Source: a virus. Taken from it: DNA of 64,000 bases. Below are positions 1-64,000 of the stretch, one piece after another. The stretch spans positions 53,016 through 117,015 of the IMG/VR virus record IMGVR_UViG_3300039106_000244. One strand, written 5' to 3'. Both the position numbers and the translations under genes were made by a program. Below the pieces are notes generated by a model, which made no database searches, was not told the origin of the DNA, and was given only the letters and a program-made list of their open reading frames with translations. Each line of letters opens with the position of its first letter. The stretch's first letter is position 1.

Positions 1-230
1 GTATTAGTCGGCAGGTATGTAATAACTCCGGTAGGGTCAACTGTAGTACCACCATTGCCAAAATGCATTTCTGTAATAAAATTTACACCTTTATTACTTA
101 AACTTTGTGCAATTGCTTCGCTCATGTTTTCATAGTGAATAGCATTGTCTTTGTCAACAAACATTTCATGTGTAATAGGATCGTATATTTTTAAAAATCC
201 TCTAATACTAAAATTAGCCATTGATAACAT
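1..230 (-). CDS. Conserved small phage protein, C-terminus cut by window edge
   Basis: An open frame runs from ATG at 230 off the left edge, giving 76 codons with no stop. The start follows a GGAGAG ribosome binding site and overlaps the stop of the upstream gene as TAATG, so the two are translationally coupled. The N-terminus (MANFSIRGFLKIYDPITHE) shares the pattern I-x-G-x-hydrophobic-K-I-[YF]-D-P-x-T-x-E-x-FV with the 50-residue protein encoded just upstream, suggesting a duplicated module. A second ATG four codons in (221) is possible. I do not recognise a function; the place at the end of the baseplate operon suggests a virion component. Confidence 0.75.
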   Translation of the reverse strand, partial: MLSMANFSIRGFLKIYDPITHEMFVDKDNAIHYENMSEAIAQSLSNKGVNFITEMHFGNGGTTVDPTGVITYLPTN

Positions 231-382
231 TATGCTCTCTCCTGTACAAATATTTCTTTAGTTTCAGGATCAAATATTTTAATATGCCCTTGAATATGTA
301 TACCACCGCGCTCATCAGGTTGCTTAGACGGTGTTGCTGTTGGTTGTGTTTTTATTGTTGAATCTTGCATTTTTTTATCCAT
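230..382 (-). CDS. 50-residue hypothetical protein, paralogous to its neighbour
   Basis: Complete small ORF (MDKKMQDST...IFVQERA) ending in TAA that overlaps the ATG of the next gene. Residues 26-47 (GGIHIQGHIKIFDPETKEIF) match the start of the downstream protein in spacing and chemistry, so the two are probably related. There is no Shine-Dalgarno sequence; a late promoter at 388-395 would start transcription at about 382, exactly the ATG, so the mRNA may be leaderless. An in-frame ATG at codon 5 is an alternative start. Function unknown. Confidence 0.7.
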   Translation of the reverse strand: MDKKMQDSTIKTQPTATPSKQPDERGGIHIQGHIKIFDPETKEIFVQERA

Positions 383-387
383 ATACT

Positions 388-395
388 TATTTATT
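388..395 (-). promoter_or_regulatory. Late promoter AATAAATA
   Basis: Seven of eight bases match T4 late consensus TATAAATA. With -6 at 388 the predicted start is about 382, the A of the ATG of the 50-residue gene. Confidence 0.5.
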
Positions 396-431
396 TCAAT
401 CCTACTAACAGTTATTGTATTTACCGTATAT

Positions 432-3400
432 CTATGGTGCGATTAATGTTGCTGTACTTGCTTTTAAGAATGTAACCGGTGCAGTTGTTGCTCCATTAAA
501 TCCTGTCCCATCTGTTGCTACTCCGCTACCTAAATTATACCATACGTTGGTTGTATGCAATGATATATTAGCTGCAATAGTTACGTTACCGTTGCTATCA
601 ACAAATGGGTTGCCAGCATCATTTCTACCAACTGGCACAATACTTAATGGATACACATTACCTGTGCTTGTTCCATTTATTATTATCGCTGAACTAAGTG
701 ATACATTGCTAGTTATTGTAGTTGGATAGATTGCAACATTAGATCCATTAATTGCAATATTACCACCAGCTTTACCAGTAGTTAATGTTGTAATTCCATA
801 GTAACTTAATGAAATGTTGCTAACATTAGCACCGCTTGTTAATACTGTTAAATTAGCACCAGTCGATGATTGTGTTATATAATCACCAGCAGTTACAGTA
901 ACATTTCCACTTAGAGCTACATCATTATTTTGATATGTTAGACTATTTGTATTATTGCGTATAACCAACAACACTCTTGCAACTGAATCAATACCAGCTA
1001 CTGTCATTGACGCACCAGATACAGATTGTGTTATTACATCACCAACATTGGCACTTACGTTACCAGTTAATGAAAGATAGTACGAACGAGTTGTTGTTAC
1101 CGTATATGGTGTAATTGTGCTAAGTGAAATATTAGAAACTACATTTGGCACAAGTTGATCAATGCTACCATCAGTTATAAGTGTTCCAGCAGTGTAAAGT
1201 GCTGGTGTACCTGTACCTTGTGTGCCTCGACGTATTTGCCCAAGTGTATTTGTTAATAGATTACGTGTGTAATAAGTTATACGTTCACCATTAATAAATA
1301 TCACGCCAGGGATAGCAATTTGTCCTAATCCTACTGTGTCGATAAATGGTGCAGTTAACTTACTTGCATCTGCCACAACAATTGTAGTGTCGGTTATTGC
1401 TAAATTAGAAGCAAGTGTAGTCGAATGTGCAGATGCTATACGTAAATAACTTTCTTCACGCATCATATTGCTAAACATTCTATAGCCAATTACATCGACA
1501 TTACCATTGATTTTAGTATACACTTGCATATCTAATGTATCAAATACAATACCCGGTACCAATTCTTCAGGAGCATGGCTCGAGTATGTATCGACATACG
1601 CACCGCCAGCCACATTAATATCTTCTGCTCGTGTGCCTAATGCTAAATCAGTGTAATCACTGCGTATAATCGAATCAATAGTATAATCATCGAGCATCGG
1701 TAATCCATCGGCATCGTATTGAATATTATCAAATACACCTTCGTCAAATGGTGTTGGCCCACTAAAGCCAGGTGCTTGGTCAAAACCAGCACCTTGTACT
1801 TTTACACCCGGATATCCAATACCTCGTAATAATTGGGTTAAATCACGAGCTGGCATTGATGCACCTGGCTCATAATATCCAGTAATACGATCATTTGCAG
1901 TAGTAAAATCAGATGCATTGTAAATAGTATAATCGGTTGTATGTATGAACGTAGATCCAGATACTATATTTGCAGTTACGATATATGCGTTACGAGTTGC
2001 TGTTTCTAGCGAGCCGGTATGTGTTACTATATCACCAATTGTATAGGCAGTATTTGCAGACCATTCCTGCACCGAACTTGTATAATTAACTCTATCAAAT
2101 TTTAATGTTGTATTAATACTGCGAACTTGATTATTAGCAAGCATAGCATACGCACGTGCAGGAGTTGTACAACTACCATTAATAAGCACAGTTGGAGTTA
2201 CATAATAACCACTACCACCAGCGATGATATCAATTCTAATTACAGTGCCCAGGTCAAAATCAATAATTGCACGTGCAGTTGCACCGGACGCAGCAAGTCC
2301 ACCATCGACTATAGTAACTATTGGTTCGGCAGTATAACCACTGCCGCTATACTCCACTACGATACTCTCAACTTTGTAATTTCTATTAGCATACCATTGA
2401 CTATATGTATCAGTTTGCCATAATGCCTCATCTTTAATTATATTTTCGCCACTCGGACTACGGAATATCTGTGTGTCAGTATCATAATATGCCGGTACAT
2501 CAAAATCAGATATGTTACCAGCATACTCATCGGTGCTATTGTAGTTAATTGAATATTCGCGTATTTTAGTCGAATATGGTTTAACTTCTGAGATATAATC
2601 TTGATAATAAGTTTGATTATCTTTAATATAATTAGGAGTTTGTGCAAGTGTTCGTAGGGTATGAGCTACACTAATAAAACTAGTTTTAAATATCCAATCA
2701 ACATATTTTTGTTCATTGAATATGTAATTAACTACAACAAAAAATAATTTATTAAATTCAGAATCTAATTCTCCAACAAAAATATCATCTCGTAATGCTG
2801 TAATTATATACCGAACTTCGATTGTTGGAGTTGTATTATTAATAAGAGTACCGTTTGATGTTTTTAATTGCACAGTTCCATTTTGAATGCCTACGACATC
2901 AAAGTGATTTTGACTATTAAGTACAAGAAGATTCCATCCGTGGTCCCCACCGCGGCTAACTCTAACTAATACATCGTCACCGACTTTAACCGGTAATTTC
3001 AATGCATCGGTTAATGTATCAACTACATATTCAAGTTGAGTTTCAACTCCGTACCCAGGTGCGTACCAATCAACATAATCCCAATATAAATCTGTTTTAT
3101 AACTTTGTATTTTAACTACTTCCCATGTATTGTTAATAGACAATTCATAAACTACCCAAAGATTATTACGTGTAGTATCTTGTTCTACTAATATTTTATA
3201 ACCAGGGTCTAGTGTAGTTATATCAATCAATTCTAATTCTAATTCTGTTGCAATTTTTAAATCATATTCACCTAATTTAATATTAGGTTGCGGTTCAGAC
3301 GCAGTAAGATTAGTTAAATCACAATTTCGTGCAATTGGTGTAGTTATTAATACACTATTAGCATAGTCTATTAGATTAGACCATGCTGTGAATCTATCAA

Positions 3401-6400
3401 TAAACATTGTTTGGCGCGGTCTTACTCCGAGTCCAAATTTATCTGCTGTGCTCAATGCCGGATCGGGTACAGTTGCACCTAATATATCAATACCCGCTAA
3501 ACTATCAATCAATTTATTAATAATTTTTGGAGATATTGCGCTATCTGCATTACCTTTTTGTATTAATTCATATTCACTATGTATAATATTAGTATTTTTA
3601 ATTGTATTATAATCAATATGTAATATAGTATTTTGTGATGATAGATAATCAACTATGTTGTATACAATAAGTGCATTATTTTGTATAATTGCCGCGTATG
3701 GAACTCCTTGATTTTTAGGATTTTCAATTATATCTTGTACCGCAAGAATTGGTATATGTCTAAATTCATTATTTGGGTCAACTGTTGTTTTATTTTTAAC
3801 CCAATAAAAATATTTAATACCAATAATATTAGTGATTGGATCAACGAAAATAAGTTCGACGTATGCAGAATCATCTTCGTATTTTGGTTGGCCTTCGCCG
3901 CCATTTGCAACATACATACTAGGTAGGTATGCACTTTCTACCCATTCAAGCACTTCGACAATTGAACCCGGAAATAATTTGCCCCAGTTGATACTACGAT
4001 ACGTTAAGGTATCTTGTTCGTAATCTATATAACTAAGTAAACTCAAATTCCACCATACTTGGCCAACTTGATTACTGTTCCAGAATATATTATCGTTTAA
4101 ATTAACTGCATTATTTGTTCCGCGGTTGTATACCGCCGGATCGTACCCAGTTTTATATGATATTTCTTGTTCTGCTAATCCAGATATCTTACCCTTTGCA
4201 GGGTCAATAAATTCCAGTGTTTTTAAAATAGTATTTGATAAATTACTATATAGATACAATCTGCTAATAGATTCAATGTCTACTGTAGGTTGTTGATAAC
4301 GTAATAAACTCCACCCACGTTTGCCAGTTGGATTACTAAACACGTATATGCTTCCGCCATCTGTGATTGTTGTATCATCGCTTGGTGCACTCACTACAAT
4401 GTGTCCGCCAATTACATCAATTGCAGCACCAAAGCCATCGCCGGTATTTAAGTCAGTCGGATCAAGTTGTTGACAAAATGCATAGCGGCCTGGATGTTCA
4501 ACTGCATTACGTGGATCATCGTATAATTCATAAGTGTATACGCTTCCACTAGCATTAACACTATCAAAGAATGCTGTAGAAATATTATCAAATGTTGTTG
4601 CTGTTCCATCATCAAATGTAGTATAATGATTTGTTGTTCCGCGATCACTACTAATCACCAACATATATGCATTACGGGCCAAGATAACTTTAGTACCAAA
4701 ATATTCATTGTTACTATGGTACGGGTTAACAATAATCTGCATGAATGCAAATATAGCCATGCCAGCGTCTTCGTACACGGTGCCACTTGCTGATAGGATA
4801 CGTAAACGATTTTTAGCTACAGTTTTATCACTATTCAATCTTAAATAACCTGCTTCATTAACTGCGGTGATACCTAATAGATTAGCGTCATTGATATCTT
4901 GTACTAAACTATCTAAACTTGTACCGGTTACAGTAATTTGGAAGTTATCTAACCGAATTGTATCGCCTGGAGTAAACGTTGGATTATGTATATAACCTGT
5001 ATTAGTACCGTAAAGTGTTCCTCTATTATGGAATTTCCAAACTGCACCGGTGTTGTAAATTGTACCTGCATTGTAATACGGAGCACCGATATAGAATGCG
5101 CAATTGTTTGAACATATTGTTAACGCCGAACCAAATCGTGCCCCTGCTTGAATTGCACTTAAACTACCATCTAGCGTATCAATGCCAATTAATCTTTCTA
5201 ATAGAGTAAATTTATTAGTTTCAATTTTTACAACTTTACCTACCCCAAGTGGCACAAATAAAGTTATTTCATTTGTTCCAGTTTTTGTATAATTAAATAT
5301 TTCAATATCATCAACTGTTACTTTATGTACATCGGCTATTATTTCTTGCGTAGTATATACTGTACCATTTGTGCTATTAAATGCTTCGATTACACGATCA
5401 TATACATATACTGCACCAGCCTGTGCAAGTGTCACTCCAGTTGACCCAATTACGCCATCTCCTGGTGCACCAACTCCGAGTTGTGCTCCGTTCAAACTTG
5501 CATCAATGCAATATCCAAACTCACTGCCTGCAGGTCCAGAAATAGTTTCAACTAATGTGTAATACGGACCTTGTGAAATTGTAAATGTGCCATTTACATT
5601 ACCCGATATAAATGTTATTGTTTGTCCACTTATAGTATAATCGATTCTTGGAATATATGTACGTGTTGCACTTGTTACTAATACCGAATTAGCATCAGTT
5701 GAGCTAACTATTGTATCACGAGTAAACGGTACTGTTATTGTAGATACGGAACCAGATGTAGTAACATTTCCGGTAGCTTCAGTTACAAAGCGTTGTAAGC
5801 CATATACATAAACTTTTGGAGTTGCTTCATATGGTGCACTAACGTATAACCAGTGTCCTAACTCATCAAATGCGAATCCTGTACCAAATTTGCCACCGGT
5901 TGCACTTACATTACCGGCAATAACCTGTCCACGAACCCAATTTTCAGTGCTAGCAGTTTCTTTATATATGTACATTAATCCGACATTAGCAGCACCGCCT
6001 AACCCAGAACTTGTTGGTGCGCTAATTGCTAGTGTTTCTCTTGTGTCGACTCCATCATTGATAAACGAATCAACTGCGGTATCAATATGTGAACCAAATG
6101 TAAATGTGTTTGCACCATCTGGTATTATCGAAGTTGTTTCAACATATACATTAGATGCATTTTTTTCAAATATATTTACTGCACCTGTATTAGTTGAGAC
6201 AGATAAATTTGCGTATAATGTAGTACCAGTAAAAATAGTTTGTTCAGCGTTATCAATCATTTTTAATGATCGGCCAAAACCTATGTTTGCAGAGTATTCG
6301 CTAGTATTTTTTACAAGGCGTTGGCCCATAGACCACGGATGTGTTTTTTCATACACTTTCCATGTACCACTTGGCTGTGTACCAAATGGTTGCCCTTGTA

Positions 6401-9400
6401 CTGCATTAGTTTCTGCATCATCATCAATCCAAATCTTTTCACCTATGTGCCAGCCGTGCGGTGGTACATATAGACGTGCAGTTTCCATGTAATCAAATCG
6501 TAAACTGTGTAAGTTAAATAACATACCATTACCATCAATAGTAGTTAATTGTGCTGTATCTCCAGAATATTTAACTAATATATTTGTAAGATCGAGTACT
6601 TCCTCAACTTGATAGAAGCCATCAAATGCTGTATTAAAATTGCGAGTCATGAACACATCGCCTACAAGTAATCCGTGTAGTTTATTTGTAGTAAATGTTA
6701 TATAACCATCAAGTGAATTAGATACTAAAATAATATTATTGTCAGTTTCTGTTATTCTATAAACATTCCAATTTTGAGTGAAATCTTTGGCGCACCAAAT
6801 AGTATAACCGGTGCCCATTGCATTTAATCTATCATCTAAATTTACAAAATTAGCAAGATCAAATATAGTAGTCGATACATCATTTATATTTACATAACCA
6901 GCAGTTAAAATATCATTACTATAATCACTATGTGCATCTCTGTTTAATGCAATCGTGCCATTATACTGTTCAGTTGATTTATATAATTGTGACTTATTAA
7001 ATATAGTCACACCATTTCCACTAGTATCGGTTACAAATGAAGCTGTTGCAGGATTAACACTAAATGCTTTTTCATCTAATGCAAGTTCTACATATGGATT
7101 TATATTTAATGCACCATACTCACCTGTCCGTATTGCCCACTCTTCGTAAAAATTAATTGAGTTACCGGTATTATTAAATTCTGCATTAATTAATTGATTA
7201 ACTGCATTAGCAGAACCTTTTTGTTTAATGAATCCTTTATATAATTCAATCTGAGTAGTATCACTTAATCCAAGGTCTGCTAAGTATTGACGTGGTTTAA
7301 ATCCAATTAAACCATGACTATATCTGATTTGATCCGAATCATTAAAGGTTGTGTGCGAATTATAATATAATTGAGATTTAGCCGCAATAGTAGCAAAATT
7401 TGGCATTAATCCTTTTTTAATCTCACTTGCTGCAATTTGTTTCCAGTATGCAAACGCAAACTCAATAGTTGCTGATATGTTTTGTAATGCAACATAAAAT
7501 TGATTTTTATATTGTACTAAATCACCTTTTAAATAATCCTTGCCACCTTGCCACACATCTATAGCACCAGAATTATACATAAAGCCCGGTGCATTTAAGC
7601 TGCCATCCCAGTCTGCAGTTTTTTGTCCAATTAATTTTAATCTAAATTGTCTATTGCCAAGTTCGGGTTTATATATTACATCGTTGAATACAGTAGTATT
7701 ATCAAATATCAACACATGTTCATATTGTACTAGATTTAATTCAATGTATCCTATAACCGCATCATTTGTTAATGTTATTTTAAATGAAGTAGGACTACGT
7801 AATACATTATAATTTGTAGTTTTAACTAAAGTAAAATTCTGATCTAACACTCTCGAACCATGTTGATTATCTGTAATTGCATCTGTAATTGCACCTACTG
7901 TAACTACATTCAATACATTAGCAACCGGTGATAATACCAAGATGCTGCCTGCAGCCCAACCTTGTTGTGCCCAAAATATGAATTCTTTAATTGACAATTT
8001 CCAGTTACGTGTTTCGCCTAGTTGTTCATCAGTGTCGTTAAATGTAAACCCTTGTGCCATTAAATGTCGTTCGTAACTAATTAAGAAATCGGCTATTTGT
8101 TGTTGACTATTAAACTCGTATCCATATGGAACTGTTAATTTTAAGTTCTGATAATCTTTAAACACAGTTACAGAATTATTTAATACATTAATTTTATATG
8201 CATTTGAGTTAATTACACTTGGAATAATAGTAAAGTACGGGTTAGATAAATTATATCCACGTACACTATATCCATTTGTAGTTTTTTCAATGATCACGCC
8301 ACTGTATGCTATTTTTTCCACAGGAGTTGATTTATATAAATGTACATTATAATTTTCGTTTGGAATAATAATACTATCATTTGTACTTGTTGGGGAACTT
8401 TGTTCTGCCAATACCTGTAGATATTTTTGATCACTAAATCCTGCCATTTTATATGCAAGATTAATTTCGTAATTTTTTAGTAATGGAGTAATAATAGTAG
8501 ATGGATCAATGCCTTGATTTACTAAGAAATCTGCAATCCAGTTTATATAACCTGCTGTTCTTACTACTGTGCCAGATGATGTATCACCATTAAATGTTAA
8601 TGATGTTTGTTTAATATGATCATTGGTATCAGTTAGATATTGTCCTATATTCTTATTCATTGAATAGCGTGAAACATCTATCAATAAGCCAAAGTATCTA
8701 GCAGGCTTTGCCAATGCAAGTGCTTGTTGCATAGCAAATGGGAAATCACTGCTATTACGCCATGCTGTTTCAACTGGACCTTCGTGTCCTACTGCCCATG
8801 ATGTTGCGGCTCTAATAGAATTAAATGATGCTGTCATAATCGATGCTGGATTCTTTAAGAATCCGTGATCGTCAACTGGGATAGCAGTTGACAGCCCGGG
8901 ACGAATAAAGTTAGGTGCTATACCAGCATTTTCGCCTCTTCTGATTAATCCTGCTTCTAAATCATCCCATAATAATTTATTACCGCCGGTGTATGGTGCA
9001 GGACCGTACTCTTCTTCCCACCAAGCTGGTTTTATCGCAAACCCTAACATTTCCCATGGTGTCTGATGTGGGCGAATTGTATCATAATAATATTGATAAC
9101 ATGCTCGCCAACTACCCGGCAATGCTTCTCCACTAATTCTATCAACAAAGCGACTATAGTTCCATGTAAATGGATCATTACTTTCAAAAGTATCATTTAC
9201 TGTGAAATCAATTTTGTTATTACCTATCCAATTTAAAAAACTCTTAGATAATAATTGATTAACTTCTGTTAATGAATAATCATCATTTCTAAATTTTCCA
9301 GATTTAACAGAATAAATGTCTTGGTAGCTACCATTATCAAGTAATTTAATATTATTGTATATACGTTTTTCTAATTCTAATACAAAATCATCTCTGTAAT

Positions 9401-12400
9401 CACCAAATGCCGGTGTGATACTACCATCGTGACCGCGTATAACATTAATAGTAGTGCGATAAGTATCATCTAAAAAGATTTCTGGTAGAAATTTAGGATA
9501 TAGACCTAATTTAGTAGGTGTCTCCGGAACATAACATCCATTGGTATCGGCATATTCTACTATTTTAATAATATCATCAACTTCTAATGTAACAGTGTTA
9601 GCAATTGTTATTGCCGGGCGGTCTGTATCAAAGGTGTAATCTCTACCTAGCATTAATTGTATATCATTTAAATATACAAGTATCGCCTTGTTACTTAATG
9701 CATACGCATCAAATACTGTAGTAATTTCATACGAACGTACCAATGGGTCAAATACAGTATACCCAGTACCATTAACAATATTTTTTAATGTACCATAGGG
9801 TATCATATCACTATAAAACCAAGGGAATGTTTTATTTTTAATCTTGTTAATTTCTGTTAATATTAAATCTACACTTGAAGCAGGATCAGTTGGCTGTATG
9901 CCAGATAACGTTGCACTTAGTTCTAAGAATTTATTTTTAAATCGTGCATATTCTTGTTGTGCATATCGTGTTGCATCAATGAAATTTGTAGTATCGTTTA
10001 ACAAGAATAATATCGCATTAGATACTGGGGCACTATGTTGTAATATATTACCACCCTGTGATTTAATCTCAATATCTCTGAGATTGCTACTTCCGAATAT
10101 ATCTCCTACTAATTCAGTACTACGTTGACTTAATTCAACTAAATGATTTCTAAGTTGACCAAGGGTCAACGATGTAAGATTAATATTTTGTGCATTTAAA
10201 TCTAAATTTTGAGGAACTTGATATTGTCCTATTTTACTTATTTCATCACTAAAAACTAAAATATCAATCTTATCGCCAATTACAGGAGCAACAGATAATG
10301 TTATTGCATTGTTTATAATCGACCAATTTGATTGTTGTACAAATATGTTATTTTTATAAACCCTAATATGCGGAACTATATCTGATGGTAATACCGTAAC
10401 ATCAATTTTAAATGGACTATTAGTTCCATCATAGTTATAGGTAATAAGTTGTTCCTGATGCAATGGTTCATTTACTGTTGCCCAGTTATTTTTTGGAATA
10501 ACTGTATTTCTATCTACTATTTGTTGTAAAAAACCAGTGGTAATATGTTTGTTATATTGAGTTTGCTCAACAATATAACTAAACATATCTGTATCAAAAT
10601 AATTAGTAAATTCAATATTACCTTGAGTTTGAAATGTTGTATATTTTAATGGAAATGCCAATACTGTATCAATTAACGTACTTGTGCTAGTTCTATTATA
10701 TCCAAATAATTTTGTACCCAAGAATGTACTAGATGAATATAGTGATAAACTTGTTCCATTTGCGTCGTATACATCAAATAACGGATCTTGTTGTAAACCG
10801 GTTTTCTGTTGGCTTTCAATCCATATATCACCATTATACCACCACTGAGTTCCTTTATGAATTCCTGAGGTTACTACTACAGTATCGTATATTTCGTTAG
10901 TGGCATCGTTAGCCGGATTTAAATTTATGTATATAGGACCGGTTAATAATCCATTGGTATCAATTTGAATTTGTACCAAATTAATTACATAGATTTTATT
11001 GCGGACAACAGGATCAATATCAGATGCAAATATAATTCGCATGCCGTCATATAATGTAACCCCAGCAATAACAGTTAATTCTTGACCGTGTAATTCATTA
11101 AATGCATCTCGTGTAGTTGTATCTAAAATACTAATCGCTTGTTTTCCAATTCTACCAAAATTGAATAATTGTAAATCTTCTTCAAATTGTATGATCGGAC
11201 GTTGCGCACGTAAAGTCTGATTATAAATTGGTTGAACACTATTGTATGTCGCAGTGAGACTAATTATCTCACTATGAAACCAACGATTACTACGTGACCA
11301 TGCATTTAAATCTTTGCTTGCTCGATTAATGGTAATATAATCTGCATTAGCAGCATTACCTGGTAGTCCGTTGGGGTAATTTAATGCTATTTCATCATTG
11401 TATAGTTCAGGAGTAACCAATGCTGTTACATCGATTAATCGAATGCCCGCTGATGTTCCTACTCCTTCTACATAATATTCTTTATTCCGATATGCAATAG
11501 GTGTAACATCAGTACTAAAATTTATTTTTAGCCCACTAGTAAACGATATACCGTTAGGACTAGTATACGTTGATTTTCTTAAAATGTCAACTTCTACGTC
11601 GATATCCCACCCGGTTATGTCAACTAGTTTAATTGCAGTATACATCGATGGGTCGGTTCCATCTTGAATATATAATGTATCCTGGATACTTGATATAACT
11701 GGCACAACATGCAAGAAAGTATCATAATCTTTAAAGAATTCTTTATTAGCATTTACAAGTCCTGATCTAATATATACTTTTTCGTCAAGTAATATATCTT
11801 GTATGTGGACTAAACGAATTAATGGGTTTGCCGCTGTAGCATCAACAAATTGTATGCGCCATACTCCAAATCGATCAGCATCTGGAATAATATCTCCGGC
11901 ATTATAGCCAGGAATAGTTAAGTTAGTTACAGGATCGATAACCGCTGGAATTGTCCATGCAGCTTCGCCATAATTAGTTAATAATTCTTGATTAACAAAA
12001 ATCATAGTTTGACCATCAAGTTGGCCAGTGAGTCCCGCATATTGTGGATATGTTTCAATAAATTGACTTAGATATTGATTTTGTATAGTGTCATAGGCTA
12101 TAGGAAGTGCATAATCAACTGACGCTACTACATTCATTGATACATATCTATTTTGTGCAGTTGTTTGCGGAACATTAAATGTAATTGTACCGACGTCTAA
12201 CCCATTATTAACAACACCGAGTACCTCTCGGGTACTAACTGTCGGAGTTGCATTTACTTTCCCATCAATGCCCAGTTCGGTTTGTATCCAAAATCCTATG
12301 CCAGGTTGATTAACTTCAAATGTATACTGGCCTCCACGTGCAAGTATAATTGTATCTTTTATTGTTCCGTTTGCGCTAATGTTGTAACGAACAATATTTG

Positions 12401-12881
12401 TATTACGAGTCACTGTAAATGCAGTTTCTAATTCAACTCCACTTGTATTAACATTAACTGGATCTGGCCCATTTTCTAACCAATAATACTGACTGAAATT
12501 AACAAATTTATCAAATGAAATTTGTGGATCGAAACTATAGTATTCCCCATCGAATAATTTTTTATGATTTGGAGTTAATCCACTATAATATTCAAGTTTA
12601 TTTAATAAATCAACATAACTAGCAAAGAATGTAATTTCCTTCTGATCATTACGAACTACAATGCTCGGCTCAAGTTGATACTTTTGTCTTTCGGCAGAGT
12701 TCTCAATTATATAACTATCTTTGCTTTTATAAGTTGGCGCAAATGTTCTTCCGATATATCCATATATGTTTCTTAAATTTGGCTCTGTTACCAATTGGTC
12801 CATTGTTGCCGATAAAAACTTATTGTTAGTATCAGTTTGGAATATGATAGGAAGTAAATTTGAAGTCTTTTTTGTCGCCAT
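432..12881 (-). CDS. Giant baseplate/tail structural protein (4149 aa) with FG-GAP-like repeats
   Basis: One uninterrupted 12.4-kb frame directly downstream of gp6, where T4 has gp7 and gp8. The N-terminus (residues 1-150, with LLPIIFQTDTNNKFL, YIGRTFAPTY and DKFVNFSQYYWL) resembles the start of very large structural proteins I recall from T4-like cyanophages. Residues about 2190-2860 hold repeated FG-[ST]-x-hydrophobic ... GAP/SAP ... GxVYVY units (for example LGVGAPGDG, YIGAPYYN, IVVSAPSDD), the FG-GAP pattern of integrin-type beta-propellers. Around residue 3510 are GSGYTAEPIVTI and GSGYYVTPTVLI repeats; near 3850 is a GxIRRGTxGT motif common in phage baseplate or fibre proteins. Stop is TAG. 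Probably a baseplate-wedge or fibre-attachment scaffold; that role is inferred from position. Confidence 0.85.
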   Translation of the reverse strand: MATKKTSNLLPIIFQTDTNNKFLSATMDQLVTEPNLRNIYGYIGRTFAPTYKSKDSYIIENSAERQKYQLEPSIVVRNDQKEITFFASYVDLLNKLEYYSGLTPNHKKLFDGEYYSFDPQISFDKFVNFSQYYWLENGPDPVNVNTSGVELETAFTVTRNTNIVRYNISANGTIKDTIILARGGQYTFEVNQPGIGFWIQTELGIDGKVNATPTVSTREVLGVVNNGLDVGTITFNVPQTTAQNRYVSMNVVASVDYALPIAYDTIQNQYLSQFIETYPQYAGLTGQLDGQTMIFVNQELLTNYGEAAWTIPAVIDPVTNLTIPGYNAGDIIPDADRFGVWRIQFVDATAANPLIRLVHIQDILLDEKVYIRSGLVNANKEFFKDYDTFLHVVPVISSIQDTLYIQDGTDPSMYTAIKLVDITGWDIDVEVDILRKSTYTSPNGISFTSGLKINFSTDVTPIAYRNKEYYVEGVGTSAGIRLIDVTALVTPELYNDEIALNYPNGLPGNAANADYITINRASKDLNAWSRSNRWFHSEIISLTATYNSVQPIYNQTLRAQRPIIQFEEDLQLFNFGRIGKQAISILDTTTRDAFNELHGQELTVIAGVTLYDGMRIIFASDIDPVVRNKIYVINLVQIQIDTNGLLTGPIYINLNPANDATNEIYDTVVVTSGIHKGTQWWYNGDIWIESQQKTGLQQDPLFDVYDANGTSLSLYSSSTFLGTKLFGYNRTSTSTLIDTVLAFPLKYTTFQTQGNIEFTNYFDTDMFSYIVEQTQYNKHITTGFLQQIVDRNTVIPKNNWATVNEPLHQEQLITYNYDGTNSPFKIDVTVLPSDIVPHIRVYKNNIFVQQSNWSIINNAITLSVAPVIGDKIDILVFSDEISKIGQYQVPQNLDLNAQNINLTSLTLGQLRNHLVELSQRSTELVGDIFGSSNLRDIEIKSQGGNILQHSAPVSNAILFLLNDTTNFIDATRYAQQEYARFKNKFLELSATLSGIQPTDPASSVDLILTEINKIKNKTFPWFYSDMIPYGTLKNIVNGTGYTVFDPLVRSYEITTVFDAYALSNKAILVYLNDIQLMLGRDYTFDTDRPAITIANTVTLEVDDIIKIVEYADTNGCYVPETPTKLGLYPKFLPEIFLDDTYRTTINVIRGHDGSITPAFGDYRDDFVLELEKRIYNNIKLLDNGSYQDIYSVKSGKFRNDDYSLTEVNQLLSKSFLNWIGNNKIDFTVNDTFESNDPFTWNYSRFVDRISGEALPGSWRACYQYYYDTIRPHQTPWEMLGFAIKPAWWEEEYGPAPYTGGNKLLWDDLEAGLIRRGENAGIAPNFIRPGLSTAIPVDDHGFLKNPASIMTASFNSIRAATSWAVGHEGPVETAWRNSSDFPFAMQQALALAKPARYFGLLIDVSRYSMNKNIGQYLTDTNDHIKQTSLTFNGDTSSGTVVRTAGYINWIADFLVNQGIDPSTIITPLLKNYEINLAYKMAGFSDQKYLQVLAEQSSPTSTNDSIIIPNENYNVHLYKSTPVEKIAYSGVIIEKTTNGYSVRGYNLSNPYFTIIPSVINSNAYKINVLNNSVTVFKDYQNLKLTVPYGYEFNSQQQIADFLISYERHLMAQGFTFNDTDEQLGETRNWKLSIKEFIFWAQQGWAAGSILVLSPVANVLNVVTVGAITDAITDNQHGSRVLDQNFTLVKTTNYNVLRSPTSFKITLTNDAVIGYIELNLVQYEHVLIFDNTTVFNDVIYKPELGNRQFRLKLIGQKTADWDGSLNAPGFMYNSGAIDVWQGGKDYLKGDLVQYKNQFYVALQNISATIEFAFAYWKQIAASEIKKGLMPNFATIAAKSQLYYNSHTTFNDSDQIRYSHGLIGFKPRQYLADLGLSDTTQIELYKGFIKQKGSANAVNQLINAEFNNTGNSINFYEEWAIRTGEYGALNINPYVELALDEKAFSVNPATASFVTDTSGNGVTIFNKSQLYKSTEQYNGTIALNRDAHSDYSNDILTAGYVNINDVSTTIFDLANFVNLDDRLNAMGTGYTIWCAKDFTQNWNVYRITETDNNIILVSNSLDGYITFTTNKLHGLLVGDVFMTRNFNTAFDGFYQVEEVLDLTNILVKYSGDTAQLTTIDGNGMLFNLHSLRFDYMETARLYVPPHGWHIGEKIWIDDDAETNAVQGQPFGTQPSGTWKVYEKTHPWSMGQRLVKNTSEYSANIGFGRSLKMIDNAEQTIFTGTTLYANLSVSTNTGAVNIFEKNASNVYVETTSIIPDGANTFTFGSHIDTAVDSFINDGVDTRETLAISAPTSSGLGGAANVGLMYIYKETASTENWVRGQVIAGNVSATGGKFGTGFAFDELGHWLYVSAPYEATPKVYVYGLQRFVTEATGNVTTSGSVSTITVPFTRDTIVSSTDANSVLVTSATRTYIPRIDYTISGQTITFISGNVNGTFTISQGPYYTLVETISGPAGSEFGYCIDASLNGAQLGVGAPGDGVIGSTGVTLAQAGAVYVYDRVIEAFNSTNGTVYTTQEIIADVHKVTVDDIEIFNYTKTGTNEITLFVPLGVGKVVKIETNKFTLLERLIGIDTLDGSLSAIQAGARFGSALTICSNNCAFYIGAPYYNAGTIYNTGAVWKFHNRGTLYGTNTGYIHNPTFTPGDTIRLDNFQITVTGTSLDSLVQDINDANLLGITAVNEAGYLRLNSDKTVAKNRLRILSASGTVYEDAGMAIFAFMQIIVNPYHSNNEYFGTKVILARNAYMLVISSDRGTTNHYTTFDDGTATTFDNISTAFFDSVNASGSVYTYELYDDPRNAVEHPGRYAFCQQLDPTDLNTGDGFGAAIDVIGGHIVVSAPSDDTTITDGGSIYVFSNPTGKRGWSLLRYQQPTVDIESISRLYLYSNLSNTILKTLEFIDPAKGKISGLAEQEISYKTGYDPAVYNRGTNNAVNLNDNIFWNSNQVGQVWWNLSLLSYIDYEQDTLTYRSINWGKLFPGSIVEVLEWVESAYLPSMYVANGGEGQPKYEDDSAYVELIFVDPITNIIGIKYFYWVKNKTTVDPNNEFRHIPILAVQDIIENPKNQGVPYAAIIQNNALIVYNIVDYLSSQNTILHIDYNTIKNTNIIHSEYELIQKGNADSAISPKIINKLIDSLAGIDILGATVPDPALSTADKFGLGVRPRQTMFIDRFTAWSNLIDYANSVLITTPIARNCDLTNLTASEPQPNIKLGEYDLKIATELELELIDITTLDPGYKILVEQDTTRNNLWVVYELSINNTWEVVKIQSYKTDLYWDYVDWYAPGYGVETQLEYVVDTLTDALKLPVKVGDDVLVRVSRGGDHGWNLLVLNSQNHFDVVGIQNGTVQLKTSNGTLINNTTPTIEVRYIITALRDDIFVGELDSEFNKLFFVVVNYIFNEQKYVDWIFKTSFISVAHTLRTLAQTPNYIKDNQTYYQDYISEVKPYSTKIREYSINYNSTDEYAGNISDFDVPAYYDTDTQIFRSPSGENIIKDEALWQTDTYSQWYANRNYKVESIVVEYSGSGYTAEPIVTIVDGGLAASGATARAIIDFDLGTVIRIDIIAGGSGYYVTPTVLINGSCTTPARAYAMLANNQVRSINTTLKFDRVNYTSSVQEWSANTAYTIGDIVTHTGSLETATRNAYIVTANIVSGSTFIHTTDYTIYNASDFTTANDRITGYYEPGASMPARDLTQLLRGIGYPGVKVQGAGFDQAPGFSGPTPFDEGVFDNIQYDADGLPMLDDYTIDSIIRSDYTDLALGTRAEDINVAGGAYVDTYSSHAPEELVPGIVFDTLDMQVYTKINGNVDVIGYRMFSNMMREESYLRIASAHSTTLASNLAITDTTIVVADASKLTAPFIDTVGLGQIAIPGVIFINGERITYYTRNLLTNTLGQIRRGTQGTGTPALYTAGTLITDGSIDQLVPNVVSNISLSTITPYTVTTTRSYYLSLTGNVSANVGDVITQSVSGASMTVAGIDSVARVLLVIRNNTNSLTYQNNDVALSGNVTVTAGDYITQSSTGANLTVLTSGANVSNISLSYYGITTLTTGKAGGNIAINGSNVAIYPTTITSNVSLSSAIIINGTSTGNVYPLSIVPVGRNDAGNPFVDSNGNVTIAANISLHTTNVWYNLGSGVATDGTGFNGATTAPVTFLKASTATLIAP

Positions 12882-12907
12882 GTTATTATAATCTCAAGTG
12901 TTATATG

Positions 12908-12915
12908 TATTTAAG
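12908..12915 (-). promoter_or_regulatory. Weak late promoter CTTAAATA for the giant gene
   Basis: Keeps the TAAATA core of the late motif, overlaps the gp6 stop codon and lies about 27 nt upstream of the giant gene start. Two mismatches to TATAAATA. Confidence 0.3.
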
Positions 12916-15900
12916 CCAGTACAGTTTGGTTGATTTGCGCCGCAGTAATAGCAGTAATTATTTGCACATTATCTACCGTTGCAGCACTTACAATAATTTC
13001 ATTATAGCTTGCATTAATTTGTAGCAAGCTACCAAATATACTAGATTCGCTAGATGGTACAATTGTAATACTTGCAATATTTGGTGCAAGTACGCTATGC
13101 AAATATGCACTTAACTCACTAAAATAAAATGTTTCGCCAAAGTCCCAATTTGCAACATCAAAATAATTGTTAATTGCAGTAATTACTCCAGTTTTAATAT
13201 CATTATCACTAATAACAATACTGGAATTTTTTACAACTTTAAAGGTTGCTTGTAGTGATGTAGGTGCCTTTGCACCAAATATTGGTTTAAACTTAGCAGG
13301 ATTGTAAATAATAGTATCTGTCAGGTTTTTATAATTATCCAATGTACTAAATTCTGTACTTAGTGATTCTACACTAGGAGCAGTAGGCTCGGCTACTACA
13401 CCAGTAGTATCTCGAATCCATGCTGTATAATCAGTTGAATATTGTTTTGTTAACAAATATAAGTCAATGATATTATTTGGACTAGGGTCAATACGACGAT
13501 AGTTTGGACTATTATGTCTATATTGGAAATATAAATCTTGTCTACCAACTTTTGCAGTGTATCCAGATACTTCAGTTAGTGCATACGATGCACCAGTTAC
13601 TACTAATTGATAAAATTTATTCTCTGGTGCAATATAGAATAGTTGCCCGGATTCATACAAGGTTGAATCAACTTGTGCTTCGATTAATGTTGCATATAAC
13701 GAGTTCACTAGACTATTACTCACTAAAGTTTGTGTAACAAAATTATTATATCCATATGTAGCTTGGAAATATACATATTTGTCTTGACTGTTTATGTCCG
13801 GATTAACAATTAGTTCAAATAATTCCGGATTGTCTAAAATACTATTATTATCGATATCTGCAAATGTAACTAATATTTTACTAGGATTTTCATAGCCATC
13901 AACTTCAATAATGTTTTTATAGATATACCACGTATAATCTAGCGCCAATGGGGTTGAATTGTCTGGGTTGGAATTTACTTTTAATACTTTAATATTATCG
14001 TGTACTGTTAATCCAGTCACCGGGTTATATACCTTTACAGTATTATCAAAATAAAAATTAGTTTCGTTTGCGCTTTCAAATATATAATTCATTCCACAGT
14101 AAGAAACATTATATGTTTGTCCTATCGGTTCAAATCGAATTAACCAACTTGCATCTAACCCGGTACTGCTAGTATTACCAGTATAAGCAAGACTAAACTC
14201 ACCAATATTTAAATCCCCAGGCAATATTATTACCCATGTTGTAGTATTGATATCATATCGTAAACCAAAGTCTTCGTATGCCTGTATATAACCTACTATA
14301 GAATCTACTAGTGCAGGCGAAAACCCTGTGTTAAATACTGCATATACTGTAGTTGCTATTGCACCATTTGGTACTTGTTCACCTAAAACAACCGGACCGG
14401 CGCCTGTTGATAGATTACCAACTCCACCATTTGTACCATCACCAACAACTTGCTGAACTGATGCATATATGTAATATTTGTCGCCTGCTTTACTAGGGGT
14501 ACCTGTTTGGATACTATTTCGTGAATCAAAATAGTTTCCAGTACCTGCACTAAATTTAATTATAGAATTTTGTTTAATATATCTATTATTATTTGCAACT
14601 ACGTCGCCTATTTGTAGTATAGCATTATTTGAATCTACTAGATATCCAGTGGTTCCATTTGTTACTGTAGTTGAATGGTGCCAGTATGCATCACTAATAG
14701 TAATAGTAGGATATTTGCTGTAAAAAAATTGTAATGTTTCTTGTGATGAAACAATTGGGTTTACTTTATTATAAATTGCTTTGTAAATATCATTTTTTGT
14801 ATTATAATCAAACGAAAAGGTGTTAATAAATGGGTCACGATATAATACACCGTCTTCAGCAAAGATGTTTGTACTTGAATATTTTCCAGTTGTATCAACC
14901 ACATCTAAATAACGACTAATACCACTCGATGTACGGTTAACTGCCTTAACTTTAAGTATATTACTAAACAATGTATATGGAAGAATATTATAATCTTCGC
15001 CTGTTACCATACGATCTTGTGTATAATATTGTTGTGGTGCTTTTTGACGTATATCTTCAAGTGATTCACGTGAGCTAGCATTAGCAACTGTATAACGCAA
15101 ACTTGCACGTATAGTCATAGTTTCGACTCTACCAGTTCTACTTGTATAATTAACAGGCAGGACCATACCTTGCATTTCATCTGGTGTGATTTTATAATCG
15201 GCACCGTTGCTTACTCTGTAATATAATCTATAGTTACCTTGTGGAATATTTGCGAACGCACCATCGCCAAATACTAAGTCAATTTGATCGCTTGCACGAG
15301 TATTAACTTGATAGATAGATTTGCTAGAACTTTTGTTGTAGATAACATTAGTATTACCCACCGACGGTACTTGTGTCCATAATGCACTTGGTTGACTTTG
15401 TGAATCTAAACTATACAACCAAATATCGGTATTATTAATGTTATCTACATTAATACTATATACGCGATTTGGTGTGCTCTCTTGGAATGTGAAATCAATC
15501 GTTTTTAATTCGCCTTGTTTAAAATACGTAAAGAACCCAGTATTTGTACTTGTATTACCTAAATTATCATTTTTATACAATAGATTAAATGGCTGACCTG
15601 GCAACGGTGCGCTTTCGTATATATAAGTTTTTCCAACACTTGTTGGACTAACCATTTCAAATTTAGTAGTTGTGCCTTCAATTTTAGTTGTAAAACTATA
15701 CGTCGCAATAATGCCAGGTACTAAATTTATTTGATATTCATCATTAGTTATACCATTAATAAGTTGAGTGCTACCGGGTTTACCAATCGATTGTGTCGAC
15801 AATAGTCCGGCATTAATTATTGCTGTAAATTGTTCATACCAATTATCGTTTGCTGAATCTGACCAATCAATTACTAACCCTGCTAAATTAATACCATTGC

Positions 15901-16294
15901 TATCATAGACAGTTTCAGTTGTACTTACACTATCAACTTTCAAAAAACCACTTGATGGAATATTACGTTTAGGATTATAAGAAATTAGTTTAGCAAGTTT
16001 AAGAATACTATCACGGCGTTGTGCAGTATCCATGAAGTTTTCACGTGCGTTTAAGTCGCCACGGAATGCCAGTGATTGTCCTAGGAATGCAATTAAATCA
16101 ATAAGTGCAATAAATTCACTTGATTCGATAAAGTCATTAAAATCTTCTGGATAGTATAAACGTAAATAATCAATCATCGACTTACGAAGTGTTTCGTAGT
16201 CATAGCTTTGAAAGTCCGCATTACGGAAGGTTTGATATAGTTTAGTCCAGTCTTCTGCAACTAATAAACCCGATTGTCTTGTAGTAATAGCCAT
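12911..16294 (-). CDS. gp6: Baseplate wedge protein gp6-like
   Basis: Protein of 1127 residues whose first 120 residues (DWTKLYQTFRNADFQSYDYE, DYLRLYYPEDFNDFIESSEF, IALIDLIAFLGQSLAFRGDL, NARENFMDTAQRRDSI) are the signature N-terminal region of T4-type gp6, the protein that forms the baseplate inner ring and belongs to the same superfamily as the J-type baseplate proteins. T4 gp6 is about 660 residues; this copy is much longer, with additional beta-rich sequence in the C-terminal half. Its C-terminal segment (NNYFDVANWDFGETFYFSEL) is also typical. It sits in the conserved gp25-gp6 order, and a late promoter (16315-16322) precedes it. Start ATG at 16294 follows a GGGAAATAGT leader. Confidence 0.93.
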   Translation of the reverse strand: MAITTRQSGLLVAEDWTKLYQTFRNADFQSYDYETLRKSMIDYLRLYYPEDFNDFIESSEFIALIDLIAFLGQSLAFRGDLNARENFMDTAQRRDSILKLAKLISYNPKRNIPSSGFLKVDSVSTTETVYDSNGINLAGLVIDWSDSANDNWYEQFTAIINAGLLSTQSIGKPGSTQLINGITNDEYQINLVPGIIATYSFTTKIEGTTTKFEMVSPTSVGKTYIYESAPLPGQPFNLLYKNDNLGNTSTNTGFFTYFKQGELKTIDFTFQESTPNRVYSINVDNINNTDIWLYSLDSQSQPSALWTQVPSVGNTNVIYNKSSSKSIYQVNTRASDQIDLVFGDGAFANIPQGNYRLYYRVSNGADYKITPDEMQGMVLPVNYTSRTGRVETMTIRASLRYTVANASSRESLEDIRQKAPQQYYTQDRMVTGEDYNILPYTLFSNILKVKAVNRTSSGISRYLDVVDTTGKYSSTNIFAEDGVLYRDPFINTFSFDYNTKNDIYKAIYNKVNPIVSSQETLQFFYSKYPTITISDAYWHHSTTVTNGTTGYLVDSNNAILQIGDVVANNNRYIKQNSIIKFSAGTGNYFDSRNSIQTGTPSKAGDKYYIYASVQQVVGDGTNGGVGNLSTGAGPVVLGEQVPNGAIATTVYAVFNTGFSPALVDSIVGYIQAYEDFGLRYDINTTTWVIILPGDLNIGEFSLAYTGNTSSTGLDASWLIRFEPIGQTYNVSYCGMNYIFESANETNFYFDNTVKVYNPVTGLTVHDNIKVLKVNSNPDNSTPLALDYTWYIYKNIIEVDGYENPSKILVTFADIDNNSILDNPELFELIVNPDINSQDKYVYFQATYGYNNFVTQTLVSNSLVNSLYATLIEAQVDSTLYESGQLFYIAPENKFYQLVVTGASYALTEVSGYTAKVGRQDLYFQYRHNSPNYRRIDPSPNNIIDLYLLTKQYSTDYTAWIRDTTGVVAEPTAPSVESLSTEFSTLDNYKNLTDTIIYNPAKFKPIFGAKAPTSLQATFKVVKNSSIVISDNDIKTGVITAINNYFDVANWDFGETFYFSELSAYLHSVLAPNIASITIVPSSESSIFGSLLQINASYNEIIVSAATVDNVQIITAITAAQINQTVLA

Positions 16295-16314
16295 ACTATT
16301 TCCCTGTTATAATG

Positions 16315-16322
16315 TATTTATT
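16315..16322 (-). promoter_or_regulatory. Late promoter AATAAATA for gp6
   Basis: Seven of eight match to TATAAATA, about 20 nt upstream of the gp6 ATG. Confidence 0.55.
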
Positions 16323-16344
16323 TAAGGAAAAAGTACGTAGTTTA

Positions 16345-16722
16345 TTAGCGAGCAGTAAGTGTTCTGGTCTGATTATTGAATCTTAAATTCATTAGATTTG
16401 TTTGATTTGTTTGTAAATAACGTAGTTCGAGTTCAATTTGAATGCCTGTTTCGAATTCAGTAACAATGACATTATCAATTGATACTCGTGGATCATACGC
16501 AGCAATTGCTTTGATATCAGCTATAATTGCACCTTTGAGTTCGGCTGTAAATGGGTCATATAATACGTTCCAAATAATGGTGCCAAAGTTTGGATTCATC
16601 AATTTCTCACCTTTGCGAATGTGAAAGTGATTTACTAAATCTTGCTTAATCAACTCAAAGTCAGTTAACCGAAACTTTTTATTTCGCCCAACTGTTGAGA
16701 ATCCTTTATATAAAATAGCCAT
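16345..16722 (-). CDS. gp25: Baseplate wedge subunit gp25-like
   Basis: A 125-residue protein, close to T4 gp25 (132). Conserved features are the N-terminal KKFRLTDFELIKQDLVNHF, the RKGEKLMNPNFGTIIW block that carries the family's E-x-R-type core, and DPRVSIDNVIV. gp25 joins gp6 and gp53 in the wedge and helps to start the sheath; homologues occur in most contractile injection systems. It lies between gp5 and gp6 as a tight operon (19 bp from gp5) with a late promoter at 16728-16735. Start ATG at 16722. Confidence 0.95.
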   Translation of the reverse strand: MAILYKGFSTVGRNKKFRLTDFELIKQDLVNHFHIRKGEKLMNPNFGTIIWNVLYDPFTAELKGAIIADIKAIAAYDPRVSIDNVIVTEFETGIQIELELRYLQTNQTNLMNLRFNNQTRTLTAR

Positions 16723-16727
16723 AATAA

Positions 16728-16735
16728 TATTTATC
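16728..16735 (-). promoter_or_regulatory. Late promoter GATAAATA for gp25
   Basis: Matches the late consensus except G at position 1 and places the transcription start close to the gp25 ATG (about 16722). Only a vestigial leader is left, so this may be another leaderless or near-leaderless gene. Confidence 0.55.
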
Positions 16736-16741
16736 CTAGGG

Positions 16742-18838
16742 TTATGTGGATTTAATTGGTTGATCTAGCGTTGCCATTTTTGGTGCTAATACTGATATAG
16801 CATATTTGCCCTTGGCAAAATAATTATCACCGGTGGTACCGTATTGATCTGTTTTGCTACTACCACCGCGCCAGGCTTTTGCGCCGCCTGCGCCTAATAA
16901 ATGACTGACTGCTAATAATCCTGCAACATCTTCGGGTGGAGTATCTTTAGTTACAGTACCAATATTACATAATGTTTTGTAATTGCGTTTAGTATAAGCG
17001 CACATTGCGGCTTCTTGTACAGCAGGGCTTGCTAGGAATTTTTCTAAACTGTCGATACCATCTTTGCCAATCCAGTTATTTGGATTATTCATTTGACTAT
17101 TACTCTTACATGATCGTTTAACATAACCGCCGTCAATTAGTGCCGGATAACCAAATTGATATTTCCCCACAAACCCAATTGTGTTAACTACATCATATTT
17201 TCCGTTACTTTCGCTTTTACCTATCACTGCATAATATGCTGTCATTTGCGCAGAATTTAATTCACCCATTGCACAATCAGTAGTAGGTTGGTTACGTAGA
17301 TCAACTTCGGTTGCTGGATTTTTAATAGGTGATATTGTTGTTTTAGTTGCGTCGGTTGTACCTGTGTACTTAGCTGCAGGTTGTTGTCCTGGTGATTCGG
17401 GTTCAGCAAATGGTGCAGCTTCGCCACGTCTAAATGGCTCGTGAGTAGGAGCAACAACAACTATTGATGATAAGCTACCAGTGCTGGTATATAAGCCAAC
17501 CGATGTATTAAGTACAGTATCGGGTAAGCTATTAATTTTTATTTCTTTAGGCTTTTCAACAGTTTTTGCACCACCGCTGTTCTGTTTAATCAGTGATCCG
17601 GTATGTGCTATATCACCCGATGATTTCATTGATATACTAGCCGAATCAACATTAAACGGTGAATCACTTTGTAAGCCTATAGTGCCCGAGGCACCCACAG
17701 TAACTACACCAGTAGACAACATATTAAAACTACCGCAGTCAATTTGAAATTTACTGCCTGATTTCATGTTTATTTTATTAGCAGCATTAAGATTTATATT
17801 AGTATCTGAATGTAAATTAATAGATCCTTTACTTCTAACATTAAATCCATTATTAGTAAAGATATTAATTGCACCATCTGTAGTTAGTTCAACCCAACTT
17901 GTTCCGTCACCGTGGGCAATATATAATGTATTGTCCGTGTCGTTCATCATTATTTGATGTCCGGTTGCAGTGCGCAATCTAACTAATTGATTATTTCCAA
18001 TAGCATCACCGTCGTCCATCACAAATGTATGACCGCCTTTGCGAGTTGTGTATCGATAGTCGTCTTCGGTAAGTGTACCTGCTTTTACTTTAGCATTATA
18101 TATATCAGGGTTATCGGCTGGGTCGTCGGCGTAAGGACGACCGGGTGTACTAATACCAAAAACATTGCTCGGGCTTTCACGCTGGCTGCTACTAGTAATT
18201 GTACCGCGGGCAGTATCTCTGTCTAATCCTTGTGTTTTTAATATAGAATATTGTTGTTCGTGTATTGGTTTAGGATTGTCAATAAAATTCGGTTTTGCGC
18301 TTAAATCTTTATTAATTTCATTATATTCAACTACTGGAGCAACAGTTCCTGCTGCATACGAGGTTAATGTATCAGCCGATGCTCCTGATATATCAATCTT
18401 ATTACTACTTGCCAATCCTGGCATCATATGTCTGCTAACATGCGAATTAACACATGCAATAAAATATCCACGTAAAGGATCACCTGCAATGAATATTACA
18501 ATTACTTCTACTCCGACATCCGGTGGTACCATCCACATGCCATATGTATGTGGTACATTTCTAAATTTGTTATCTATATTAGGTTTATCTGCATACTTTG
18601 ATGCAATATCAGTGGTACCCATAAATGGGCTAGCATAACTAACTGTTCTCCAGTTTGCTGATTCATCTGGATCACCACCTAGGTCTGGTATCCATACTTG
18701 CAATCTCCCTGCACGTGTAGGGTCAAGATTGTTTTTAACAATACCAATGTATGGGTGTGGGTCAACTCTAGTTGCCGCGGCTTCTTCTCTGCGTAAACTT
18801 TTAATAACCTTATTACCGACTCTATGATCTATTGCCAT
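16742..18838 (-). CDS. gp5: Baseplate spike gp5-like with C-terminal lytic domain
   Basis: A 698-residue spike protein. Residues about 20-170 form the OB-fold seen in gp5/VgrG N-termini (GIVKNNLDPTRAGRLQVWIP, SPFMGT, GMWMVPPDVGVEVIVIF). Residues about 300-420 are short alternating repeats (NIFTNNGFNVRSKGSINLHS, INLNAANKINMKSG), the triple-stranded beta-helix needle. After a Pro/Ala/Thr-rich linker, residues about 515-690 resemble a phage lytic transglycosylase or lysozyme-like domain: GKSESNGKYDVVNTIGFVGK then YQFGYPAL, with a likely catalytic Glu near residue 537, and HLLGAGGAKAW. In T4 gp5 the lysozyme domain lies between OB-fold and needle, so the order here differs. AAGGAA precedes the ATG. 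Confidence 0.9.
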   Translation of the reverse strand: MAIDHRVGNKVIKSLRREEAAATRVDPHPYIGIVKNNLDPTRAGRLQVWIPDLGGDPDESANWRTVSYASPFMGTTDIASKYADKPNIDNKFRNVPHTYGMWMVPPDVGVEVIVIFIAGDPLRGYFIACVNSHVSRHMMPGLASSNKIDISGASADTLTSYAAGTVAPVVEYNEINKDLSAKPNFIDNPKPIHEQQYSILKTQGLDRDTARGTITSSSQRESPSNVFGISTPGRPYADDPADNPDIYNAKVKAGTLTEDDYRYTTRKGGHTFVMDDGDAIGNNQLVRLRTATGHQIMMNDTDNTLYIAHGDGTSWVELTTDGAINIFTNNGFNVRSKGSINLHSDTNINLNAANKINMKSGSKFQIDCGSFNMLSTGVVTVGASGTIGLQSDSPFNVDSASISMKSSGDIAHTGSLIKQNSGGAKTVEKPKEIKINSLPDTVLNTSVGLYTSTGSLSSIVVVAPTHEPFRRGEAAPFAEPESPGQQPAAKYTGTTDATKTTISPIKNPATEVDLRNQPTTDCAMGELNSAQMTAYYAVIGKSESNGKYDVVNTIGFVGKYQFGYPALIDGGYVKRSCKSNSQMNNPNNWIGKDGIDSLEKFLASPAVQEAAMCAYTKRNYKTLCNIGTVTKDTPPEDVAGLLAVSHLLGAGGAKAWRGGSSKTDQYGTTGDNYFAKGKYAISVLAPKMATLDQPIKST

Positions 18839-18860
18839 TTATTAATTTCCTTATTTTTGA

Positions 18861-21800
18861 TTAAACCGCTCTTGAATATGCATCTAATGCATTAACGTAT
18901 GCAGTTTGTGCGGCTTTATTGGCTGCGTCCAATGGCGCATATTTAGCTTGAGCAGTTGCTAACTGAGTTTCTGCTGCAGCCAAGGATTGTTGATTATTAG
19001 CAATTAATGGGTCAGCTTCAGCTTGTGTTAGTACTCCCCGTGCTACTCTGTCAGGGTATCTATCGAGGTTAGCACGTATGGTTTCAATTCTAGATTGAAT
19101 TTGCATAACTGCATCTAACGCAGTATTTGCTGCAGATTGTGCTTGATCTCTTGCAGCTCTAGCTTGATCAGCTGTAGCCTTTAATGCTAATTTAGCATCA
19201 CTCATTGGAGCTACACTCGGTGGTGGAACAGCAATCGGTTCTGTTTGTGTAGTTATTGCAGTTTCTGGTGCTGTTGCATCAACTTTAGCCAACTCTTTCT
19301 CTTCAGCAGTTTGTAGTGGAGCCACAGTGTCAGCAACTGGCGCACTACCGGGTGCCTTATCATCACCTGTTGTTTTTGTTGAGAAGTCTGGACTATCTTT
19401 TGCAACATCTGCATTAGTTAATAATGGAGTAGCAGCAGTCACTTCTCGATTAGTATCAACAATTGAGCTATCAGTTGGTTCAAGCGATGATTGACGAGGT
19501 AAACGAACCATATCTATAACTTGTTCAAATTTTCCGCCTGTAAAAGTACTCGATACTGTAAGCACACGATACATACCCGAAAACAAACTTGTTTTATATT
19601 TAGGATCAAAATTCATCATGCCTGTGGATTCATTGATATCGACTGGGCTCTTAACTGTTACTTGAACATATATTTCACCTTGGTCCATGTGTAAACTTCC
19701 GTTTGCAATTAGTCGCGGATCTATCCCTGTAGAATCAACCTGATCCGATACCTTAGTTAGTATCGGCGGATAAAATACATCGTCCTGTTTGATATATTGC
19801 GGATCACCAATTATTCTTAATTTTGCTTGTAGCATGTCACCACCGGCTGTTGTATATAACGATGATTCAACGTCAGCTAGTGATATTGCTTCTACTGTTA
19901 CAGCACCACCAGTGGCATGCCGTTGAGTGTCTGCTATTTTAGATTTTATTCCAGATGGTGCAATTGAATTTGCTTGCTGTGTTTCTTGTGAGAGCGGAGC
20001 ATTTTTGGTTTCATCTATATTTAAATTTTGTGTCTTAGACATATTTTCTCTATATGCCGTCATTGCAGTATAATATAATGCGTTAAACTCAACATTAAAA
20101 TCGAGTACATCATTATTTTTTCCGGTATACCAATAATTATGTACTTTACAAGGGTTAGTCCAAACCCCTTGAGGAGCATCGGGTATTTTTGTATTATATA
20201 CCGTGTATGGCAATATATGGTATGTAATTTCTCGTGACCACGTTTCTTGTTTTATATTATAGTCTAATAATTTTACAGTTGGAACAACTTTATACCATTT
20301 CAATGGTTCAGCACTTTTCTTATTAAGATATTCTTTATATGCCTTGCCGTCGCCACCAAACGCCGATGCTGGTTTTACTTGTCCTTGTAAATAATGAGTG
20401 TGACGCATTGCAAATGAAATAACCTGATCTATACTTGTACCGGTATTAATTGCAAATACGCGAACATTATGCTCAAGTAATGTACCTTCACTGCCGCGGA
20501 TCGATAGTCTGTTCTCTTCACTTGCCATTGGAGTTTGAGCTGAACTTAATGTTTCAGAATTAAGATTAAATCCGCCTTCTTTTTTAATATCATCGTGAAT
20601 TTTAAAATAATACTTGTCCATGATTGTAGTCGAATCTTTAGCAGCTAAATCTGCATAATATGCATTAATTGCGCCGCTGTATGATTTTACTTTATAAATT
20701 GCATCTTTGCCTAGTATAACGTCAGTCGTTTCTTTACTCACTAATAGTGACGGGGCATACGTTAATTGTCCATCTGGTCCTATTAGATTACCCGTGCGTC
20801 CAGCTATAGTGGCAATTCCTCGACCATTGGCGCCGGCTGTGGGCGCTGCACGTAAAATAGTCGATGCTTTTAATTCTCGATTTGCTTTTAACTGGGCGGC
20901 TAGATTTTCTTCCTCATTGCTTTTGAAAAAACTTTCAATATCGCCGGCTGTTATTTCAAAGTTAGCTGGTGTAGTAACTGTTGATAAATTCCATGCAGAA
21001 TGGCTATACGGGCATGCTTCCATTTGATATTCTGCACCTTTTGCAGATGCTTTTATATCCATTTTTAATATCTGAATTGGAATCCGTTTTGTATGATCTG
21101 GTATAATACCAACAATTTCACCAGCATCATTTGTACCAAAGAAATCAATCTGTAACATATAAGGTTGTGCGATATAATTCACCGATCCAATATCGTGTGC
21201 GAGATCAATTATACGATTAAGCAACGTAATACCATACGGTTCAATAATCGAAAATTTAAGATTTATTGCATTAGTAGCACGTGAATGGTCATTTAATCCA
21301 ATTACTGTAGTCATGTCGAGATGTTCGAAGTAAAAATCATCAGCAAAAAATGGTGCACGTTTAAACATTGACATACCATTATCATTATTATATCGGCCTG
21401 CACTTGCTATAATAACCCGATTTGATTGATAAGTTTTATTGTTTTCCATCATTTTATTATATTCATCAATAGTCATCATAGCTAAACTTAATCCATATGT
21501 ATACAATGGATAAGCAAGTAACGGATTAGGTAACGGTGGTCTTTTTTTATTAGTTTCTGTATTTGCTTTTATTGGTTCGCTATGTGCAACTTCGGATGCG
21601 GTTGATGTAGCTGTATCTACTACTGCTGGTGGGTTGTTTGCTATTCTTGCATCTTCGGTTTTTGAAACTTTAGGCACTCTCGACAGTGCTTCATTTTGCT
21701 GTGCTCTAAGTTTCTCAAATTCATTTTGAAATTGCGATTGGTTTATTTTTCCACTGTTTAAATCATTTGCTAGATTAACCTGATATTGTGTATATTGTTG

Positions 21801-21896
21801 ATTAATTCGGTCAGCTGATCCAGCTGCCGGCGGCGGAGTAGATGCCAATTTATTTGCGGCAGTATCTTGCGTTTGCGGTGGTTTTACTAAGGCCAT
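18861..21896 (-). CDS. Large baseplate-hub-associated structural protein
   Basis: Protein of 1011 residues between gp53 and gp5. The N-terminal about 130 residues are low-complexity Pro/Ala/Gln; the folded part (PLLAYPLYTYGLSLAMMTID, FFADDFYFEHLDMTTVIG, IIEPYGITLLNRIIDLA, IQILKMDIKASAKGAEYQME) matches, by eye, a conserved structural protein of T4-like aquatic phages. The last about 130 residues are Ala/Gln-rich heptad-like sequence, likely coiled coil (DQARAARDQAQSAANTALDA). T4 gp27 would be the positional counterpart as partner of gp5, but I cannot show homology. The ATG lies one codon after the gp53 stop, in the same frame: the junction reads TAG TAG ATG. Confidence 0.8.
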   Translation of the reverse strand: MALVKPPQTQDTAANKLASTPPPAAGSADRINQQYTQYQVNLANDLNSGKINQSQFQNEFEKLRAQQNEALSRVPKVSKTEDARIANNPPAVVDTATSTASEVAHSEPIKANTETNKKRPPLPNPLLAYPLYTYGLSLAMMTIDEYNKMMENNKTYQSNRVIIASAGRYNNDNGMSMFKRAPFFADDFYFEHLDMTTVIGLNDHSRATNAINLKFSIIEPYGITLLNRIIDLAHDIGSVNYIAQPYMLQIDFFGTNDAGEIVGIIPDHTKRIPIQILKMDIKASAKGAEYQMEACPYSHSAWNLSTVTTPANFEITAGDIESFFKSNEEENLAAQLKANRELKASTILRAAPTAGANGRGIATIAGRTGNLIGPDGQLTYAPSLLVSKETTDVILGKDAIYKVKSYSGAINAYYADLAAKDSTTIMDKYYFKIHDDIKKEGGFNLNSETLSSAQTPMASEENRLSIRGSEGTLLEHNVRVFAINTGTSIDQVISFAMRHTHYLQGQVKPASAFGGDGKAYKEYLNKKSAEPLKWYKVVPTVKLLDYNIKQETWSREITYHILPYTVYNTKIPDAPQGVWTNPCKVHNYWYTGKNNDVLDFNVEFNALYYTAMTAYRENMSKTQNLNIDETKNAPLSQETQQANSIAPSGIKSKIADTQRHATGGAVTVEAISLADVESSLYTTAGGDMLQAKLRIIGDPQYIKQDDVFYPPILTKVSDQVDSTGIDPRLIANGSLHMDQGEIYVQVTVKSPVDINESTGMMNFDPKYKTSLFSGMYRVLTVSSTFTGGKFEQVIDMVRLPRQSSLEPTDSSIVDTNREVTAATPLLTNADVAKDSPDFSTKTTGDDKAPGSAPVADTVAPLQTAEEKELAKVDATAPETAITTQTEPIAVPPPSVAPMSDAKLALKATADQARAARDQAQSAANTALDAVMQIQSRIETIRANLDRYPDRVARGVLTQAEADPLIANNQQSLAAAETQLATAQAKYAPLDAANKAAQTAYVNALDAYSRAV

Positions 21897-21899
21897 CTA

Positions 21900-22205
21900 C
21901 TATAACCCCAATGCTGCTATAATAGTTTCTTTTTTAGGAATGAATATTGTTGTGCCTGGTAAGAAATCGAACACCGGGTCTTGTATAGTGTTAGGATTGC
22001 GCATGGCAAATACCCACCATAACGCACTGTCACCGTATAGGTCATAGGCTAATAAGTCCGGGCGATGTTTATATGTTGCGGCAATTCTATATACTACATC
22101 AGCGGCCAATGCCGGTATATCTCTAAATGTTGTGACATCTAAAAAGAATCCATAAGTTTCTGTTTTACTATATGGGCTTGTTTGACTATATTTAACTGCT
22201 GACAT
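21900..22205 (-). CDS. gp53: Baseplate wedge protein gp53-like
   Basis: A 101-residue protein with the gp53 pattern YKHRPDLLAYDLYGDSALWW, VFAMRNPN, DPVFDFLPGTTIFIPKK; the C-terminal part resembles LysM-like peptidoglycan-binding modules. T4 gp53 is 196 residues, so this is the short form seen in aquatic T4-like phages. gp53 clamps baseplate wedges together. The start codon overlaps the upstream stop (TAATG) after a perfect AGGAGG, so translation is both strong and coupled. It ends in TAG, immediately followed by a second in-frame TAG and then the ATG of the next gene. Confidence 0.92.
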   Translation of the reverse strand: MSAVKYSQTSPYSKTETYGFFLDVTTFRDIPALAADVVYRIAATYKHRPDLLAYDLYGDSALWWVFAMRNPNTIQDPVFDFLPGTTIFIPKKETIIAALGL

Positions 22206-23353
22206 TATATGAATCCTCCTGTGGTAGCAGTTTGTATTAATTTACCTGCTGCAAATGAATCAAGATTGAAATTATCATGTACATTTTTACGACTGTAGAC
22301 CGGTTTTAATGTAACCATTATTGTACTCGATGCTGGCACTCGTGTCGATGATGTTACTGCTTTAGTAGGTGCAGTTGTTGGTTTACCGGGTACATTAAAA
22401 TTAGGCCCAATACGCGACCCATTACCTAAAGAATCATTGACTGCACTTATGTTTGGTGCAGTCAATGTTGTTGTTACAACTGGAATTTGTATATAATCAA
22501 CTTCATTTGACATAGTATGTGTAAAGTTAGTTATGACACAAGGCACATGAGGGAAATAATGACTGCCGTAACCATCTAAGAATACAATAGGCGGTGGATT
22601 TCCTGCATTTGCTCCTTGCCCAAAAAACATTTTTGTAGCTGCTCTAAAAAAGTATATTGCCGCAAGTAAATATTTTCCTTCATCGATACCTTGAACAGTA
22701 AAATCACCAGTTAATGTAATATCACTTACTTCACTATTGTTATAAAATTGCTGTGAATAGTTACTATGTGTTGGTGAAGTCGGAGTATAATTAGCAACAT
22801 GCGACATTTGTATACTTGGTGTATACGGAAAGATTACACCATTTGTATCTTTAAGAGGATCCATTAACGTATTTGCGCCGGCTCCGGTTGCTTTATAAAA
22901 TATATTAGCACCAGCGGCTAAACTTATGCGTATTCTCCAATCATCTTCTGATGGTGCTCCACTTCCAGAAGTGTTTGCATCTTGTATTGCAATTGATGGT
23001 ACGCTTTGTGTTCCGGATGTCGCTGCATTTGGGGGTAATAGAAGTCTTCTCGCATCTGCTGAATCATACGATGCACCACCTTGTCCATTATTTGGATCAT
23101 TGTCGTATGTTCCAGCAACATATCCGCCACGAGAATCATATGATCCGGCTAGCGCACTACCTTGGTCATAATTTTGTGATTTAAATGAGTCGCCACCAAT
23201 TGATGTTGCGCCAGTTAAATAGGCACTAGGACTACTAGGATTATATCCTCCGCCATTGCTTAATGCTTGGTCACCAGTTGGCTTTAGAGCAAAATTAGGA
23301 GCAGTTCCGCTAGTATTATCAAATATAGGTGCATCTGTAGGATTTAGAGCCAT
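22205..23353 (-). CDS. Baseplate tail-tube cap/initiator, gp48/gp54-like
   Basis: A 382-residue protein. After a low-complexity Gly/Ser/Asp-rich N-terminus (about 130 residues), the C-terminal half carries SPTHSNYSQQFYNNSEVSDI, GKYLLAAIYFFRAATKMFFG, PPPIVFLDGYG and HYFPHVPCVITNFTHTM, the signature of the tube-fold proteins that cap the baseplate and nucleate the tail tube (gp48 and gp54 in T4). I favour gp48 because a second tube-like protein (60963-62060) is also present, but cannot separate the two. It is the first gene of the left minus-strand operon, with late promoter AATAAATA at 23376-23383 and an AGAGG ribosome binding site. Confidence 0.82.
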   Translation of the reverse strand: MALNPTDAPIFDNTSGTAPNFALKPTGDQALSNGGGYNPSSPSAYLTGATSIGGDSFKSQNYDQGSALAGSYDSRGGYVAGTYDNDPNNGQGGASYDSADARRLLLPPNAATSGTQSVPSIAIQDANTSGSGAPSEDDWRIRISLAAGANIFYKATGAGANTLMDPLKDTNGVIFPYTPSIQMSHVANYTPTSPTHSNYSQQFYNNSEVSDITLTGDFTVQGIDEGKYLLAAIYFFRAATKMFFGQGANAGNPPPIVFLDGYGSHYFPHVPCVITNFTHTMSNEVDYIQIPVVTTTLTAPNISAVNDSLGNGSRIGPNFNVPGKPTTAPTKAVTSSTRVPASSTIMVTLKPVYSRKNVHDNFNLDSFAAGKLIQTATTGGFI

Positions 23354-23375
23354 AGTAAAAACCTCTTTTATAGTG

Positions 23376-23383
23376 TATTTATT
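23376..23383 (-). promoter_or_regulatory. Late promoter AATAAATA, head of baseplate operon
   Basis: Seven of eight match to TATAAATA, 23 nt upstream of the first gene of the minus-strand baseplate cluster. Confidence 0.55.
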
Positions 23384-23425
23384 GCCGGAGAAATAGTAGC
23401 CGTTAAAGATTACCGCATAAATAGG

Positions 23426-23455
23426 TTGTATAGCGCAATGCTGTTATGTTATACT
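23426..23455 (+). promoter_or_regulatory. Sigma-70-type promoter for gp55
   Basis: TTGTAT and TATACT separated by 18 bp, with transcription start near 23462. A host-type promoter for the late sigma factor fits its need to be made before late transcription. Confidence 0.6.
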
Positions 23456-23475
23456 AATTAAAAGGAACCAATACT

Positions 23476-24369
23476 GTGGCTCGCAAACTTAATTACCTTA
23501 ATAATAAAGATATATTAAAAGAAATCGCAAAAAGTAAATTAGCATATTGTAGTTTTATCAATAAAGAAGTAACTAGTTATGATGCAATTATATCTAGTGT
23601 TAGTGCAATTACCAAAAAATCAATAGCAGAAGCAAGGGCAACACGTGCAACCAGGTTAGCAAAAGAAGCACAAGAAGCCGAACTGTTACTAGGCAACAAA
23701 CGCAAATTAGATGAATTTGCAATCCCTGTAGAAAATATCCCAGTTACTGACATTGTATTTCGTGTTATGACGTGGGAGCATATACCAATCGATGAAGTTA
23801 AACAGAAAAAATCCGATGCTAAAGCACAAGAAGCATACGACGAAGACTTATTTGAAACTGAATATGATGAACCCGCTGTTAAAGTTAAAGGTGCTACTAA
23901 GTACGTTAAACTAAATTTTCCTCCATTCTTTCATTATTCAGTAACTGAAGACTTAACTCCAGTTATTGTTGGCAAAAGTCATTGGAAGGGTGATTTAGAA
24001 ACTGGTAAGTTCAGTAGAGATCACGGACAGATGACTGCTAAGTTAGCTCATATGTTTGTTAAACTATGTGAACGCTATGCTACACGTAGTAACTGGCGTG
24101 GTTATACATACAATGACGAAATGCGTTCACAAGCATTACTTCAATTAAGTCAGATCGGGCTACAGTTCGATGAAAGTAAATCAGACAATCCATTTGCTTA
24201 TTACACAGCCGCAATTACAAATAGCTTTACTCGTGTATTAAACATCGAAAAGCGTAATCAAAACATCCGTGATGATATCTTAGAGATGAATAACTATGCA
24301 CCTAGCTACACACGTCAGAATCAAGGTGGTGGCAGTTGGGGTGGTGGTGGACACGGAGCAGACGAGTAA
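23476..24369 (+). CDS. gp55: Late-transcription sigma factor gp55-like, enlarged
   Basis: Residues 4-16 (KLNYLNNKDILKE) and the C-terminal block (ATRSNWRGYTYNDEMRSQAL ... GLQFDESKSDNPFAYYTAAI ... RVLNIEKRNQN) match T4 gp55 (YNYVNNKELL ... FSGYTQSWKQEM ... FDETKYKNPHAYITQA), the minimal sigma that recognises TATAAATA promoters. The protein is 297 residues against 185 in T4, owing to an insertion of about 130 residues between these blocks. The C-terminus is Gly-rich (QGGGSWGGGGHGADE) and lacks the hydrophobic-acidic sliding-clamp-binding tail of T4 gp55. Start is GTG at 23476 with AAAGGA. The many late promoters in this window are its likely targets. Confidence 0.88.
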   Translation: MARKLNYLNNKDILKEIAKSKLAYCSFINKEVTSYDAIISSVSAITKKSIAEARATRATRLAKEAQEAELLLGNKRKLDEFAIPVENIPVTDIVFRVMTWEHIPIDEVKQKKSDAKAQEAYDEDLFETEYDEPAVKVKGATKYVKLNFPPFFHYSVTEDLTPVIVGKSHWKGDLETGKFSRDHGQMTAKLAHMFVKLCERYATRSNWRGYTYNDEMRSQALLQLSQIGLQFDESKSDNPFAYYTAAITNSFTRVLNIEKRNQNIRDDILEMNNYAPSYTRQNQGGGSWGGGGHGADE

Positions 24370-24386
24370 TTTGGCAATATTTTCTT

Positions 24387-24414
24387 TTGACTTCACTGGG
24401 TTAAGTATTATACA
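24387..24414 (+). promoter_or_regulatory. Sigma-70 promoter for gp47
   Basis: TTGACT, 16-bp spacer, TATACA. The predicted start (24421-24423) coincides with the ATG of gp47, and no Shine-Dalgarno sequence is present. Confidence 0.65.
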
Positions 24415-24422
24415 CTAATTAT

Positions 24423-25439
24423 ATGGCAAATTTATTTAAAAAAGCAGCGATTCTGACTGACGTGCATTTTGGCTTAAAGTCAAATAGTCAAACACATAAT
24501 GATGATTGTTTAAACTTTGTTAAGTGGTTTATTAGCAAAGCTAAAGAAGAAGGTTGTGATGTTTGCTTTATGTTAGGTGACTGGCATAATAATCGAGCGG
24601 CAATTAATATCATCACGTTAAACTACAGTCTAACAGCGTTAGAGTTGTTGGGCAAAGCGTTTGAACGTGTTATATTCATTCCGGGCAATCACGACCTATA
24701 CTATAGAGATAAGCGTGATATACAGTCAGCTGAGTGGGCGCGACATATTCCTAACATCGAAATTATCAATGACTTCTATCAAGAGGGTGATGTAAGCATA
24801 GTCCCTTGGCTAGTAGGTGACGATCATAAGAAGATACAAAAGATTAATGCAAAATATATGTTTGGGCACTTTGAGTTACCGGGCTACTATATGAACGCCA
24901 TGGTGCAGATGCCAGAACACGGTGAAATCAGACGTGAAGACTTTGGACACATTGATCATGTCTATAGCGGACACTTCCATAAACGTCAAACTGGTAAGAA
25001 CATTACCTACGTTGGTAATGCATTCCCACACAACTATGCAGACGCAGGTGATGACGAACGTGGCATGATGATATTAGAGTGGGGCAATGAGCCAACGTTT
25101 CATGCCTGGCCTGACCAACCAAAGTATCGTGTGTATACATTAAGTGGTATACTGCAAAACCCGGATACTTTATTGCAAAAGGGCATGCACTGTCGAGTAA
25201 ACATTGATGTGGATATTTCATACGAAGAAGCAACCTTTATTAAAGAAACATTTGTAGGTACATACAATTTGCGTGAGCTTACACTAATACCAGTTAAGCA
25301 TACCGATGTTGGTACAGATATTATGCTAGGTAATATTCAATTCGAAAGTATCGATACTATCGTAACAAGTCAACTAACAGCTATTAATAGTGATCATTAT
25401 AATCCAGTATTGTTATTAGATATCTATAGGAATCTATGA
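24423..25439 (+). CDS. gp47: Recombination nuclease subunit gp47-like (Mre11/SbcD family)
   Basis: A 338-residue calcineurin-type phosphoesterase with all the metal motifs: DVHFG (residues 13-17), GDWHNNR (about 53), GNHDLYYR (about 91), GHFELPG (about 155) and SGHFHKRQTGK (about 183). T4 gp47 is 339 residues. With gp46 it resects DNA ends for recombination-dependent replication. The gene ends ATGA, overlapping the start of an SGNH-type gene that separates it from gp46. There is no ribosome binding site, and a sigma-70 promoter ends 8 nt upstream, so the mRNA is probably leaderless. Confidence 0.95.
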   Translation: MANLFKKAAILTDVHFGLKSNSQTHNDDCLNFVKWFISKAKEEGCDVCFMLGDWHNNRAAINIITLNYSLTALELLGKAFERVIFIPGNHDLYYRDKRDIQSAEWARHIPNIEIINDFYQEGDVSIVPWLVGDDHKKIQKINAKYMFGHFELPGYYMNAMVQMPEHGEIRREDFGHIDHVYSGHFHKRQTGKNITYVGNAFPHNYADAGDDERGMMILEWGNEPTFHAWPDQPKYRVYTLSGILQNPDTLLQKGMHCRVNIDVDISYEEATFIKETFVGTYNLRELTLIPVKHTDVGTDIMLGNIQFESIDTIVTSQLTAINSDHYNPVLLLDIYRNL

Positions 25440-26146
25440 AGATATATGCAAATGGTTGTAGTTTTACCTACGGAGATGATTTAATCTCACCATTGCAATC
25501 TGCATGGCCATCTTTATTAGCCGATAAATTAAGTGGAATAATTACAAACGATGCAGTTAGCGGTGGTACAAATAGTAGAACTATGTATCGTACAATTAAA
25601 AATATCCAATATGATTACGATTTATACTTAATTGCATGGACTACATATTCAAGATTTACATTTTATAAAAGCGATAATAATTTTGAAACAAATTTTAATC
25701 CACAGTTAATACATCGTTTATATTCAAATAAACATTTTTACACAACATGGGGTAATACATTATATAAACATTGGTATAATGAATTATACGCCTTTAAATT
25801 ATGGTTGCAACAAATTATACAGCTACAATCATTATTAAGTAATAAAAATTATATCATGATTAATACTATGAATAATAATATCGCGAGATGGACTGTTGAT
25901 AAAGAATTATTCAATGAATCAGTTAAGTCATTGATTAATTTTGATATTATGAAAGATGAACAAATACTTGCTGAATTTGAAGAAATACAATATTATATAA
26001 GTATCATAGATTTTTCTAAGTTTTACAAATGGAACGGATTCTATATAACCCAATTATGTTCACAATTTAAGTGCGGTCCCACTGGACACATATTAGAAGA
26101 TGGACATGCTCATTTAGCGGAATTAATATACAAACATGTCATTTAA
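25436..26146 (+). CDS. SGNH-hydrolase-like protein
   Basis: A 236-residue protein with the layout of SGNH/GDSL hydrolases: block I GCSFTYGDDL with candidate nucleophile Ser9, a central Gly/Asn block (VSGGTNSRTMYRTI, residues 41-54), and a C-terminal D-x-x-H-like block (EDGHAHLAELI, about residues 220-230). Such enzymes remove acyl or acetyl groups from sugars, lipids or glycans; the substrate is unknown. It overlaps gp47 by 4 bp and gp46 by 11 bp, so it is fully embedded in the recombination operon. It is more AT-rich than either neighbour, suggesting later insertion. Function is inferred from motifs only. Confidence 0.7.
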   Translation: MKIYANGCSFTYGDDLISPLQSAWPSLLADKLSGIITNDAVSGGTNSRTMYRTIKNIQYDYDLYLIAWTTYSRFTFYKSDNNFETNFNPQLIHRLYSNKHFYTTWGNTLYKHWYNELYAFKLWLQQIIQLQSLLSNKNYIMINTMNNNIARWTVDKELFNESVKSLINFDIMKDEQILAEFEEIQYYISIIDFSKFYKWNGFYITQLCSQFKCGPTGHILEDGHAHLAELIYKHVI

Positions 26147-27908
26147 AATAAAAAATCTCACGGTGAAAAATTTCATGAGCGTTGGTAATGCCACGCAGGC
26201 AGTGGACTTTGATCGCAACGATCTCACGTTAGTGTTAGGCGTTAACGTTGACTTAGGCGGAGATGATAGTGGTGCACGTAACGGTACTGGTAAAACAACT
26301 ATCATTAATGCACTAAGCTATAGTTTGTTTGGGCAGGCGTTAACTAATATTAAACGTGATAACTTAATTAATAAAACCAATGGTAAAAACATGTTAGTTA
26401 CTGTTGAGTTCGAGCATAACGGGCAAGACTATAAGATTGAACGTGGGCGTAAGCCAAACGTAATGAAGTTTTACGTAGGTGACGAAGAAAAAGAAATTAC
26501 AGATGAGAGTCAAGGCGATAGTAGAGAAACACAAGCTGAGATTGAACGCTTGTTAAGCATGTCGCACAATATGTTCAAACACATTGTTGCGCTTAATACA
26601 TATACCGAGCCATTCTTAAGTCTTAAATCTAATGATCAGCGTGAGATTATCGAGCAGTTACTTGGTATTACTGTGTTAAGCGAAAAAGCAGAAAAACTTA
26701 AAGAGCTAGGTCGTGCTACTAAAGAAGCAATTCAGCAAGAAGAATACAAAATTAAGGCGATTGCAGACGCAAATGAGCGTATTAAAGAGCAAATTGAGAG
26801 CTTAAAACGTCGACAAACTATGTGGACTACTAAGCACACAGATGACACAGTAAAACTACAAAATGCATTAACAGAGTTGCTTAAAATTGATATCGAACAA
26901 GAGCTCGTGGCACACAAAGGGCTTACTGCATACAATCAAAAGCGTAAAGATATTGCCGATTTAACTACAGCATTAACTCGCGCACGTGCAGATCAAGAAC
27001 GTGAACGCAAACGTGCAGACAAGTTAACCGCAGAAATAGCTACGCTAGAAAGCCATCAATGTCATACGTGCGGACAAGCATTCCACGATGATAAGCACGA
27101 AGCTGTCTTAACTGCTAAGAAAGTTGAACTCAGCGATGCTACTATATCATTCGAAGCACACGGTGCTACTATTGCAGATTTAGAGTTTGCACTCACTGAG
27201 TTAGGTGTATTAGGTGCGCAACCAAAAGTCTTTTACGATAAAGAAGCAGATGCGTTTCATCATAAGGGTTCTATTACAAGTTTAGAAACACAGTTAGCAA
27301 CTAAAACCGCAGAAGTCGACCCGTATGCCGAACAGATTGAAGAGATGACGCATACTGCTATGGCGGACACTGATTATACTACAATGAATGAGCTTGTTAA
27401 GTTAAAGGAACATCAAGACTTCTTGTTAAAACTATTAACTAACAAAGATAGCTTTATCCGTAAACGTATTATTGATCAAAACTTGTCGCATTTGAATGCA
27501 CGATTAAGTCAATACTTAGATCGTATCGGCTTACCGCACACAGTAACGTTCTTAAATGATTTAAGCGTTGAAATTACAGAACTAGGGCGTGAGTTAGACT
27601 TTGATAACTTGTCACGTGGAGAACGTAATCGCTTGATACTAAGTTTAAGTTGGGCGTTCCGTGATGTATGGGAGAGTTTATACAATCCAATCAACTTATT
27701 GTTTATCGACGAACTTATCGACAGTGGTATGGACAGTAGCGGAGTTGAAAGTTCATTGGGCATACTTAAAAAGATGTCACGTGAGCATGAAAAAAGTATT
27801 TGGCTTGTATCGCACAAAGACGAACTTGCAGGGCGAGTTAACAATATTATGACAGTAACAAAAGAGAACGGGTTTACCTCATATAGTACAGACGTAGAAG
27901 TAATTTAA
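26136..27908 (+). CDS. gp46: Recombination nuclease subunit gp46-like (Rad50/SbcC family)
   Basis: A 590-residue SMC-like ATPase. Walker A is GARNGTGKTTIINALSY (about residues 48-64). Two coiled-coil arms (about 180-300 and 320-400) flank a zinc hook CHTCG (about 308-312). The ABC signature NLSRGERNRL lies near 489-498 and Walker B NLLFIDELIDSG near 522-533. T4 gp46 is 560 residues. It partners gp47 in end resection and origin-independent replication start. The ATG lies inside the end of the preceding SGNH-type gene, so translation is probably coupled. Confidence 0.96.
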   Translation: MSFKIKNLTVKNFMSVGNATQAVDFDRNDLTLVLGVNVDLGGDDSGARNGTGKTTIINALSYSLFGQALTNIKRDNLINKTNGKNMLVTVEFEHNGQDYKIERGRKPNVMKFYVGDEEKEITDESQGDSRETQAEIERLLSMSHNMFKHIVALNTYTEPFLSLKSNDQREIIEQLLGITVLSEKAEKLKELGRATKEAIQQEEYKIKAIADANERIKEQIESLKRRQTMWTTKHTDDTVKLQNALTELLKIDIEQELVAHKGLTAYNQKRKDIADLTTALTRARADQERERKRADKLTAEIATLESHQCHTCGQAFHDDKHEAVLTAKKVELSDATISFEAHGATIADLEFALTELGVLGAQPKVFYDKEADAFHHKGSITSLETQLATKTAEVDPYAEQIEEMTHTAMADTDYTTMNELVKLKEHQDFLLKLLTNKDSFIRKRIIDQNLSHLNARLSQYLDRIGLPHTVTFLNDLSVEITELGRELDFDNLSRGERNRLILSLSWAFRDVWESLYNPINLLFIDELIDSGMDSSGVESSLGILKKMSREHEKSIWLVSHKDELAGRVNNIMTVTKENGFTSYSTDVEVI

Positions 27909-27916
27909 TTTACCAC

Positions 27917-27930
27917 CCACCGTACGGTGG
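27917..27930. other. 14-bp perfect palindrome CCACCGTACGGTGG
   Basis: Lies between gp46 and the small basic gene. It could be an RNA hairpin ending the recombination operon (no U-tract follows, only TTAAATAC) or a protein-binding site. A weak late promoter-like GTTAAATA (27930-27937) abuts it. Confidence 0.5.
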
Positions 27931-27963
27931 TTAAATACACATAACAACAAGGAGAAGTAAAAC

Positions 27964-28149
27964 ATGTCAATTCATGAAGAAATTTTGGCGGCAGTAGAAT
28001 TATACGTTTCAGAATCAGAAAAATTTGAAGTTAAGGGTGTTAAGGCTGCAGCGGCACGTGCTCGTGGTGCATTAGGCGATTTAGGTAAGTTAACTAAAGC
28101 TCGTCGTGCAGAAATTCAAGACAAGAAAAATAGTTTAGCTGCAAAATAA
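27964..28149 (+). CDS. Small basic conserved phage protein
   Basis: A 61-residue protein (IHEEILAAVELYVSESEKF then VKAAAARARGALGDLGKL) with an acidic N-terminal helix and a Lys/Arg/Ala-rich C-terminal helix, reminiscent of Hc1/H1-like small DNA-binding proteins. I recall close relatives next to gp46 in T4-like aquatic phages, where they have no assigned function. A perfect ribosome binding site (AAGGAG) and AT-rich leader suggest high expression. DNA binding is inferred from composition only. Confidence 0.8.
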   Translation: MSIHEEILAAVELYVSESEKFEVKGVKAAAARARGALGDLGKLTKARRAEIQDKKNSLAAK

Positions 28150-28152
28150 ATA
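28145..28152 (+). promoter_or_regulatory. Late promoter AATAAATA for nuclease-like gene
   Basis: Overlaps the preceding stop codon; predicted start about 28158, at the downstream ATG (28157). No ribosome binding site follows, so a leaderless message is likely. Confidence 0.45.
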
Positions 28153-28156
28153 ACGT

Positions 28157-28597
28157 ATGACATACGAATTTCCCTGGATCTATAATGGTACACTTTTTGA
28201 TTCAGGGGATATCGGTGAATATTACGGCTTCATTTATAGAATAACAAATCTCACAAACGGACACGATTACGTGGGCCGCAAATATTTTAAAACTATTAAA
28301 AAAAGACCACCATTAAAAGGCAAGAAGAACAAACGTCTAGAAACAATCGAAACTGATTGGAAAGATTATTGGGGTTCATCAAGTCGGTTAGTAGCAGATA
28401 TATTAGAACTAGGCAAGGAACAGTTTAAACGCGAAATTATACATCTATGTAGCAGTCGCGGAGAAACTAATTATATGGAAGCGCATTATCAATTTAAGGA
28501 AGAAGTACTGTTAAGAGAAGATAACTATAATGGTATTATACAACTTAAACTAGGTAAAAACTCCGTTAAAGATGTAAAGATTAATAAAACTAGTTGA
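28157..28597 (+). CDS. GIY-YIG-type endonuclease-like protein
   Basis: A 146-residue protein whose N-terminal part has the GIY-YIG layout: GFIYRITN (residues 24-31) and YVGRKYF with the catalytic-type Arg (about 38-44), plus a distal Glu in NYMEAHYQF (about 115). The conserved WKDYWGSSSRLVADIL and RGETNYMEAHYQFKEEVLL blocks match a family of putative endonucleases widespread in T4-like aquatic phages. It is not next to an obvious intron insertion of its own, but the group I-like RNA begins just downstream. No Shine-Dalgarno sequence. Role (DNA processing or mobility) is inferred. Confidence 0.75.
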   Translation: MTYEFPWIYNGTLFDSGDIGEYYGFIYRITNLTNGHDYVGRKYFKTIKKRPPLKGKKNKRLETIETDWKDYWGSSSRLVADILELGKEQFKREIIHLCSSRGETNYMEAHYQFKEEVLLREDNYNGIIQLKLGKNSVKDVKINKTS

Positions 28598-28711
28598 CCA
28601 ATAACATTAAACGTATTACAATAAACACATATCTCTCAGACACCAAGTCATTCTCATAGAAACAAATTCCAACTCCGTAGTAAAGTAGTAAATGTTTTAA
28701 CAGCCCTATTG

Positions 28712-29214
28712 CAGATTAAGTTCTGTATTCAGAGGAGATCTCGGTCGCATAATGGCCCCGAGTGGAACGTGTAGACTAGACTACACACTGAATGGCGAAT
28801 TGGTATTGTGCTATAAAAAGCGAATCAACAATATAAAAATTAGGTGTAAAAACCAAATGATTTGGGCACTGTGAAAAAGATACAACCCATATGATGACAT
28901 AGTTTGGCTAACTACGGATTATGCATCAACCGTCGTAATAAAGCAAGAGTAGGGAGTACAGGGCGACCGCTTCCGTGTAAATGAATATAATCTCTTTTAG
29001 TTAGTGTGATGAAGCACTCGGATGAAGTGATCTGTTACATTTTACCTCGGATAGGTAAAGTGTGACTATAATCTGGATGAAGCAGTTCTAAAGTCAAAAG
29101 CGAAACAGTAATATTAAAGTAATTTAAATTAATTAGATTAGAAAAAAAAGCATTGAGCGACAGCGAAATGCAGATGTCGTTAGACATCTTTTAAGGATAA
29201 GATACAATATAGTC
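28712..29214 (+). ncRNA. Structured RNA with group I intron-like core
   Basis: The 625-bp gap 28598-29222 has no credible ORF but many hairpins. A group I-type pseudoknot can be drawn: P3 CAGATTA (28712-28718) with TAATCTG (29069-29075), and P7 GACTA (29064-29068) with TAGTC (29210-29214). The P7 and P3 3' strands are adjacent, as in group I introns, and the J8/7 segment reads ACAATATAGTC, close to the conserved AAGATATAGTC. A P6-like hairpin (29037-29063) directly precedes P7. Other stems: CTCGG/CCGAG (28740-28762), GTGTAG/CTACAC (28769-28786), AGATGTC/GACATCT (29172-29189). Splice sites and exons could not be identified. An antisense HNH gene begins 9 nt after the core. Confidence 0.5.
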
Positions 29215-29222
29215 TTTTGCTC

Positions 29223-30023
29223 TTATAATGACTTTGATAACTTAGCTAATTTCTTACGTAATTTAGATTCTTGTATAGCTTTTATATGTGCTGCTGACTT
29301 TGGTTTACGCATCTTTTGTTTTGTTTCTTCTGACTTTGGTTTACGCATCTTTTGTTTTGTTTCTTCTGACATAGCACCTTTACTAACTCCTTTATTTGCT
29401 AAACTTAATTTAGCCTTATGTTCAGTAGATTTTGCAGTTGTTCCTTTACCACTACGATTAGCTGATATTTTAGTTGCAATAACTAATTTTTCTTCTAAAG
29501 TTTTTTCCTTCCTATTAAGTTGTGCAATACTCATACGTTCTTTCTGTTCCGCTGTTCTTTTTTTGCCTATACAAGATGTACTACGTTTATCTATAGTTTC
29601 TTGCGAATGTACTCTTCCTTTTCCTGCTGTAGATATTTTAGCTTTCTGTTCCGCTGACATAGTGCGACCTGTAAGTCTAGCAGAATGTATTTTACTAAAT
29701 TCTTCTTTAAGATTGGCAAATACACGACTGGTAATTTTAGTAATATATCGTTCTTGTTGATGAGTGCGTGATACACGTCGCATACCATTTAATGCATATA
29801 TCATTTTTTCACGATTGCTACCTGTTGTTATTTTAATCAACAACCAGTGACATATAAAATGCTCGCGCCCTGACAAATGAACAAGATTATTCTTGCTATC
29901 TTGTCCTCCGATTGATTTTGGTATGATGTGATGTTTTTCACTGTAAGAAAGCGGGGTTGATCTCAATTGCGCATTACTGACAATTGCATCATACCACCGC
30001 TTGTATTTGTTTTCGATAAACAT
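29223..30023 (-). CDS. HNH homing endonuclease with NUMOD3-like repeats
   Basis: A 266-residue protein. The N-terminal 85 residues carry an HNH nuclease core: EKHHIIPKSIGGQDSKNNLV and HLSGREHFICHWLL, with His-His, Asn and His metal/catalytic positions. The remainder is a string of basic helices of the type (S/T)EE(T/H)KxKhSxAxxG, the NUMOD3 DNA-binding motif of phage and intron homing enzymes. Two units are an exact duplication. The gene has an AGGAG ribosome binding site and its own late-type promoter, and lies antisense to the adjacent intron-like RNA. It separates the GIY-YIG-like gene from the gp26-type operon, so it is probably a mobile insertion. Confidence 0.9.
   Translation of the reverse strand: MFIENKYKRWYDAIVSNAQLRSTPLSYSEKHHIIPKSIGGQDSKNNLVHLSGREHFICHWLLIKITTGSNREKMIYALNGMRRVSRTHQQERYITKITSRVFANLKEEFSKIHSARLTGRTMSAEQKAKISTAGKGRVHSQETIDKRSTSCIGKKRTAEQKERMSIAQLNRKEKTLEEKLVIATKISANRSGKGTTAKSTEHKAKLSLANKGVSKGAMSEETKQKMRKPKSEETKQKMRKPKSAAHIKAIQESKLRKKLAKLSKSL
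29296..29367. repeat. Perfect 36-bp tandem duplication in HNH gene
   Basis: Units 29296-29331 and 29332-29367 are identical and encode two copies of SEETKQKMRKPK. Identity at every base indicates recent expansion of the DNA-binding repeat. Confidence 0.9.
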
Positions 30024-30041
30024 ATAAATCTCCTATATGTT

Positions 30042-30049
30042 TATTTATC
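30042..30049 (-). promoter_or_regulatory. Late promoter GATAAATA for HNH gene
   Basis: Seven of eight match to TATAAATA; predicted start about 30036 gives a 12-nt leader holding AGGAG. Suggests the mobile gene is expressed late. Confidence 0.5.
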
Positions 30050-30081
30050 TGCTTTACTTAAAAATGTGGATTACTTATGTT

Positions 30082-30312
30082 TTAGAAAAACGGGAGGCCA
30101 CTTTTTTTGGTCGTTTCCATGTTCTCTTTAATTATTTTTGATACTAATTCTCGTTCTTGCTGACTTAACATCATTGCATCTTCGTAACTTATTCCTCCTC
30201 GCATATACCAGGAAATTCGCAACGCATCATCTTTATAGGCCCTTATCTCTTTTTCGTAGCCTGCTAATAGCTCTACGATTGCATCGTTATCTAGTGCTAA
30301 GAGCCTACTGCG
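30082..30312 (-). CDS. Frameshift extension of gp26-type protein (-1 frame)
   Basis: An open frame of 76 codons overlaps the end of the gp26-type gene in the -1 frame and ends in TAA at 30082. It has no plausible initiator upstream of its conserved part: no ATG, GTG or TTG occurs before codon 31, and the first ATG is at codon 37 with no ribosome binding site. Translation reads LALDNDAIVELLAGYEKE, ALRISWYMRGGISYEDAMML, SQQERELVSKIIKENMETT and KKSGLPFF; I recall this WYMRGG...GxPFF pattern downstream of gp26 in T4-like aquatic phages. Slippage at 30312-30318 would join it to 283 residues of the gp26-type protein, giving a 359-residue fusion. Confidence 0.75.
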   Translation of the reverse strand, partial: RSRLLALDNDAIVELLAGYEKEIRAYKDDALRISWYMRGGISYEDAMMLSQQERELVSKIIKENMETTKKSGLPFF

Positions 30313-31160
30313 AAAAAACTTGCAAAATCAAATTCAACAGCTACGCTAAATTCTGCTTCACAACTATGACAACTAACTTCGATTGGTTTAATACCGCCTT
30401 GCTTGCCTAATTCTGTTAATTTAGCTTTAACTTTTTTAATTACTTTAGAATCACAATTACTATAAAATTCATTAATAAAAGCATCATCGGATACAATAGT
30501 ACCATCGGGTAATTCTATATAATCAGTGCTACCGGTTAACAATGCTACATTTAAATCAATGATTTTAGTTAATTGTTGATCAAATATTTTTTTAGCTTCG
30601 TCTGGATTATCATTTAACTGACTTAATGTTTTCATTATTTGCTGTTCTTCAAAAGCAATCATATTTGATTTATTAACATTGAAATATGCTTGTGGTTTAA
30701 GTTTGATATTTAAATTATCAACTGAGACTTTTTGTGTATAAACAGGAGATTCGATATTGCTTAATACAACTCCTAAGTCGATTGCATAATCACTTGTTTC
30801 ACTGCACTTTGGACAAGTTGCACCAAAGTCCATTTGATTGCCATAACTTGCGATACGTATTGCAATAATTGCAGAATCAACATCAATACTAGGCATCATC
30901 CATGCATTCTTAATACTTGGGCAACAACTTTCAATTACATTAACAACACCTTGCCCGTTGAGCAGTGCATCGGGAGTTTTAAGAGTAATTTCATCTTTAG
31001 TACTCATTGGCAACACAGCAATTTCATTGTTTAACGGTAAGTCAATTGAACCTTCAGGCCAATGCGTACCACCACTTGGCAGTTTTAAATATAACGCTGG
31101 TTGACGAAAGTGCTTTGCTAACGGATTGTGCGGTGTAATTGGTTGAGTTTGATTCACCAT
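30297..31160 (-). CDS. gp26: Baseplate hub/tail assembly protein, gp26-type
   Basis: A 287-residue protein with NPLAKHFRQPALYLKLPSGG, EIAVLPMSTKDEITLKTPDA, LLNGQGVVNVIESCCPSIKN and MDFGATCPKCSETSDYAIDL, matching the protein annotated as gp26 (baseplate hub) in T4-like cyanophages. Two CxxC pairs (CPKC and CHSC) suggest a zinc site. The gene ends in TAG, but a slippery T TTT TTC six codons before the end lies upstream of a conserved -1 frame. Its place next to the tape measure and the two-product layout fit a tail assembly chaperone; that function is inferred. A perfect TATAAATA late promoter precedes it. Confidence 0.85.
   Translation of the reverse strand: MVNQTQPITPHNPLAKHFRQPALYLKLPSGGTHWPEGSIDLPLNNEIAVLPMSTKDEITLKTPDALLNGQGVVNVIESCCPSIKNAWMMPSIDVDSAIIAIRIASYGNQMDFGATCPKCSETSDYAIDLGVVLSNIESPVYTQKVSVDNLNIKLKPQAYFNVNKSNMIAFEEQQIMKTLSQLNDNPDEAKKIFDQQLTKIIDLNVALLTGSTDYIELPDGTIVSDDAFINEFYSNCDSKVIKKVKAKLTELGKQGGIKPIEVSCHSCEAEFSVAVEFDFASFFAVGS
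30312..30318 (-). promoter_or_regulatory. -1 ribosomal frameshift site T TTT TTC
   Basis: Canonical X XXY YYZ heptamer in the reading frame of the gp26-type gene (codons AGT TTT TTC), five codons before its TAG. Slippage continues into CGC AGT AGG CTC and the 76-codon extension. Confidence 0.75.
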
Positions 31161-31171
31161 GATTTATTTCC

Positions 31172-31179
31172 TATAAATA
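31172..31179 (+). promoter_or_regulatory. Late promoter TATAAATA for tape measure
   Basis: Perfect match to the T4 late consensus; predicted start about 31185. Points toward the opposing promoter at 31199-31206. Confidence 0.75.
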
Positions 31180-31198
31180 ATTGATATACTATATTGTA

Positions 31199-31206
31199 TA
31201 TTTATA
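31199..31206 (-). promoter_or_regulatory. Late promoter TATAAATA for gp26-type gene
   Basis: Perfect consensus on the minus strand; predicted start about 31193, 33 nt from the ATG. Faces the plus-strand promoter, so the two transcripts would overlap by about 9 nt. Confidence 0.75.
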
Positions 31207-31233
31207 GCGTTAAAAGTGGGAGTAAAAAAAGTT

Positions 31234-33753
31234 ATGGCTGATGTTGATGCAGATAAGTTAAACGAAGCATATGAACATATGAGAAAATTCGCCGATATGT
31301 TTGGTGCGACTACCCCTGAGCTAGATAAATTTATTAAAGTTACAAGTAAAGGGCATAAAGAATTTAAAAAGGAAATTGATGCTCTTAATAAAGAAATTAA
31401 GAAAGGCAAAGCTGGCTACGAACAGCAGAAACAAAAATTAGATGAATTAAACGATGCTCTCGAAGAGTTAGGTGATACTACCAATAACGCTGCAAAAACA
31501 ACTGAAAAACACCGATTATTAGCTGAACGTGATGCACTTGCACATTCTGCATTAATGCGTGGTGTAATGGAAGATACAGCCGAAGGAGTGAGCAACTCAG
31601 CAGTATCGATGACACAAGGTGCCGGTGCATTTGTTAAAGGTCTGCAGGCAAATCAATCAGCGGCACAATTGTCTGGCGATTTATTTAAAGTAGGTATCGA
31701 CGTTGCGGCTGCAGGTATGAAAACTGCTGGCGGTATGGCTGAAAAATTCGGCGACAAAATGATGAATTCTGCTAACCCGTTTGTTGCTGCTATAGGTATG
31801 GTTACAAGTGGTGTAGGCATGCTTGCTCAAGCATCTGCAGAAACTGCCGCCAAGATAGCTAAATTTGGGGTTGATGTACTACAAGCAGAAGTAGAAAAAA
31901 CATACAAAGCATTTAATTCAATGAGTGCTAGTGGTGCTATGTTTGCAGATGGCATGACTGGCATGCGTAATGCCGCAGGCAAAGCAGGGCTAACAGTTGA
32001 TTTATTTGCTGGTGTATTAAAAAATCAAAGTGCAAACATAGCTGCAAGTGGTTTAGGCATGAATGAAGGTGCTAAACGTATCGGCGGAGCATTAACAGCT
32101 GGTGGCGACAAAATGAAAAAGAGTTTGTTGTCACTTGGATTTAGTTTTGAGGAACAGGCAGAATTAGTAGCCGAAACAATGAAAGACATGCGTGGGGTTT
32201 CAACTGGCCCGCTAAAAGCAAGTAATCAACAAGTAGCAGAACAAACTCAAAAATATGCAGAAAATCTTCGTGTTATTACCGCTATAACCGGTGAAGATGC
32301 TAAGAAGAAAATGGAAGAAACCCGTAATCAAGCTAATCAGTTAATGTTCCAGCAAAAATTAGCAGGCATGGATGAAACTCAACGTAAAAATATTATCAAT
32401 GCTATGGGTAATATGAGTAAACAACAGCAGACAGATTACATGGATATGATAAATTTTGGTTCGATTATCAATACCACTGGTGCTGTATTATCATCAACTA
32501 TACCCGAGTATGGAAAATCTATTAGAGATTCGGTTGAGGCCACTAAAAATAATACACTCGATGATGTAAAACAACGCCAAATAAATGCAGCACATCATGA
32601 TGCAATGAATAGACAATTAATTGCAAATACAGGCACCGCTGCTGCAGGTGCTGCAGGGTTAAGCGGTGTAGCCAGTGAAAACGCAACTGCAAGCATGGAT
32701 CTTTTAAATTTTAATAAAACCCAAACTGCCGAAGCTATAAAACAAGCCGAAGCCGATAGAGCAGCACAAGAAAAAACAGCAGATGGATTAACTCAAGGTG
32801 TAGTAGATGCAGAAACTGCAGCTATGGAATTAAAAAAATCTCTTCAGACAATATTAACTCCGGCAATTATGGATTTTGCTAATGTTTCTAAAAAAATGTT
32901 ACAAACTGTTAAGGATACCTTGCACGAACTAGGGTATGATAAAACTAAAGAGCAAAAAGCTAAAGATGCCGACAATACCAAAGCAATGAAAGCGCAATAC
33001 GATAAAACTAATCCGTTAAATTCTAGTGCTCAATATGATGCTGACGTAAAAGCCTGGAATGACAAACAAAAAGATATTAACAATCTAAATGAGTTACGAA
33101 AGACTGGGACTAAAGAAGAAGTAGATGCAGAAATAAAACGCCAAGCAGATGCGAAAAAAGGCCAACAAATGTTATACGATGCCGGCCTGAGTCAAATTGA
33201 CCCAAGCAAACCAAGTATAGTAGAAAACTATATGAACGGTATAACTGCCCACGATAAGGGTGGTTCTATCGATTCTGGTAAATTAGGGTTAGTAGGCGAA
33301 AAAGGTCCAGAACTTATCAGTGGGCCTGCAAATGTATTAAGTACAACATCATCTGAAAAACTACTTAATGTACTTAATGCTATGAAACTGCAATCTGGTA
33401 CGTTAACCGGTGATGATGGCATGGACAAATCTGTTACATCATCAGAAGCCCTGCGTGGAATAATAGCAAATGAATTAAAAGGATTTGAATCATTCTCACA
33501 AAAACAAATACAAGATGCAATAGGTATTACTAAAGTAGGTAATATGTCAAGTTCATTAGGCGGTTACCAATCAGATTTACATAATACTCCAGCAACTGAA
33601 CAGTCACGTGATACTACAGCACTTCCTAGTAAATCAGATAATAGTGCAATAGCTGCTACGTTACATGAGCAAAATGGATTATTGTCGAGCATACTTGCAT
33701 CACTGAATAAAGGCAATAGTTTGTCGTCAGGAATTTTGCAGAACAGCTACTAA
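31234..33753 (+). CDS. Tail tape measure protein
   Basis: An 839-residue Ala/Lys/Gln-rich protein. The N-terminal 100 residues are helical coiled coil (EFKKEIDALNKEIKKGKAGY); residues about 150-215 are a hydrophobic Ala/Gly segment (VAAIGMVTSGVGMLAQASAE) typical of tape measures; further helices follow. The C-terminal GGSIDSGKLGLVGEKGPELI is the near-universal tape-measure motif (GG...G...VGExGPEL). It sets tail length and leads DNA out. T4 gp29 (590 residues) is the functional counterpart. I choose ATG 31234 because GGGAG lies about 10 nt upstream; a GTG at 31216 in the same frame overlaps that site. Confidence 0.9.
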   Translation: MADVDADKLNEAYEHMRKFADMFGATTPELDKFIKVTSKGHKEFKKEIDALNKEIKKGKAGYEQQKQKLDELNDALEELGDTTNNAAKTTEKHRLLAERDALAHSALMRGVMEDTAEGVSNSAVSMTQGAGAFVKGLQANQSAAQLSGDLFKVGIDVAAAGMKTAGGMAEKFGDKMMNSANPFVAAIGMVTSGVGMLAQASAETAAKIAKFGVDVLQAEVEKTYKAFNSMSASGAMFADGMTGMRNAAGKAGLTVDLFAGVLKNQSANIAASGLGMNEGAKRIGGALTAGGDKMKKSLLSLGFSFEEQAELVAETMKDMRGVSTGPLKASNQQVAEQTQKYAENLRVITAITGEDAKKKMEETRNQANQLMFQQKLAGMDETQRKNIINAMGNMSKQQQTDYMDMINFGSIINTTGAVLSSTIPEYGKSIRDSVEATKNNTLDDVKQRQINAAHHDAMNRQLIANTGTAAAGAAGLSGVASENATASMDLLNFNKTQTAEAIKQAEADRAAQEKTADGLTQGVVDAETAAMELKKSLQTILTPAIMDFANVSKKMLQTVKDTLHELGYDKTKEQKAKDADNTKAMKAQYDKTNPLNSSAQYDADVKAWNDKQKDINNLNELRKTGTKEEVDAEIKRQADAKKGQQMLYDAGLSQIDPSKPSIVENYMNGITAHDKGGSIDSGKLGLVGEKGPELISGPANVLSTTSSEKLLNVLNAMKLQSGTLTGDDGMDKSVTSSEALRGIIANELKGFESFSQKQIQDAIGITKVGNMSSSLGGYQSDLHNTPATEQSRDTTALPSKSDNSAIAATLHEQNGLLSSILASLNKGNSLSSGILQNSY

Positions 33754-33755
33754 GC

Positions 33756-33763
33756 TATAAATA
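33756..33763 (+). promoter_or_regulatory. Late promoter TATAAATA for portal gene
   Basis: Perfect consensus just after the tape measure stop; predicted start about 33769, with AAAGAGA before the gp20 ATG. Confidence 0.75.
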
Positions 33764-33787
33764 CACTATCGTAAAGAGAATATAAAC

Positions 33788-35497
33788 ATGGCATGGAAAA
33801 AATACTTCAGAACCGCAAATACTGGTGGACAACTAAGTCCAATTAGTGGAATTAACAATGCATCTGACCCGAGTTATCGTAACTATCAAAGCCAATTACC
33901 TGAGGTATACATCGGCCATCCAAATCGCACAGAACGTTATAATCAATATGAATCCATGGATATGGACAGTGAAGTTAATGCCGCCCTTGATATTATTGCA
34001 GAATTTTGCACACAACCAAACACAGAAAATGGTACAGGCTTTGACTTATATTTTAAAGAAGACCCAACAGATAACGAAATTAAACTACTTAAAGATCAAT
34101 TGCTACAATGGGTTAATTTAAATCAATTAAACAAACGTCTATTCAAACTTGTTCGTAATACATTAAAGTATGGCGACCAAGTATTTCTACGTGACCCGGA
34201 AACATTTAAATTATACTGGACAGAAATGGGCAGTGTAATCAAAGTTATTGTTAATGAAGCAGAAGGCAAAGAGCCAGAACAATATGTAATTAAAAATCTT
34301 AATCTTAACTTTCAAAACTTAACTGCAACAGCATTAAGCTCAAGCGACACTTATACAAACCATCCACAACAAGGTGGGTCAGGCGGGTCGGGTTCGTATG
34401 TACAACCTAATGTACCATACAGTGGTGGTTCACGTTTTAGCCATGCACAAAACGAAGCAGTACTTGATGCAGAACATGTAGTGCATATTAGTTTAACTGA
34501 AGGCTTAGATGTTAACTGGCCATTTGGTACAAGTATCCTTGAAAGTATCTTTAAGATCTTTAAACAAAAAGAATTATTAGAAGATGCTATTATTATCTAT
34601 CGTGTACAACGTGCTCCTGAACGTCGTATATTTAAAATCGATGTAGGTAATATGCCAACACATATGGCAATGGCCTTTGTGGATAGAATTAAAAATGAAG
34701 TACATCAACGTCGCATACCAACACAAACTGGTGGTGGACAAAATATGATGGATGCAACGTATAATCCACTATCAACAAACGAAGACTTTTTCTTCCCAGT
34801 GGGTGCCGAAGGGCGTGGCTCAACAGTTGAAGCATTACCAGGCGGCAGCAACTTAGGTGAGATTACCGACTTACGTTTCTTTACTAACAAAATGTTTAGA
34901 GGTTTGCGTATTCCTAGTAGTTATTTGCCAACAGGCGCAGATGATAGCTCATCTACATTCAATGATGGACGTAGTACAACTGCGTTAATTCAAGAATGGC
35001 GCTTTAATCAATATTGTATGCGTTTACAAACTATGATAGTTGAAAAACTAGATACAGAGTTTAAAATGTTTATGCGATGGAGAGGCATTAACATCGATGG
35101 ACAGTTATTTGAATTAAGACTAAACGAACCGCAAAACTTTGCAAAATATCGTCAAGCAGAAGTTGATGCGCAACGTATACAAGCATTTACTCAACTTGAG
35201 CAAATTCCATATTTAAGTAAACGTTTCTTACTCACTCGTTACTTAGATTTAAGTGAAGAAGAAATGCAAGAAAATGATCAATTGTGGGCAGAAGAGCACA
35301 ACGACACACCAGATACTACAGATACAGATGCAAGTCTACGTGCAGTTGGTGTAACGCCAGCTGGTATTGAAACAGACATAGGTAATTTAGAAATGCCCGA
35401 ATTAGGTGCAGAAACAGCCCCGGGCGTAGAACCAGGCGGATTACCTGCAACAGGAGCCGCACCAGCAGCACCAGCTGGCGCACCTCCAGGTTTATAA
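33788..35497 (+). CDS. gp20: Portal vertex protein gp20-like
   Basis: A 569-residue portal, close to T4 gp20 (524). Recognised blocks: PEVYIGHPNRTERYNQYESM, DMDSEVNAALDIIAEFCTQP, LFKLVRNTLKYGDQVFLRDP, DVNWPFGTSILESIFKIFKQ, RAPERRIFKIDVGNMP and FRGLRIPSSYLPTGADDSSS. The 12-subunit ring forms the DNA channel, starts head assembly and docks the terminase and neck. The last about 70 residues are low complexity, rich in Ala/Pro/Gly/Glu. It begins the conserved gp20-gp21-gp22-gp23 head operon. Confidence 0.97.
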   Translation: MAWKKYFRTANTGGQLSPISGINNASDPSYRNYQSQLPEVYIGHPNRTERYNQYESMDMDSEVNAALDIIAEFCTQPNTENGTGFDLYFKEDPTDNEIKLLKDQLLQWVNLNQLNKRLFKLVRNTLKYGDQVFLRDPETFKLYWTEMGSVIKVIVNEAEGKEPEQYVIKNLNLNFQNLTATALSSSDTYTNHPQQGGSGGSGSYVQPNVPYSGGSRFSHAQNEAVLDAEHVVHISLTEGLDVNWPFGTSILESIFKIFKQKELLEDAIIIYRVQRAPERRIFKIDVGNMPTHMAMAFVDRIKNEVHQRRIPTQTGGGQNMMDATYNPLSTNEDFFFPVGAEGRGSTVEALPGGSNLGEITDLRFFTNKMFRGLRIPSSYLPTGADDSSSTFNDGRSTTALIQEWRFNQYCMRLQTMIVEKLDTEFKMFMRWRGINIDGQLFELRLNEPQNFAKYRQAEVDAQRIQAFTQLEQIPYLSKRFLLTRYLDLSEEEMQENDQLWAEEHNDTPDTTDTDASLRAVGVTPAGIETDIGNLEMPELGAETAPGVEPGGLPATGAAPAAPAGAPPGL

Positions 35498-35504
35498 CAT
35501 AGTA

Positions 35505-35512
35505 GATAAATA
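35505..35512 (+). promoter_or_regulatory. Late promoter GATAAATA
   Basis: Predicted start about 35518, exactly the ATG of the 74-residue gene; no ribosome binding site is present. Confidence 0.55.
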
Positions 35513-35517
35513 ATATT

Positions 35518-35742
35518 ATGTATATAACCGAAATATTTAATGCCGAATTAGTGCAACAGCACCAAACTGAAGAGGAAGATAATACTCCTCTAAAGTTGTC
35601 TGACCTGCGCAAAACTAAATTAACATTAACACAATTACATCGTTTACGTATTATGAATGATGTGCGTAGATTAGAGAAAGAGCAAGACTTAGAAAAAGTA
35701 AGATCGCAATACAAACCGGCAGAAGTTGCGCCACCAATGTAA
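35518..35742 (+). CDS. Small conserved protein between gp20 and gp21
   Basis: A 74-residue charged, probably helical protein (MYITEIFNAELVQQHQTEEE then LTLTQLHRLRIMNDVRRLEK, ending QYKPAEVAPPM). The KLTLxQLxxLRxMNDVRxxE pattern recurs between portal and protease genes of T4-like aquatic phages, where T4 has the small prohead core genes 67 and 68. A core or assembly role is inferred from position. The start has no Shine-Dalgarno sequence and coincides with the predicted start of a late promoter. Confidence 0.78.
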   Translation: MYITEIFNAELVQQHQTEEEDNTPLKLSDLRKTKLTLTQLHRLRIMNDVRRLEKEQDLEKVRSQYKPAEVAPPM

Positions 35743-35798
35743 TTATCAATCAAATTCAATCAAAAAACACGCATTTAACTTCAATTTTTCAATAAAAC

Positions 35799-35806
35799 AG
35801 TAAATA
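35799..35806 (+). promoter_or_regulatory. Possible late promoter AGTAAATA
   Basis: Six of eight match to TATAAATA; would give a 57-nt leader with AAGGAG before the acidic core gene. Confidence 0.3.
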
Positions 35807-35868
35807 ATATTACAGAGATATTACGAATTGTTATATCTCACCTAGACATACCATTTAAGGAGTTCTTT

Positions 35869-36714
35869 ATGAACAAGTATGAACAATTAATTGAACACAT
35901 CATTAATGATGATACAGCTAAGGCTCGCGCATTATTCCACAACATTGTTGTTGAAAAATCACGTGACATCTACGAAAGCCTAATCGACGAATCGGACTTT
36001 GAAGAAGAAGTTGGCGGAAATAAAGTTAAAGGTTTTATGGACGAAGTACAAGTTGATGAGCAAGGTATTAGCGAAGAAGACGAAGAAGCTGGCGAATTTG
36101 AAATTGGCGATGACGATGAAGAAGGCGATAGCGACTTTGACGGCGGCGAAGAATTTGGCGGTGAAGAAGAATTTGGCGGCGAAGAACAAGGCGAAGCAGA
36201 AATTGAAGATCGCGTAGTTGATCTTGAAACTGCACTTGATGAATTAAAAGCAGAATTCGATGCATTAATGGCAGGCGAAGAAGGCGAAGAAGAACATGCA
36301 GATATGTTCGGTGGCGATGATGATTTTGGTGGCGAAGAAGAAACTAGTGAATTCAGTGATGATGGCGCTAGCGAATTTGACGAAACTATTGTACGTGAAT
36401 ACGTAGAAAAAGTTGCAGCACCAAGCAAAACTGAAGGCGGCGAAGTTGCTCGTGGCGGTTCTGTTAGTGTAAACAAACAATCTATCGTTGCTAAGAAAAA
36501 TGATATGGGCGGTTCATCAGCTAATATCGTACGTGGCGGAACAGAAAACGGTGGCAATGTTAAAAAACCAACAGTAAATAACTTAGGTAACATTAATGTT
36601 CCAGGCGGTAAAGCAGGTTCAGCATTTAAAGGTAAAGCATCACCAAAAGCTGGCGAAGGCCAAACAACTGATGGTAAAGTACCAACAAATACTAAAAGCC
36701 CGTTAGCAAAATAA
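35869..36714 (+). CDS. Acidic prohead core-type protein
   Basis: A 281-residue protein. The N-terminus (MNKYEQLIEHIINDDTAKAR, ALFHNIVVEKSRDIYESLID) is a conserved helical head; residues about 45-170 are extremely rich in Glu, Asp and Gly with EEFGG-type repeats; a heptad segment (DRVVDLETALDELKAEFDAL) near 111 suggests a coiled coil; the C-terminal 110 residues are basic and low complexity. I recall similar proteins between portal and protease in T4-like aquatic phages. Position and composition suggest a prohead core component that gp21 may cleave. AAGGAG precedes the ATG. Confidence 0.78.
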   Translation: MNKYEQLIEHIINDDTAKARALFHNIVVEKSRDIYESLIDESDFEEEVGGNKVKGFMDEVQVDEQGISEEDEEAGEFEIGDDDEEGDSDFDGGEEFGGEEEFGGEEQGEAEIEDRVVDLETALDELKAEFDALMAGEEGEEEHADMFGGDDDFGGEEETSEFSDDGASEFDETIVREYVEKVAAPSKTEGGEVARGGSVSVNKQSIVAKKNDMGGSSANIVRGGTENGGNVKKPTVNNLGNINVPGGKAGSAFKGKASPKAGEGQTTDGKVPTNTKSPLAK

Positions 36715-36728
36715 TTTAGGATAAGAAA

Positions 36729-37370
36729 ATGGCTTCATACTTAAAAGAAAACTTAACCTTTGACAATGCTAGAATGGAAATTCTAACAGAAGAAAGTCAT
36801 GACGGTAAAGGTAAGAATCTTTATATGAAAGGCATATTCATTCAAGGTGGCGTTAAAAACCACAACGAACGAGTGTATCCAGTAAATGAAATTGAAAAAG
36901 CTGTATCAAATGTTAATGAACAAATCAAGGGTGGCTATAGCGTCTTAGGCGAAGTAGATCACCCAGATGATTTGAAAATTAACTTAGACCGTGTAAGTCA
37001 TATGATTACAGATATGTGGATGGACGGTCCAAACGGCTTCGGTAAATTAAAGGTTCTCCCAACTCCAATGGGTAAGTTAGTAGAAACAATGTTGGAAAGT
37101 GGAGTTAAACTTGGTGTTAGTTCTAGAGGTAGCGGCAACGTTAGCGAAAGTAACGGTCAAGTAAGTGACTTTGAAATAGTCACAGTAGATGTAGTTGCGC
37201 AACCTAGTGCTCCTAATGCATACCCAACAGCGATTTACGAAGGACTGATGAATATGCGTGGTGGTGCTAAGGCATTCGAAATTGCTCGTGAAGCAAGCGC
37301 AGATCAAAAGGTACAAAAGTATTTAAAAGAGCAAGTCACTCGCTTAATTAAAGATTTAAAATTAAAATAG
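36729..37370 (+). CDS. gp21: Prohead protease gp21-like
   Basis: A 213-residue serine protease of the T4 gp21 (herpesvirus assemblin-like) type, about the length of T4 gp21 (212). Key blocks: GIFIQGGVKNHNERVYP, YSVLGEVDHPDDLKINLDRV with the catalytic His, ITDMWMDG, and VKLGVSSRGSGNV with the catalytic Ser. It matures scaffold and capsid inside the prohead. It ends in TAG, and the next nine bases lead in frame to the gp22 ATG, so amber readthrough would give a protease-scaffold fusion. Confidence 0.95.
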   Translation: MASYLKENLTFDNARMEILTEESHDGKGKNLYMKGIFIQGGVKNHNERVYPVNEIEKAVSNVNEQIKGGYSVLGEVDHPDDLKINLDRVSHMITDMWMDGPNGFGKLKVLPTPMGKLVETMLESGVKLGVSSRGSGNVSESNGQVSDFEIVTVDVVAQPSAPNAYPTAIYEGLMNMRGGAKAFEIAREASADQKVQKYLKEQVTRLIKDLKLK

Positions 37371-37379
37371 GAGATCAGT

Positions 37380-38480
37380 ATGTTAACAGCTATCAAGCCA
37401 TTGTTAGATAGTGGCATCATTAACGAAGATACTCAAGCAGCTATTACTGAAGCTTGGGAATCACAAATTAATGAAGCTCGTGAAACTGTTCGTGCAGAAT
37501 TGCGCGAAGAATTCGCTAGCCGCTATGAACATGACAAAAATGTTATGGTTGAAGCTCTAGACAAAATGGTTACTGAAAGTCTTACTGCCGAACTTAATGA
37601 GTTCGCTAGTGAGAAACAAGCTCTTGCAGAAGACCGCGTGAAATTTAAACGTCATATGGTCGAAAGCGCAAGCAAATTTAATAACTTTTTAGTTAGTAAA
37701 TTAGCAGAAGAAATCAAAGAATTACGTTCAGATCGCAAAGTTCAAACTGAAGCAACTGCTAAGTTAGAAAAATTTGTTATCAAAGCGTTAGCTGAAGAAA
37801 TCAAAGAGTTCGATGCTGACAAGAAAGCAGTAGTTGAAACTAAAGTTAAACTAGTAGCAGAAGCTAAACAAAAATTAGCTAAACTACAAGAAGCTTTTGT
37901 TACACGTTCAGCTAAACTTGTTAAAGAATCAGTAGCACAAAATCTAGGCACAGAACTGACACAATTAAAAGAAGATATCCAATCTGCTCGTGAGAACATG
38001 TTTGGTCGTCGCTTATTCGAAGCATTTGCTAGCGAATTCTCAGTAACTCATTTAAATGAGAACAAAGAAATTGCTAAATTGCATCAAACTATTGCAGCTG
38101 TTAAAGCTGATTTAGCTGAAAGCAAAAAAGTAATTGCACAAAAACAAGCATTAGTTGAGTCAAAAGACCGTGAAGTAAAAGTAATTGTTGAAAGTGCTAC
38201 CCGTAAGGAAACACTTAATGGATTACTAAAAACGTTAAACACAGAGAAAGCAAGCGTAATGGCTAGTTTACTCGAAGGTGTGCAAACAGCAAAATTGCAA
38301 TCTGCATACGACAAGTATCTACCAGCAGTTTTAAACAACTCACAAGCACCAGTAAAGGCTGAAAAGTCTGTACTAGCTGAGAGTCGTGTAGAAGTAACTG
38401 GTGATAAATCTGCTAAAACAACTATTTCAGAATCCAACAACAACGTTGTTGAACTAAAACGTTTAGCAGGGCTAAAGTAA
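37380..38480 (+). CDS. gp22: Prohead scaffold protein gp22-like
   Basis: A 366-residue, almost fully helical protein rich in Lys, Glu and Ala with long coiled coil (LREEFASRYEHDKNVMVEAL, ELNEFASEKQALAEDRVKFK), ending VVELKRLAGLK, a typical tail of T4-type scaffolds. Placed between gp21 and gp23 as in T4. gp22 forms the core around which gp23 assembles and is digested by gp21. The ATG follows GGAG by six bases. T4 gp22 is 269 residues, so this version is longer. Confidence 0.92.
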   Translation: MLTAIKPLLDSGIINEDTQAAITEAWESQINEARETVRAELREEFASRYEHDKNVMVEALDKMVTESLTAELNEFASEKQALAEDRVKFKRHMVESASKFNNFLVSKLAEEIKELRSDRKVQTEATAKLEKFVIKALAEEIKEFDADKKAVVETKVKLVAEAKQKLAKLQEAFVTRSAKLVKESVAQNLGTELTQLKEDIQSARENMFGRRLFEAFASEFSVTHLNENKEIAKLHQTIAAVKADLAESKKVIAQKQALVESKDREVKVIVESATRKETLNGLLKTLNTEKASVMASLLEGVQTAKLQSAYDKYLPAVLNNSQAPVKAEKSVLAESRVEVTGDKSAKTTISESNNNVVELKRLAGLK

Positions 38481-38510
38481 TACAAAACTTATAAAAGGAA
38501 AATAAAGAAA

Positions 38511-39686
38511 ATGACAACCCAACTATTAGAAGGCCGTTGGAACGAAACTAAGGATGCCCTGTTAGAAGGTCTACAAGGTTCAAAACGTTCTACTATGGCT
38601 GTAATTTTAGAAAACACACGTAAGCATTTGACAGAAAACGCAACAGCTGGTGCTACAGCAGTAGGTAACGTAGCAACATTAAATCGCGTAATTCTTCCAG
38701 TGATTCGTCGTGTAATGCCAACAGTTATTGCAAATGAAATCGTTGGTGTACAACCAATGACAGGTCCAGTTGCACAAATCCATACATTACGTGTACGTTA
38801 CGCTGATAGCGTTTCTGCAGGTACTTCTGGTGCTGATGCAGCAGTTGCTGGCGGTGAAGCTCTATCACCATTCAACATTGCAACAACATACTCAGGTGCA
38901 TCAACTGGTAAAGCTACTTCAACAGCTTCATTAGAAGGTGTTGCTGGTAACCGTATCAATGTACAAATCTTGAAACAAGTTGTTGAAGCTAAAACACGTA
39001 AACTAAGCGCACGTTGGACTTTTGAGGCAGCTCAAGATGCACAATCAATGCACGGTTTAGATGTTGAAGCAGAAATCATGGCAGCTTTAGCACAAGAAAT
39101 TACTGTTGAAATCGATCAAGAAGTTTTAGCTTCATTAACATCATTAGCTTCAACAGCTTCTGACAACTACAACCAAGCTACTGTTTCTGGTACTGCTACA
39201 TTCGTTGGTGACGAACACGCTGCTTTAGCTGTTTTAATCAACCGTTCTGCTAACAAAATTGCACAACGTACACGTCGTGGCGCTGGTAACTGGGCAGTTG
39301 TAAGTCCATCAGCTTTAACAGTGTTACAATCTGCAACTACTTCAGCTTTTGCTCGTAGTACAGAAGGTACATTTGAAGCTCCTACAAACACTAAATTCGT
39401 TGGTACTTTAAACAGTGCTATGAAAGTTTATGTTAACACATACGCTTCAAACGACACAGTGTTAGTTGGTTACAAAGGTTCTTCAGAATCAGACGCAGCA
39501 GCGTTTTACTGCCCATACGTTCCATTAATGAGTTCTGGTGTTGTGTTAGATCCATCAACATTCGAACCAGTAGTGGGCTTTATGACACGTTATGGTTATG
39601 TTGAATTAAGTAACACTGCATCATCTCTTGGTAATGCAGCTGATTACTTAGAAAAAATCACAGTAGCAAATCTATCATTCCAATAA
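38511..39686 (+). CDS. gp23: Major capsid protein gp23-like
   Basis: A 391-residue HK97-fold capsid protein. The conserved block TAGATAVGNVATLNRVILPV and IRRVMPTVIANEIVGVQPM with FYCPYVPLMSS and FMTRYGYVELS is the classic gp23 signature. T4 gp23 is 521 residues; this short form is usual in aquatic T4-like phages. The likely gp21 cleavage region is around LTENATAG (residues about 40-48). An AAAAGGAAAAT leader precedes the ATG, and a strong bidirectional terminator follows. Codons are more uniform than in neighbours, as expected for the most expressed gene. Confidence 0.97.
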   Translation: MTTQLLEGRWNETKDALLEGLQGSKRSTMAVILENTRKHLTENATAGATAVGNVATLNRVILPVIRRVMPTVIANEIVGVQPMTGPVAQIHTLRVRYADSVSAGTSGADAAVAGGEALSPFNIATTYSGASTGKATSTASLEGVAGNRINVQILKQVVEAKTRKLSARWTFEAAQDAQSMHGLDVEAEIMAALAQEITVEIDQEVLASLTSLASTASDNYNQATVSGTATFVGDEHAALAVLINRSANKIAQRTRRGAGNWAVVSPSALTVLQSATTSAFARSTEGTFEAPTNTKFVGTLNSAMKVYVNTYASNDTVLVGYKGSSESDAAAFYCPYVPLMSSGVVLDPSTFEPVVGFMTRYGYVELSNTASSLGNAADYLEKITVANLSFQ

Positions 39687-39712
39687 GATTTATTTCTTAA
39701 AGGTATTATAAT

Positions 39713-39738
39713 AAAAAAGCCCCGCAAGGGGCTTTTTT
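39713..39738. terminator. Bidirectional rho-independent terminator after gp23
   Basis: Eleven-base-pair stem AAAAAAGCCCC / GGGGCTTTTTT with loop GCAA; ends gp23 on the plus strand and the amber-interrupted gene on the minus strand. Confidence 0.92.
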
Positions 39739-39746
39739 GTTGACTG

Positions 39747-40322
39747 TCAATCTTCCTCATACCAATCATCATCGTCTTCGTCGTAATAACGTTCATCTAT
39801 GTAACTTCCTTTCTTATCATAGTCTTGATAGTATGCTTCGTTTGGTGTCATGATACGGAACTTACCCGCATACTTCATAGCCGCTATAGTTACTTCGTAT
39901 TTGTCTAATAAGTCGCATACAATAAAGCTACTGCCACATCCACCTACTATACGCTTAATAGGACTGTACTTAAATTCATCTGCTTGTAAAGCTCGATGAA
40001 ATTCACCTCCGCCGTTGGCAATGATACGAGCATGTACTATTTTAGGGTGTGGTAAGTTACGGTCTAAAAATTTAAGTTTAGAGATAGTAGCATTGTTATC
40101 CGAGTCAATAACAAGTTTACACTTTTTAAATTTTAGGGAACCTTTTGTGTGCGGATTGTCACTTGTCTCCTTTGTGCTCCAAGGAATATTAGCATCCACG
40201 TGGTTGACATATAGAGTTACCCCATGTGCTTTGAGAACCCACATAGGAATTGTTGGGTCTTCGAGGTGCTTTTTGTTGAAATGAAAAACTAGGTCTTTTA
40301 CTTGATATTCAATCTATAACAT
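39747..40322 (-). CDS. Conserved T4-like protein with in-frame UAG at codon 3
   Basis: The uninterrupted ORF begins at ATG 40244 (165 residues, MWVLKAHGVTLYVNHVDANI), but coding similarity clearly continues upstream in frame: YQVKDLVFHFNKKHLEDPTI P then MWVL. No ATG, GTG or TTG lies between 40244 and an in-frame TAG at 40314-40316. Two codons before that TAG is an ATG (40320-40322) with AAGGA at proper spacing, so the natural gene reads ATG TTA TAG ATT GAA. Proteins of this family (WSTKETSDNPHTKGSLKFKK) occur near gp23 in T4-like aquatic phages; function unknown. The C-terminus is very acidic (DEDDDDWYEED). A tRNA-like gene with anticodon CUA lies just upstream on the same strand. Confidence 0.75.
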
Positions 40323-40343
40323 TTTAATTTCCTTATAAAAAAG

Positions 40344-40351
40344 TATTTAGT
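40344..40351 (-). promoter_or_regulatory. Late-type promoter ACTAAATA between tRNA and amber gene
   Basis: Six of eight match; predicted start about 40338 gives a 16-nt leader containing AAGGA before ATG 40322. Confidence 0.4.
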
Positions 40352-40353
40352 TA

Positions 40354-40427
40354 TGGTGCGTTAGGTGGGATTCAAACCCACTATCTTCGGCTTTAGAGAC
40401 CGTTGCTAGTCGTATAGCTTCTAACGC
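40354..40427 (-). tRNA. tRNA-like gene, anticodon CUA (putative amber suppressor)
   Basis: 74 nt fold as a cloverleaf: acceptor GCGTTAG/CTAACGC, discriminator A, encoded CCA; D arm GCTA/TAGC; anticodon arm CGGT/GCCG (plus an A-A mismatch) with loop CTCTAAA, so U33 and anticodon CUA at 34-36; variable loop AGATA; T arm GTGGG/CCCAC with loop TTTGAAT. Oddities: the D loop is only six bases and lacks G18-G19, and T-loop C56 is T. The anticodon-arm region resembles tRNA-Arg(UCU), from which it could derive. A TATAAATA promoter ends five bases before its first base. CUA would read UAG; charging and activity are unproven. Confidence 0.72.
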
Positions 40428-40431
40428 AATA

Positions 40432-40439
40432 TATTTATA
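40432..40439 (-). promoter_or_regulatory. Late promoter TATAAATA at the tRNA
   Basis: Perfect consensus. With -6 at 40432 the start is about 40426-40427, the first base of the tRNA, so little or no 5' processing would be needed. Confidence 0.7.
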
Positions 40440-40465
40440 TTAACATTAATAATACACAAAGTCAA
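40437..40465 (-). promoter_or_regulatory. Sigma-70-like promoter overlapping the late promoter
   Basis: TTGACT (40465-40460), 17-bp spacer, TAATAT (40442-40437). Could give early expression of the tRNA. Confidence 0.45.
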
Positions 40466-40470
40466 CCAAT

Positions 40471-40478
40471 ACTAAATA
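40471..40478 (+). promoter_or_regulatory. Late-type promoter ACTAAATA
   Basis: Predicted start 40484 is the ATG of the glycosyltransferase-like gene, which has no ribosome binding site. Confidence 0.4.
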
Positions 40479-40483
40479 TTTTA

Positions 40484-41584
40484 ATGAAATTATACGATTG
40501 GAAGTTAGATGAAATATCAATAGATTGTGATACGTCGGCTAGATTAGTATCATATCAAGGTCAGATATTTCGAGATCTATTTTATAAAATTAATTTAGAT
40601 TGTGATATATGTTTCTTAGACCCTGGGTTAAAAGATGTTTGTTTTAATGATAATGATATTATAACTACTGCAACTAATATTAATAATTCAAATATTAATA
40701 TGATTGTCTATTTAATGTGTGATCATAACTGGATGAGTCCGACCCATTGTAATTTAGATGCTAGTACGCACAAATTATTATCATTAATAACTAAACCAAC
40801 AATTCACATAGTATGGGATTATTTTTCGGAATTAACAAGTCAGCAGATAAGATATCCAATTTGGACTACAATGTGTGCCAAGCGGCAAATACACCAAACT
40901 AATTTATCCTTGCCGAGAAAATATTTATATTCGTGTTTATCAAATATAGTTAAACCATTTCGTATTATTAATTTATTGGAATTTCAAAAATCTGCGTATT
41001 ATAATAAATCATTAATAACATTTAATGCACCAACGGGTGCGCTATATAATGAGTTATCGAGTTACGGAATGCAATATGTTACTCAATTTGAAGATATTAT
41101 ACCATTATTGCCAATTAATACCGCAAGCTCAATAACTGACATTGCATTAGTTAGCGTAGTTAACAATGAGGTTATATATGATTATAGCGGAAGTGCCTAT
41201 CAAAATACTTATGTAAACATAATATTAGAAACTGGATATACAGATAAATTTTTTAGCGAAAAAACATTTAAACCTATACTTGCTAATCAATTTTTTGTGA
41301 TTATTGCAGGGAAAGGTGCGGTAGCTGTACTTAGAGAATTAGGATTTGATACATATGATGATATAATTGATCATCGTAGATATGATAACTCACCTGACAA
41401 TACACGAATACAAGATGTACATACATTATTGCATGATATGCAACATTATAATTGGGAACAAATATATAAAGATACCGTAGAACGACGTGAGAAAAATAGA
41501 CAACTTCTATTAAACTTAACATTTGAAAAAAACTTTATAACAGAATTAACACATATAATAGAGACAATTGTTAAACCTACATAA
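40484..41584 (+). CDS. Glycosyltransferase-like protein
   Basis: A 366-residue protein, AT-rich compared with its neighbours. The C-terminal third has YVNIILETGYTDKFFSEKTF, KPILANQFFVIIAGKGAVAV and LRELGFDTYDDIIDHRRYDN, a pattern (F-x-SEKTxKPI ... G ... LxxLGFxTF ... ID) found in putative phage glycosyltransferases and reminiscent of the TEK acceptor/nucleotide-binding motif of fucosyltransferases. It lies between capsid and decoration/fibre genes, so virion glycosylation is a possible role. The start is leaderless by prediction. Family assignment rests on motif recall only. Confidence 0.6.
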   Translation: MKLYDWKLDEISIDCDTSARLVSYQGQIFRDLFYKINLDCDICFLDPGLKDVCFNDNDIITTATNINNSNINMIVYLMCDHNWMSPTHCNLDASTHKLLSLITKPTIHIVWDYFSELTSQQIRYPIWTTMCAKRQIHQTNLSLPRKYLYSCLSNIVKPFRIINLLEFQKSAYYNKSLITFNAPTGALYNELSSYGMQYVTQFEDIIPLLPINTASSITDIALVSVVNNEVIYDYSGSAYQNTYVNIILETGYTDKFFSEKTFKPILANQFFVIIAGKGAVAVLRELGFDTYDDIIDHRRYDNSPDNTRIQDVHTLLHDMQHYNWEQIYKDTVERREKNRQLLLNLTFEKNFITELTHIIETIVKPT

Positions 41585-41587
41585 ATA
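41580..41587 (+). promoter_or_regulatory. Late promoter CATAAATA
   Basis: Seven of eight match to TATAAATA; overlaps the preceding stop codon and would start the structured leader at about 41593. Confidence 0.6.
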
Positions 41588-41597
41588 CTATAGTTCG

Positions 41598-41647
41598 CTC
41601 TTGAATGAGAGTTTATGCAGTACCCCACTGCGTAGGCGTTAGAACGC
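41598..41647 (+). promoter_or_regulatory. Structured 5' leader with three hairpins
   Basis: Consecutive stems CTCT/AGAG (41598-41611), GCAGT/ACTGC (41617-41631) and GCGT/ACGC (41636-41647) lie between the late promoter and the AAGGAG of the next gene; probably an mRNA-stabilising leader. Confidence 0.55.
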
Positions 41648-41669
41648 TAAATTAAACAAGGAGAAACAA

Positions 41670-42611
41670 ATGGGACGTCCTATTAAGAAAAAGTTTTTTG
41701 GTACAGATATTGTTAATGATGGGTTAACATACAGTGCCGCAGGTGGTGAAGGTATTGCAAGTATTACGTACACAGCTCGTGGTACAAACTACTCACAAGG
41801 GCTAACAGCTACAGTAGCAGTTAGTCCAATTGGTGGTACACGTGCAGTTCTTACACCAATTGCAGTATTTACAGCAAACGGTGCAATCAATAGTGCAACT
41901 ATTGCTACAGCAGGTACAGGCTATACTGCAGCACCAGTAATTACTTTAGTTAAACCAGCAAACGTAGTAGTTACAGGTAGTACATTCGCAGCAGGTAATG
42001 TTTTAACAGTTTCAAGCACAACAGGTTTATATGTTGGTATGGCGGCAAACACAGGTTTTGCAGCTACAACTAAAATCTCGTCAATTGGAACAGGTAATGT
42101 TACAATGAGTGCTGCTAACACTGGTTCAACTTCAACAACTATCAGCTTTGGTGATATTGGTACAACAGGTTCATTAACAGCAGTTCTTGCAGCAGTTAAC
42201 GTTACAGCAAACACAATCCAAGCCAACGCATGGATTAACGGTGGTACAATTGGTTCGCAAGCTGATATTGTTTCACAACGTTCATCACGTCGTTATAGAG
42301 TTACAAATGCAGATGGTACTGGTGTAGCTCGATTAGTTCCAACTGGTGTTAACGGTGTTAATAGCCCAACAGTAGCGCAAGTTGTTGCCGCAGGCGGTCC
42401 AACTGCTACAGGTGAAATGACACTTCTTGCAACTGATAGTGCTGGTGGTGTATATCTAGTTGGTAAACTTGAATCACGTACATGTTTAGTATATCCAGCT
42501 GCAATTGGCGGAAGTGCTGGTACACAATTTGCTGCGAACTCGCATGTAACTTGGACTTCAACTGGAACAGCAACAGTAAACGTAAGCGTTAAACTTAAAA
42601 CAAACGACTAA
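41670..42611 (+). CDS. Virion structural/decoration-type protein
   Basis: A 313-residue Ala/Thr/Gly-rich protein beginning MGRPIKKKFFG, a start typical of abundant virion proteins in T4-like aquatic phages. Residues about 30-90 contain the GTGYTAAPVITLVKP-type repeat also seen in the giant baseplate protein. Residues about 105-165 (LTVSSTTGLYVGMAANTGF, KISSIGTGNVTMSAANTGS) form a small beta module repeated in gp14. The C-terminal 110 residues (SSRRYRVTNADGTG ... TCLVYPAAIGG) look like a separate beta domain. Strong AAGGAG and structured leader suggest high expression. Head decoration or tail location is unknown. Confidence 0.78.
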   Translation: MGRPIKKKFFGTDIVNDGLTYSAAGGEGIASITYTARGTNYSQGLTATVAVSPIGGTRAVLTPIAVFTANGAINSATIATAGTGYTAAPVITLVKPANVVVTGSTFAAGNVLTVSSTTGLYVGMAANTGFAATTKISSIGTGNVTMSAANTGSTSTTISFGDIGTTGSLTAVLAAVNVTANTIQANAWINGGTIGSQADIVSQRSSRRYRVTNADGTGVARLVPTGVNGVNSPTVAQVVAAGGPTATGEMTLLATDSAGGVYLVGKLESRTCLVYPAAIGGSAGTQFAANSHVTWTSTGTATVNVSVKLKTND

Positions 42612-42624
42612 TTATCTTAGTTTT

Positions 42625-42653
42625 AAAATAGCATCTTCGGATGCTATTTTTTT
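42625..42653 (+). terminator. Rho-independent terminator
   Basis: Eleven-base-pair stem AAAATAGCATC / GATGCTATTTT with a stable TTCG tetraloop and further Ts; ends the 41670 gene. Confidence 0.92.
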
Positions 42654-42675
42654 GACTATACTATCTACAATGTAG

Positions 42676-42683
42676 CATAAATA
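42676..42683 (+). promoter_or_regulatory. Late promoter CATAAATA for fibre cluster
   Basis: Seven of eight match; predicted start about 42689, with AGGA in the short leader before the 42704 ATG. Confidence 0.6.
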
Positions 42684-42703
42684 ATAGAAACTAGGATATT
42701 TAA

Positions 42704-43288
42704 ATGGCCGCTGTTAAAAGACTTAATACCTCGTATACGATTGATACCACCGATGTTTACATCACTGGTAACTTAACGGTACAAGGAGCACAAACTACAA
42801 TTTCAACCACTAACATGGCAATCAAGGATAATATTGTTGTCCTGAATGAAGGTGAAGCAGGCGCCGGAGTAACATTAGGTACTGCTGGTATGCTAATTAA
42901 TCGTGGGTCAGCAACTAACGTTGCTATACGATGGACTGAAACAAATGGTGGATCGTGGCAAATTTCAAATGCGGCAGGCACATTTGCTAATTTATCATCA
43001 TCGACTACAGGGTTAACTCGTCTAGTAGATGACACTACACCAACATTAGGTGCAAATTTAAATACAAATACGTGGACAATATCATCGAACGTTGGCAATG
43101 TAAAATTTGGCGGCAACATACAAATTAATAATACTGCGGTGGTACCAAGTGCAGTTACTAATGCAACTGTATTATATGCCACAACTGCAGGTGCAGGTAC
43201 CACTGGACTTTATGTTGTTAATAGCGGAGCTGTTAACGAAGAACTAATTACGAAAAAAAGAGCATTTGCTTTTTCGATACTATTATAG
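42704..43288 (+). CDS. Fibre-type structural protein
   Basis: A 194-residue protein with the module YITGNLTVQGAQTTISTTNM and IKDNIVVLNEGEAGAGVTLG, found also in the large fibre (SGNLTVQGTS...NDPLIVLN) and typical of phage fibre attachment or shaft proteins. The end (NEELITKKRAFAFSIL) is a motif I recall from cyanophage fibre proteins. It ends in TAG; nine bases later in the same frame is the ATG of the next gene. Part of the late fibre operon. Confidence 0.78.
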   Translation: MAAVKRLNTSYTIDTTDVYITGNLTVQGAQTTISTTNMAIKDNIVVLNEGEAGAGVTLGTAGMLINRGSATNVAIRWTETNGGSWQISNAAGTFANLSSSTTGLTRLVDDTTPTLGANLNTNTWTISSNVGNVKFGGNIQINNTAVVPSAVTNATVLYATTAGAGTTGLYVVNSGAVNEELITKKRAFAFSILL

Positions 43289-43297
43289 GATAATACA

Positions 43298-43609
43298 ATG
43301 GCACTTTCTAATACCTTATTAACAACAATAACATCAAACGTATATGTCAGCTCGGGCAATACTGTAGTATCTGTTATGTATTTCTGTAATACAAACGGAA
43401 CAGCACAAACATTTGATTTATATGCGGTACCAAGCGGAACAGCAACAATTAATAGCAATGTACAAATTTACAAATCTGTGCAAATACAAAGCAATGATAC
43501 ATTTGTTGTTGATATGGAAAAACTTGTACTAGCAAACGGCGATACATTACGAGCTAATGCATCTGCAAATTCAGCAATAACAACAACAGTTAGTTACGTA
43601 GGAATGTAA
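43298..43609 (+). CDS. Small virion structural protein
   Basis: A 103-residue beta-rich protein (NVYVSSGNTVVSVMYFCNTN, YAVPSGTATINSNVQIYKS, LANGDTLRANASANSAI) with the look of small fibre or head accessory proteins of phages. It is followed with no spacing by the next gene (stop TAA then ATG), in frame. Upstream ribosome binding site AGGATAA is close to the ATG. Function inferred from context. Confidence 0.72.
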   Translation: MALSNTLLTTITSNVYVSSGNTVVSVMYFCNTNGTAQTFDLYAVPSGTATINSNVQIYKSVQIQSNDTFVVDMEKLVLANGDTLRANASANSAITTTVSYVGM

Positions 43610-44029
43610 ATGGGACGCTTACTTAAAAATACAGTTTTCAAATCCGGAAGTTATGCACTTGGTGTCCCAGTGGGTTCGAGTACAATATCTCCGGATGTTC
43701 CAGTAGTTGGGCAGACACGATATAGTACAACAACAAACAAATTAGAATTTTATAATAATTCTGTGTGGAATGCTGTTGCTAAAGAAGGTAATGTTACTAT
43801 TACTAAAGATTCATTTACTGGAAACAATGTTGCTACTGATTTTACAATGTCATCAACTTACACATCCGGTCAAGAAGCACAGGTGCTGGTATTTTTAAAT
43901 ACAGTTCATCAAAATCCCGGTGTTAATTACACATTTAATGGAACAACATCTATACATTTTACTAGTACTCCGCCGGCCGCAGCTACTATATTAGTATTAC
44001 ACGGCCTTGGTAGTACAACCGCAGCCTAA
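43610..44029 (+). CDS. Fibre-associated structural protein
   Basis: A 139-residue protein. Residues 34-55 (GQTRYSTTTNKLEFYNNSVW) are the phage-fibre GxxRxNxxxxxxExxxGxxW unit, repeated in both large fibre proteins downstream. The C-terminal half (DSFTGNNVATDFTMSSTYTS, FLNTVHQNPGVNYTFNGTTS) is the small beta domain also present near the ends of the fibres (VSINGxxQxPxxxY). It may be a fibre tip, chaperone or adaptor. The ATG abuts the previous stop codon, indicating coupled translation. Confidence 0.72.
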   Translation: MGRLLKNTVFKSGSYALGVPVGSSTISPDVPVVGQTRYSTTTNKLEFYNNSVWNAVAKEGNVTITKDSFTGNNVATDFTMSSTYTSGQEAQVLVFLNTVHQNPGVNYTFNGTTSIHFTSTPPAAATILVLHGLGSTTAA

Positions 44030-44036
44030 CTCCTGC

Positions 44037-44044
44037 GATAAATA
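44037..44044 (+). promoter_or_regulatory. Late promoter GATAAATA
   Basis: Seven of eight match; predicted start about 44050, leader with AGGAG before the 44064 ATG. Confidence 0.6.
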
Positions 44045-44063
44045 TTAAAATAGGAGTCAGTGA

Positions 44064-45770
44064 ATGGCAATAGGTCGCGTACCCGGCGCTGCACTGTTAG
44101 GAAATTTAGATAGACAAGGTCTCGATCTAGGATTTACTACAAACAGTACAACGCTACTACAGTTAGATTTTACTAACTTTCGTCTCGGTATCAACTCCGC
44201 CATACCTCAACAGGCGTTAGATGTTACAGGAAACATCCTTGTAACAACAGGAAACATATATTCATCAGCAAATATATTATATGACATAGGTACAGCAAGT
44301 AACCGATGGAATAATGTATTTGCCAATACTATCAATAGTGTCAGTATTAGTGGATTATTAACTACACCAGCACAAACTAATATTACTTCTCTCGGCACAT
44401 TATCTGCATTAACTGTAAGTGGCAATATTATTGCACAAAGTTCTGTAGTACCGGCAAGTAATATTGCTGGTAATATTGGGTATGCGGACAGATGGTGGAG
44501 TGCAATGTATGCCAATACAATTAATGCCACTAATATAAACGGAACACTTCTTACTGCAAATCAACCCAATATTACCACATTAGCTAATATCACAACAGGT
44601 AATATTACAGCTAATGTCATTCGTGGTAATGCATTATATGACAATTCCAATAGAGTGATAACTAATATATCAACTATATCAATAACAGGTGATGTAACCG
44701 GGTCGGGTAATGTTTCAAATATTGCATTAACCTTAGCAAATACCGGTGTAACTGCTGGTATATATGGGTCTGCCGATGACGAAGTAGCAGATCGGGTACC
44801 AAAAATAACAGTTGATAGTAAAGGACGTATTACTAATATTGCAAACGTGACATTAACTCAGGTAGGAAATGTTACATTTACAGATACTACAATATCAACT
44901 ACAAGTAGCATTACATTAAATTCAGCAAACAATGGAAACATTATATTAAATGCAAACGGAACCGGAACTGTTCAAATTATTGGTAATGATGCTGTAGGAT
45001 TACCATATGGAAATACCGCTACCCGTCCAACAACTGTATCTGCAGGTTACCTAAGATATAATACCGATCTTGTAACTATTGAATATTTCAATGGCACTGC
45101 ATGGGAAAACAATTTAAATCTTGCAGGTATTCTAACATCGGAAACAATTACACCAACTGGCTTAACTAACAATTATACGTTATTAAATCCAGCAACAACT
45201 GATGGGGTATTAGTCAGTATAAATGGTACATTACAACAACCATCTACATCATACACTGTTTCGGGCAATGTTATTACATTTACAGAAACCCCACTGTCAT
45301 CAGATATAATCGAAGTAAGAGCAATTACAATGAATCTTATTTCTATACCGGCAATATCCGATGGTAACACCAGAGTAGAAACTGATGCAGTTATAGGCGA
45401 AGTACGTTTTTATAATTACGGTGTGGAATATCTAAAAATAAACCAAGCAGGTGCTACAGTTGGGCTAATACCAAATACTTCAGTAGCATCTAGCGCAGTT
45501 GCTACAACAATTGATATCTATGATAAAACTATATATAGAACAGCAAAATATATTGTACAGGCAACCCGTACAACTAATTTAGAGAGTTACGAAGTATTAG
45601 TAACACATAACGGAACAACTGCGTATGCAAATACTAGTTGTATCATTAATAGCGGAACATCACTTGGGACTCTGAGTTCTACAATTTCTGGGTCAAATGT
45701 GCTATTACAGTATACAGCAACTGGTACAAATACCAATATTCGACTGTCAAAAACTTACCTTATTATTTAA
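44064..45770 (+). CDS. Tail fibre protein
   Basis: A 568-residue Thr/Asn/Ile-rich protein built of short repeats (DVTGNILVTTGNIYSSANIL, DIGTASNRWNNVFANTIN, YADRWWSAMYANTINATNIN), the cell-surface-type repeats of phage fibres. Residues about 310-360 contain GYLRYNTDLVTIEYFNGTAW; residues about 395-435 VSINGTLQQPSTSYTVSGNV; and the last about 80 residues (IYRTAKYIVQATRTTNLESY, EVLVTHNGTT) match the C-terminal domain of the next, larger fibre. Likely a distal or side fibre contacting the host. Receptor unknown. Confidence 0.82.
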   Translation: MAIGRVPGAALLGNLDRQGLDLGFTTNSTTLLQLDFTNFRLGINSAIPQQALDVTGNILVTTGNIYSSANILYDIGTASNRWNNVFANTINSVSISGLLTTPAQTNITSLGTLSALTVSGNIIAQSSVVPASNIAGNIGYADRWWSAMYANTINATNINGTLLTANQPNITTLANITTGNITANVIRGNALYDNSNRVITNISTISITGDVTGSGNVSNIALTLANTGVTAGIYGSADDEVADRVPKITVDSKGRITNIANVTLTQVGNVTFTDTTISTTSSITLNSANNGNIILNANGTGTVQIIGNDAVGLPYGNTATRPTTVSAGYLRYNTDLVTIEYFNGTAWENNLNLAGILTSETITPTGLTNNYTLLNPATTDGVLVSINGTLQQPSTSYTVSGNVITFTETPLSSDIIEVRAITMNLISIPAISDGNTRVETDAVIGEVRFYNYGVEYLKINQAGATVGLIPNTSVASSAVATTIDIYDKTIYRTAKYIVQATRTTNLESYEVLVTHNGTTAYANTSCIINSGTSLGTLSSTISGSNVLLQYTATGTNTNIRLSKTYLII

Positions 45771-45793
45771 TTACCGTTTAGCTCTTTAATCTA

Positions 45794-45801
45794 ACTAAAT
45801 A
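45794..45801 (+). promoter_or_regulatory. Late-type promoter ACTAAATA
   Basis: Six of eight match; predicted start about 45807 and GTGGAG upstream of the 45863 ATG. Confidence 0.4.
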
Positions 45802-45862
45802 CTAGTTAACATAGTGTCATTCGTAGTGGCATTAATAATTATAAGTGGAGTCTTACTATAGT

Positions 45863-48800
45863 ATGGCATTTTTAACCAGAATTAAAAATAATCAAATTAC
45901 GGACTCTACAATCCTTGCAAATACTAAGATTCTTCCCGGGTCAATTGTAGGTTCATTATTTAATGCTGACCTAACCTTAAGTAGTAATGTCACTATTACT
46001 GGTAATTTAACTGTTCAGGGAACAAGCACTTACCTTACAGTAGCCTCTACTAACACCTATGTAAACGATCCATTAATTGTATTAAATAATGCCTTTAGTG
46101 GTACAAATACGTACGATATTGGTTTATTATTTAATCGAGGCAATCAAACTAGCACAGCATTAATTTGGAATGAAACAAATAAACAATTTCAATTAATTTA
46201 TACAACTGAAACTGGTACTAGTTATGGGGCAATTAATAATAGCGGGTTTGCTAATATAAAAATTGGCAATCTTACTGTTGCTGGGTCTACAACTACAAAT
46301 GATGTTAGCTCGGGTAATTTAGCAGTCAATGGTGGTAATTTAACTACTACATCAACTACATTTAATTTATTAAATACCACAGCAACTACACTAAACTTTG
46401 CTGGTGCAGCCACTACAGCTAATATTGGTGCTGGTACCGGTACATTTACAATTAACAACCCAACACTAGTTGGACAACAACCAACACAAAATTTATATAA
46501 TACACTTGCAACTACTATGAACTTTGCTGGTGCCGCAACTACAACTAATATTGGTGCAACTACTGGCGTAATAAGTCTAAATAATGCAAATATATGGCTA
46601 CCTAATGCAACTACTATCAATGGAGCTCAAACTACTGCATCGCTATTAAATGTAAATGCAACTACAGTGAATGCATTTGGTGCAGCCACTACAGTTATAG
46701 TTGGTGCAACTACAGGTATAGCAAATATACGTAATGCCACTACAAATATCATCGGTAATGCAACCGTTGGCGGCAATCTTAGTGTAAATGCAAACATAAT
46801 AACTACTTCTAGTTCGTTTAATTTGGCCACTGTAACCGCAACAACTGTAAATGCATTCATCGCAGCATCGGCAGTTGTAATTGGTGGTAGTGCAGGTACG
46901 ATGACACTTGGTAATCCTACAATTGTAGGTACTCAACCGACCCAAAATTTATATAATACCGTTGCAACTGCATTGAACTTTGCTGGTGCTGCAACAACAC
47001 TTAACTTAGGAGCATCAACAGGAAATACTACTGTACAAAATAATTTAATAACAACCGGCAATTTAAATATTAGTGCTACAACAGAAAGCACTAGTATTGC
47101 ATCCGGAGCATTGGTATTATTAGGCGGAGTTGGTATAGCTAAAAATTTAAATGTCGGTGGTAATGTTATTGTTACAGGTAATTTAACAGTAAATGGTGCA
47201 GTAACAACGGTTAATACTGCAACATTAGATGTAACTGATTTAAATATCACAGTAGCAAAAGGTTCTGGAAGTTCTGCGGCAGCAAATGGAGCAGGATTAA
47301 CTGTTGATGGTGCCGGTGCAACTATATTATATACTCATGCTACAACAAGTTGGAATTTAAATAAAGATTTAATAGGCACATCGGCAACATTTAGTAGTAA
47401 TTTAACTGTTACAAATCATGGTACATTTGGGTCAATTGGGTCTGATAGTATTCAGACAGGTAATTTAACAGTAGTAAATGATGCGGCCGTTAACGGTAAT
47501 TTAACTGTCACCGATACTACTTCTACGAATAAATTAACAGTAGTGGGTAATATAATATCTACAAATTCAGCCGCATTTAATTTATTAAATACCACAGCAA
47601 CTACACTAAACTTTGCTGGTGCAGCCACTACAGCTAATATAGGGGCCGGAACAGGTACTATAACTATTAACAATCCGACATTAGTTGGATTGCAAGCAAC
47701 ACAAAATTTATATAATACGCTTGCAACTACAATGAATTTTGCTGGTGCCGCAACTACACTTGTAATTGGTGCGACTACCGGAACAGCGACACTACGTAAT
47801 GCAAACATTTATCTACCTAATGCAACTACTATTTATAGCGGACAGACAACACTTGATATTGCAAACGTAAATGTAACAACATTAAATGTAGGCGGATCTG
47901 CAACTACATTAAATTTAGGTGCAACCACTGGAACAGCAACACTACGTAATGCTACAACCACAATAACAGGTAATGCAATTGTATCAGCGACTACAGCGTC
48001 GACTTCAAATACAACAGGTGCATTGACTGTGCTAGGCGGAGTAGGGTTTTCTAAAAATGTGTACGTAGGTACTGGTGCAACAATAAACAGTACACAAAGC
48101 CCAGAAAATTTTATAGTTAAAGGTGCTGCTACAACAAGTTTGATTATAGCCGATAGTAATAGCAGTACTGTGATAATCGGAGGAAGTAATGCGACTCCGG
48201 TATCCGGTGCAACATTAAAAATTAATAGCACAAGCGCAATGATGCTTCCTATTGGTACTACTGCTCAACGCCCAAGCAACAGCGGTAATGTTGATGTAGC
48301 TGGTATGACACGATTTAATAGTTCTATTAATAATTTGGAATTCTTTGATGGTGCTGGATGGGTACCTGCAGGTACCGCATTTACTATAATTAGTGATAGA
48401 CAATTCTCAGCGGCAACTGGAAATCCATTTGGTAATGTCAATGGAGTGAATTCTACATTTACAATACAATCAAGTTCGACAACCTCGTCAACTATTGTTA
48501 GCATAAACGGTGTAGTACAAATACCGGCACTTGCATATAATATTAGTACAACAACATTGACATTTACAGAAGCACCTGCAGTAGGTGATATAATTGATGT
48601 ACGCTGTTTAGCAACAACGACCGTGGTATCGGCACTTACCAGTGGCAACGGCATGTCGCAATTTATAGCAGAAAATACAGAAGCACAAATTTGGACAGGT
48701 ACAAGTGCACCAGTTAAACAATTTAGTATAGATACAGCCGGAACGGCTACATTTGAATCAAATGTATTAATTAAAGGTAAATCGGTATATGACCAAACAG

Positions 48801-49099
48801 CAATTACAGTAAACACAAGTATAGTGGTTATTGACAGTTTTGCTAAGGCAACATACAGAACAGCAAGATATTTATTATCAATATCTAATAGCGGCACCGG
48901 AGAATACGAATCAACTGAAATATTAGTGATACATAATAATACAACGGCACTTTTATCTCAAATTGCAACAAGATTTACAGGAGTAGCAACGTTAGGAACT
49001 GTCACAGTTGCCGTAAATGGTGCAAATGTTGAATTAAGATATACCGGAGTTGCAAGTGGCAATGCAGTAAAAATTAGTGCAACATATATTAAAGTGTGA
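45863..49099 (+). CDS. Large repetitive tail fibre protein
   Basis: A 1078-residue fibre. After an N-terminal module (residues about 40-120: SNVTITGNLTVQGTSTYLTV and NDPLIVLNNAFSGT) come many repeats of the form LLNTTATTLNFAGAATTANI / GAGTGTFTINNPTLVG / PNATT. Near residue 800 is GMTRFNSSINNLEFFDGAGW, then VSINGVVQIPALAY, and the C-terminal about 90 residues (TYRTARYLLSISNSGTGEYE, STEILVIHNNTTAL) are paralogous to the end of the preceding fibre. I prefer ATG 45863 to the in-frame GTG at 45845, which lies in the ribosome binding region GTGGAG. Exact DNA repeats inside it could drive domain gain and loss. Confidence 0.85.
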   Translation: MAFLTRIKNNQITDSTILANTKILPGSIVGSLFNADLTLSSNVTITGNLTVQGTSTYLTVASTNTYVNDPLIVLNNAFSGTNTYDIGLLFNRGNQTSTALIWNETNKQFQLIYTTETGTSYGAINNSGFANIKIGNLTVAGSTTTNDVSSGNLAVNGGNLTTTSTTFNLLNTTATTLNFAGAATTANIGAGTGTFTINNPTLVGQQPTQNLYNTLATTMNFAGAATTTNIGATTGVISLNNANIWLPNATTINGAQTTASLLNVNATTVNAFGAATTVIVGATTGIANIRNATTNIIGNATVGGNLSVNANIITTSSSFNLATVTATTVNAFIAASAVVIGGSAGTMTLGNPTIVGTQPTQNLYNTVATALNFAGAATTLNLGASTGNTTVQNNLITTGNLNISATTESTSIASGALVLLGGVGIAKNLNVGGNVIVTGNLTVNGAVTTVNTATLDVTDLNITVAKGSGSSAAANGAGLTVDGAGATILYTHATTSWNLNKDLIGTSATFSSNLTVTNHGTFGSIGSDSIQTGNLTVVNDAAVNGNLTVTDTTSTNKLTVVGNIISTNSAAFNLLNTTATTLNFAGAATTANIGAGTGTITINNPTLVGLQATQNLYNTLATTMNFAGAATTLVIGATTGTATLRNANIYLPNATTIYSGQTTLDIANVNVTTLNVGGSATTLNLGATTGTATLRNATTTITGNAIVSATTASTSNTTGALTVLGGVGFSKNVYVGTGATINSTQSPENFIVKGAATTSLIIADSNSSTVIIGGSNATPVSGATLKINSTSAMMLPIGTTAQRPSNSGNVDVAGMTRFNSSINNLEFFDGAGWVPAGTAFTIISDRQFSAATGNPFGNVNGVNSTFTIQSSSTTSSTIVSINGVVQIPALAYNISTTTLTFTEAPAVGDIIDVRCLATTTVVSALTSGNGMSQFIAENTEAQIWTGTSAPVKQFSIDTAGTATFESNVLIKGKSVYDQTAITVNTSIVVIDSFAKATYRTARYLLSISNSGTGEYESTEILVIHNNTTALLSQIATRFTGVATLGTVTVAVNGANVELRYTGVASGNAVKISATYIKV
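46359..46425. repeat. 67-bp exact direct repeat, copy 1 (fibre gene)
   Basis: Identical base for base to 47574-47640, 1215 bp (405 codons) away in the same frame; encodes FNLLNTTATTLNFAGAATTA. Confidence 0.92.
47574..47640. repeat. 67-bp exact direct repeat, copy 2 (fibre gene)
   Basis: Second copy of the 46359-46425 repeat. The flanking 200 bp are also strongly similar at protein level. Confidence 0.92.
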
Positions 49100-49108
49100 T
49101 TATAGTTA

Positions 49109-49846
49109 ATGTTAAAAATCAATAAAGCATATAGAACAAATTACACAGGCGAAAATATTGTAATTGACCGTAAGTATGTAGATGGTAGTTGGCACGATAT
49201 AACTGAGTTCCTAACTCCTGCGATTACTAATGCACAAATATCTAATCGGGCAGTTATAATTGGAAATGGCGTTACTAGATTAGATTTTGATATGCGGGCA
49301 ATTTTTGAGCATAGAGGCGGATTATTAGGAGTAGATACAGTACAAACATATGGTTGTAATGCATTATATAGAGATTACTCGCCGGATTTTCTAATAGCAC
49401 GTGGTGATAATATCATTACAGAATTAGCTAACAGTGATTATACTATAGATAATGTGGTTTATACAAGTTCGTTGCATCTATTCAAAAACCCAAATAAATT
49501 CTATTTGATACCGTACGATCCATATTGTGACGCCGGGACAACTGCGGCTTATATTGCGGCATTTGATGGCCATAAAAAAATATTCTTATTAGGGTTTGAT
49601 AACCAAGATACACCAGGACATAATTATAATGTTTATGCAGATACATCCGGATATGATATAATTAATAGTAACATATCGGATCAAAAATGGATCGTTGATA
49701 GAGCATCATTGATTAATGCATATGAAGATGTTGATTTTATATGGGTAACTAATAAAGGAAGAACATTAATGCCCAATGAATGGAAAGCATGTGTAAATTT
49801 ACGACAAATATCATTTAGAGATTTTGTATTAGAAGCAAATCTATAA
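49109..49846 (+). CDS. DUF115/MptE-like Rossmann protein
   Basis: A 245-residue protein. RAVIIGNGVTRLDFDMRAIF (about residues 47-66) is a Gly-rich Rossmann-type loop; TYGCNALYRDYSPDFLIARG and AYIAAFDGHKKIFLLGFDNQ follow. This pattern (GNGxSR, GCNALYRD, LGFD) occurs in DUF115/MptE-like and sialyl/glycosyl-transferase-like proteins that lie beside fibre genes in aquatic phages. A role in modifying fibres or surface glycans is inferred. It closely follows the large fibre and converges on the Nudix gene, overlapping it by 6 bp at the 3' ends. Confidence 0.65.
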   Translation: MLKINKAYRTNYTGENIVIDRKYVDGSWHDITEFLTPAITNAQISNRAVIIGNGVTRLDFDMRAIFEHRGGLLGVDTVQTYGCNALYRDYSPDFLIARGDNIITELANSDYTIDNVVYTSSLHLFKNPNKFYLIPYDPYCDAGTTAAYIAAFDGHKKIFLLGFDNQDTPGHNYNVYADTSGYDIINSNISDQKWIVDRASLINAYEDVDFIWVTNKGRTLMPNEWKACVNLRQISFRDFVLEANL

Positions 49847-50278
49847 TATAGATTCTAACGTTTTAATCTTAGCAATAACTTCTTTAAAATTAACAGTACG
49901 CCAAACCCCAGGATGCAACGGTTTTGGATAATCACTTAATTCAACCCAACAATAACCTCTATGCTCGTGATTTAAGTCGGGCACAAATTCTTCTTTAACT
50001 GGTAATAAAAATGTGTGGTATGAGAAATTGTTTTTGTCACTAGTAAACTTTTCAATGGGTATTACTTTAGCAGTTGAAAAATCTACACCTAATTCTTCTG
50101 TAAGTTCACGATGTAATGTTCCAAGTAACTGTTCACCGGCATCAATCTTGCCACCTGCTAGACCCCATGTACCCGAATACTTGCTTGAATTACGTAATAG
50201 AAAAAGATATCGATGCGTAGTTACACAGTAAATGAACGTGCCTACACCTTCAATTGATTCTTTTATTTTAGTTGACAT
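49841..50278 (-). CDS. Nudix hydrolase
   Basis: A 145-residue protein with a complete Nudix box, GKIDAGEQLLGTLHREL then TEELGV (G-x5-E-x7-R-E-U-x-E-E-x-G-U), about residues 47-69, preceded by KYSGTWGLAGG. Nudix enzymes hydrolyse nucleoside diphosphates linked to another moiety; T4 NudE acts on ADP-ribose, NADH and Ap3A. The substrate here is not predictable. A perfect sigma-70 promoter (50285-50313) places its start at the ATG and there is no ribosome binding site, so it is probably an early gene with a leaderless message. Stop is TAG. Confidence 0.93.
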   Translation of the reverse strand: MSTKIKESIEGVGTFIYCVTTHRYLFLLRNSSKYSGTWGLAGGKIDAGEQLLGTLHRELTEELGVDFSTAKVIPIEKFTSDKNNFSYHTFLLPVKEEFVPDLNHEHRGYCWVELSDYPKPLHPGVWRTVNFKEVIAKIKTLESIL

Positions 50279-50284
50279 ACTATT

Positions 50285-50313
50285 ATTATACTATATCAAC
50301 TAATAAGTGTCAA
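50285..50313 (-). promoter_or_regulatory. Consensus sigma-70 promoter for Nudix gene
   Basis: TTGACA (50313-50308), 17-bp spacer, TATAAT (50290-50285); the six bases AATAGT then lead to ATG 50278, the predicted start. Confidence 0.85.
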
Positions 50314-51711
50314 CTAAAGGACTAAGGACCATAGTCCATTTTTGTATTCTCCCTCAAAAGATTTAACCCATTGATTGAGATTCCATTTATATTGTGTTCC
50401 GGTATTCAAATTTGACACATATTGTACAGTTGCAGCTGAACTGTCAAATACAACAGTCCAGTGAGTGCCATTATATTGAATAATATCATTTGCACCTGCT
50501 ATTAGATCTGCATTATCTGTACCACGCCATGCACTTGCACCTTCGAGCGCACTATTTGCATTGCTACCAATTGCATTTAGTATTAGATAACGTGTACCAT
50601 TAACAGCACTACTAGCTAATGCTACCGCAGTATTCTTACGTGGGTCTATAATAGCATCAATTGCGGTTAATGTATTTGCAGGATAGGTATCAATGTCGGC
50701 ATTAAAAATTAATAAACTATCATCAGTTGGATGATAGCTAACTGTACCGACAATTTCTGATTCACCGTCATCTGCTAATAATCTAATTTGACTAATACCA
50801 TCAACTAATGAACCATATACACTAACTAAATTATGCCAGTTATCGCGAGTACCAATTTTAGTTGGAGTAGTTAACGTAGGTTCTCTTAATGCTTCTATGT
50901 CTTGTATTTTAAGTAAGGTAAGATTATTACCAATTAACAAAACACCATAATCCATTGGGGTATAATACATACGTGCGCCCATTAAATTAGCTTCGGTATA
51001 TGCCGCAGAATTTAAATCGCCTTGTGCATCGTGAATATTTGCAATAATTTTTTGAATAACGCCAAGTTTCTTAACTTTAGCCGGTGGGCTAATCCAAATT
51101 GGTAATTTAAATGTAAGTGTTGCAATGTCGATTGGATTTTCAGTACCAACTGGAATTGAACGGCTAGACCAATTTGGGCTATCTAAATATATAATACTTA
51201 AACTTGTCCAGTCTATATAATTATCTGTGCTTTGTACCTCTAGCCCGGGATTAAATAATGGTAATATCTGTTCAATTAATTGCAATTTTTGTTTAGTATT
51301 ACTAGTCCATATATCTAACTTTAATTCTAAAGTATACGGAACAGGCATTATACGTTCAATAGTAAATGCATTGCCTTGTGTTTGTTCGTAAGTATCGGTA
51401 TCAAAATCATATTTACGTTGACGTATACTCATGTTATTAACATACGTTGGACTTTGTACACGGTCTCTATCATATGTTAATCCACTGATATAAACAGCCA
51501 TTGCTGGTACAGTTTGCATAGTGTTCTCACTATTATTTGCTAAAATAGTTGCAACTTGTTTGCTACCATCTGCATAATAAACTGGTACACGTTGTAGAGT
51601 TTTATTGCCTGTTCGATCTTGTCCGAACTCAACTTCGTACCCACTCATTATTCTAATGAATTGTACTACAAAGCGTTCGATTTGACCGTCATAAAAATAT
51701 TGACTGCTCAT
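50314..51711 (-). CDS. gp15: Tail sheath stabiliser gp15-like
   Basis: A 465-residue protein. The first about 230 residues (YFYDGQIERFVVQFIRIMSG, YEVEFGQDRTGNKTLQRVPV, TYDRDRVQSPTYVNNMSIRQ, LELKLDIWTSNTKQKLQLIE, ATLTFKLPIWISPPAKVKKL) match gp15, the hexameric terminator that joins the finished tail to the head. T4 gp15 is 272 residues; this one has an additional about 200-residue C-terminal region containing WRGTDNADL and QYKWNLNQWVKSF. It overlaps gp14 by one base (TAATGAG). Stop is TAG, flush against the Nudix -35 element. Confidence 0.92.
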   Translation of the reverse strand: MSSQYFYDGQIERFVVQFIRIMSGYEVEFGQDRTGNKTLQRVPVYYADGSKQVATILANNSENTMQTVPAMAVYISGLTYDRDRVQSPTYVNNMSIRQRKYDFDTDTYEQTQGNAFTIERIMPVPYTLELKLDIWTSNTKQKLQLIEQILPLFNPGLEVQSTDNYIDWTSLSIIYLDSPNWSSRSIPVGTENPIDIATLTFKLPIWISPPAKVKKLGVIQKIIANIHDAQGDLNSAAYTEANLMGARMYYTPMDYGVLLIGNNLTLLKIQDIEALREPTLTTPTKIGTRDNWHNLVSVYGSLVDGISQIRLLADDGESEIVGTVSYHPTDDSLLIFNADIDTYPANTLTAIDAIIDPRKNTAVALASSAVNGTRYLILNAIGSNANSALEGASAWRGTDNADLIAGANDIIQYNGTHWTVVFDSSAATVQYVSNLNTGTQYKWNLNQWVKSFEGEYKNGLWSLVL

Positions 51712-53252
51712 TAGTTATCCGCCAAAGGTGAAAGTATGTCAGATAAACCCTGACGTTCCGGTGTTACTTTACTGTAAACAGTGTATTCTAGCATGTCGTT
51801 ACTAGACAGTGTATTTGTGACTGTAAATGACACATTTCCAACAGTATTTGCTACAGTATTGGTGATATGTGTGCCATTTAATGTAGTTTTTACGGCATGT
51901 GTGCTAACATACGCAATTTTCGTAACAACTGTTTTAGTTGACATATTAAACGATATTGTAGTTACATTAGCTACTGGTGTATAAGGAGTTGCAACATTGA
52001 TCGCGTCCCAACCTAGTGCGCCACTGTATGTAGCATTTATGTTATTAACAAAACCACTTGCTAATGAAGTATTATCTAATCCTGGTGTTAAGTTTGTACG
52101 CACGGCATCCTCAATTTTAATCCAACGTTTAGAATCAAAGCGGAATAGTCTATTTGGAATATAGTCTAAACGTAAATAGTAATCGCCAGTTACTGGCGAA
52201 GGTGGAAACGCAATACCAGCACTAACTGGTAATCCGTTAGGTGGTAATCCAGTACTTGTTAAATATCCTTGTACTTTCGCAGTAGATGTAATAGCCACAT
52301 TTGGTAAATTGTTAGTATCTACTGGTAATGTATAAATGGTACTGGTATCGTACCCACTCATTGGTACTTCGATTTCGGCACGTGCAATAATAGCATCGTT
52401 GACCGCAGTGTATTTGTCGTACGTACTTAGTAAATCACCAATTGGCGTATTATTAGCATCACCACTACTAATAGTTTGTGTAATGTCTTTGTATTCTTGG
52501 CTATCTACCAATGGTGCAACTTTAACTCGCCATAAATGGGGATACCATGTGGCACTAAATCCTTCTGCGGCACGTGTAGCATCTTGCACAACGTAATAAC
52601 GTTTTAATGCACTTGGCAAATCTTCGTCTAACGGATAAAAGTCTTTAAGGTGTGGTAGTTCCATTACATCACCTACTATAATCTTACGACCTAAGTTCTC
52701 GACCATGTCATTTAAATGGAATACCATAAACATAGTATCACCAGTTAAGAATAATCCAAACTGACTTAGGTCAAAATCATTGTCATTCATACGATAAACA
52801 CTGCGCATAGTATAAATGCTAGTGTCATACTTACGATCTCTATTCTCTAGGAATAATAGGTCTTGTATATTTTTCACACTTTCACTAGCATAACTTGGTT
52901 GTGTTGCATCGGTATAGATAGAAACAGTAGCGCCAGAGCCAACAATAGCTGTGGTGCTTGCCGATAATGTAACAGTTGTGCTTGTTTTTGCAATAACAGT
53001 AGTATTAGCTGGAATATTGGTACCGGCAACAAACATACCTCTTGTTATTGCTGATGTGTTTGCAAATACTAATTCAGTCCCTGGCGCAACTTGTGCAGCA
53101 GAAGTAGCAATACTCGTACCTTGCTCCAGTGGGCCAAGATACTTATGAATGTTGATATCAACTCCGCCAACAGTGAACATTTCCGAGATGCGACGATCCA
53201 TGAATTTGTAATCATTGCCCTTCTGTGGGCGGTACATCGAGAGTCTTGGCAT
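51711..53252 (-). CDS. gp14: Neck protein gp14-like, with inserted module
   Basis: A 513-residue protein, twice T4 gp14 (256). The N-terminus (RPQKGNDYKFMDRRISEMFT, VGGVDINIHKYLGP) and the core (SVKNIQDLLFLENRDRKYDT, YRMNDNDFDLSQFGLFLTGD, MFMVFHLNDMVENLGRKIIV, LKRYYVVQDATRAAEGFS) are typical. Residues about 50-112 are a small beta module (ELVFANTSAITRGMFVAGTN, IPANTTVIAKTSTTVTLSA) inserted between them and shared with the 41670-42611 protein. The C-terminal about 200 residues are additional. gp13 and gp14 form the neck to which tails attach. Confidence 0.9.
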   Translation of the reverse strand: MPRLSMYRPQKGNDYKFMDRRISEMFTVGGVDINIHKYLGPLEQGTSIATSAAQVAPGTELVFANTSAITRGMFVAGTNIPANTTVIAKTSTTVTLSASTTAIVGSGATVSIYTDATQPSYASESVKNIQDLLFLENRDRKYDTSIYTMRSVYRMNDNDFDLSQFGLFLTGDTMFMVFHLNDMVENLGRKIIVGDVMELPHLKDFYPLDEDLPSALKRYYVVQDATRAAEGFSATWYPHLWRVKVAPLVDSQEYKDITQTISSGDANNTPIGDLLSTYDKYTAVNDAIIARAEIEVPMSGYDTSTIYTLPVDTNNLPNVAITSTAKVQGYLTSTGLPPNGLPVSAGIAFPPSPVTGDYYLRLDYIPNRLFRFDSKRWIKIEDAVRTNLTPGLDNTSLASGFVNNINATYSGALGWDAINVATPYTPVANVTTISFNMSTKTVVTKIAYVSTHAVKTTLNGTHITNTVANTVGNVSFTVTNTLSSNDMLEYTVYSKVTPERQGLSDILSPLADN

Positions 53253-53286
53253 TGCGTAGTCCTGTATATCTAATATTTAGCTTAGA

Positions 53287-53315
53287 TTGACATAGCAACA
53301 AATAGATGTTATACT
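53287..53315 (+). promoter_or_regulatory. Sigma-70 promoter TTGACA-17-TATACT
   Basis: Near perfect; six bases separate the -10 from ATG 53322, so transcription is predicted to start at the start codon. Confidence 0.82.
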
Positions 53316-53321
53316 AGCCTT

Positions 53322-53588
53322 ATGAGTGAATTACAAACAAGTTTGGATTGGCCCGCTATGCAGACTGCTATGGAAGCACCTGCGTATAAAATTAATAAGT
53401 TTAGCGGTGAACTACGACAGATGAGTGATAATATTGGGTACATGATTAAAGTACTAAGTATTGAAGAGATAGAGTGCAGACGTCAGCAAAAGCAAACAAG
53501 AAAACATAAAGAACTTTTAGATAAGATAAATGAATACATTGCCGATTACGAACGCAACTTAACTTTTGCGGTTCTGTTGGCAGGTTGA
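53322..53588 (+). CDS. Small hypothetical early protein
   Basis: An 88-residue, mostly helical charged protein (SELQTSLDWPAMQTAMEAPA, IECRRQQKQTRKHKELLDKI). I do not recognise a family. Strong sigma-70 promoter directly upstream, no ribosome binding site, and position between divergent gp14 and a second early promoter suggest an early regulatory or host-takeover protein. Stop TGA lies just before the next promoter. Confidence 0.7.
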   Translation: MSELQTSLDWPAMQTAMEAPAYKINKFSGELRQMSDNIGYMIKVLSIEEIECRRQQKQTRKHKELLDKINEYIADYERNLTFAVLLAG

Positions 53589-53590
53589 GC

Positions 53591-53619
53591 TTGACAAATG
53601 AAGAAAATGGCTGTATAAT
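53591..53619 (+). promoter_or_regulatory. Perfect sigma-70 promoter TTGACA-17-TATAAT
   Basis: Exact consensus hexamers at optimal spacing, start about 53626, leader with AAGGAAG before ATG 53652. Confidence 0.9.
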
Positions 53620-53651
53620 GCTATATATAAACTGTTAACAAGGAAGAACAA

Positions 53652-54833
53652 ATGGCAAAGATTAAAATAGAAGGTGCAACTAAAAAAGCTAAAGTAACAC
53701 GTGATCCAATCTTTGCAGATGAGAAGAGTGTTGGAACAGAGCCAGTATGGGATTCAGTACGTGCATTAGAGTTTACAGATGAAGAATTTGACCATCACAT
53801 GCGTATTAGCTTACGTTATTACAATTACTTCTACACAACCAAAGACCTTAAAAAATATCTAGTAGAATGGGCACGTCAGCAAGCTGGTGTAGCACATAAA
53901 TTTGATAAAGCTACCATTGATAAATTTGCGAAAGCATCTGATAGCTTACTACCACTTACACCGTGCGCATTAGCTAAAGCACACAAACAAGGTATGCCAC
54001 TACACGAAAAACATGTTGCTTACTTAGTCAGCTCAATTAAGAAAGTAGTTGATAGCTTAGTTGACGAAGTAGAAGTTGTTGACCCAACTACACCAGTTGT
54101 AGTTAAAGTAACTATCCAAGATCGACTTAACGATTTACTTAAAACACACATCTTACACTTTGAAGAACTCGAGGATGCGTTGATCGAGGGTAAAATAGTT
54201 GATGCTAAAGCATACGATTACTTAACAGGTAAAAATGTACCACAAGGTATGTTAAGTAGAATTGCGGCAGTATTTGAAAAACGTCAAGATGAAATGAACG
54301 AAGCACGGGCTGGCAAAGATGAGCAACTGAATGAAGGTTACGCTCACTACAAAGCGGCAGATTACAAACGCTTTGATGCATTTTACACAAAACTAATTGC
54401 AGATTTAACTAGCTACGGACAAGTTAAGAAAGCAACTAAGAAAGTAACAGTACGTAAACCACCTGCTAAAGAGAAGTTAGTTGCAAAACTAAAATATCTT
54501 AAAGAAGAAAAGACGTTACGCTTAGTATCGGTTAATCCAGTTGACATAGTCGGGTGTGACGAATTGTGGGTTTACAACGTTAAGACACGTAAACTTGGCA
54601 AGTATGTTGCAGAAGCAATGGGTGGTGCGCTTACTGTTAAAGGTACTGCTATTGTAGGCTTTAGTGAAACTGCAAGTGTACAAAAGACATTGCGTAAACC
54701 CGATGTGCAACTTAAAGAATTCTTAAGTGCAGGTAAGATACAATTGCGCAAGTTCTTAGAAGACATCAAGGCAACGGAAATTAAACTAACAGGTCGTATC
54801 AACCCAGATACTATCCTACTTAAAGTACAATAA
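53652..54833 (+). CDS. Conserved hypothetical protein of T4-like phages
   Basis: A 393-residue Lys-rich soluble protein. Conserved-looking blocks are LRYYNYFYTTKDLKKYLVEW, THILHFEELEDALIEGKIVD, DFT-like FDAFYTKLIADL, RLVSVNPVDIVGCDELWVYN, VKTRKLGKYVAEAMGGALTV and KTLRKPDVQLKEFLSAGKIQ. I recall the C-terminal pattern (KTLRKP...F...GKxQLRxFLxDI...TEIKLTGRINxDTILLKV) from T4-like aquatic phages, where it has no assigned function. It is driven by a perfect sigma-70 promoter, so it is expected early and strongly. Read-through from it would extend into gp13. Confidence 0.82.
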   Translation: MAKIKIEGATKKAKVTRDPIFADEKSVGTEPVWDSVRALEFTDEEFDHHMRISLRYYNYFYTTKDLKKYLVEWARQQAGVAHKFDKATIDKFAKASDSLLPLTPCALAKAHKQGMPLHEKHVAYLVSSIKKVVDSLVDEVEVVDPTTPVVVKVTIQDRLNDLLKTHILHFEELEDALIEGKIVDAKAYDYLTGKNVPQGMLSRIAAVFEKRQDEMNEARAGKDEQLNEGYAHYKAADYKRFDAFYTKLIADLTSYGQVKKATKKVTVRKPPAKEKLVAKLKYLKEEKTLRLVSVNPVDIVGCDELWVYNVKTRKLGKYVAEAMGGALTVKGTAIVGFSETASVQKTLRKPDVQLKEFLSAGKIQLRKFLEDIKATEIKLTGRINPDTILLKVQ

Positions 54834-54844
54834 TCAAACCAAAG

Positions 54845-54880
54845 TCGTCCTGTAAGTGCTAAATATACGAAACAGGACGA
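54845..54880 (+). promoter_or_regulatory. Hairpin that can sequester the gp13 ribosome binding site
   Basis: TCGTCCTGT (54845-54853) pairs perfectly with ACAGGACGA (54872-54880), which contains the AGGA of gp13. The 18-nt loop holds the late promoter, so only upstream-initiated RNA contains both arms. Confidence 0.65.
54858..54865 (+). promoter_or_regulatory. Late-type promoter GCTAAATA for gp13
   Basis: Six of eight match; predicted start about 54871, just before the free AGGA. Confidence 0.45.
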
Positions 54881-54886
54881 TTTCAT

Positions 54887-55771
54887 ATGGCAACGGCAAC
54901 AGGCAATCTAACCGCAAATCTTAGTCTAACTACAGATAGTTTATACAATCCAGCTACAGGTACAGGCGCTGGACATATTGCATTTGATGCATCACTATTA
55001 CTTCCAGAAAATCAACAACGCAATGATATTATAGATTATATTCGTTTACGTTTAGGTGATGGTATTGTTGATGTTGAAGCAGACAAAGAACATTATGATA
55101 TGGGCATTAAACAAGCCTTTATTCGTTATCGACAACGCAGTTCAAACTCAGTAGAAGAAAGCTATGCGTTCTTAGACCTACACCCAGAAACACAAGAGTA
55201 CATACTACCACGTGAGATTATGGATGTTAGACAAATATTTAGACGTGGTATCGGTAGCGTAACGGGTACAACAGCAAGTCAGTTCGAACCATTCGCATCG
55301 GGTTACTTAAACACTTATATGCTAGTAGCTGGTCGAGTCGGTGGACTTGCTAACTACGAACTATTTGTAGATTATCAAAAGTTAGCAATGACTATGTTTG
55401 GAGGCTACATGAACTTTACGTTTAACAAAGCAACTAAGAAGCTAACAGTAATACGTAAACAACCATGGCAAGGTACTAACTCTACTGCGGTAGAAAGTGT
55501 TGCGCTATGGGTATACAACGTTAAACCTGATGCTATGTTATTAAACGACCCACAAGTATTTCCGTGGATACAAGATTATGCTTATGCATTAGTAATGATG
55601 AGCATTGGTCAAGCACGTGAAAAGTTTGCTACAATTGCTGGCCCACAAGGTGGCGGTAGTTTAAACGGAGCGGCACTTAAATCAGAAGGGCAAGCACTGT
55701 TAGATAAACTTGATGCTGAAATTTCAAGTTACGCAGATGGCGGGTCTCCGCTTACGTGGGTGACGGGTTAA
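54887..55771 (+). CDS. gp13: Neck protein gp13-like
   Basis: A 294-residue protein, close to T4 gp13 (309). Diagnostic blocks: NDIIDYIRLRLGDGIVDVEA, DKEHYDMGIKQAFIRYRQRS, SNSVEESYAFLDLHPETQEY, MDVRQIFRRGIGSV, FEPFASGYLNTYMLVAGRVG and PWIQDYAYALVMMSIGQAR. gp13 binds the portal after packaging and with gp14 completes the head. It is separated from gp14 here, which lies on the other strand 1.6 kb away. Translation from early read-through RNA may be blocked by the upstream hairpin. Confidence 0.93.
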   Translation: MATATGNLTANLSLTTDSLYNPATGTGAGHIAFDASLLLPENQQRNDIIDYIRLRLGDGIVDVEADKEHYDMGIKQAFIRYRQRSSNSVEESYAFLDLHPETQEYILPREIMDVRQIFRRGIGSVTGTTASQFEPFASGYLNTYMLVAGRVGGLANYELFVDYQKLAMTMFGGYMNFTFNKATKKLTVIRKQPWQGTNSTAVESVALWVYNVKPDAMLLNDPQVFPWIQDYAYALVMMSIGQAREKFATIAGPQGGGSLNGAALKSEGQALLDKLDAEISSYADGGSPLTWVTG

Positions 55772-55779
55772 ATCAATAA

Positions 55780-55808
55780 TTGACACCTGTCTGAAATAAA
55801 AGTATAAT
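55780..55808 (+). promoter_or_regulatory. Perfect sigma-70 promoter for dNMP kinase
   Basis: TTGACA, 17 bp, TATAAT; start about 55815 and leader with AAAGGAA before ATG 55832. Confidence 0.9.
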
Positions 55809-55831
55809 ATACTATATACGAAAGGAATAGT

Positions 55832-56497
55832 ATGATTATATCAGTGACAGGCTTCATCGGTTCGGGTAAAGACACAATCGCAGATTACTTAGTAGCAGAG
55901 CATGGCTTTAAACGAGAGAGCTTTGCTGGTACACTTAAAGATGCAGTTGCAACAGTCTTCGGGTGGGATAGAGAACTACTCGAAGGGCGAAGCGCAGAAG
56001 GCAGAGCTTGGCGCGAAAAAGTAGATCCATGGTGGGCTAAACGCTTAAAGATGCCTAAACTAACTCCACGTTGGGTATTGCAAAACTGGGGTACAGAAGT
56101 GTGTCGACACGGATTCCATACTGATATATGGATAGCAAGCCTAGAAAACAAACTACGTAAAACAAACGAAGACATTGTAATCTCAGATTGCCGCTTTCCA
56201 AACGAACTTAAAATGATTAAGAATATGGGTGGTAAAACAGTGCGTGTTAAACGCGGCACCGAACCTGTATGGTATAATTCTGCTAAAGATGTTAATGCAG
56301 GCATGAAACGTATTGGCTGGGCATTAGGTAAAAGCGAGTTAGAAAAGTTAGGCATACATCCGAGTGAGTATGCGTGGATTGGTACTAAGTTTGATGTTAC
56401 TGTTACTAATGATGGTACTATAGATGACTTATATGCTAACACCGAAGCGTTAATTATATCAGAAATCCGGAACGAGATCGCCTTGAGTCCAGCCTAG
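55832..56497 (+). CDS. gp1: Deoxynucleoside monophosphate kinase (T4 gp1-like)
   Basis: A 221-residue kinase. P-loop GFIGSGKDTIADYL (residues 7-20), substrate-binding FKRESFAGTLKDAVATVFGW, the lid-like AWREKVDPWWAKRL, RWVLQNWGTEVCRHGFHTDI and VISDCRFPNELKMIKNMGG are typical of phage dNMP kinases (T4 gp1 is 241 residues), which phosphorylate dGMP, dTMP and modified dCMP. A consensus sigma-70 promoter marks it as an early metabolic gene. It ends in TAG and overlaps the convergent zinc-binding gene by 39 bp. Confidence 0.93.
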   Translation: MIISVTGFIGSGKDTIADYLVAEHGFKRESFAGTLKDAVATVFGWDRELLEGRSAEGRAWREKVDPWWAKRLKMPKLTPRWVLQNWGTEVCRHGFHTDIWIASLENKLRKTNEDIVISDCRFPNELKMIKNMGGKTVRVKRGTEPVWYNSAKDVNAGMKRIGWALGKSELEKLGIHPSEYAWIGTKFDVTVTNDGTIDDLYANTEALIISEIRNEIALSPA

Positions 56498-56809
56498 CCC
56501 TTCTTTAACGATGGCAATTTGACAATTAGCACACACTGTTCTTAAATTAAGCGGTGCATTGTTCTTTAAGTTACCATCAACATAGTACACGCTGAGTTGT
56601 TCTTTATACTTTGCCTTAAAGCCACATTTCTCACAGTGTGGCTTTTTCTTATATCCAGCAAGCATCCACGCCGGCTTTTGTGGCGCAAGTTTTCTATTCT
56701 TTCTAATACAACTACTGCAACGAGTACGATAATGAGTGACTCCTTCTCGCTTATAATTGACAGCAGATAAGTTTCTAGTACAGCTTTGACATAAAGGACG
56801 GTGTTCCAT
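56459..56809 (-). CDS. Small zinc-binding, HNH-like conserved protein
   Basis: From ATG 56809 the protein has 116 residues beginning MEHRPLCQSCTRNLSAVNYK, with CQSC, CSSC, CEKCGF and CANC pairs giving two zinc sites. The second half (HCEKCGFKAKYKEQLSVYYV, DGNLKNNAPLNLRTVCANC) has the spacing of an HNH/zinc-finger nuclease in which the first His is Tyr, so activity is doubtful. I recall this family in many T4-like aquatic phages without assigned function. A TTG at 56848 with AAGGAG only three bases upstream would add 13 residues; I prefer the conserved MEHRPLC start. Confidence 0.72.
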   Translation of the reverse strand: MEHRPLCQSCTRNLSAVNYKREGVTHYRTRCSSCIRKNRKLAPQKPAWMLAGYKKKPHCEKCGFKAKYKEQLSVYYVDGNLKNNAPLNLRTVCANCQIAIVKEGLGWTQGDLVPDF

Positions 56810-56881
56810 ACTGTATTTAGCATACCGCAGCACACAAACCTTTGCCAAAGGCTCCTTAAAAGCCTATATTTTGCTAATACT

Positions 56882-56889
56882 GATAAATA
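56882..56889 (+). promoter_or_regulatory. Late promoter GATAAATA for tail sheath
   Basis: Seven of eight match; predicted start about 56895, leader with AAAAGGA before gp18. Confidence 0.65.
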
Positions 56890-56922
56890 TTTTAAAGTAT
56901 TATAATAAAAGGATACTATACT

Positions 56923-59900
56923 ATGGCCGCATTACTATCACCAGGCGTATCAGTTAGCGTAATAGACGAAAGTCAATACACTCCGACTGCCGCTGGAACT
57001 ATACCTTACATTCTTCTTGCAACAGCACAAGATAAATTAACTCCAAGTAGCACTACTGCACTTGGAACAACAGCTGCAAATGCTGATAAATTACTTACTA
57101 TTACTAGCCAACGTGAATTAATTAGCACATTTGGTTATCCAGTATTCCAACAAGATGCACAAGGCAATCCAATCCATGCACATGAATTAAATGAATATGG
57201 TTTACTTGCTGCGTATAGTGCATTAGGAGTAGCTAATAGAGTGTATGTTCAACGTGCCGATGTTGATCTGAATCAACTTATAGGTACAAGCATTCGCCCA
57301 ACAGGCACACCATCGGATGGTATTTACTGGCTTGATCAAACATATACTAACTTAGGATTACACGAGTTTGTGAACGGTGCTAGTTTTACTAGACAAAGCA
57401 CATTAACAATATCTAGCACATCATACTTAGTTGGCGGTGTAGCTACAGGCGCACCATTACCATCATTTGGTGCAATTGGACAATATGCAGTTAACTCAAC
57501 AAGTCCTTCTAGTCCTGTATACTTTAAACGTTACGATAACGTGTGGACATTAGTTGGTAGTGATGAATGGATGCTTGCTCATCCTGCAATTGTTGGTAGC
57601 GAAGCGAATCCATCTGTAACAGCTGGACAACAATTAACTATCAATTCGATAACAGTAACACTAGGCGGTTCGGGTCTTCTTATTGACGATGTTGCAACTC
57701 AGATTAATGCCGCTGTAATTCCTGGTGTAGTAGCAACAGTTAATGTTGCTGGCCACATTGAATTACGTGTTAACGGATTAGCAAAAAGTAATGGTTCTGT
57801 GGTAGACGGTAAACTTAAAATTGATGCAGGATCGCCTGATCTTGCTGCAATACTAGGATTATGGGCAGGAGTAGAAATAACACGTACTCTATTAGCTCCA
57901 ACAGTACAATTTAGTGATTATCGTAACGTTCCGGCATGGAGAGTAAGTGATGCTCCAAATACACGTCCAAGTGGCAGTGTATGGTTTAAAACAACAGCAA
58001 CTGGCAATGGCGCATCATGGGCATTTAAACGCTACAGTGCTATAGCCGCTGGCTTTAGTCAAGTAGCTGCACCATTATATAATAATGATTTCTCTGCAAT
58101 CTATGGGTTAGATTCAACAGGTGGCGGTGCAGGCATTGCTGCAGGAACATTGTACGTTAAATATGACACAGCAGGAAATAATACAGCTACATTTACAGCA
58201 TACGAAAAACAAGTTGCTGGTTTAGTAAAAATAACGGGTATATCAAATCCTCCTGCATTGACTGCACATAATACATTTAGCCTAGCAGTATCAATTCCAG
58301 GATCAGATGTTAAAACTCCAGTAACAGTTGAATTATCAGGAACAACAGCACAATCATTTGTGGCAGATATTTTATCTAAAAATATACCAAACATTGTAGC
58401 TACTGTTGAATCCGGCGGCGCTGTAAGCATTAGTCATTTAGCTGGTGGTGTAATTGAATTTACAGCATTAACTGGTAGTCCACTAACTACATTGGGTCTA
58501 GTTGGCTCAAGCCAAGCAACTTGCCCAACAAATGTATACTATGTTTCATCTACTAAATGGTTAGCTAGTCCATGGGCTCCGTTAGTGTTTACTTTCTCAG
58601 CAACTGCACCATATAGTAATCCAGCTGATGGTACACTATGGTATTATAATAATCCACTTGACGTTGATATTATGATTAATGATGGTACTAATTGGAAAGG
58701 TTATAGAACTGTTAGCAATGATGCACGTGGTTACAATTTAGTAGCAACTGATGTTAATGGACCGATATTATCTGCCAGTCAACCAACTACACAAAGCAAT
58801 GGTACAACTGCGGTAGTAGCAGGTGATTTGTGGATTGATACAAGTGATTTAGAAAATTATCCATTGATTCGTCGTTACACAGGTGCTACATGGGAAACGA
58901 TAGATAATACAGATCAAGTTAGTACTGATGGTGTGGTATTTGCTGATGCACGATGGGCTAATGCTGTATTTGATCCGATTGTTGACTCATTACCGAGTAT
59001 TGCCGATATGGCACTTGTTAGCTTCTTAGACTCAGACGCACCAGATTACAGATTATATGCACGTGGCACAATATTGTTTAACACACGTCGTAGTGGATAC
59101 AATGTAAAACGTTTTGAATCTAACTATTTAACTGATGTAAATCTAATTGGTGCATCCTTTATTTCGTCTGCATGGGTAAGCCATAGCGGAATTAATGCCG
59201 GAACTGGTGTACCATATTTTGGACACAAAGCACAACGTAATACTGTAGTTGAGGCACTTAAATCTGCAATTGAAACTAGCGTAAACTTACGTGAAGAACA
59301 AGTTGAGTTTAACTTAATCGTTTGTCCTGGTTATCCAGAATTAATTCAAAACATGATTACTTTAAACAACGATCGCAAATCAACTGCATTTATTATTGGA
59401 GATAGTCCATTAACATTAAATTCAAGTTCAACTGCAATTACAACATGGGCAAGTAATGCTAATTTTGCAATTGATAATGGAGTTGATGGTCTTGTAAGTA
59501 CAAGTGAATATTTGGGTGTTTACTACCCAAGTGGTTATGCTACAAACTTAGATGGTAATAGCGTAGTTGTTCCAGCTTCACATGCAATGTTACGTACATA
59601 TATACGTAGCGACAATCAAAGTTATCCATGGTTTGCACCAGCTGGTGTACGTCGTGGTGTACTTGACAACGTAAGTTCAATTGGTTATGTTGATTTAGCT
59701 GATGGTAGTACATTTAAGAGTATTGGTGTTACGGTAGGTTTACGTGATGTATTATATACAAATCGTGTTAACCCATTAACAGTATTGCCAGGAGTTGGTT
59801 TAGTTGCATATGGCCAAAAAACTCGTGCTTCGATGACTAGTGCAATGGACCGAGTTAATGTTTCGCGCCTAGTATGTTACTTACGATTAGTACTTGATAA

Positions 59901-60168
59901 AGTTGCTCGTCCGTTCATATTTGAACCAAATGACACAATTACACGTAATCAAGTTAAAGGTGCATTTGAAGCGGTATTGAATGATATTGTTGCTAAACGC
60001 GGCATCTACGATTACTTGGTAGTGTGTGATACTTCAAACAACACACCAGATCGCATTGATCGTAACGAATTGTACATTGATATTGCAATTGAGCCAGTTA
60101 AAGCAATTGAATTTATTTACATTCCAGTAAGATTAAAAGGTACAGGCGGAATCGCAGCAGGACTTTAA
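56923..60168 (+). CDS. gp18: Tail sheath protein gp18-like, enlarged
   Basis: A 1081-residue sheath protein; T4 gp18 has 659. The N-terminus (LLSPGVSVSVIDESQYTPTA, RELISTFGYPVFQQDAQGNP, LAAYSALGVANRVYVQRADV) and the C-terminal about 350 residues (AQRNTVVEALKSAIETSVNL, YPWFAPAGVRRGVLDN, NRVNPLTVLPGVGLVAYGQK, FIFEPNDTITRNQVKGAFEA) are canonical and form the contractile core. Between them are several copies of a W-containing beta unit (GIYWLDQT, SVWFKTTATGNGASWAFKRY, GTLWYYNN, GDLWIDTSDLENYPLIRRYT), probably surface domains. The gene has a late promoter and AAAGGA. Confidence 0.95.
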   Translation: MAALLSPGVSVSVIDESQYTPTAAGTIPYILLATAQDKLTPSSTTALGTTAANADKLLTITSQRELISTFGYPVFQQDAQGNPIHAHELNEYGLLAAYSALGVANRVYVQRADVDLNQLIGTSIRPTGTPSDGIYWLDQTYTNLGLHEFVNGASFTRQSTLTISSTSYLVGGVATGAPLPSFGAIGQYAVNSTSPSSPVYFKRYDNVWTLVGSDEWMLAHPAIVGSEANPSVTAGQQLTINSITVTLGGSGLLIDDVATQINAAVIPGVVATVNVAGHIELRVNGLAKSNGSVVDGKLKIDAGSPDLAAILGLWAGVEITRTLLAPTVQFSDYRNVPAWRVSDAPNTRPSGSVWFKTTATGNGASWAFKRYSAIAAGFSQVAAPLYNNDFSAIYGLDSTGGGAGIAAGTLYVKYDTAGNNTATFTAYEKQVAGLVKITGISNPPALTAHNTFSLAVSIPGSDVKTPVTVELSGTTAQSFVADILSKNIPNIVATVESGGAVSISHLAGGVIEFTALTGSPLTTLGLVGSSQATCPTNVYYVSSTKWLASPWAPLVFTFSATAPYSNPADGTLWYYNNPLDVDIMINDGTNWKGYRTVSNDARGYNLVATDVNGPILSASQPTTQSNGTTAVVAGDLWIDTSDLENYPLIRRYTGATWETIDNTDQVSTDGVVFADARWANAVFDPIVDSLPSIADMALVSFLDSDAPDYRLYARGTILFNTRRSGYNVKRFESNYLTDVNLIGASFISSAWVSHSGINAGTGVPYFGHKAQRNTVVEALKSAIETSVNLREEQVEFNLIVCPGYPELIQNMITLNNDRKSTAFIIGDSPLTLNSSSTAITTWASNANFAIDNGVDGLVSTSEYLGVYYPSGYATNLDGNSVVVPASHAMLRTYIRSDNQSYPWFAPAGVRRGVLDNVSSIGYVDLADGSTFKSIGVTVGLRDVLYTNRVNPLTVLPGVGLVAYGQKTRASMTSAMDRVNVSRLVCYLRLVLDKVARPFIFEPNDTITRNQVKGAFEAVLNDIVAKRGIYDYLVVCDTSNNTPDRIDRNELYIDIAIEPVKAIEFIYIPVRLKGTGGIAAGL

Positions 60169-60176
60169 TATACTCT

Positions 60177-60205
60177 GTTAATGGTGGTTAACCCCCACCA
60201 TTAAC
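60177..60205 (+). terminator. Stem-loop after tail sheath gene
   Basis: Perfect 11-bp stem GTTAATGGTGG / CCACCATTAAC with 7-nt loop but no U-tract; likely protects or attenuates the gp18 mRNA. Confidence 0.6.
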
Positions 60206-60218
60206 TCGTGTATAAAAA

Positions 60219-60226
60219 GATAAATA
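60219..60226 (+). promoter_or_regulatory. Late promoter GATAAATA for tail tube
   Basis: Seven of eight match; predicted start about 60232, leader with AAGGAA. Confidence 0.6.
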
Positions 60227-60244
60227 TATAAAAGGAATAATAAG

Positions 60245-60880
60245 ATGGCAACATCATCATTAAATAAATTTACAGTACCATTATCAACAAACCAAAGTGC
60301 ATCTGCACAAGGTCTATTGATGCCGAAATTAAAGTTCCGCTTCCGTGTAACTTTTGAAAATTTTGGTGTTAGCCAACCATCAACTGAGTTAACTAAACAA
60401 GTTATGGATTTTAAACGTCCGACTTTAACATTTGACCCGATTGAAATACCAATTTACAACAGTCGTGTATACTATGCAGGTAAACCAACGTGGGAAACAG
60501 TTACTTGTCAACTACGTGATGATGCAGGCGGAGAGACTAGTAAACGTGTTGGTGAGCAATTACAAAAACAATTTGACTTTATGGAACAATCTAGTGCAGC
60601 TACTGGTATTGATTATAAATTCCTTACACGCTTCGAAGTATTAGATGGCGGAAATGGTGCAAGTGAGCCAACTACATTAGAAACATGGGAAATGTATGGT
60701 TGCTTCTTAACATCAGTTGACTATGGTAACGCAGAGTATTCATCAAATGATCCGATGACTATTAGCTTAACTATCCGTTATGATAATGCATTACAAACTC
60801 CGACTGGTACAGGTGTTGGCACAGCAGTAGGCCAAGCATTTGTTAAATCAACAGGTGGCGTAGGTGCAATTACTGGTTAA
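60245..60880 (+). CDS. gp19: Tail tube protein gp19-like
   Basis: A 211-residue tube protein (T4 gp19: 163). Key blocks are LMPKLKFRFRVTFENFGVSQ, LTKQVMDFKRPTLTFDPIEI, YNSRVYYAGKPTWETVTCQL and TWEMYGCFLTSVDYGNAEYS with ISLTIRYDNALQ. It stacks as hexamers to form the DNA conduit inside the sheath. It follows gp18 as in T4 and is closed by a strong terminator, consistent with a separately tuned, highly expressed mRNA. Confidence 0.95.
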   Translation: MATSSLNKFTVPLSTNQSASAQGLLMPKLKFRFRVTFENFGVSQPSTELTKQVMDFKRPTLTFDPIEIPIYNSRVYYAGKPTWETVTCQLRDDAGGETSKRVGEQLQKQFDFMEQSSAATGIDYKFLTRFEVLDGGNGASEPTTLETWEMYGCFLTSVDYGNAEYSSNDPMTISLTIRYDNALQTPTGTGVGTAVGQAFVKSTGGVGAITG

Positions 60881-60902
60881 TAGCTAGTAAATGAAACAAC
60901 TT

Positions 60903-60932
60903 AAAAGCTCGGTAATTTCCGGGCTTTTTTTT
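60903..60932 (+). terminator. Rho-independent terminator after gp19
   Basis: Stem AAAAGCTCGG / CCGGGCTTTT (one G-T pair), loop TAATTT, then a T run to eight. Confidence 0.9.
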
Positions 60933-60935
60933 GGC

Positions 60936-60943
60936 GATAAATA
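60936..60943 (+). promoter_or_regulatory. Late promoter GATAAATA
   Basis: Seven of eight match; directly after the terminator, predicted start about 60949, short leader with GGA before ATG 60963. Confidence 0.6.
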
Positions 60944-60962
60944 ATATAAATGGATAGCATAT

Positions 60963-62060
60963 ATGGCTGGCTTTATTAACCAATTCTTTACAGATCTAGC
61001 AACAGGACCTGATTTACGTGATCAGCAACATGCCGCACGAACCTTTGTTGATAGTTTATATAGACTCGGACCGAAGTCCGGTGCACTATTTCATGTATTC
61101 ATTGATGTTAATTCAACTGTAGCACAAGGCGACCCAACTGAAATTGGGCTAATGGCAAAAACTGCTTCGCTACCTAAGTTTACAATTCAAAACAAAATTT
61201 TAAATGCATATAATAGAAAAAACATAGTTCAAGAACGTATTAACTATGATCCGTTGACATTAACATTTCATGATGATAGTGCCGATGTTGTTCGCGGCTT
61301 CTGGCAGAATTATTACAAATATTATTTTAGAGATGCAGATCAAACAGAACAACAATTTAATATGATGCACAAATATCAAAAACGAGCATCTGAATCTTGG
61401 GGTTACAGTCCAAAAAACTCAACCGAAGCTGGTAACACTCCGAATTATATTAATGCAATTCGAATTTATAGTCTACATCAGAAACGCTTTAGTAGTTATA
61501 CGTTGATACGCCCAACTATCATTAACTTTGCACACGGACAGCACACCCAAGGGGAATACAATACTCTTGAACATTCGATGACTATAAATTACGAAGCAGT
61601 ACAATATGATAGTGGGTCAGTTAACCAAGGTAAGGTAATGGGCTTTCAACGTACTCATTATGATAATGTACCAAGTCCATTAACTGCCGCAGGTGGTGGT
61701 ACTCAGAGTATAATGGGACCGGGTGGGCTAATAGAAGGCGCAGGCGATGTCCTAACTAATTTACAAAGCGGTAACTTTGGTGCCGCAGCATTAACAGCAT
61801 TACGAGTTGGTAATAATGCTAAAAACATGAATTTAAAATCAGCCGCATCAGCTGAACTTAAACAAACTGCAATGAATATACTTAGAGGACAAAATACACA
61901 AAGTACAGTTTTTGTTCCTACACAAGGTGCTATTGCTGATGGGTTATCAAAAGCTGCAAATTCAATACCGGGCCTTATTAAACCAGCAACAGGGATATTC
62001 AATAATATGAATTCACAAAGCAATCAAATACCGAGTACTAACTCTCGTACAATCATATAA
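60963..62060 (+). CDS. Second tube-fold protein (gp54/gp19-like)
   Basis: A 365-residue protein. Residues 40-260 contain SGALFHVFIDVNSTVAQGDP, LMAKTASLPKFTIQNKILNA, YNRKNIVQERINYDPLTLTF, HDDSADVVRGFWQNYYKYYF and LIRPTIINFAHGQHTQGEYN, then EHSMTINYEAVQYDSG: the phage tail-tube fold pattern (loop, KILNxYNRKxIxQ, ExxMxIxYExVxY). The remaining 110 residues are Ala/Asn/Gln-rich. T4 gp54, the tube initiator, is the best functional guess; the closest tube protein gp19 lies directly upstream. Confidence 0.78.
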   Translation: MAGFINQFFTDLATGPDLRDQQHAARTFVDSLYRLGPKSGALFHVFIDVNSTVAQGDPTEIGLMAKTASLPKFTIQNKILNAYNRKNIVQERINYDPLTLTFHDDSADVVRGFWQNYYKYYFRDADQTEQQFNMMHKYQKRASESWGYSPKNSTEAGNTPNYINAIRIYSLHQKRFSSYTLIRPTIINFAHGQHTQGEYNTLEHSMTINYEAVQYDSGSVNQGKVMGFQRTHYDNVPSPLTAAGGGTQSIMGPGGLIEGAGDVLTNLQSGNFGAAALTALRVGNNAKNMNLKSAASAELKQTAMNILRGQNTQSTVFVPTQGAIADGLSKAANSIPGLIKPATGIFNNMNSQSNQIPSTNSRTII

Positions 62061-62069
62061 AGGACCTAT

Positions 62070-62708
62070 ATGACAATAAATGGAAATTTACCTCCTAGTA
62101 TCAACGTAAATGATAACACCACACAATATTTTAATAATTTTTTTAATCCTGGTATAAATGTTAATCAGAATATTGATGATTCGTTGATTGGATTTTTTCA
62201 ATCTATCACCGGGAATAAGGATAGTGGGAGAACTTTAGCGGCATCGGTTTTGTATACTGCAACAAGTCAAGGAATCGACATAATGTCATTCATTGATGAA
62301 TTACGTACTCTTAAAAAAGGCGGCATAATTGAACATAAAGAACCAATAGATAGTATATTAATTAATTCTACATATACTACATATCAGGAATTAATTCTTA
62401 ATAAGAATGATTATAATTTTGGACAATTATTTTACCTTCCGATACAAAATATATTTTATCAACTACAACCAACAGTTGGCGGCAATTCTGAATTAGTGGC
62501 AGTAGTTAACTATAAAGCAGATCGAGTAGTATTAAATAAAGATACAGTATTATATAATTATTTTGTAGTATCGTACACACAAGAACAAAACGAACTCAAT
62601 GCATATTTAACATTATTATTAAATTTAAATAGAGTAAACACTAGTTTACTTGGGCTTAGTAATAGTCCGCAACTAAACAAATATATAGCACGTGCTATAC
62701 TTCCATAA
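62070..62708 (+). CDS. Conserved structural-type protein
   Basis: A 212-residue protein (NIDDSLIGFFQSITGNKDSG, RTLAASVLYTATSQGIDIMS, ending YLTLLLNLNRVNTSLLGLSN then SPQLNKYIARAILP). I recall this C-terminal motif in T4-like aquatic phages next to tail-tube or portal genes, without named function. AAGGA ribosome binding site; the stop overlaps the ATG of gp4 (ATAATG), so the two are coupled. A role in tail or head completion is inferred from position. Confidence 0.75.
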   Translation: MTINGNLPPSINVNDNTTQYFNNFFNPGINVNQNIDDSLIGFFQSITGNKDSGRTLAASVLYTATSQGIDIMSFIDELRTLKKGGIIEHKEPIDSILINSTYTTYQELILNKNDYNFGQLFYLPIQNIFYQLQPTVGGNSELVAVVNYKADRVVLNKDTVLYNYFVVSYTQEQNELNAYLTLLLNLNRVNTSLLGLSNSPQLNKYIARAILP

Positions 62709-63139
62709 TGGCAAAATACGCAAACGGCAAATATCAAATAACTAATCCTGAGAAATATATTGGTAAACGTTTACCAACATACAGATCAAGTTGGGAGTTT
62801 ACCTTTATGTCATTTTGCGATAACAACCCATCTATAATCAACTGGGCAAGCGAAGCAATTACTATTCCGTACCGTAACCCAGTGACTGGCAAGAACACGG
62901 TATATATTCCGGACTTTCTTGTAGTCTATTTAGATGCAAATCAACAACGTCATACTGAACTTATCGAAATCAAACCTAGTAAAGAAACAACAATGGAAGC
63001 GGCTAAAAGCTATCGCGACAAACTATCTGTAGCAATCAACATGGCTAAATGGGCAATGGCAGATCAATGGGCTAAAGCACACGGCATGCGTTTTAGAGTA
63101 GTATCGGAATTTGATATTTTTAAAAACGTTAAACGTTAA
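62708..63139 (+). CDS. gp4: Head completion protein gp4-like
   Basis: A 143-residue protein, near T4 gp4 (150). YRSSWEFTFMSFCDNNPSII, NWASEAITIPYRNPVTGKNT and VYIPDFLVVYLDANQQRHTE followed by LIEIKPSKE form the TnsA/restriction-enzyme-like nuclease pattern (E, D, E-x-K: Glu31, Asp of PDF, EIK). In T4 gp4 acts in finishing filled heads; its presence beside gp16 fits packaging. Start overlaps the previous stop codon. Confidence 0.93.
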   Translation: MAKYANGKYQITNPEKYIGKRLPTYRSSWEFTFMSFCDNNPSIINWASEAITIPYRNPVTGKNTVYIPDFLVVYLDANQQRHTELIEIKPSKETTMEAAKSYRDKLSVAINMAKWAMADQWAKAHGMRFRVVSEFDIFKNVKR

Positions 63140-63142
63140 ACT

Positions 63143-63150
63143 ACTAAATA
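63143..63150 (+). promoter_or_regulatory. Late-type promoter ACTAAATA for gp16
   Basis: Predicted start about 63156, two bases before ATG 63158; no ribosome binding site follows. Confidence 0.4.
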
Positions 63151-63157
63151 GTTTACT

Positions 63158-63664
63158 ATGACACAAAAACTACAAGAATTATTTAACCTTGCTCCTACCG
63201 AAGAACCCTCAGTAGATGAAGCAAAGCATGTAATTGAAGAAAACACTGCAATATTAGCAGAGGTTGACCTTGCAATTGACAAAATTGATGCGGCACTACC
63301 GTATGTCAATGATATAGACACAACTGATAAAGAATTAGATGAGCTTGCCGACCTAGCAACTGATAAGTTCAAAGACTTAATGGATTTGGGTATGAACGTA
63401 GAAGCACGTTTTAGCGGAACCATACTGCAAACAGCGGGTACACTACTAGGTCATGCAATTACAGCAAGACAAGCTAAAATGGATAGAAAGATGCGTACCA
63501 TTGATCTGCAACTTAAAAAGATGCGTTTAGATCAACAAGCCGCAAAAGATGCACAGAAAACAGATGGTGATAAGTTACTTGATGCAGTAGATGGCGGCAC
63601 TGGCGTGGTACTTGATAGGAATGCACTACTAGCACAGATACTAGGCAAAAGCAAGCCAGATTAA
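63158..63664 (+). CDS. gp16: Terminase small subunit gp16-like
   Basis: A 168-residue helical protein, the length of T4 gp16 (164). The central block (DKFKDLMDLGMNVEARFSGT, ILQTAGTLLGHAITARQAKM, DRKMRTIDLQLKKMRLDQQA) forms the antiparallel helices of the gp16 family, and the C-terminus (VVLDRNALLAQILGKSK) resembles the conserved gp16 tail. gp16 rings bind DNA and stimulate the packaging motor gp17, expected just downstream. Likely leaderless, with a late-type promoter 2 nt of leader away. Confidence 0.9.
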   Translation: MTQKLQELFNLAPTEEPSVDEAKHVIEENTAILAEVDLAIDKIDAALPYVNDIDTTDKELDELADLATDKFKDLMDLGMNVEARFSGTILQTAGTLLGHAITARQAKMDRKMRTIDLQLKKMRLDQQAAKDAQKTDGDKLLDAVDGGTGVVLDRNALLAQILGKSKPD

Positions 63665-63677
63665 AACAGCAATTTTG

Positions 63678-63685
63678 AATAAATA
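63678..63685 (+). promoter_or_regulatory. Late promoter AATAAATA
   Basis: Seven of eight match; predicted start about 63691, AAGGA in leader before ATG 63707. Confidence 0.5.
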
Positions 63686-63706
63686 ACTGTAAGGATATAT
63701 AAAACT

Positions 63707-64000
63707 ATGAAGAATTTTTTGCAACATTTAACTGAAAGCCAAAAAACATACGAGTTTGTAATTAAGATTGCTAACATCGATCCAGCGGAATCATTGGATA
63801 GATTAAAATCAGCACTTGATGCTTACGGCTTAGAAAGTTTAAGTAAACCAAAACGTTTACCAATTAAAGCCAATGATATTGATTTTCCGGCTTTGGTTAA
63901 CTGCCAGTTATACTTAATGGATGCAGTGCTTAAATATCCAGTAAACGATGCGCAATTACGTGCTATTGTATCAGAACGTGGAGCAATTCCGCCTAGCAAT
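63707..64000 (+). CDS. Conserved phage protein, truncated by window end
   Basis: Open from ATG 63707 to the right edge (98 codons): MKNFLQHLTESQKTYEFVIK, IANIDPAESLDRLKSALDAY, GLESLSKPKRLPIKANDIDF, then FPALVNCQLYLMDAVLKYPV. The SKPKRLPI...DFPxLxNxxLYLMD pattern is one I recall from T4-like aquatic phages without a name. Late promoter and AAGGATATAT leader. It follows gp16, so it is probably a structural or packaging-related late protein. Confidence 0.75.
   Translation, partial: MKNFLQHLTESQKTYEFVIKIANIDPAESLDRLKSALDAYGLESLSKPKRLPIKANDIDFPALVNCQLYLMDAVLKYPVNDAQLRAIVSERGAIPPSN

Follow-up and report, generated by a model that had tools for sequence, protein, structure and literature searches.

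We focused on a tRNA gene and the reading frame that follows it on the minus strand of the window. The window is the whole 64-kb stretch of viral DNA analysed here and is part of a 117,015-bp IMG/VR virus record. Features of the locus are collected in Table 1. The original prediction described a cloverleaf with anticodon CUA, followed after 31 bp by an AAGGA motif, ATG, TTA and TAG. The sequence confirmed this arrangement, with the ATG 3' of the tRNA on the same strand. We use the term gate for the start codon, any intervening codons and the early in-frame stop. The adjoining gene (38511–39686) resembles by eye that for a T4-type major capsid protein, a putative assignment.

Table 1. Features of the gated locus (positions in the window).
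Feature	Position	Strand	Basis and remarks
Sigma-70-like promoter, TTGACT-17-TAATAT	40437..40465	(-)	Consensus scan, match only
tRNA, anticodon CUA (amber suppressor), CCA encoded	40354..40427	(-)	Rfam RF00005; counterparts in relatives
Shine-Dalgarno, AAGGA	40330..40334	(-)	Sequence; 7 nt before ATG
Gate, ATG TTA TAG (start, one sense codon, in-frame amber)	40314..40322	(-)	Sequence; ATG at 40322, TAG at 40316-40314; TAG conserved in relatives
Remainder of gated gene, 188 codons and TGA	39747..40313	(-)	Protein family FHFNK; alignment of 44 relatives; TGA at 39749-39747
Terminator-like hairpin after gene, AAAAAAGCCCC-TTGC-GGGGCTTTTTT	39713..39738	(-)	Read from sequence; not listed by consensus scan

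The predicted tRNA was borne out by the Rfam covariance model RF00005, which matched 40427–40357 on the minus strand (49.7 bits versus a gathering threshold of 29; E=1.2e-7 for the window). No other RNA family match was found within the 64 kb. The encoded CCA carries the tRNA end from 40357 to 40354. The acceptor stem (GCGTTAG/CTAACGC) is fully paired and the loop CTCTAAA presents the anticodon CUA. ARAGORN, at default settings, did not call the tRNA, presumably owing to the absence of two elements of the canonical tertiary core, the D-loop GG and T8 (U8). Ordinary tRNAs are stabilised by these elements. Among 104 distinct CUA tRNAs from relatives, 95 have the D-loop GG. Acceptor pairs in this set were 95–100% paired, with both sides varying, which indicates that the CUA tRNAs are real tRNAs. 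The tRNAs examined had short variable loops. Nearest-neighbour comparison of sequences gave a weak enrichment for the Lys isotype; the amino acid used for charging may lean, weakly, to Lys.

The promoter-like site ends 9 bp 5' of the tRNA. It has 9 of 12 consensus bases, and TG before the second hexamer, in a scan with high background. A relative, L001, has TTGACT-17-TATAAT at the corresponding place. Because of the promoter-like site and this counterpart, the tRNA and the gated gene are probably one transcript. Separately, four relatives have the freshwater-2 RNA motif (RF02980) shortly upstream of their CUA tRNA and in the opposite orientation: L001 (2681–2755), L020 (2570–2648), L038 (2481–2561) and L040 (2479–2559), in each on the minus strand.

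The open frame had been given as 191 codons. That figure holds when counted from the ATG with the TAG included; beyond the TAG the count is 188. Between the TAG and the first in-frame start (ATG 40244) there are 23 codons, rather than 24, and none of these is ATG, GTG or TTG, as predicted. There is no Shine-Dalgarno sequence at ATG 40244. An AlphaFold2 model of the protein (mean pLDDT 84) consists of an N-terminal beta domain and a C-terminal half with ferredoxin-like order of strands and helices; residues after the TAG form its first beta strand. The protein had no significant match in Pfam, PHROGs or the PDB, and a Foldseek search of solved structures returned nothing significant. A search of genome contigs with the FHFNK profile found no relative and hence no host was learned.

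Scans of viral contigs identified approximately 140 related loci. The gate TAG precedes a conserved motif, ...VFHFNKKHLED..PMW. After identical proteins were removed, and genes selected as TAG-gated, 70 distinct genes were obtained. In all 70 the gate is TAG, never TAA or TGA, 1–9 codons into the frame. Homologue lists made without this selection had TAA or TGA at the gate position in no case. Among stand-alone genes of the first set whose start could be read, all but L009 have a TAG soon after the ATG. Of the 70 genes, 68 have a Shine-Dalgarno-like site ahead of the matching ATG. The span from ATG to TAG, both included, is 1–9 codons, most commonly ATG and one further codon; where it was counted as one codon the nearest ATG was used, and a further ATG with a Shine-Dalgarno site lies upstream. 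Owing to shared ancestry, the 70 genes cannot be counted as 70 separate events. Independent evidence comes from there being two gene families and several phage groups, from the operon pattern and from the change between TAG and TGA, all described below.

Between ATG and TAG, residues vary in number and kind. After the TAG, residues are conserved and synonymous change is free: for example, an H (CAT 33, CAC 37) and an F (TTC 37, TTT 33) are invariant in 70/70. The codons after the TAG are under selection at the protein level. The view that they are genuine coding sequence was therefore upheld; residues 4–26 of the window protein are conserved with abundant synonymous change and include the first strand of the model, and homologues starting at MWVL, the case that would have spoken for a later start, were not seen. 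A sequencing or assembly error, also raised initially, was ruled out because the TAG is kept in 70 distinct genes on many contigs. By the same comparisons, the gate TAG is selected. In Rhizobium phage RHph_I1_18, a gated FHFNK gene has a CUA tRNA just downstream, and no gene is annotated there. A separate 221-codon ORF (L146, 3119) has the same gate, ATG GCA TAG, followed by IEYSS; by its appearance we take it to be a putative GIY-YIG homing endonuclease.

The base 3' of the TAG is A in 66 genes and G in four, with no pyrimidine (n=70). A purine here is a context that favours amber suppression. The codon after the TAG is ATT in 50/70, ATC in 9, ACT in 3, AAA in 2 and GTA in 2, and ATA, AAC, GTC and GTT also occur. 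AUU is a known rare start codon (infC). The frequency of ATT would suit ribosomes that stop at the TAG and then reinitiate, or start on a non-AUG codon, with the tRNA unrelated; so would the GTG that, in mycobacteriophages, follows the TAG with good Shine-Dalgarno spacing. However, the Shine-Dalgarno sequence is 7 nt from the ATG but 16 nt from the AUU. Reinitiation also needs neither TAG over TAA and TGA, nor a CUA tRNA, nor the joint switch to TGA and UCA described below. As a general explanation, reinitiation or an AUU start is ruled out by the variable codon after the TAG, and the AUU start at codon 4 that had been offered as an alternative fails with it. Together, TAG conservation, coding constraint after the TAG and the lack of a Shine-Dalgarno sequence at ATG 40244 make an internal or AUU start very unlikely. 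We give this whole account a very low probability.

Gate and tRNA tend to occur together. In the first 88 loci, a CUA tRNA was present in 60 of the 60 holding any ARAGORN tRNA. Rfam and whole-record searches supplied further CUA tRNAs beyond those called by ARAGORN on the loci, and one was found for 65 of the 70 distinct gated genes. Relatives that keep the TAG without any CUA tRNA, foreseen as evidence against suppression, are thus rare. The tRNA is on the strand of the gene in 48/48 cases measured; in 46 it lies upstream, and the median distance is 303 bp. The genes for which none was detected are L028 and L039 (contigs of 4–6.5 kb), L124 (11 kb), L142 (28.5 kb) and L119. In L142, a tRNA whose loop has 8 nt, GCCCTAAC, does precede the gate by about 180 bp. 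L119 belongs to record G029 (150 kb, linear), in which the gate is present and no CUA tRNA was found among approximately 31 tRNAs. Conversely, Stenotrophomonas siphophage DLP5 (L330/L331) encodes a CUA tRNA, yet a scan made as a blind prediction found no gate there. So, some phage suppressor tRNAs do not have this gate as their target.

The cases of DLP5 and G029 would also fit a stop that is leaky by itself. Near-cognate host tRNAs, which do read UAG at a low level, would then provide readthrough and the phage CUA tRNA would serve something else. Set against this are the tight co-occurrence and same-strand adjacency of the CUA tRNA, the covariation of stop and anticodon, and phage RaK2, which is ungated and has no suppressor tRNA that we could see (both below). 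We hold a leaky stop to be most improbable.

Other RNAs were observed near some gated genes. Phage-borne tmRNAs lie directly or closely downstream of the gated gene in L086 (3570–3864), L059 (3791–4259), L032 (605–993), L036 (567–955) and L073 and L076 (4426–4870). They match permuted and betaproteobacterial Rfam models. A GOLLD RNA is present at 7280–7740 of L126, from a gated phage with many tRNAs.

Records were also scanned blindly for the pattern itself: a Shine-Dalgarno sequence, an ATG, a few codons, any stop and then an open frame of at least 60 codons that does not overlap a longer ORF. The 117,015-bp record gave exactly one match, the gated gene of the window. Hence, the arrangement is not due to chance. 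Across 1.42 Mb of related loci, the scan returned 83 matches with TAG, 1 with TAA and 2 with TGA. For Xanthomonas phage XacN1 (320 kb scanned), there was one TAG match and one TAA match. The former, ATG AAG TAG, heads ORF364, which holds a domain like peptidyl-tRNA hydrolase 2 (Pth2) and has its annotated start after the TAG. Other whole records gave a few unrelated TAG, TAA and TGA matches, equivalent to background.

The single match in the record bears on whether UAG might encode an amino acid throughout the genome (code 15 or pyrrolysine), the gate being one of many such codons. CUA tRNAs are a hallmark of code 15 phages, and the Pth2 gene of the huge phage LR756501 includes a second, internal TAG. 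However, TAG terminates 13 of the 88 non-overlapping ORFs of at least 120 aa in the window's record, 10 of the 13 having a second in-frame stop within 15 codons. This is not the pattern of code 15, in which many genes use UAG as a sense codon and genes tend not to end in it. PylS (TIGR02367) had no match above cut-off in 8 records, all from phages, and pyrrolysine was rejected on this ground. Whole-genome recoding was rejected for the window's record, as the original prediction had argued from TAG-ended genes, and we consider it scarcely credible.

Two further observations concern TAG-ended genes and synthetases. In G000, three TAG-ended genes (89744–90385, 95719–96303 and 11369–11782) have, at the fourth codon in the same frame, the ATG with which the next gene begins; if suppressed, these TAGs would let each gene be fused with its neighbour. 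In G034, a phage with two gated genes, a 226-aa ORF (12619–13149) has a weak class II synthetase-like match, scoring 20 bits to PylS, below cut-off.

These results go beyond what was first proposed. A second gene family, Pth2, is also gated, and one phage pairs a UGA stop with a UCA tRNA. One group of large phages has an FHFNK gene that is free of the TAG and is the second of an overlapping pair. The first gene of the pair encodes Pth2 (PF01981) and is itself gated (ATG ACT TAG, ATG AAA TAG or similar), with a CUA tRNA just upstream. PF01981 scores for this second family are 37.9 bits in L165, 29.7 in L184 and 60.6 in Sinorhizobium phage Phosso, versus a cut-off of 23. By contrast, the window's own protein is not detectably Pth2. 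Pfam gave no match to PF01981, hhalign against Pth2 was negative, as was the search of PDB folds, and on these results we rejected it as a Pth2. In a search of viral folds Pth2 appeared at rank 22, weakly and not significantly, and we claim no kinship.

Gated Pth2-type genes were found in jumbo phages and in phages that have been cultured. Acinetobacter phage ME3 has the gate ATG ACT TAG with a CUA tRNA upstream. The gate of Serratia phage BF is ATG ACG CAC TAG; the 108 codons after its TAG include no ATG, GTG or TTG, and the gene is unannotated. Similar genes are present in Cronobacter phage GAP32, Pectobacterium phage CBB, Salmonella phage Arash and the huge phages LR756500, LR756504 and others, and together with a CUA tRNA in Stenotrophomonas phage CM1 and Phosso. 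The FHFNK gene adjoins Pth2 in several phages. In L145, L009, L175, Phosso and the jumbo group, FHFNK lacks the TAG and the upstream Pth2 gene has it, which resolves these apparent exceptions. In L152 the two genes are separate and both are gated. Hence, the gate tends to sit on the first gene of a Pth2/FHFNK module.

Mycobacteriophages are a less clear case. In Myrna, Alice, ScoobyDoobyDoo, Phabba and Blubba (L202, L205–L208), Pth2 is headed by ATG or GTG, TAG and GTG. A CUA tRNA follows Pth2 in Myrna, Alice, ScoobyDoobyDoo and Blubba, and Alice has a tmRNA gene near Pth2 and the CUA tRNA. In cluster C phages the GTG just after the TAG has the better Shine-Dalgarno spacing. We judge the TAG of these cluster C phages, although conserved, to be ambiguous, since the GTG can serve as the start and readthrough is not required. 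Separately, tRNAs with anticodon UUA, which would read UAA, were noted at L215 (3405–3481) and at L340 (16611–16685; Stenotrophomonas phage CM1 at about 176.6 kb), possibly an ochre version; in LR745208 the UUA tRNA is beside Pth2. No TAA gate was seen alongside these UUA tRNAs.

If the tRNA reads the stop, stop and anticodon should change together. Phosso combines a TAG gate with a CUA tRNA. In Agrobacterium phage Atu_ph07, the ortholog of the Phosso gene (approximately 72% identical) is headed by ATG ATT GGC GAA CAC TTT TGA. This phage encodes a 75-nt tRNA with anticodon UCA, far from the gate, and no CUA tRNA was found in the stretches holding its tRNAs. The UCA tRNA was reported as an opal suppressor by those who described the phage (PMC6102473). 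In Klebsiella phage RaK2, the relative is ungated. ARAGORN found no suppressor tRNA around the Rfam tRNA matches of RaK2, where one weak match (30 bits) was left untyped. Decoding of the stop by the tRNA predicts such covariation, seen here in a single TGA case; on other grounds it would be hard to explain.

We think it very probable that, in phages without general recoding of TAG, synthesis of a small translation-related module is gated by an early stop that a dedicated suppressor tRNA decodes. This reading draws on comparison of sequences: conservation of the gate, the matching tRNA, one covariation of stop and anticodon, and selection on the codons after the stop. The window has each element of a suppressor-gated gene, namely an ATG with a Shine-Dalgarno sequence, few codons, an in-frame stop, a conserved ORF and a matching suppressor tRNA. 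In outline, the phage would make the dedicated tRNA (here CUA), probably co-transcribed with the gated gene. Ribosomes would initiate at the ATG supported by the Shine-Dalgarno sequence, read one to a few codons and meet the in-frame amber. Without charged suppressor tRNA, release factor 1 would end synthesis immediately and at little cost. When charged tRNA is available, an amino acid would be inserted at the amber and the complete protein produced. The gated module would be Pth2, the FHFNK protein or both. Charging of the tRNA, its reading of the stop in vivo and control as the purpose of the gate are our inferences. The original proposal was of a switch in a non-recoded genome, the full-length protein depending on amber suppression by a tRNA of the phage itself; it is supported, and the role as a switch is presumed.

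Control could instead act on the mRNA. Termination at the early UAG would uncover a terminator or processing site that suppression would cover. An arrangement of this attenuator-like kind was seen in L009 (approximately 2240–2345), where a duplicated leader, ATG TTG TAG ATT, precedes a terminator-like hairpin before the gated Pth2. In the window no such hairpin was noticed between the gate and the body of the gene, and the stop shares the reading frame of the protein. We regard attenuation as unlikely; as it is a variant of suppression, its probability overlaps with that of suppression in general.

Why would decoding of a stop be placed under selection? Residues before the stop are unconserved while the stop is kept, so the decoding event, and not the inserted residue, seems to be selected. 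Enzymes of the Pth2 family remove peptides from tRNAs that have dropped off the ribosome. Because of the pattern of conservation, the most likely purpose of the gate would be to couple output of the peptidyl-tRNA-clearing module to the activity of the suppressor tRNA. A link of timing or feedback between the two is plausible. A more specific possibility, which we put forward tentatively and with some doubt, is a homeostat. The stop at the head of the Pth2 module would measure suppressor-tRNA activity, and the product would limit the damage from, or level of, suppression. This may represent an undescribed class of translational switch, common to many large phages that infect Gram-negative bacteria and perhaps to mycobacteriophages.

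The gate can be compared with known systems. An early in-frame UGA in prfB, encoding RF2, autoregulates a translation factor via +1 frameshifting. Both systems would use an early in-frame stop to control a translation factor according to decoding conditions; here, a dedicated tRNA would read the stop in frame. Pyrrolysine and selenocysteine are inserted by special tRNAs at stop codons in few genes, which the present system resembles. However, there is no PylS above cut-off in the eight records, and variable loops of the tRNAs examined are short. The stop sits at an unconserved N-terminus, so the inserted residue itself is unlikely to matter. Suppressor tRNAs of code 15 phages, including crAss-like phages, have been proposed to have a regulatory role (PMC9523058, PMC10879173). 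As in those phages, a phage CUA tRNA would decode UAG in phage genes. The difference is that UAG is sense in many code 15 phage genes, whereas here it is a normal terminator and one or two genes have a single early stop.

Many phages without recoded stops have annotated suppressor tRNAs, and earlier papers sought the target of such tRNAs. Two CUA tRNAs were reported in XacN1 and no target was found (PMC5852040). The target of the Summit suppressor tRNA was likewise sought and not found (PMC9022506). The suppressor tRNAs of XacN1, Atu_ph07 and Summit are of the same kind as that described here. We propose the gates of XacN1 ORF364 and Atu_ph07 pth2 as targets; no gate was found in DLP5, which is related to Summit. 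We found no description of such a gate in the open-access papers searched. The gate is likely to be the specific, conserved target of suppressor tRNAs in non-recoded phages. It explains why some genes, including those of Serratia phage BF and RHph_I1_18, are truncated or missed by annotation, and provides a natural tRNA-operated gate amenable to a simple reporter. Our data point to a phage module for translation maintenance, comprising Pth2, the FHFNK protein, the CUA tRNA and sometimes a tmRNA. Many large bacterial viruses have one or two genes with an early conserved stop and their own matching tRNA, the product apparently being made only when that tRNA is active.
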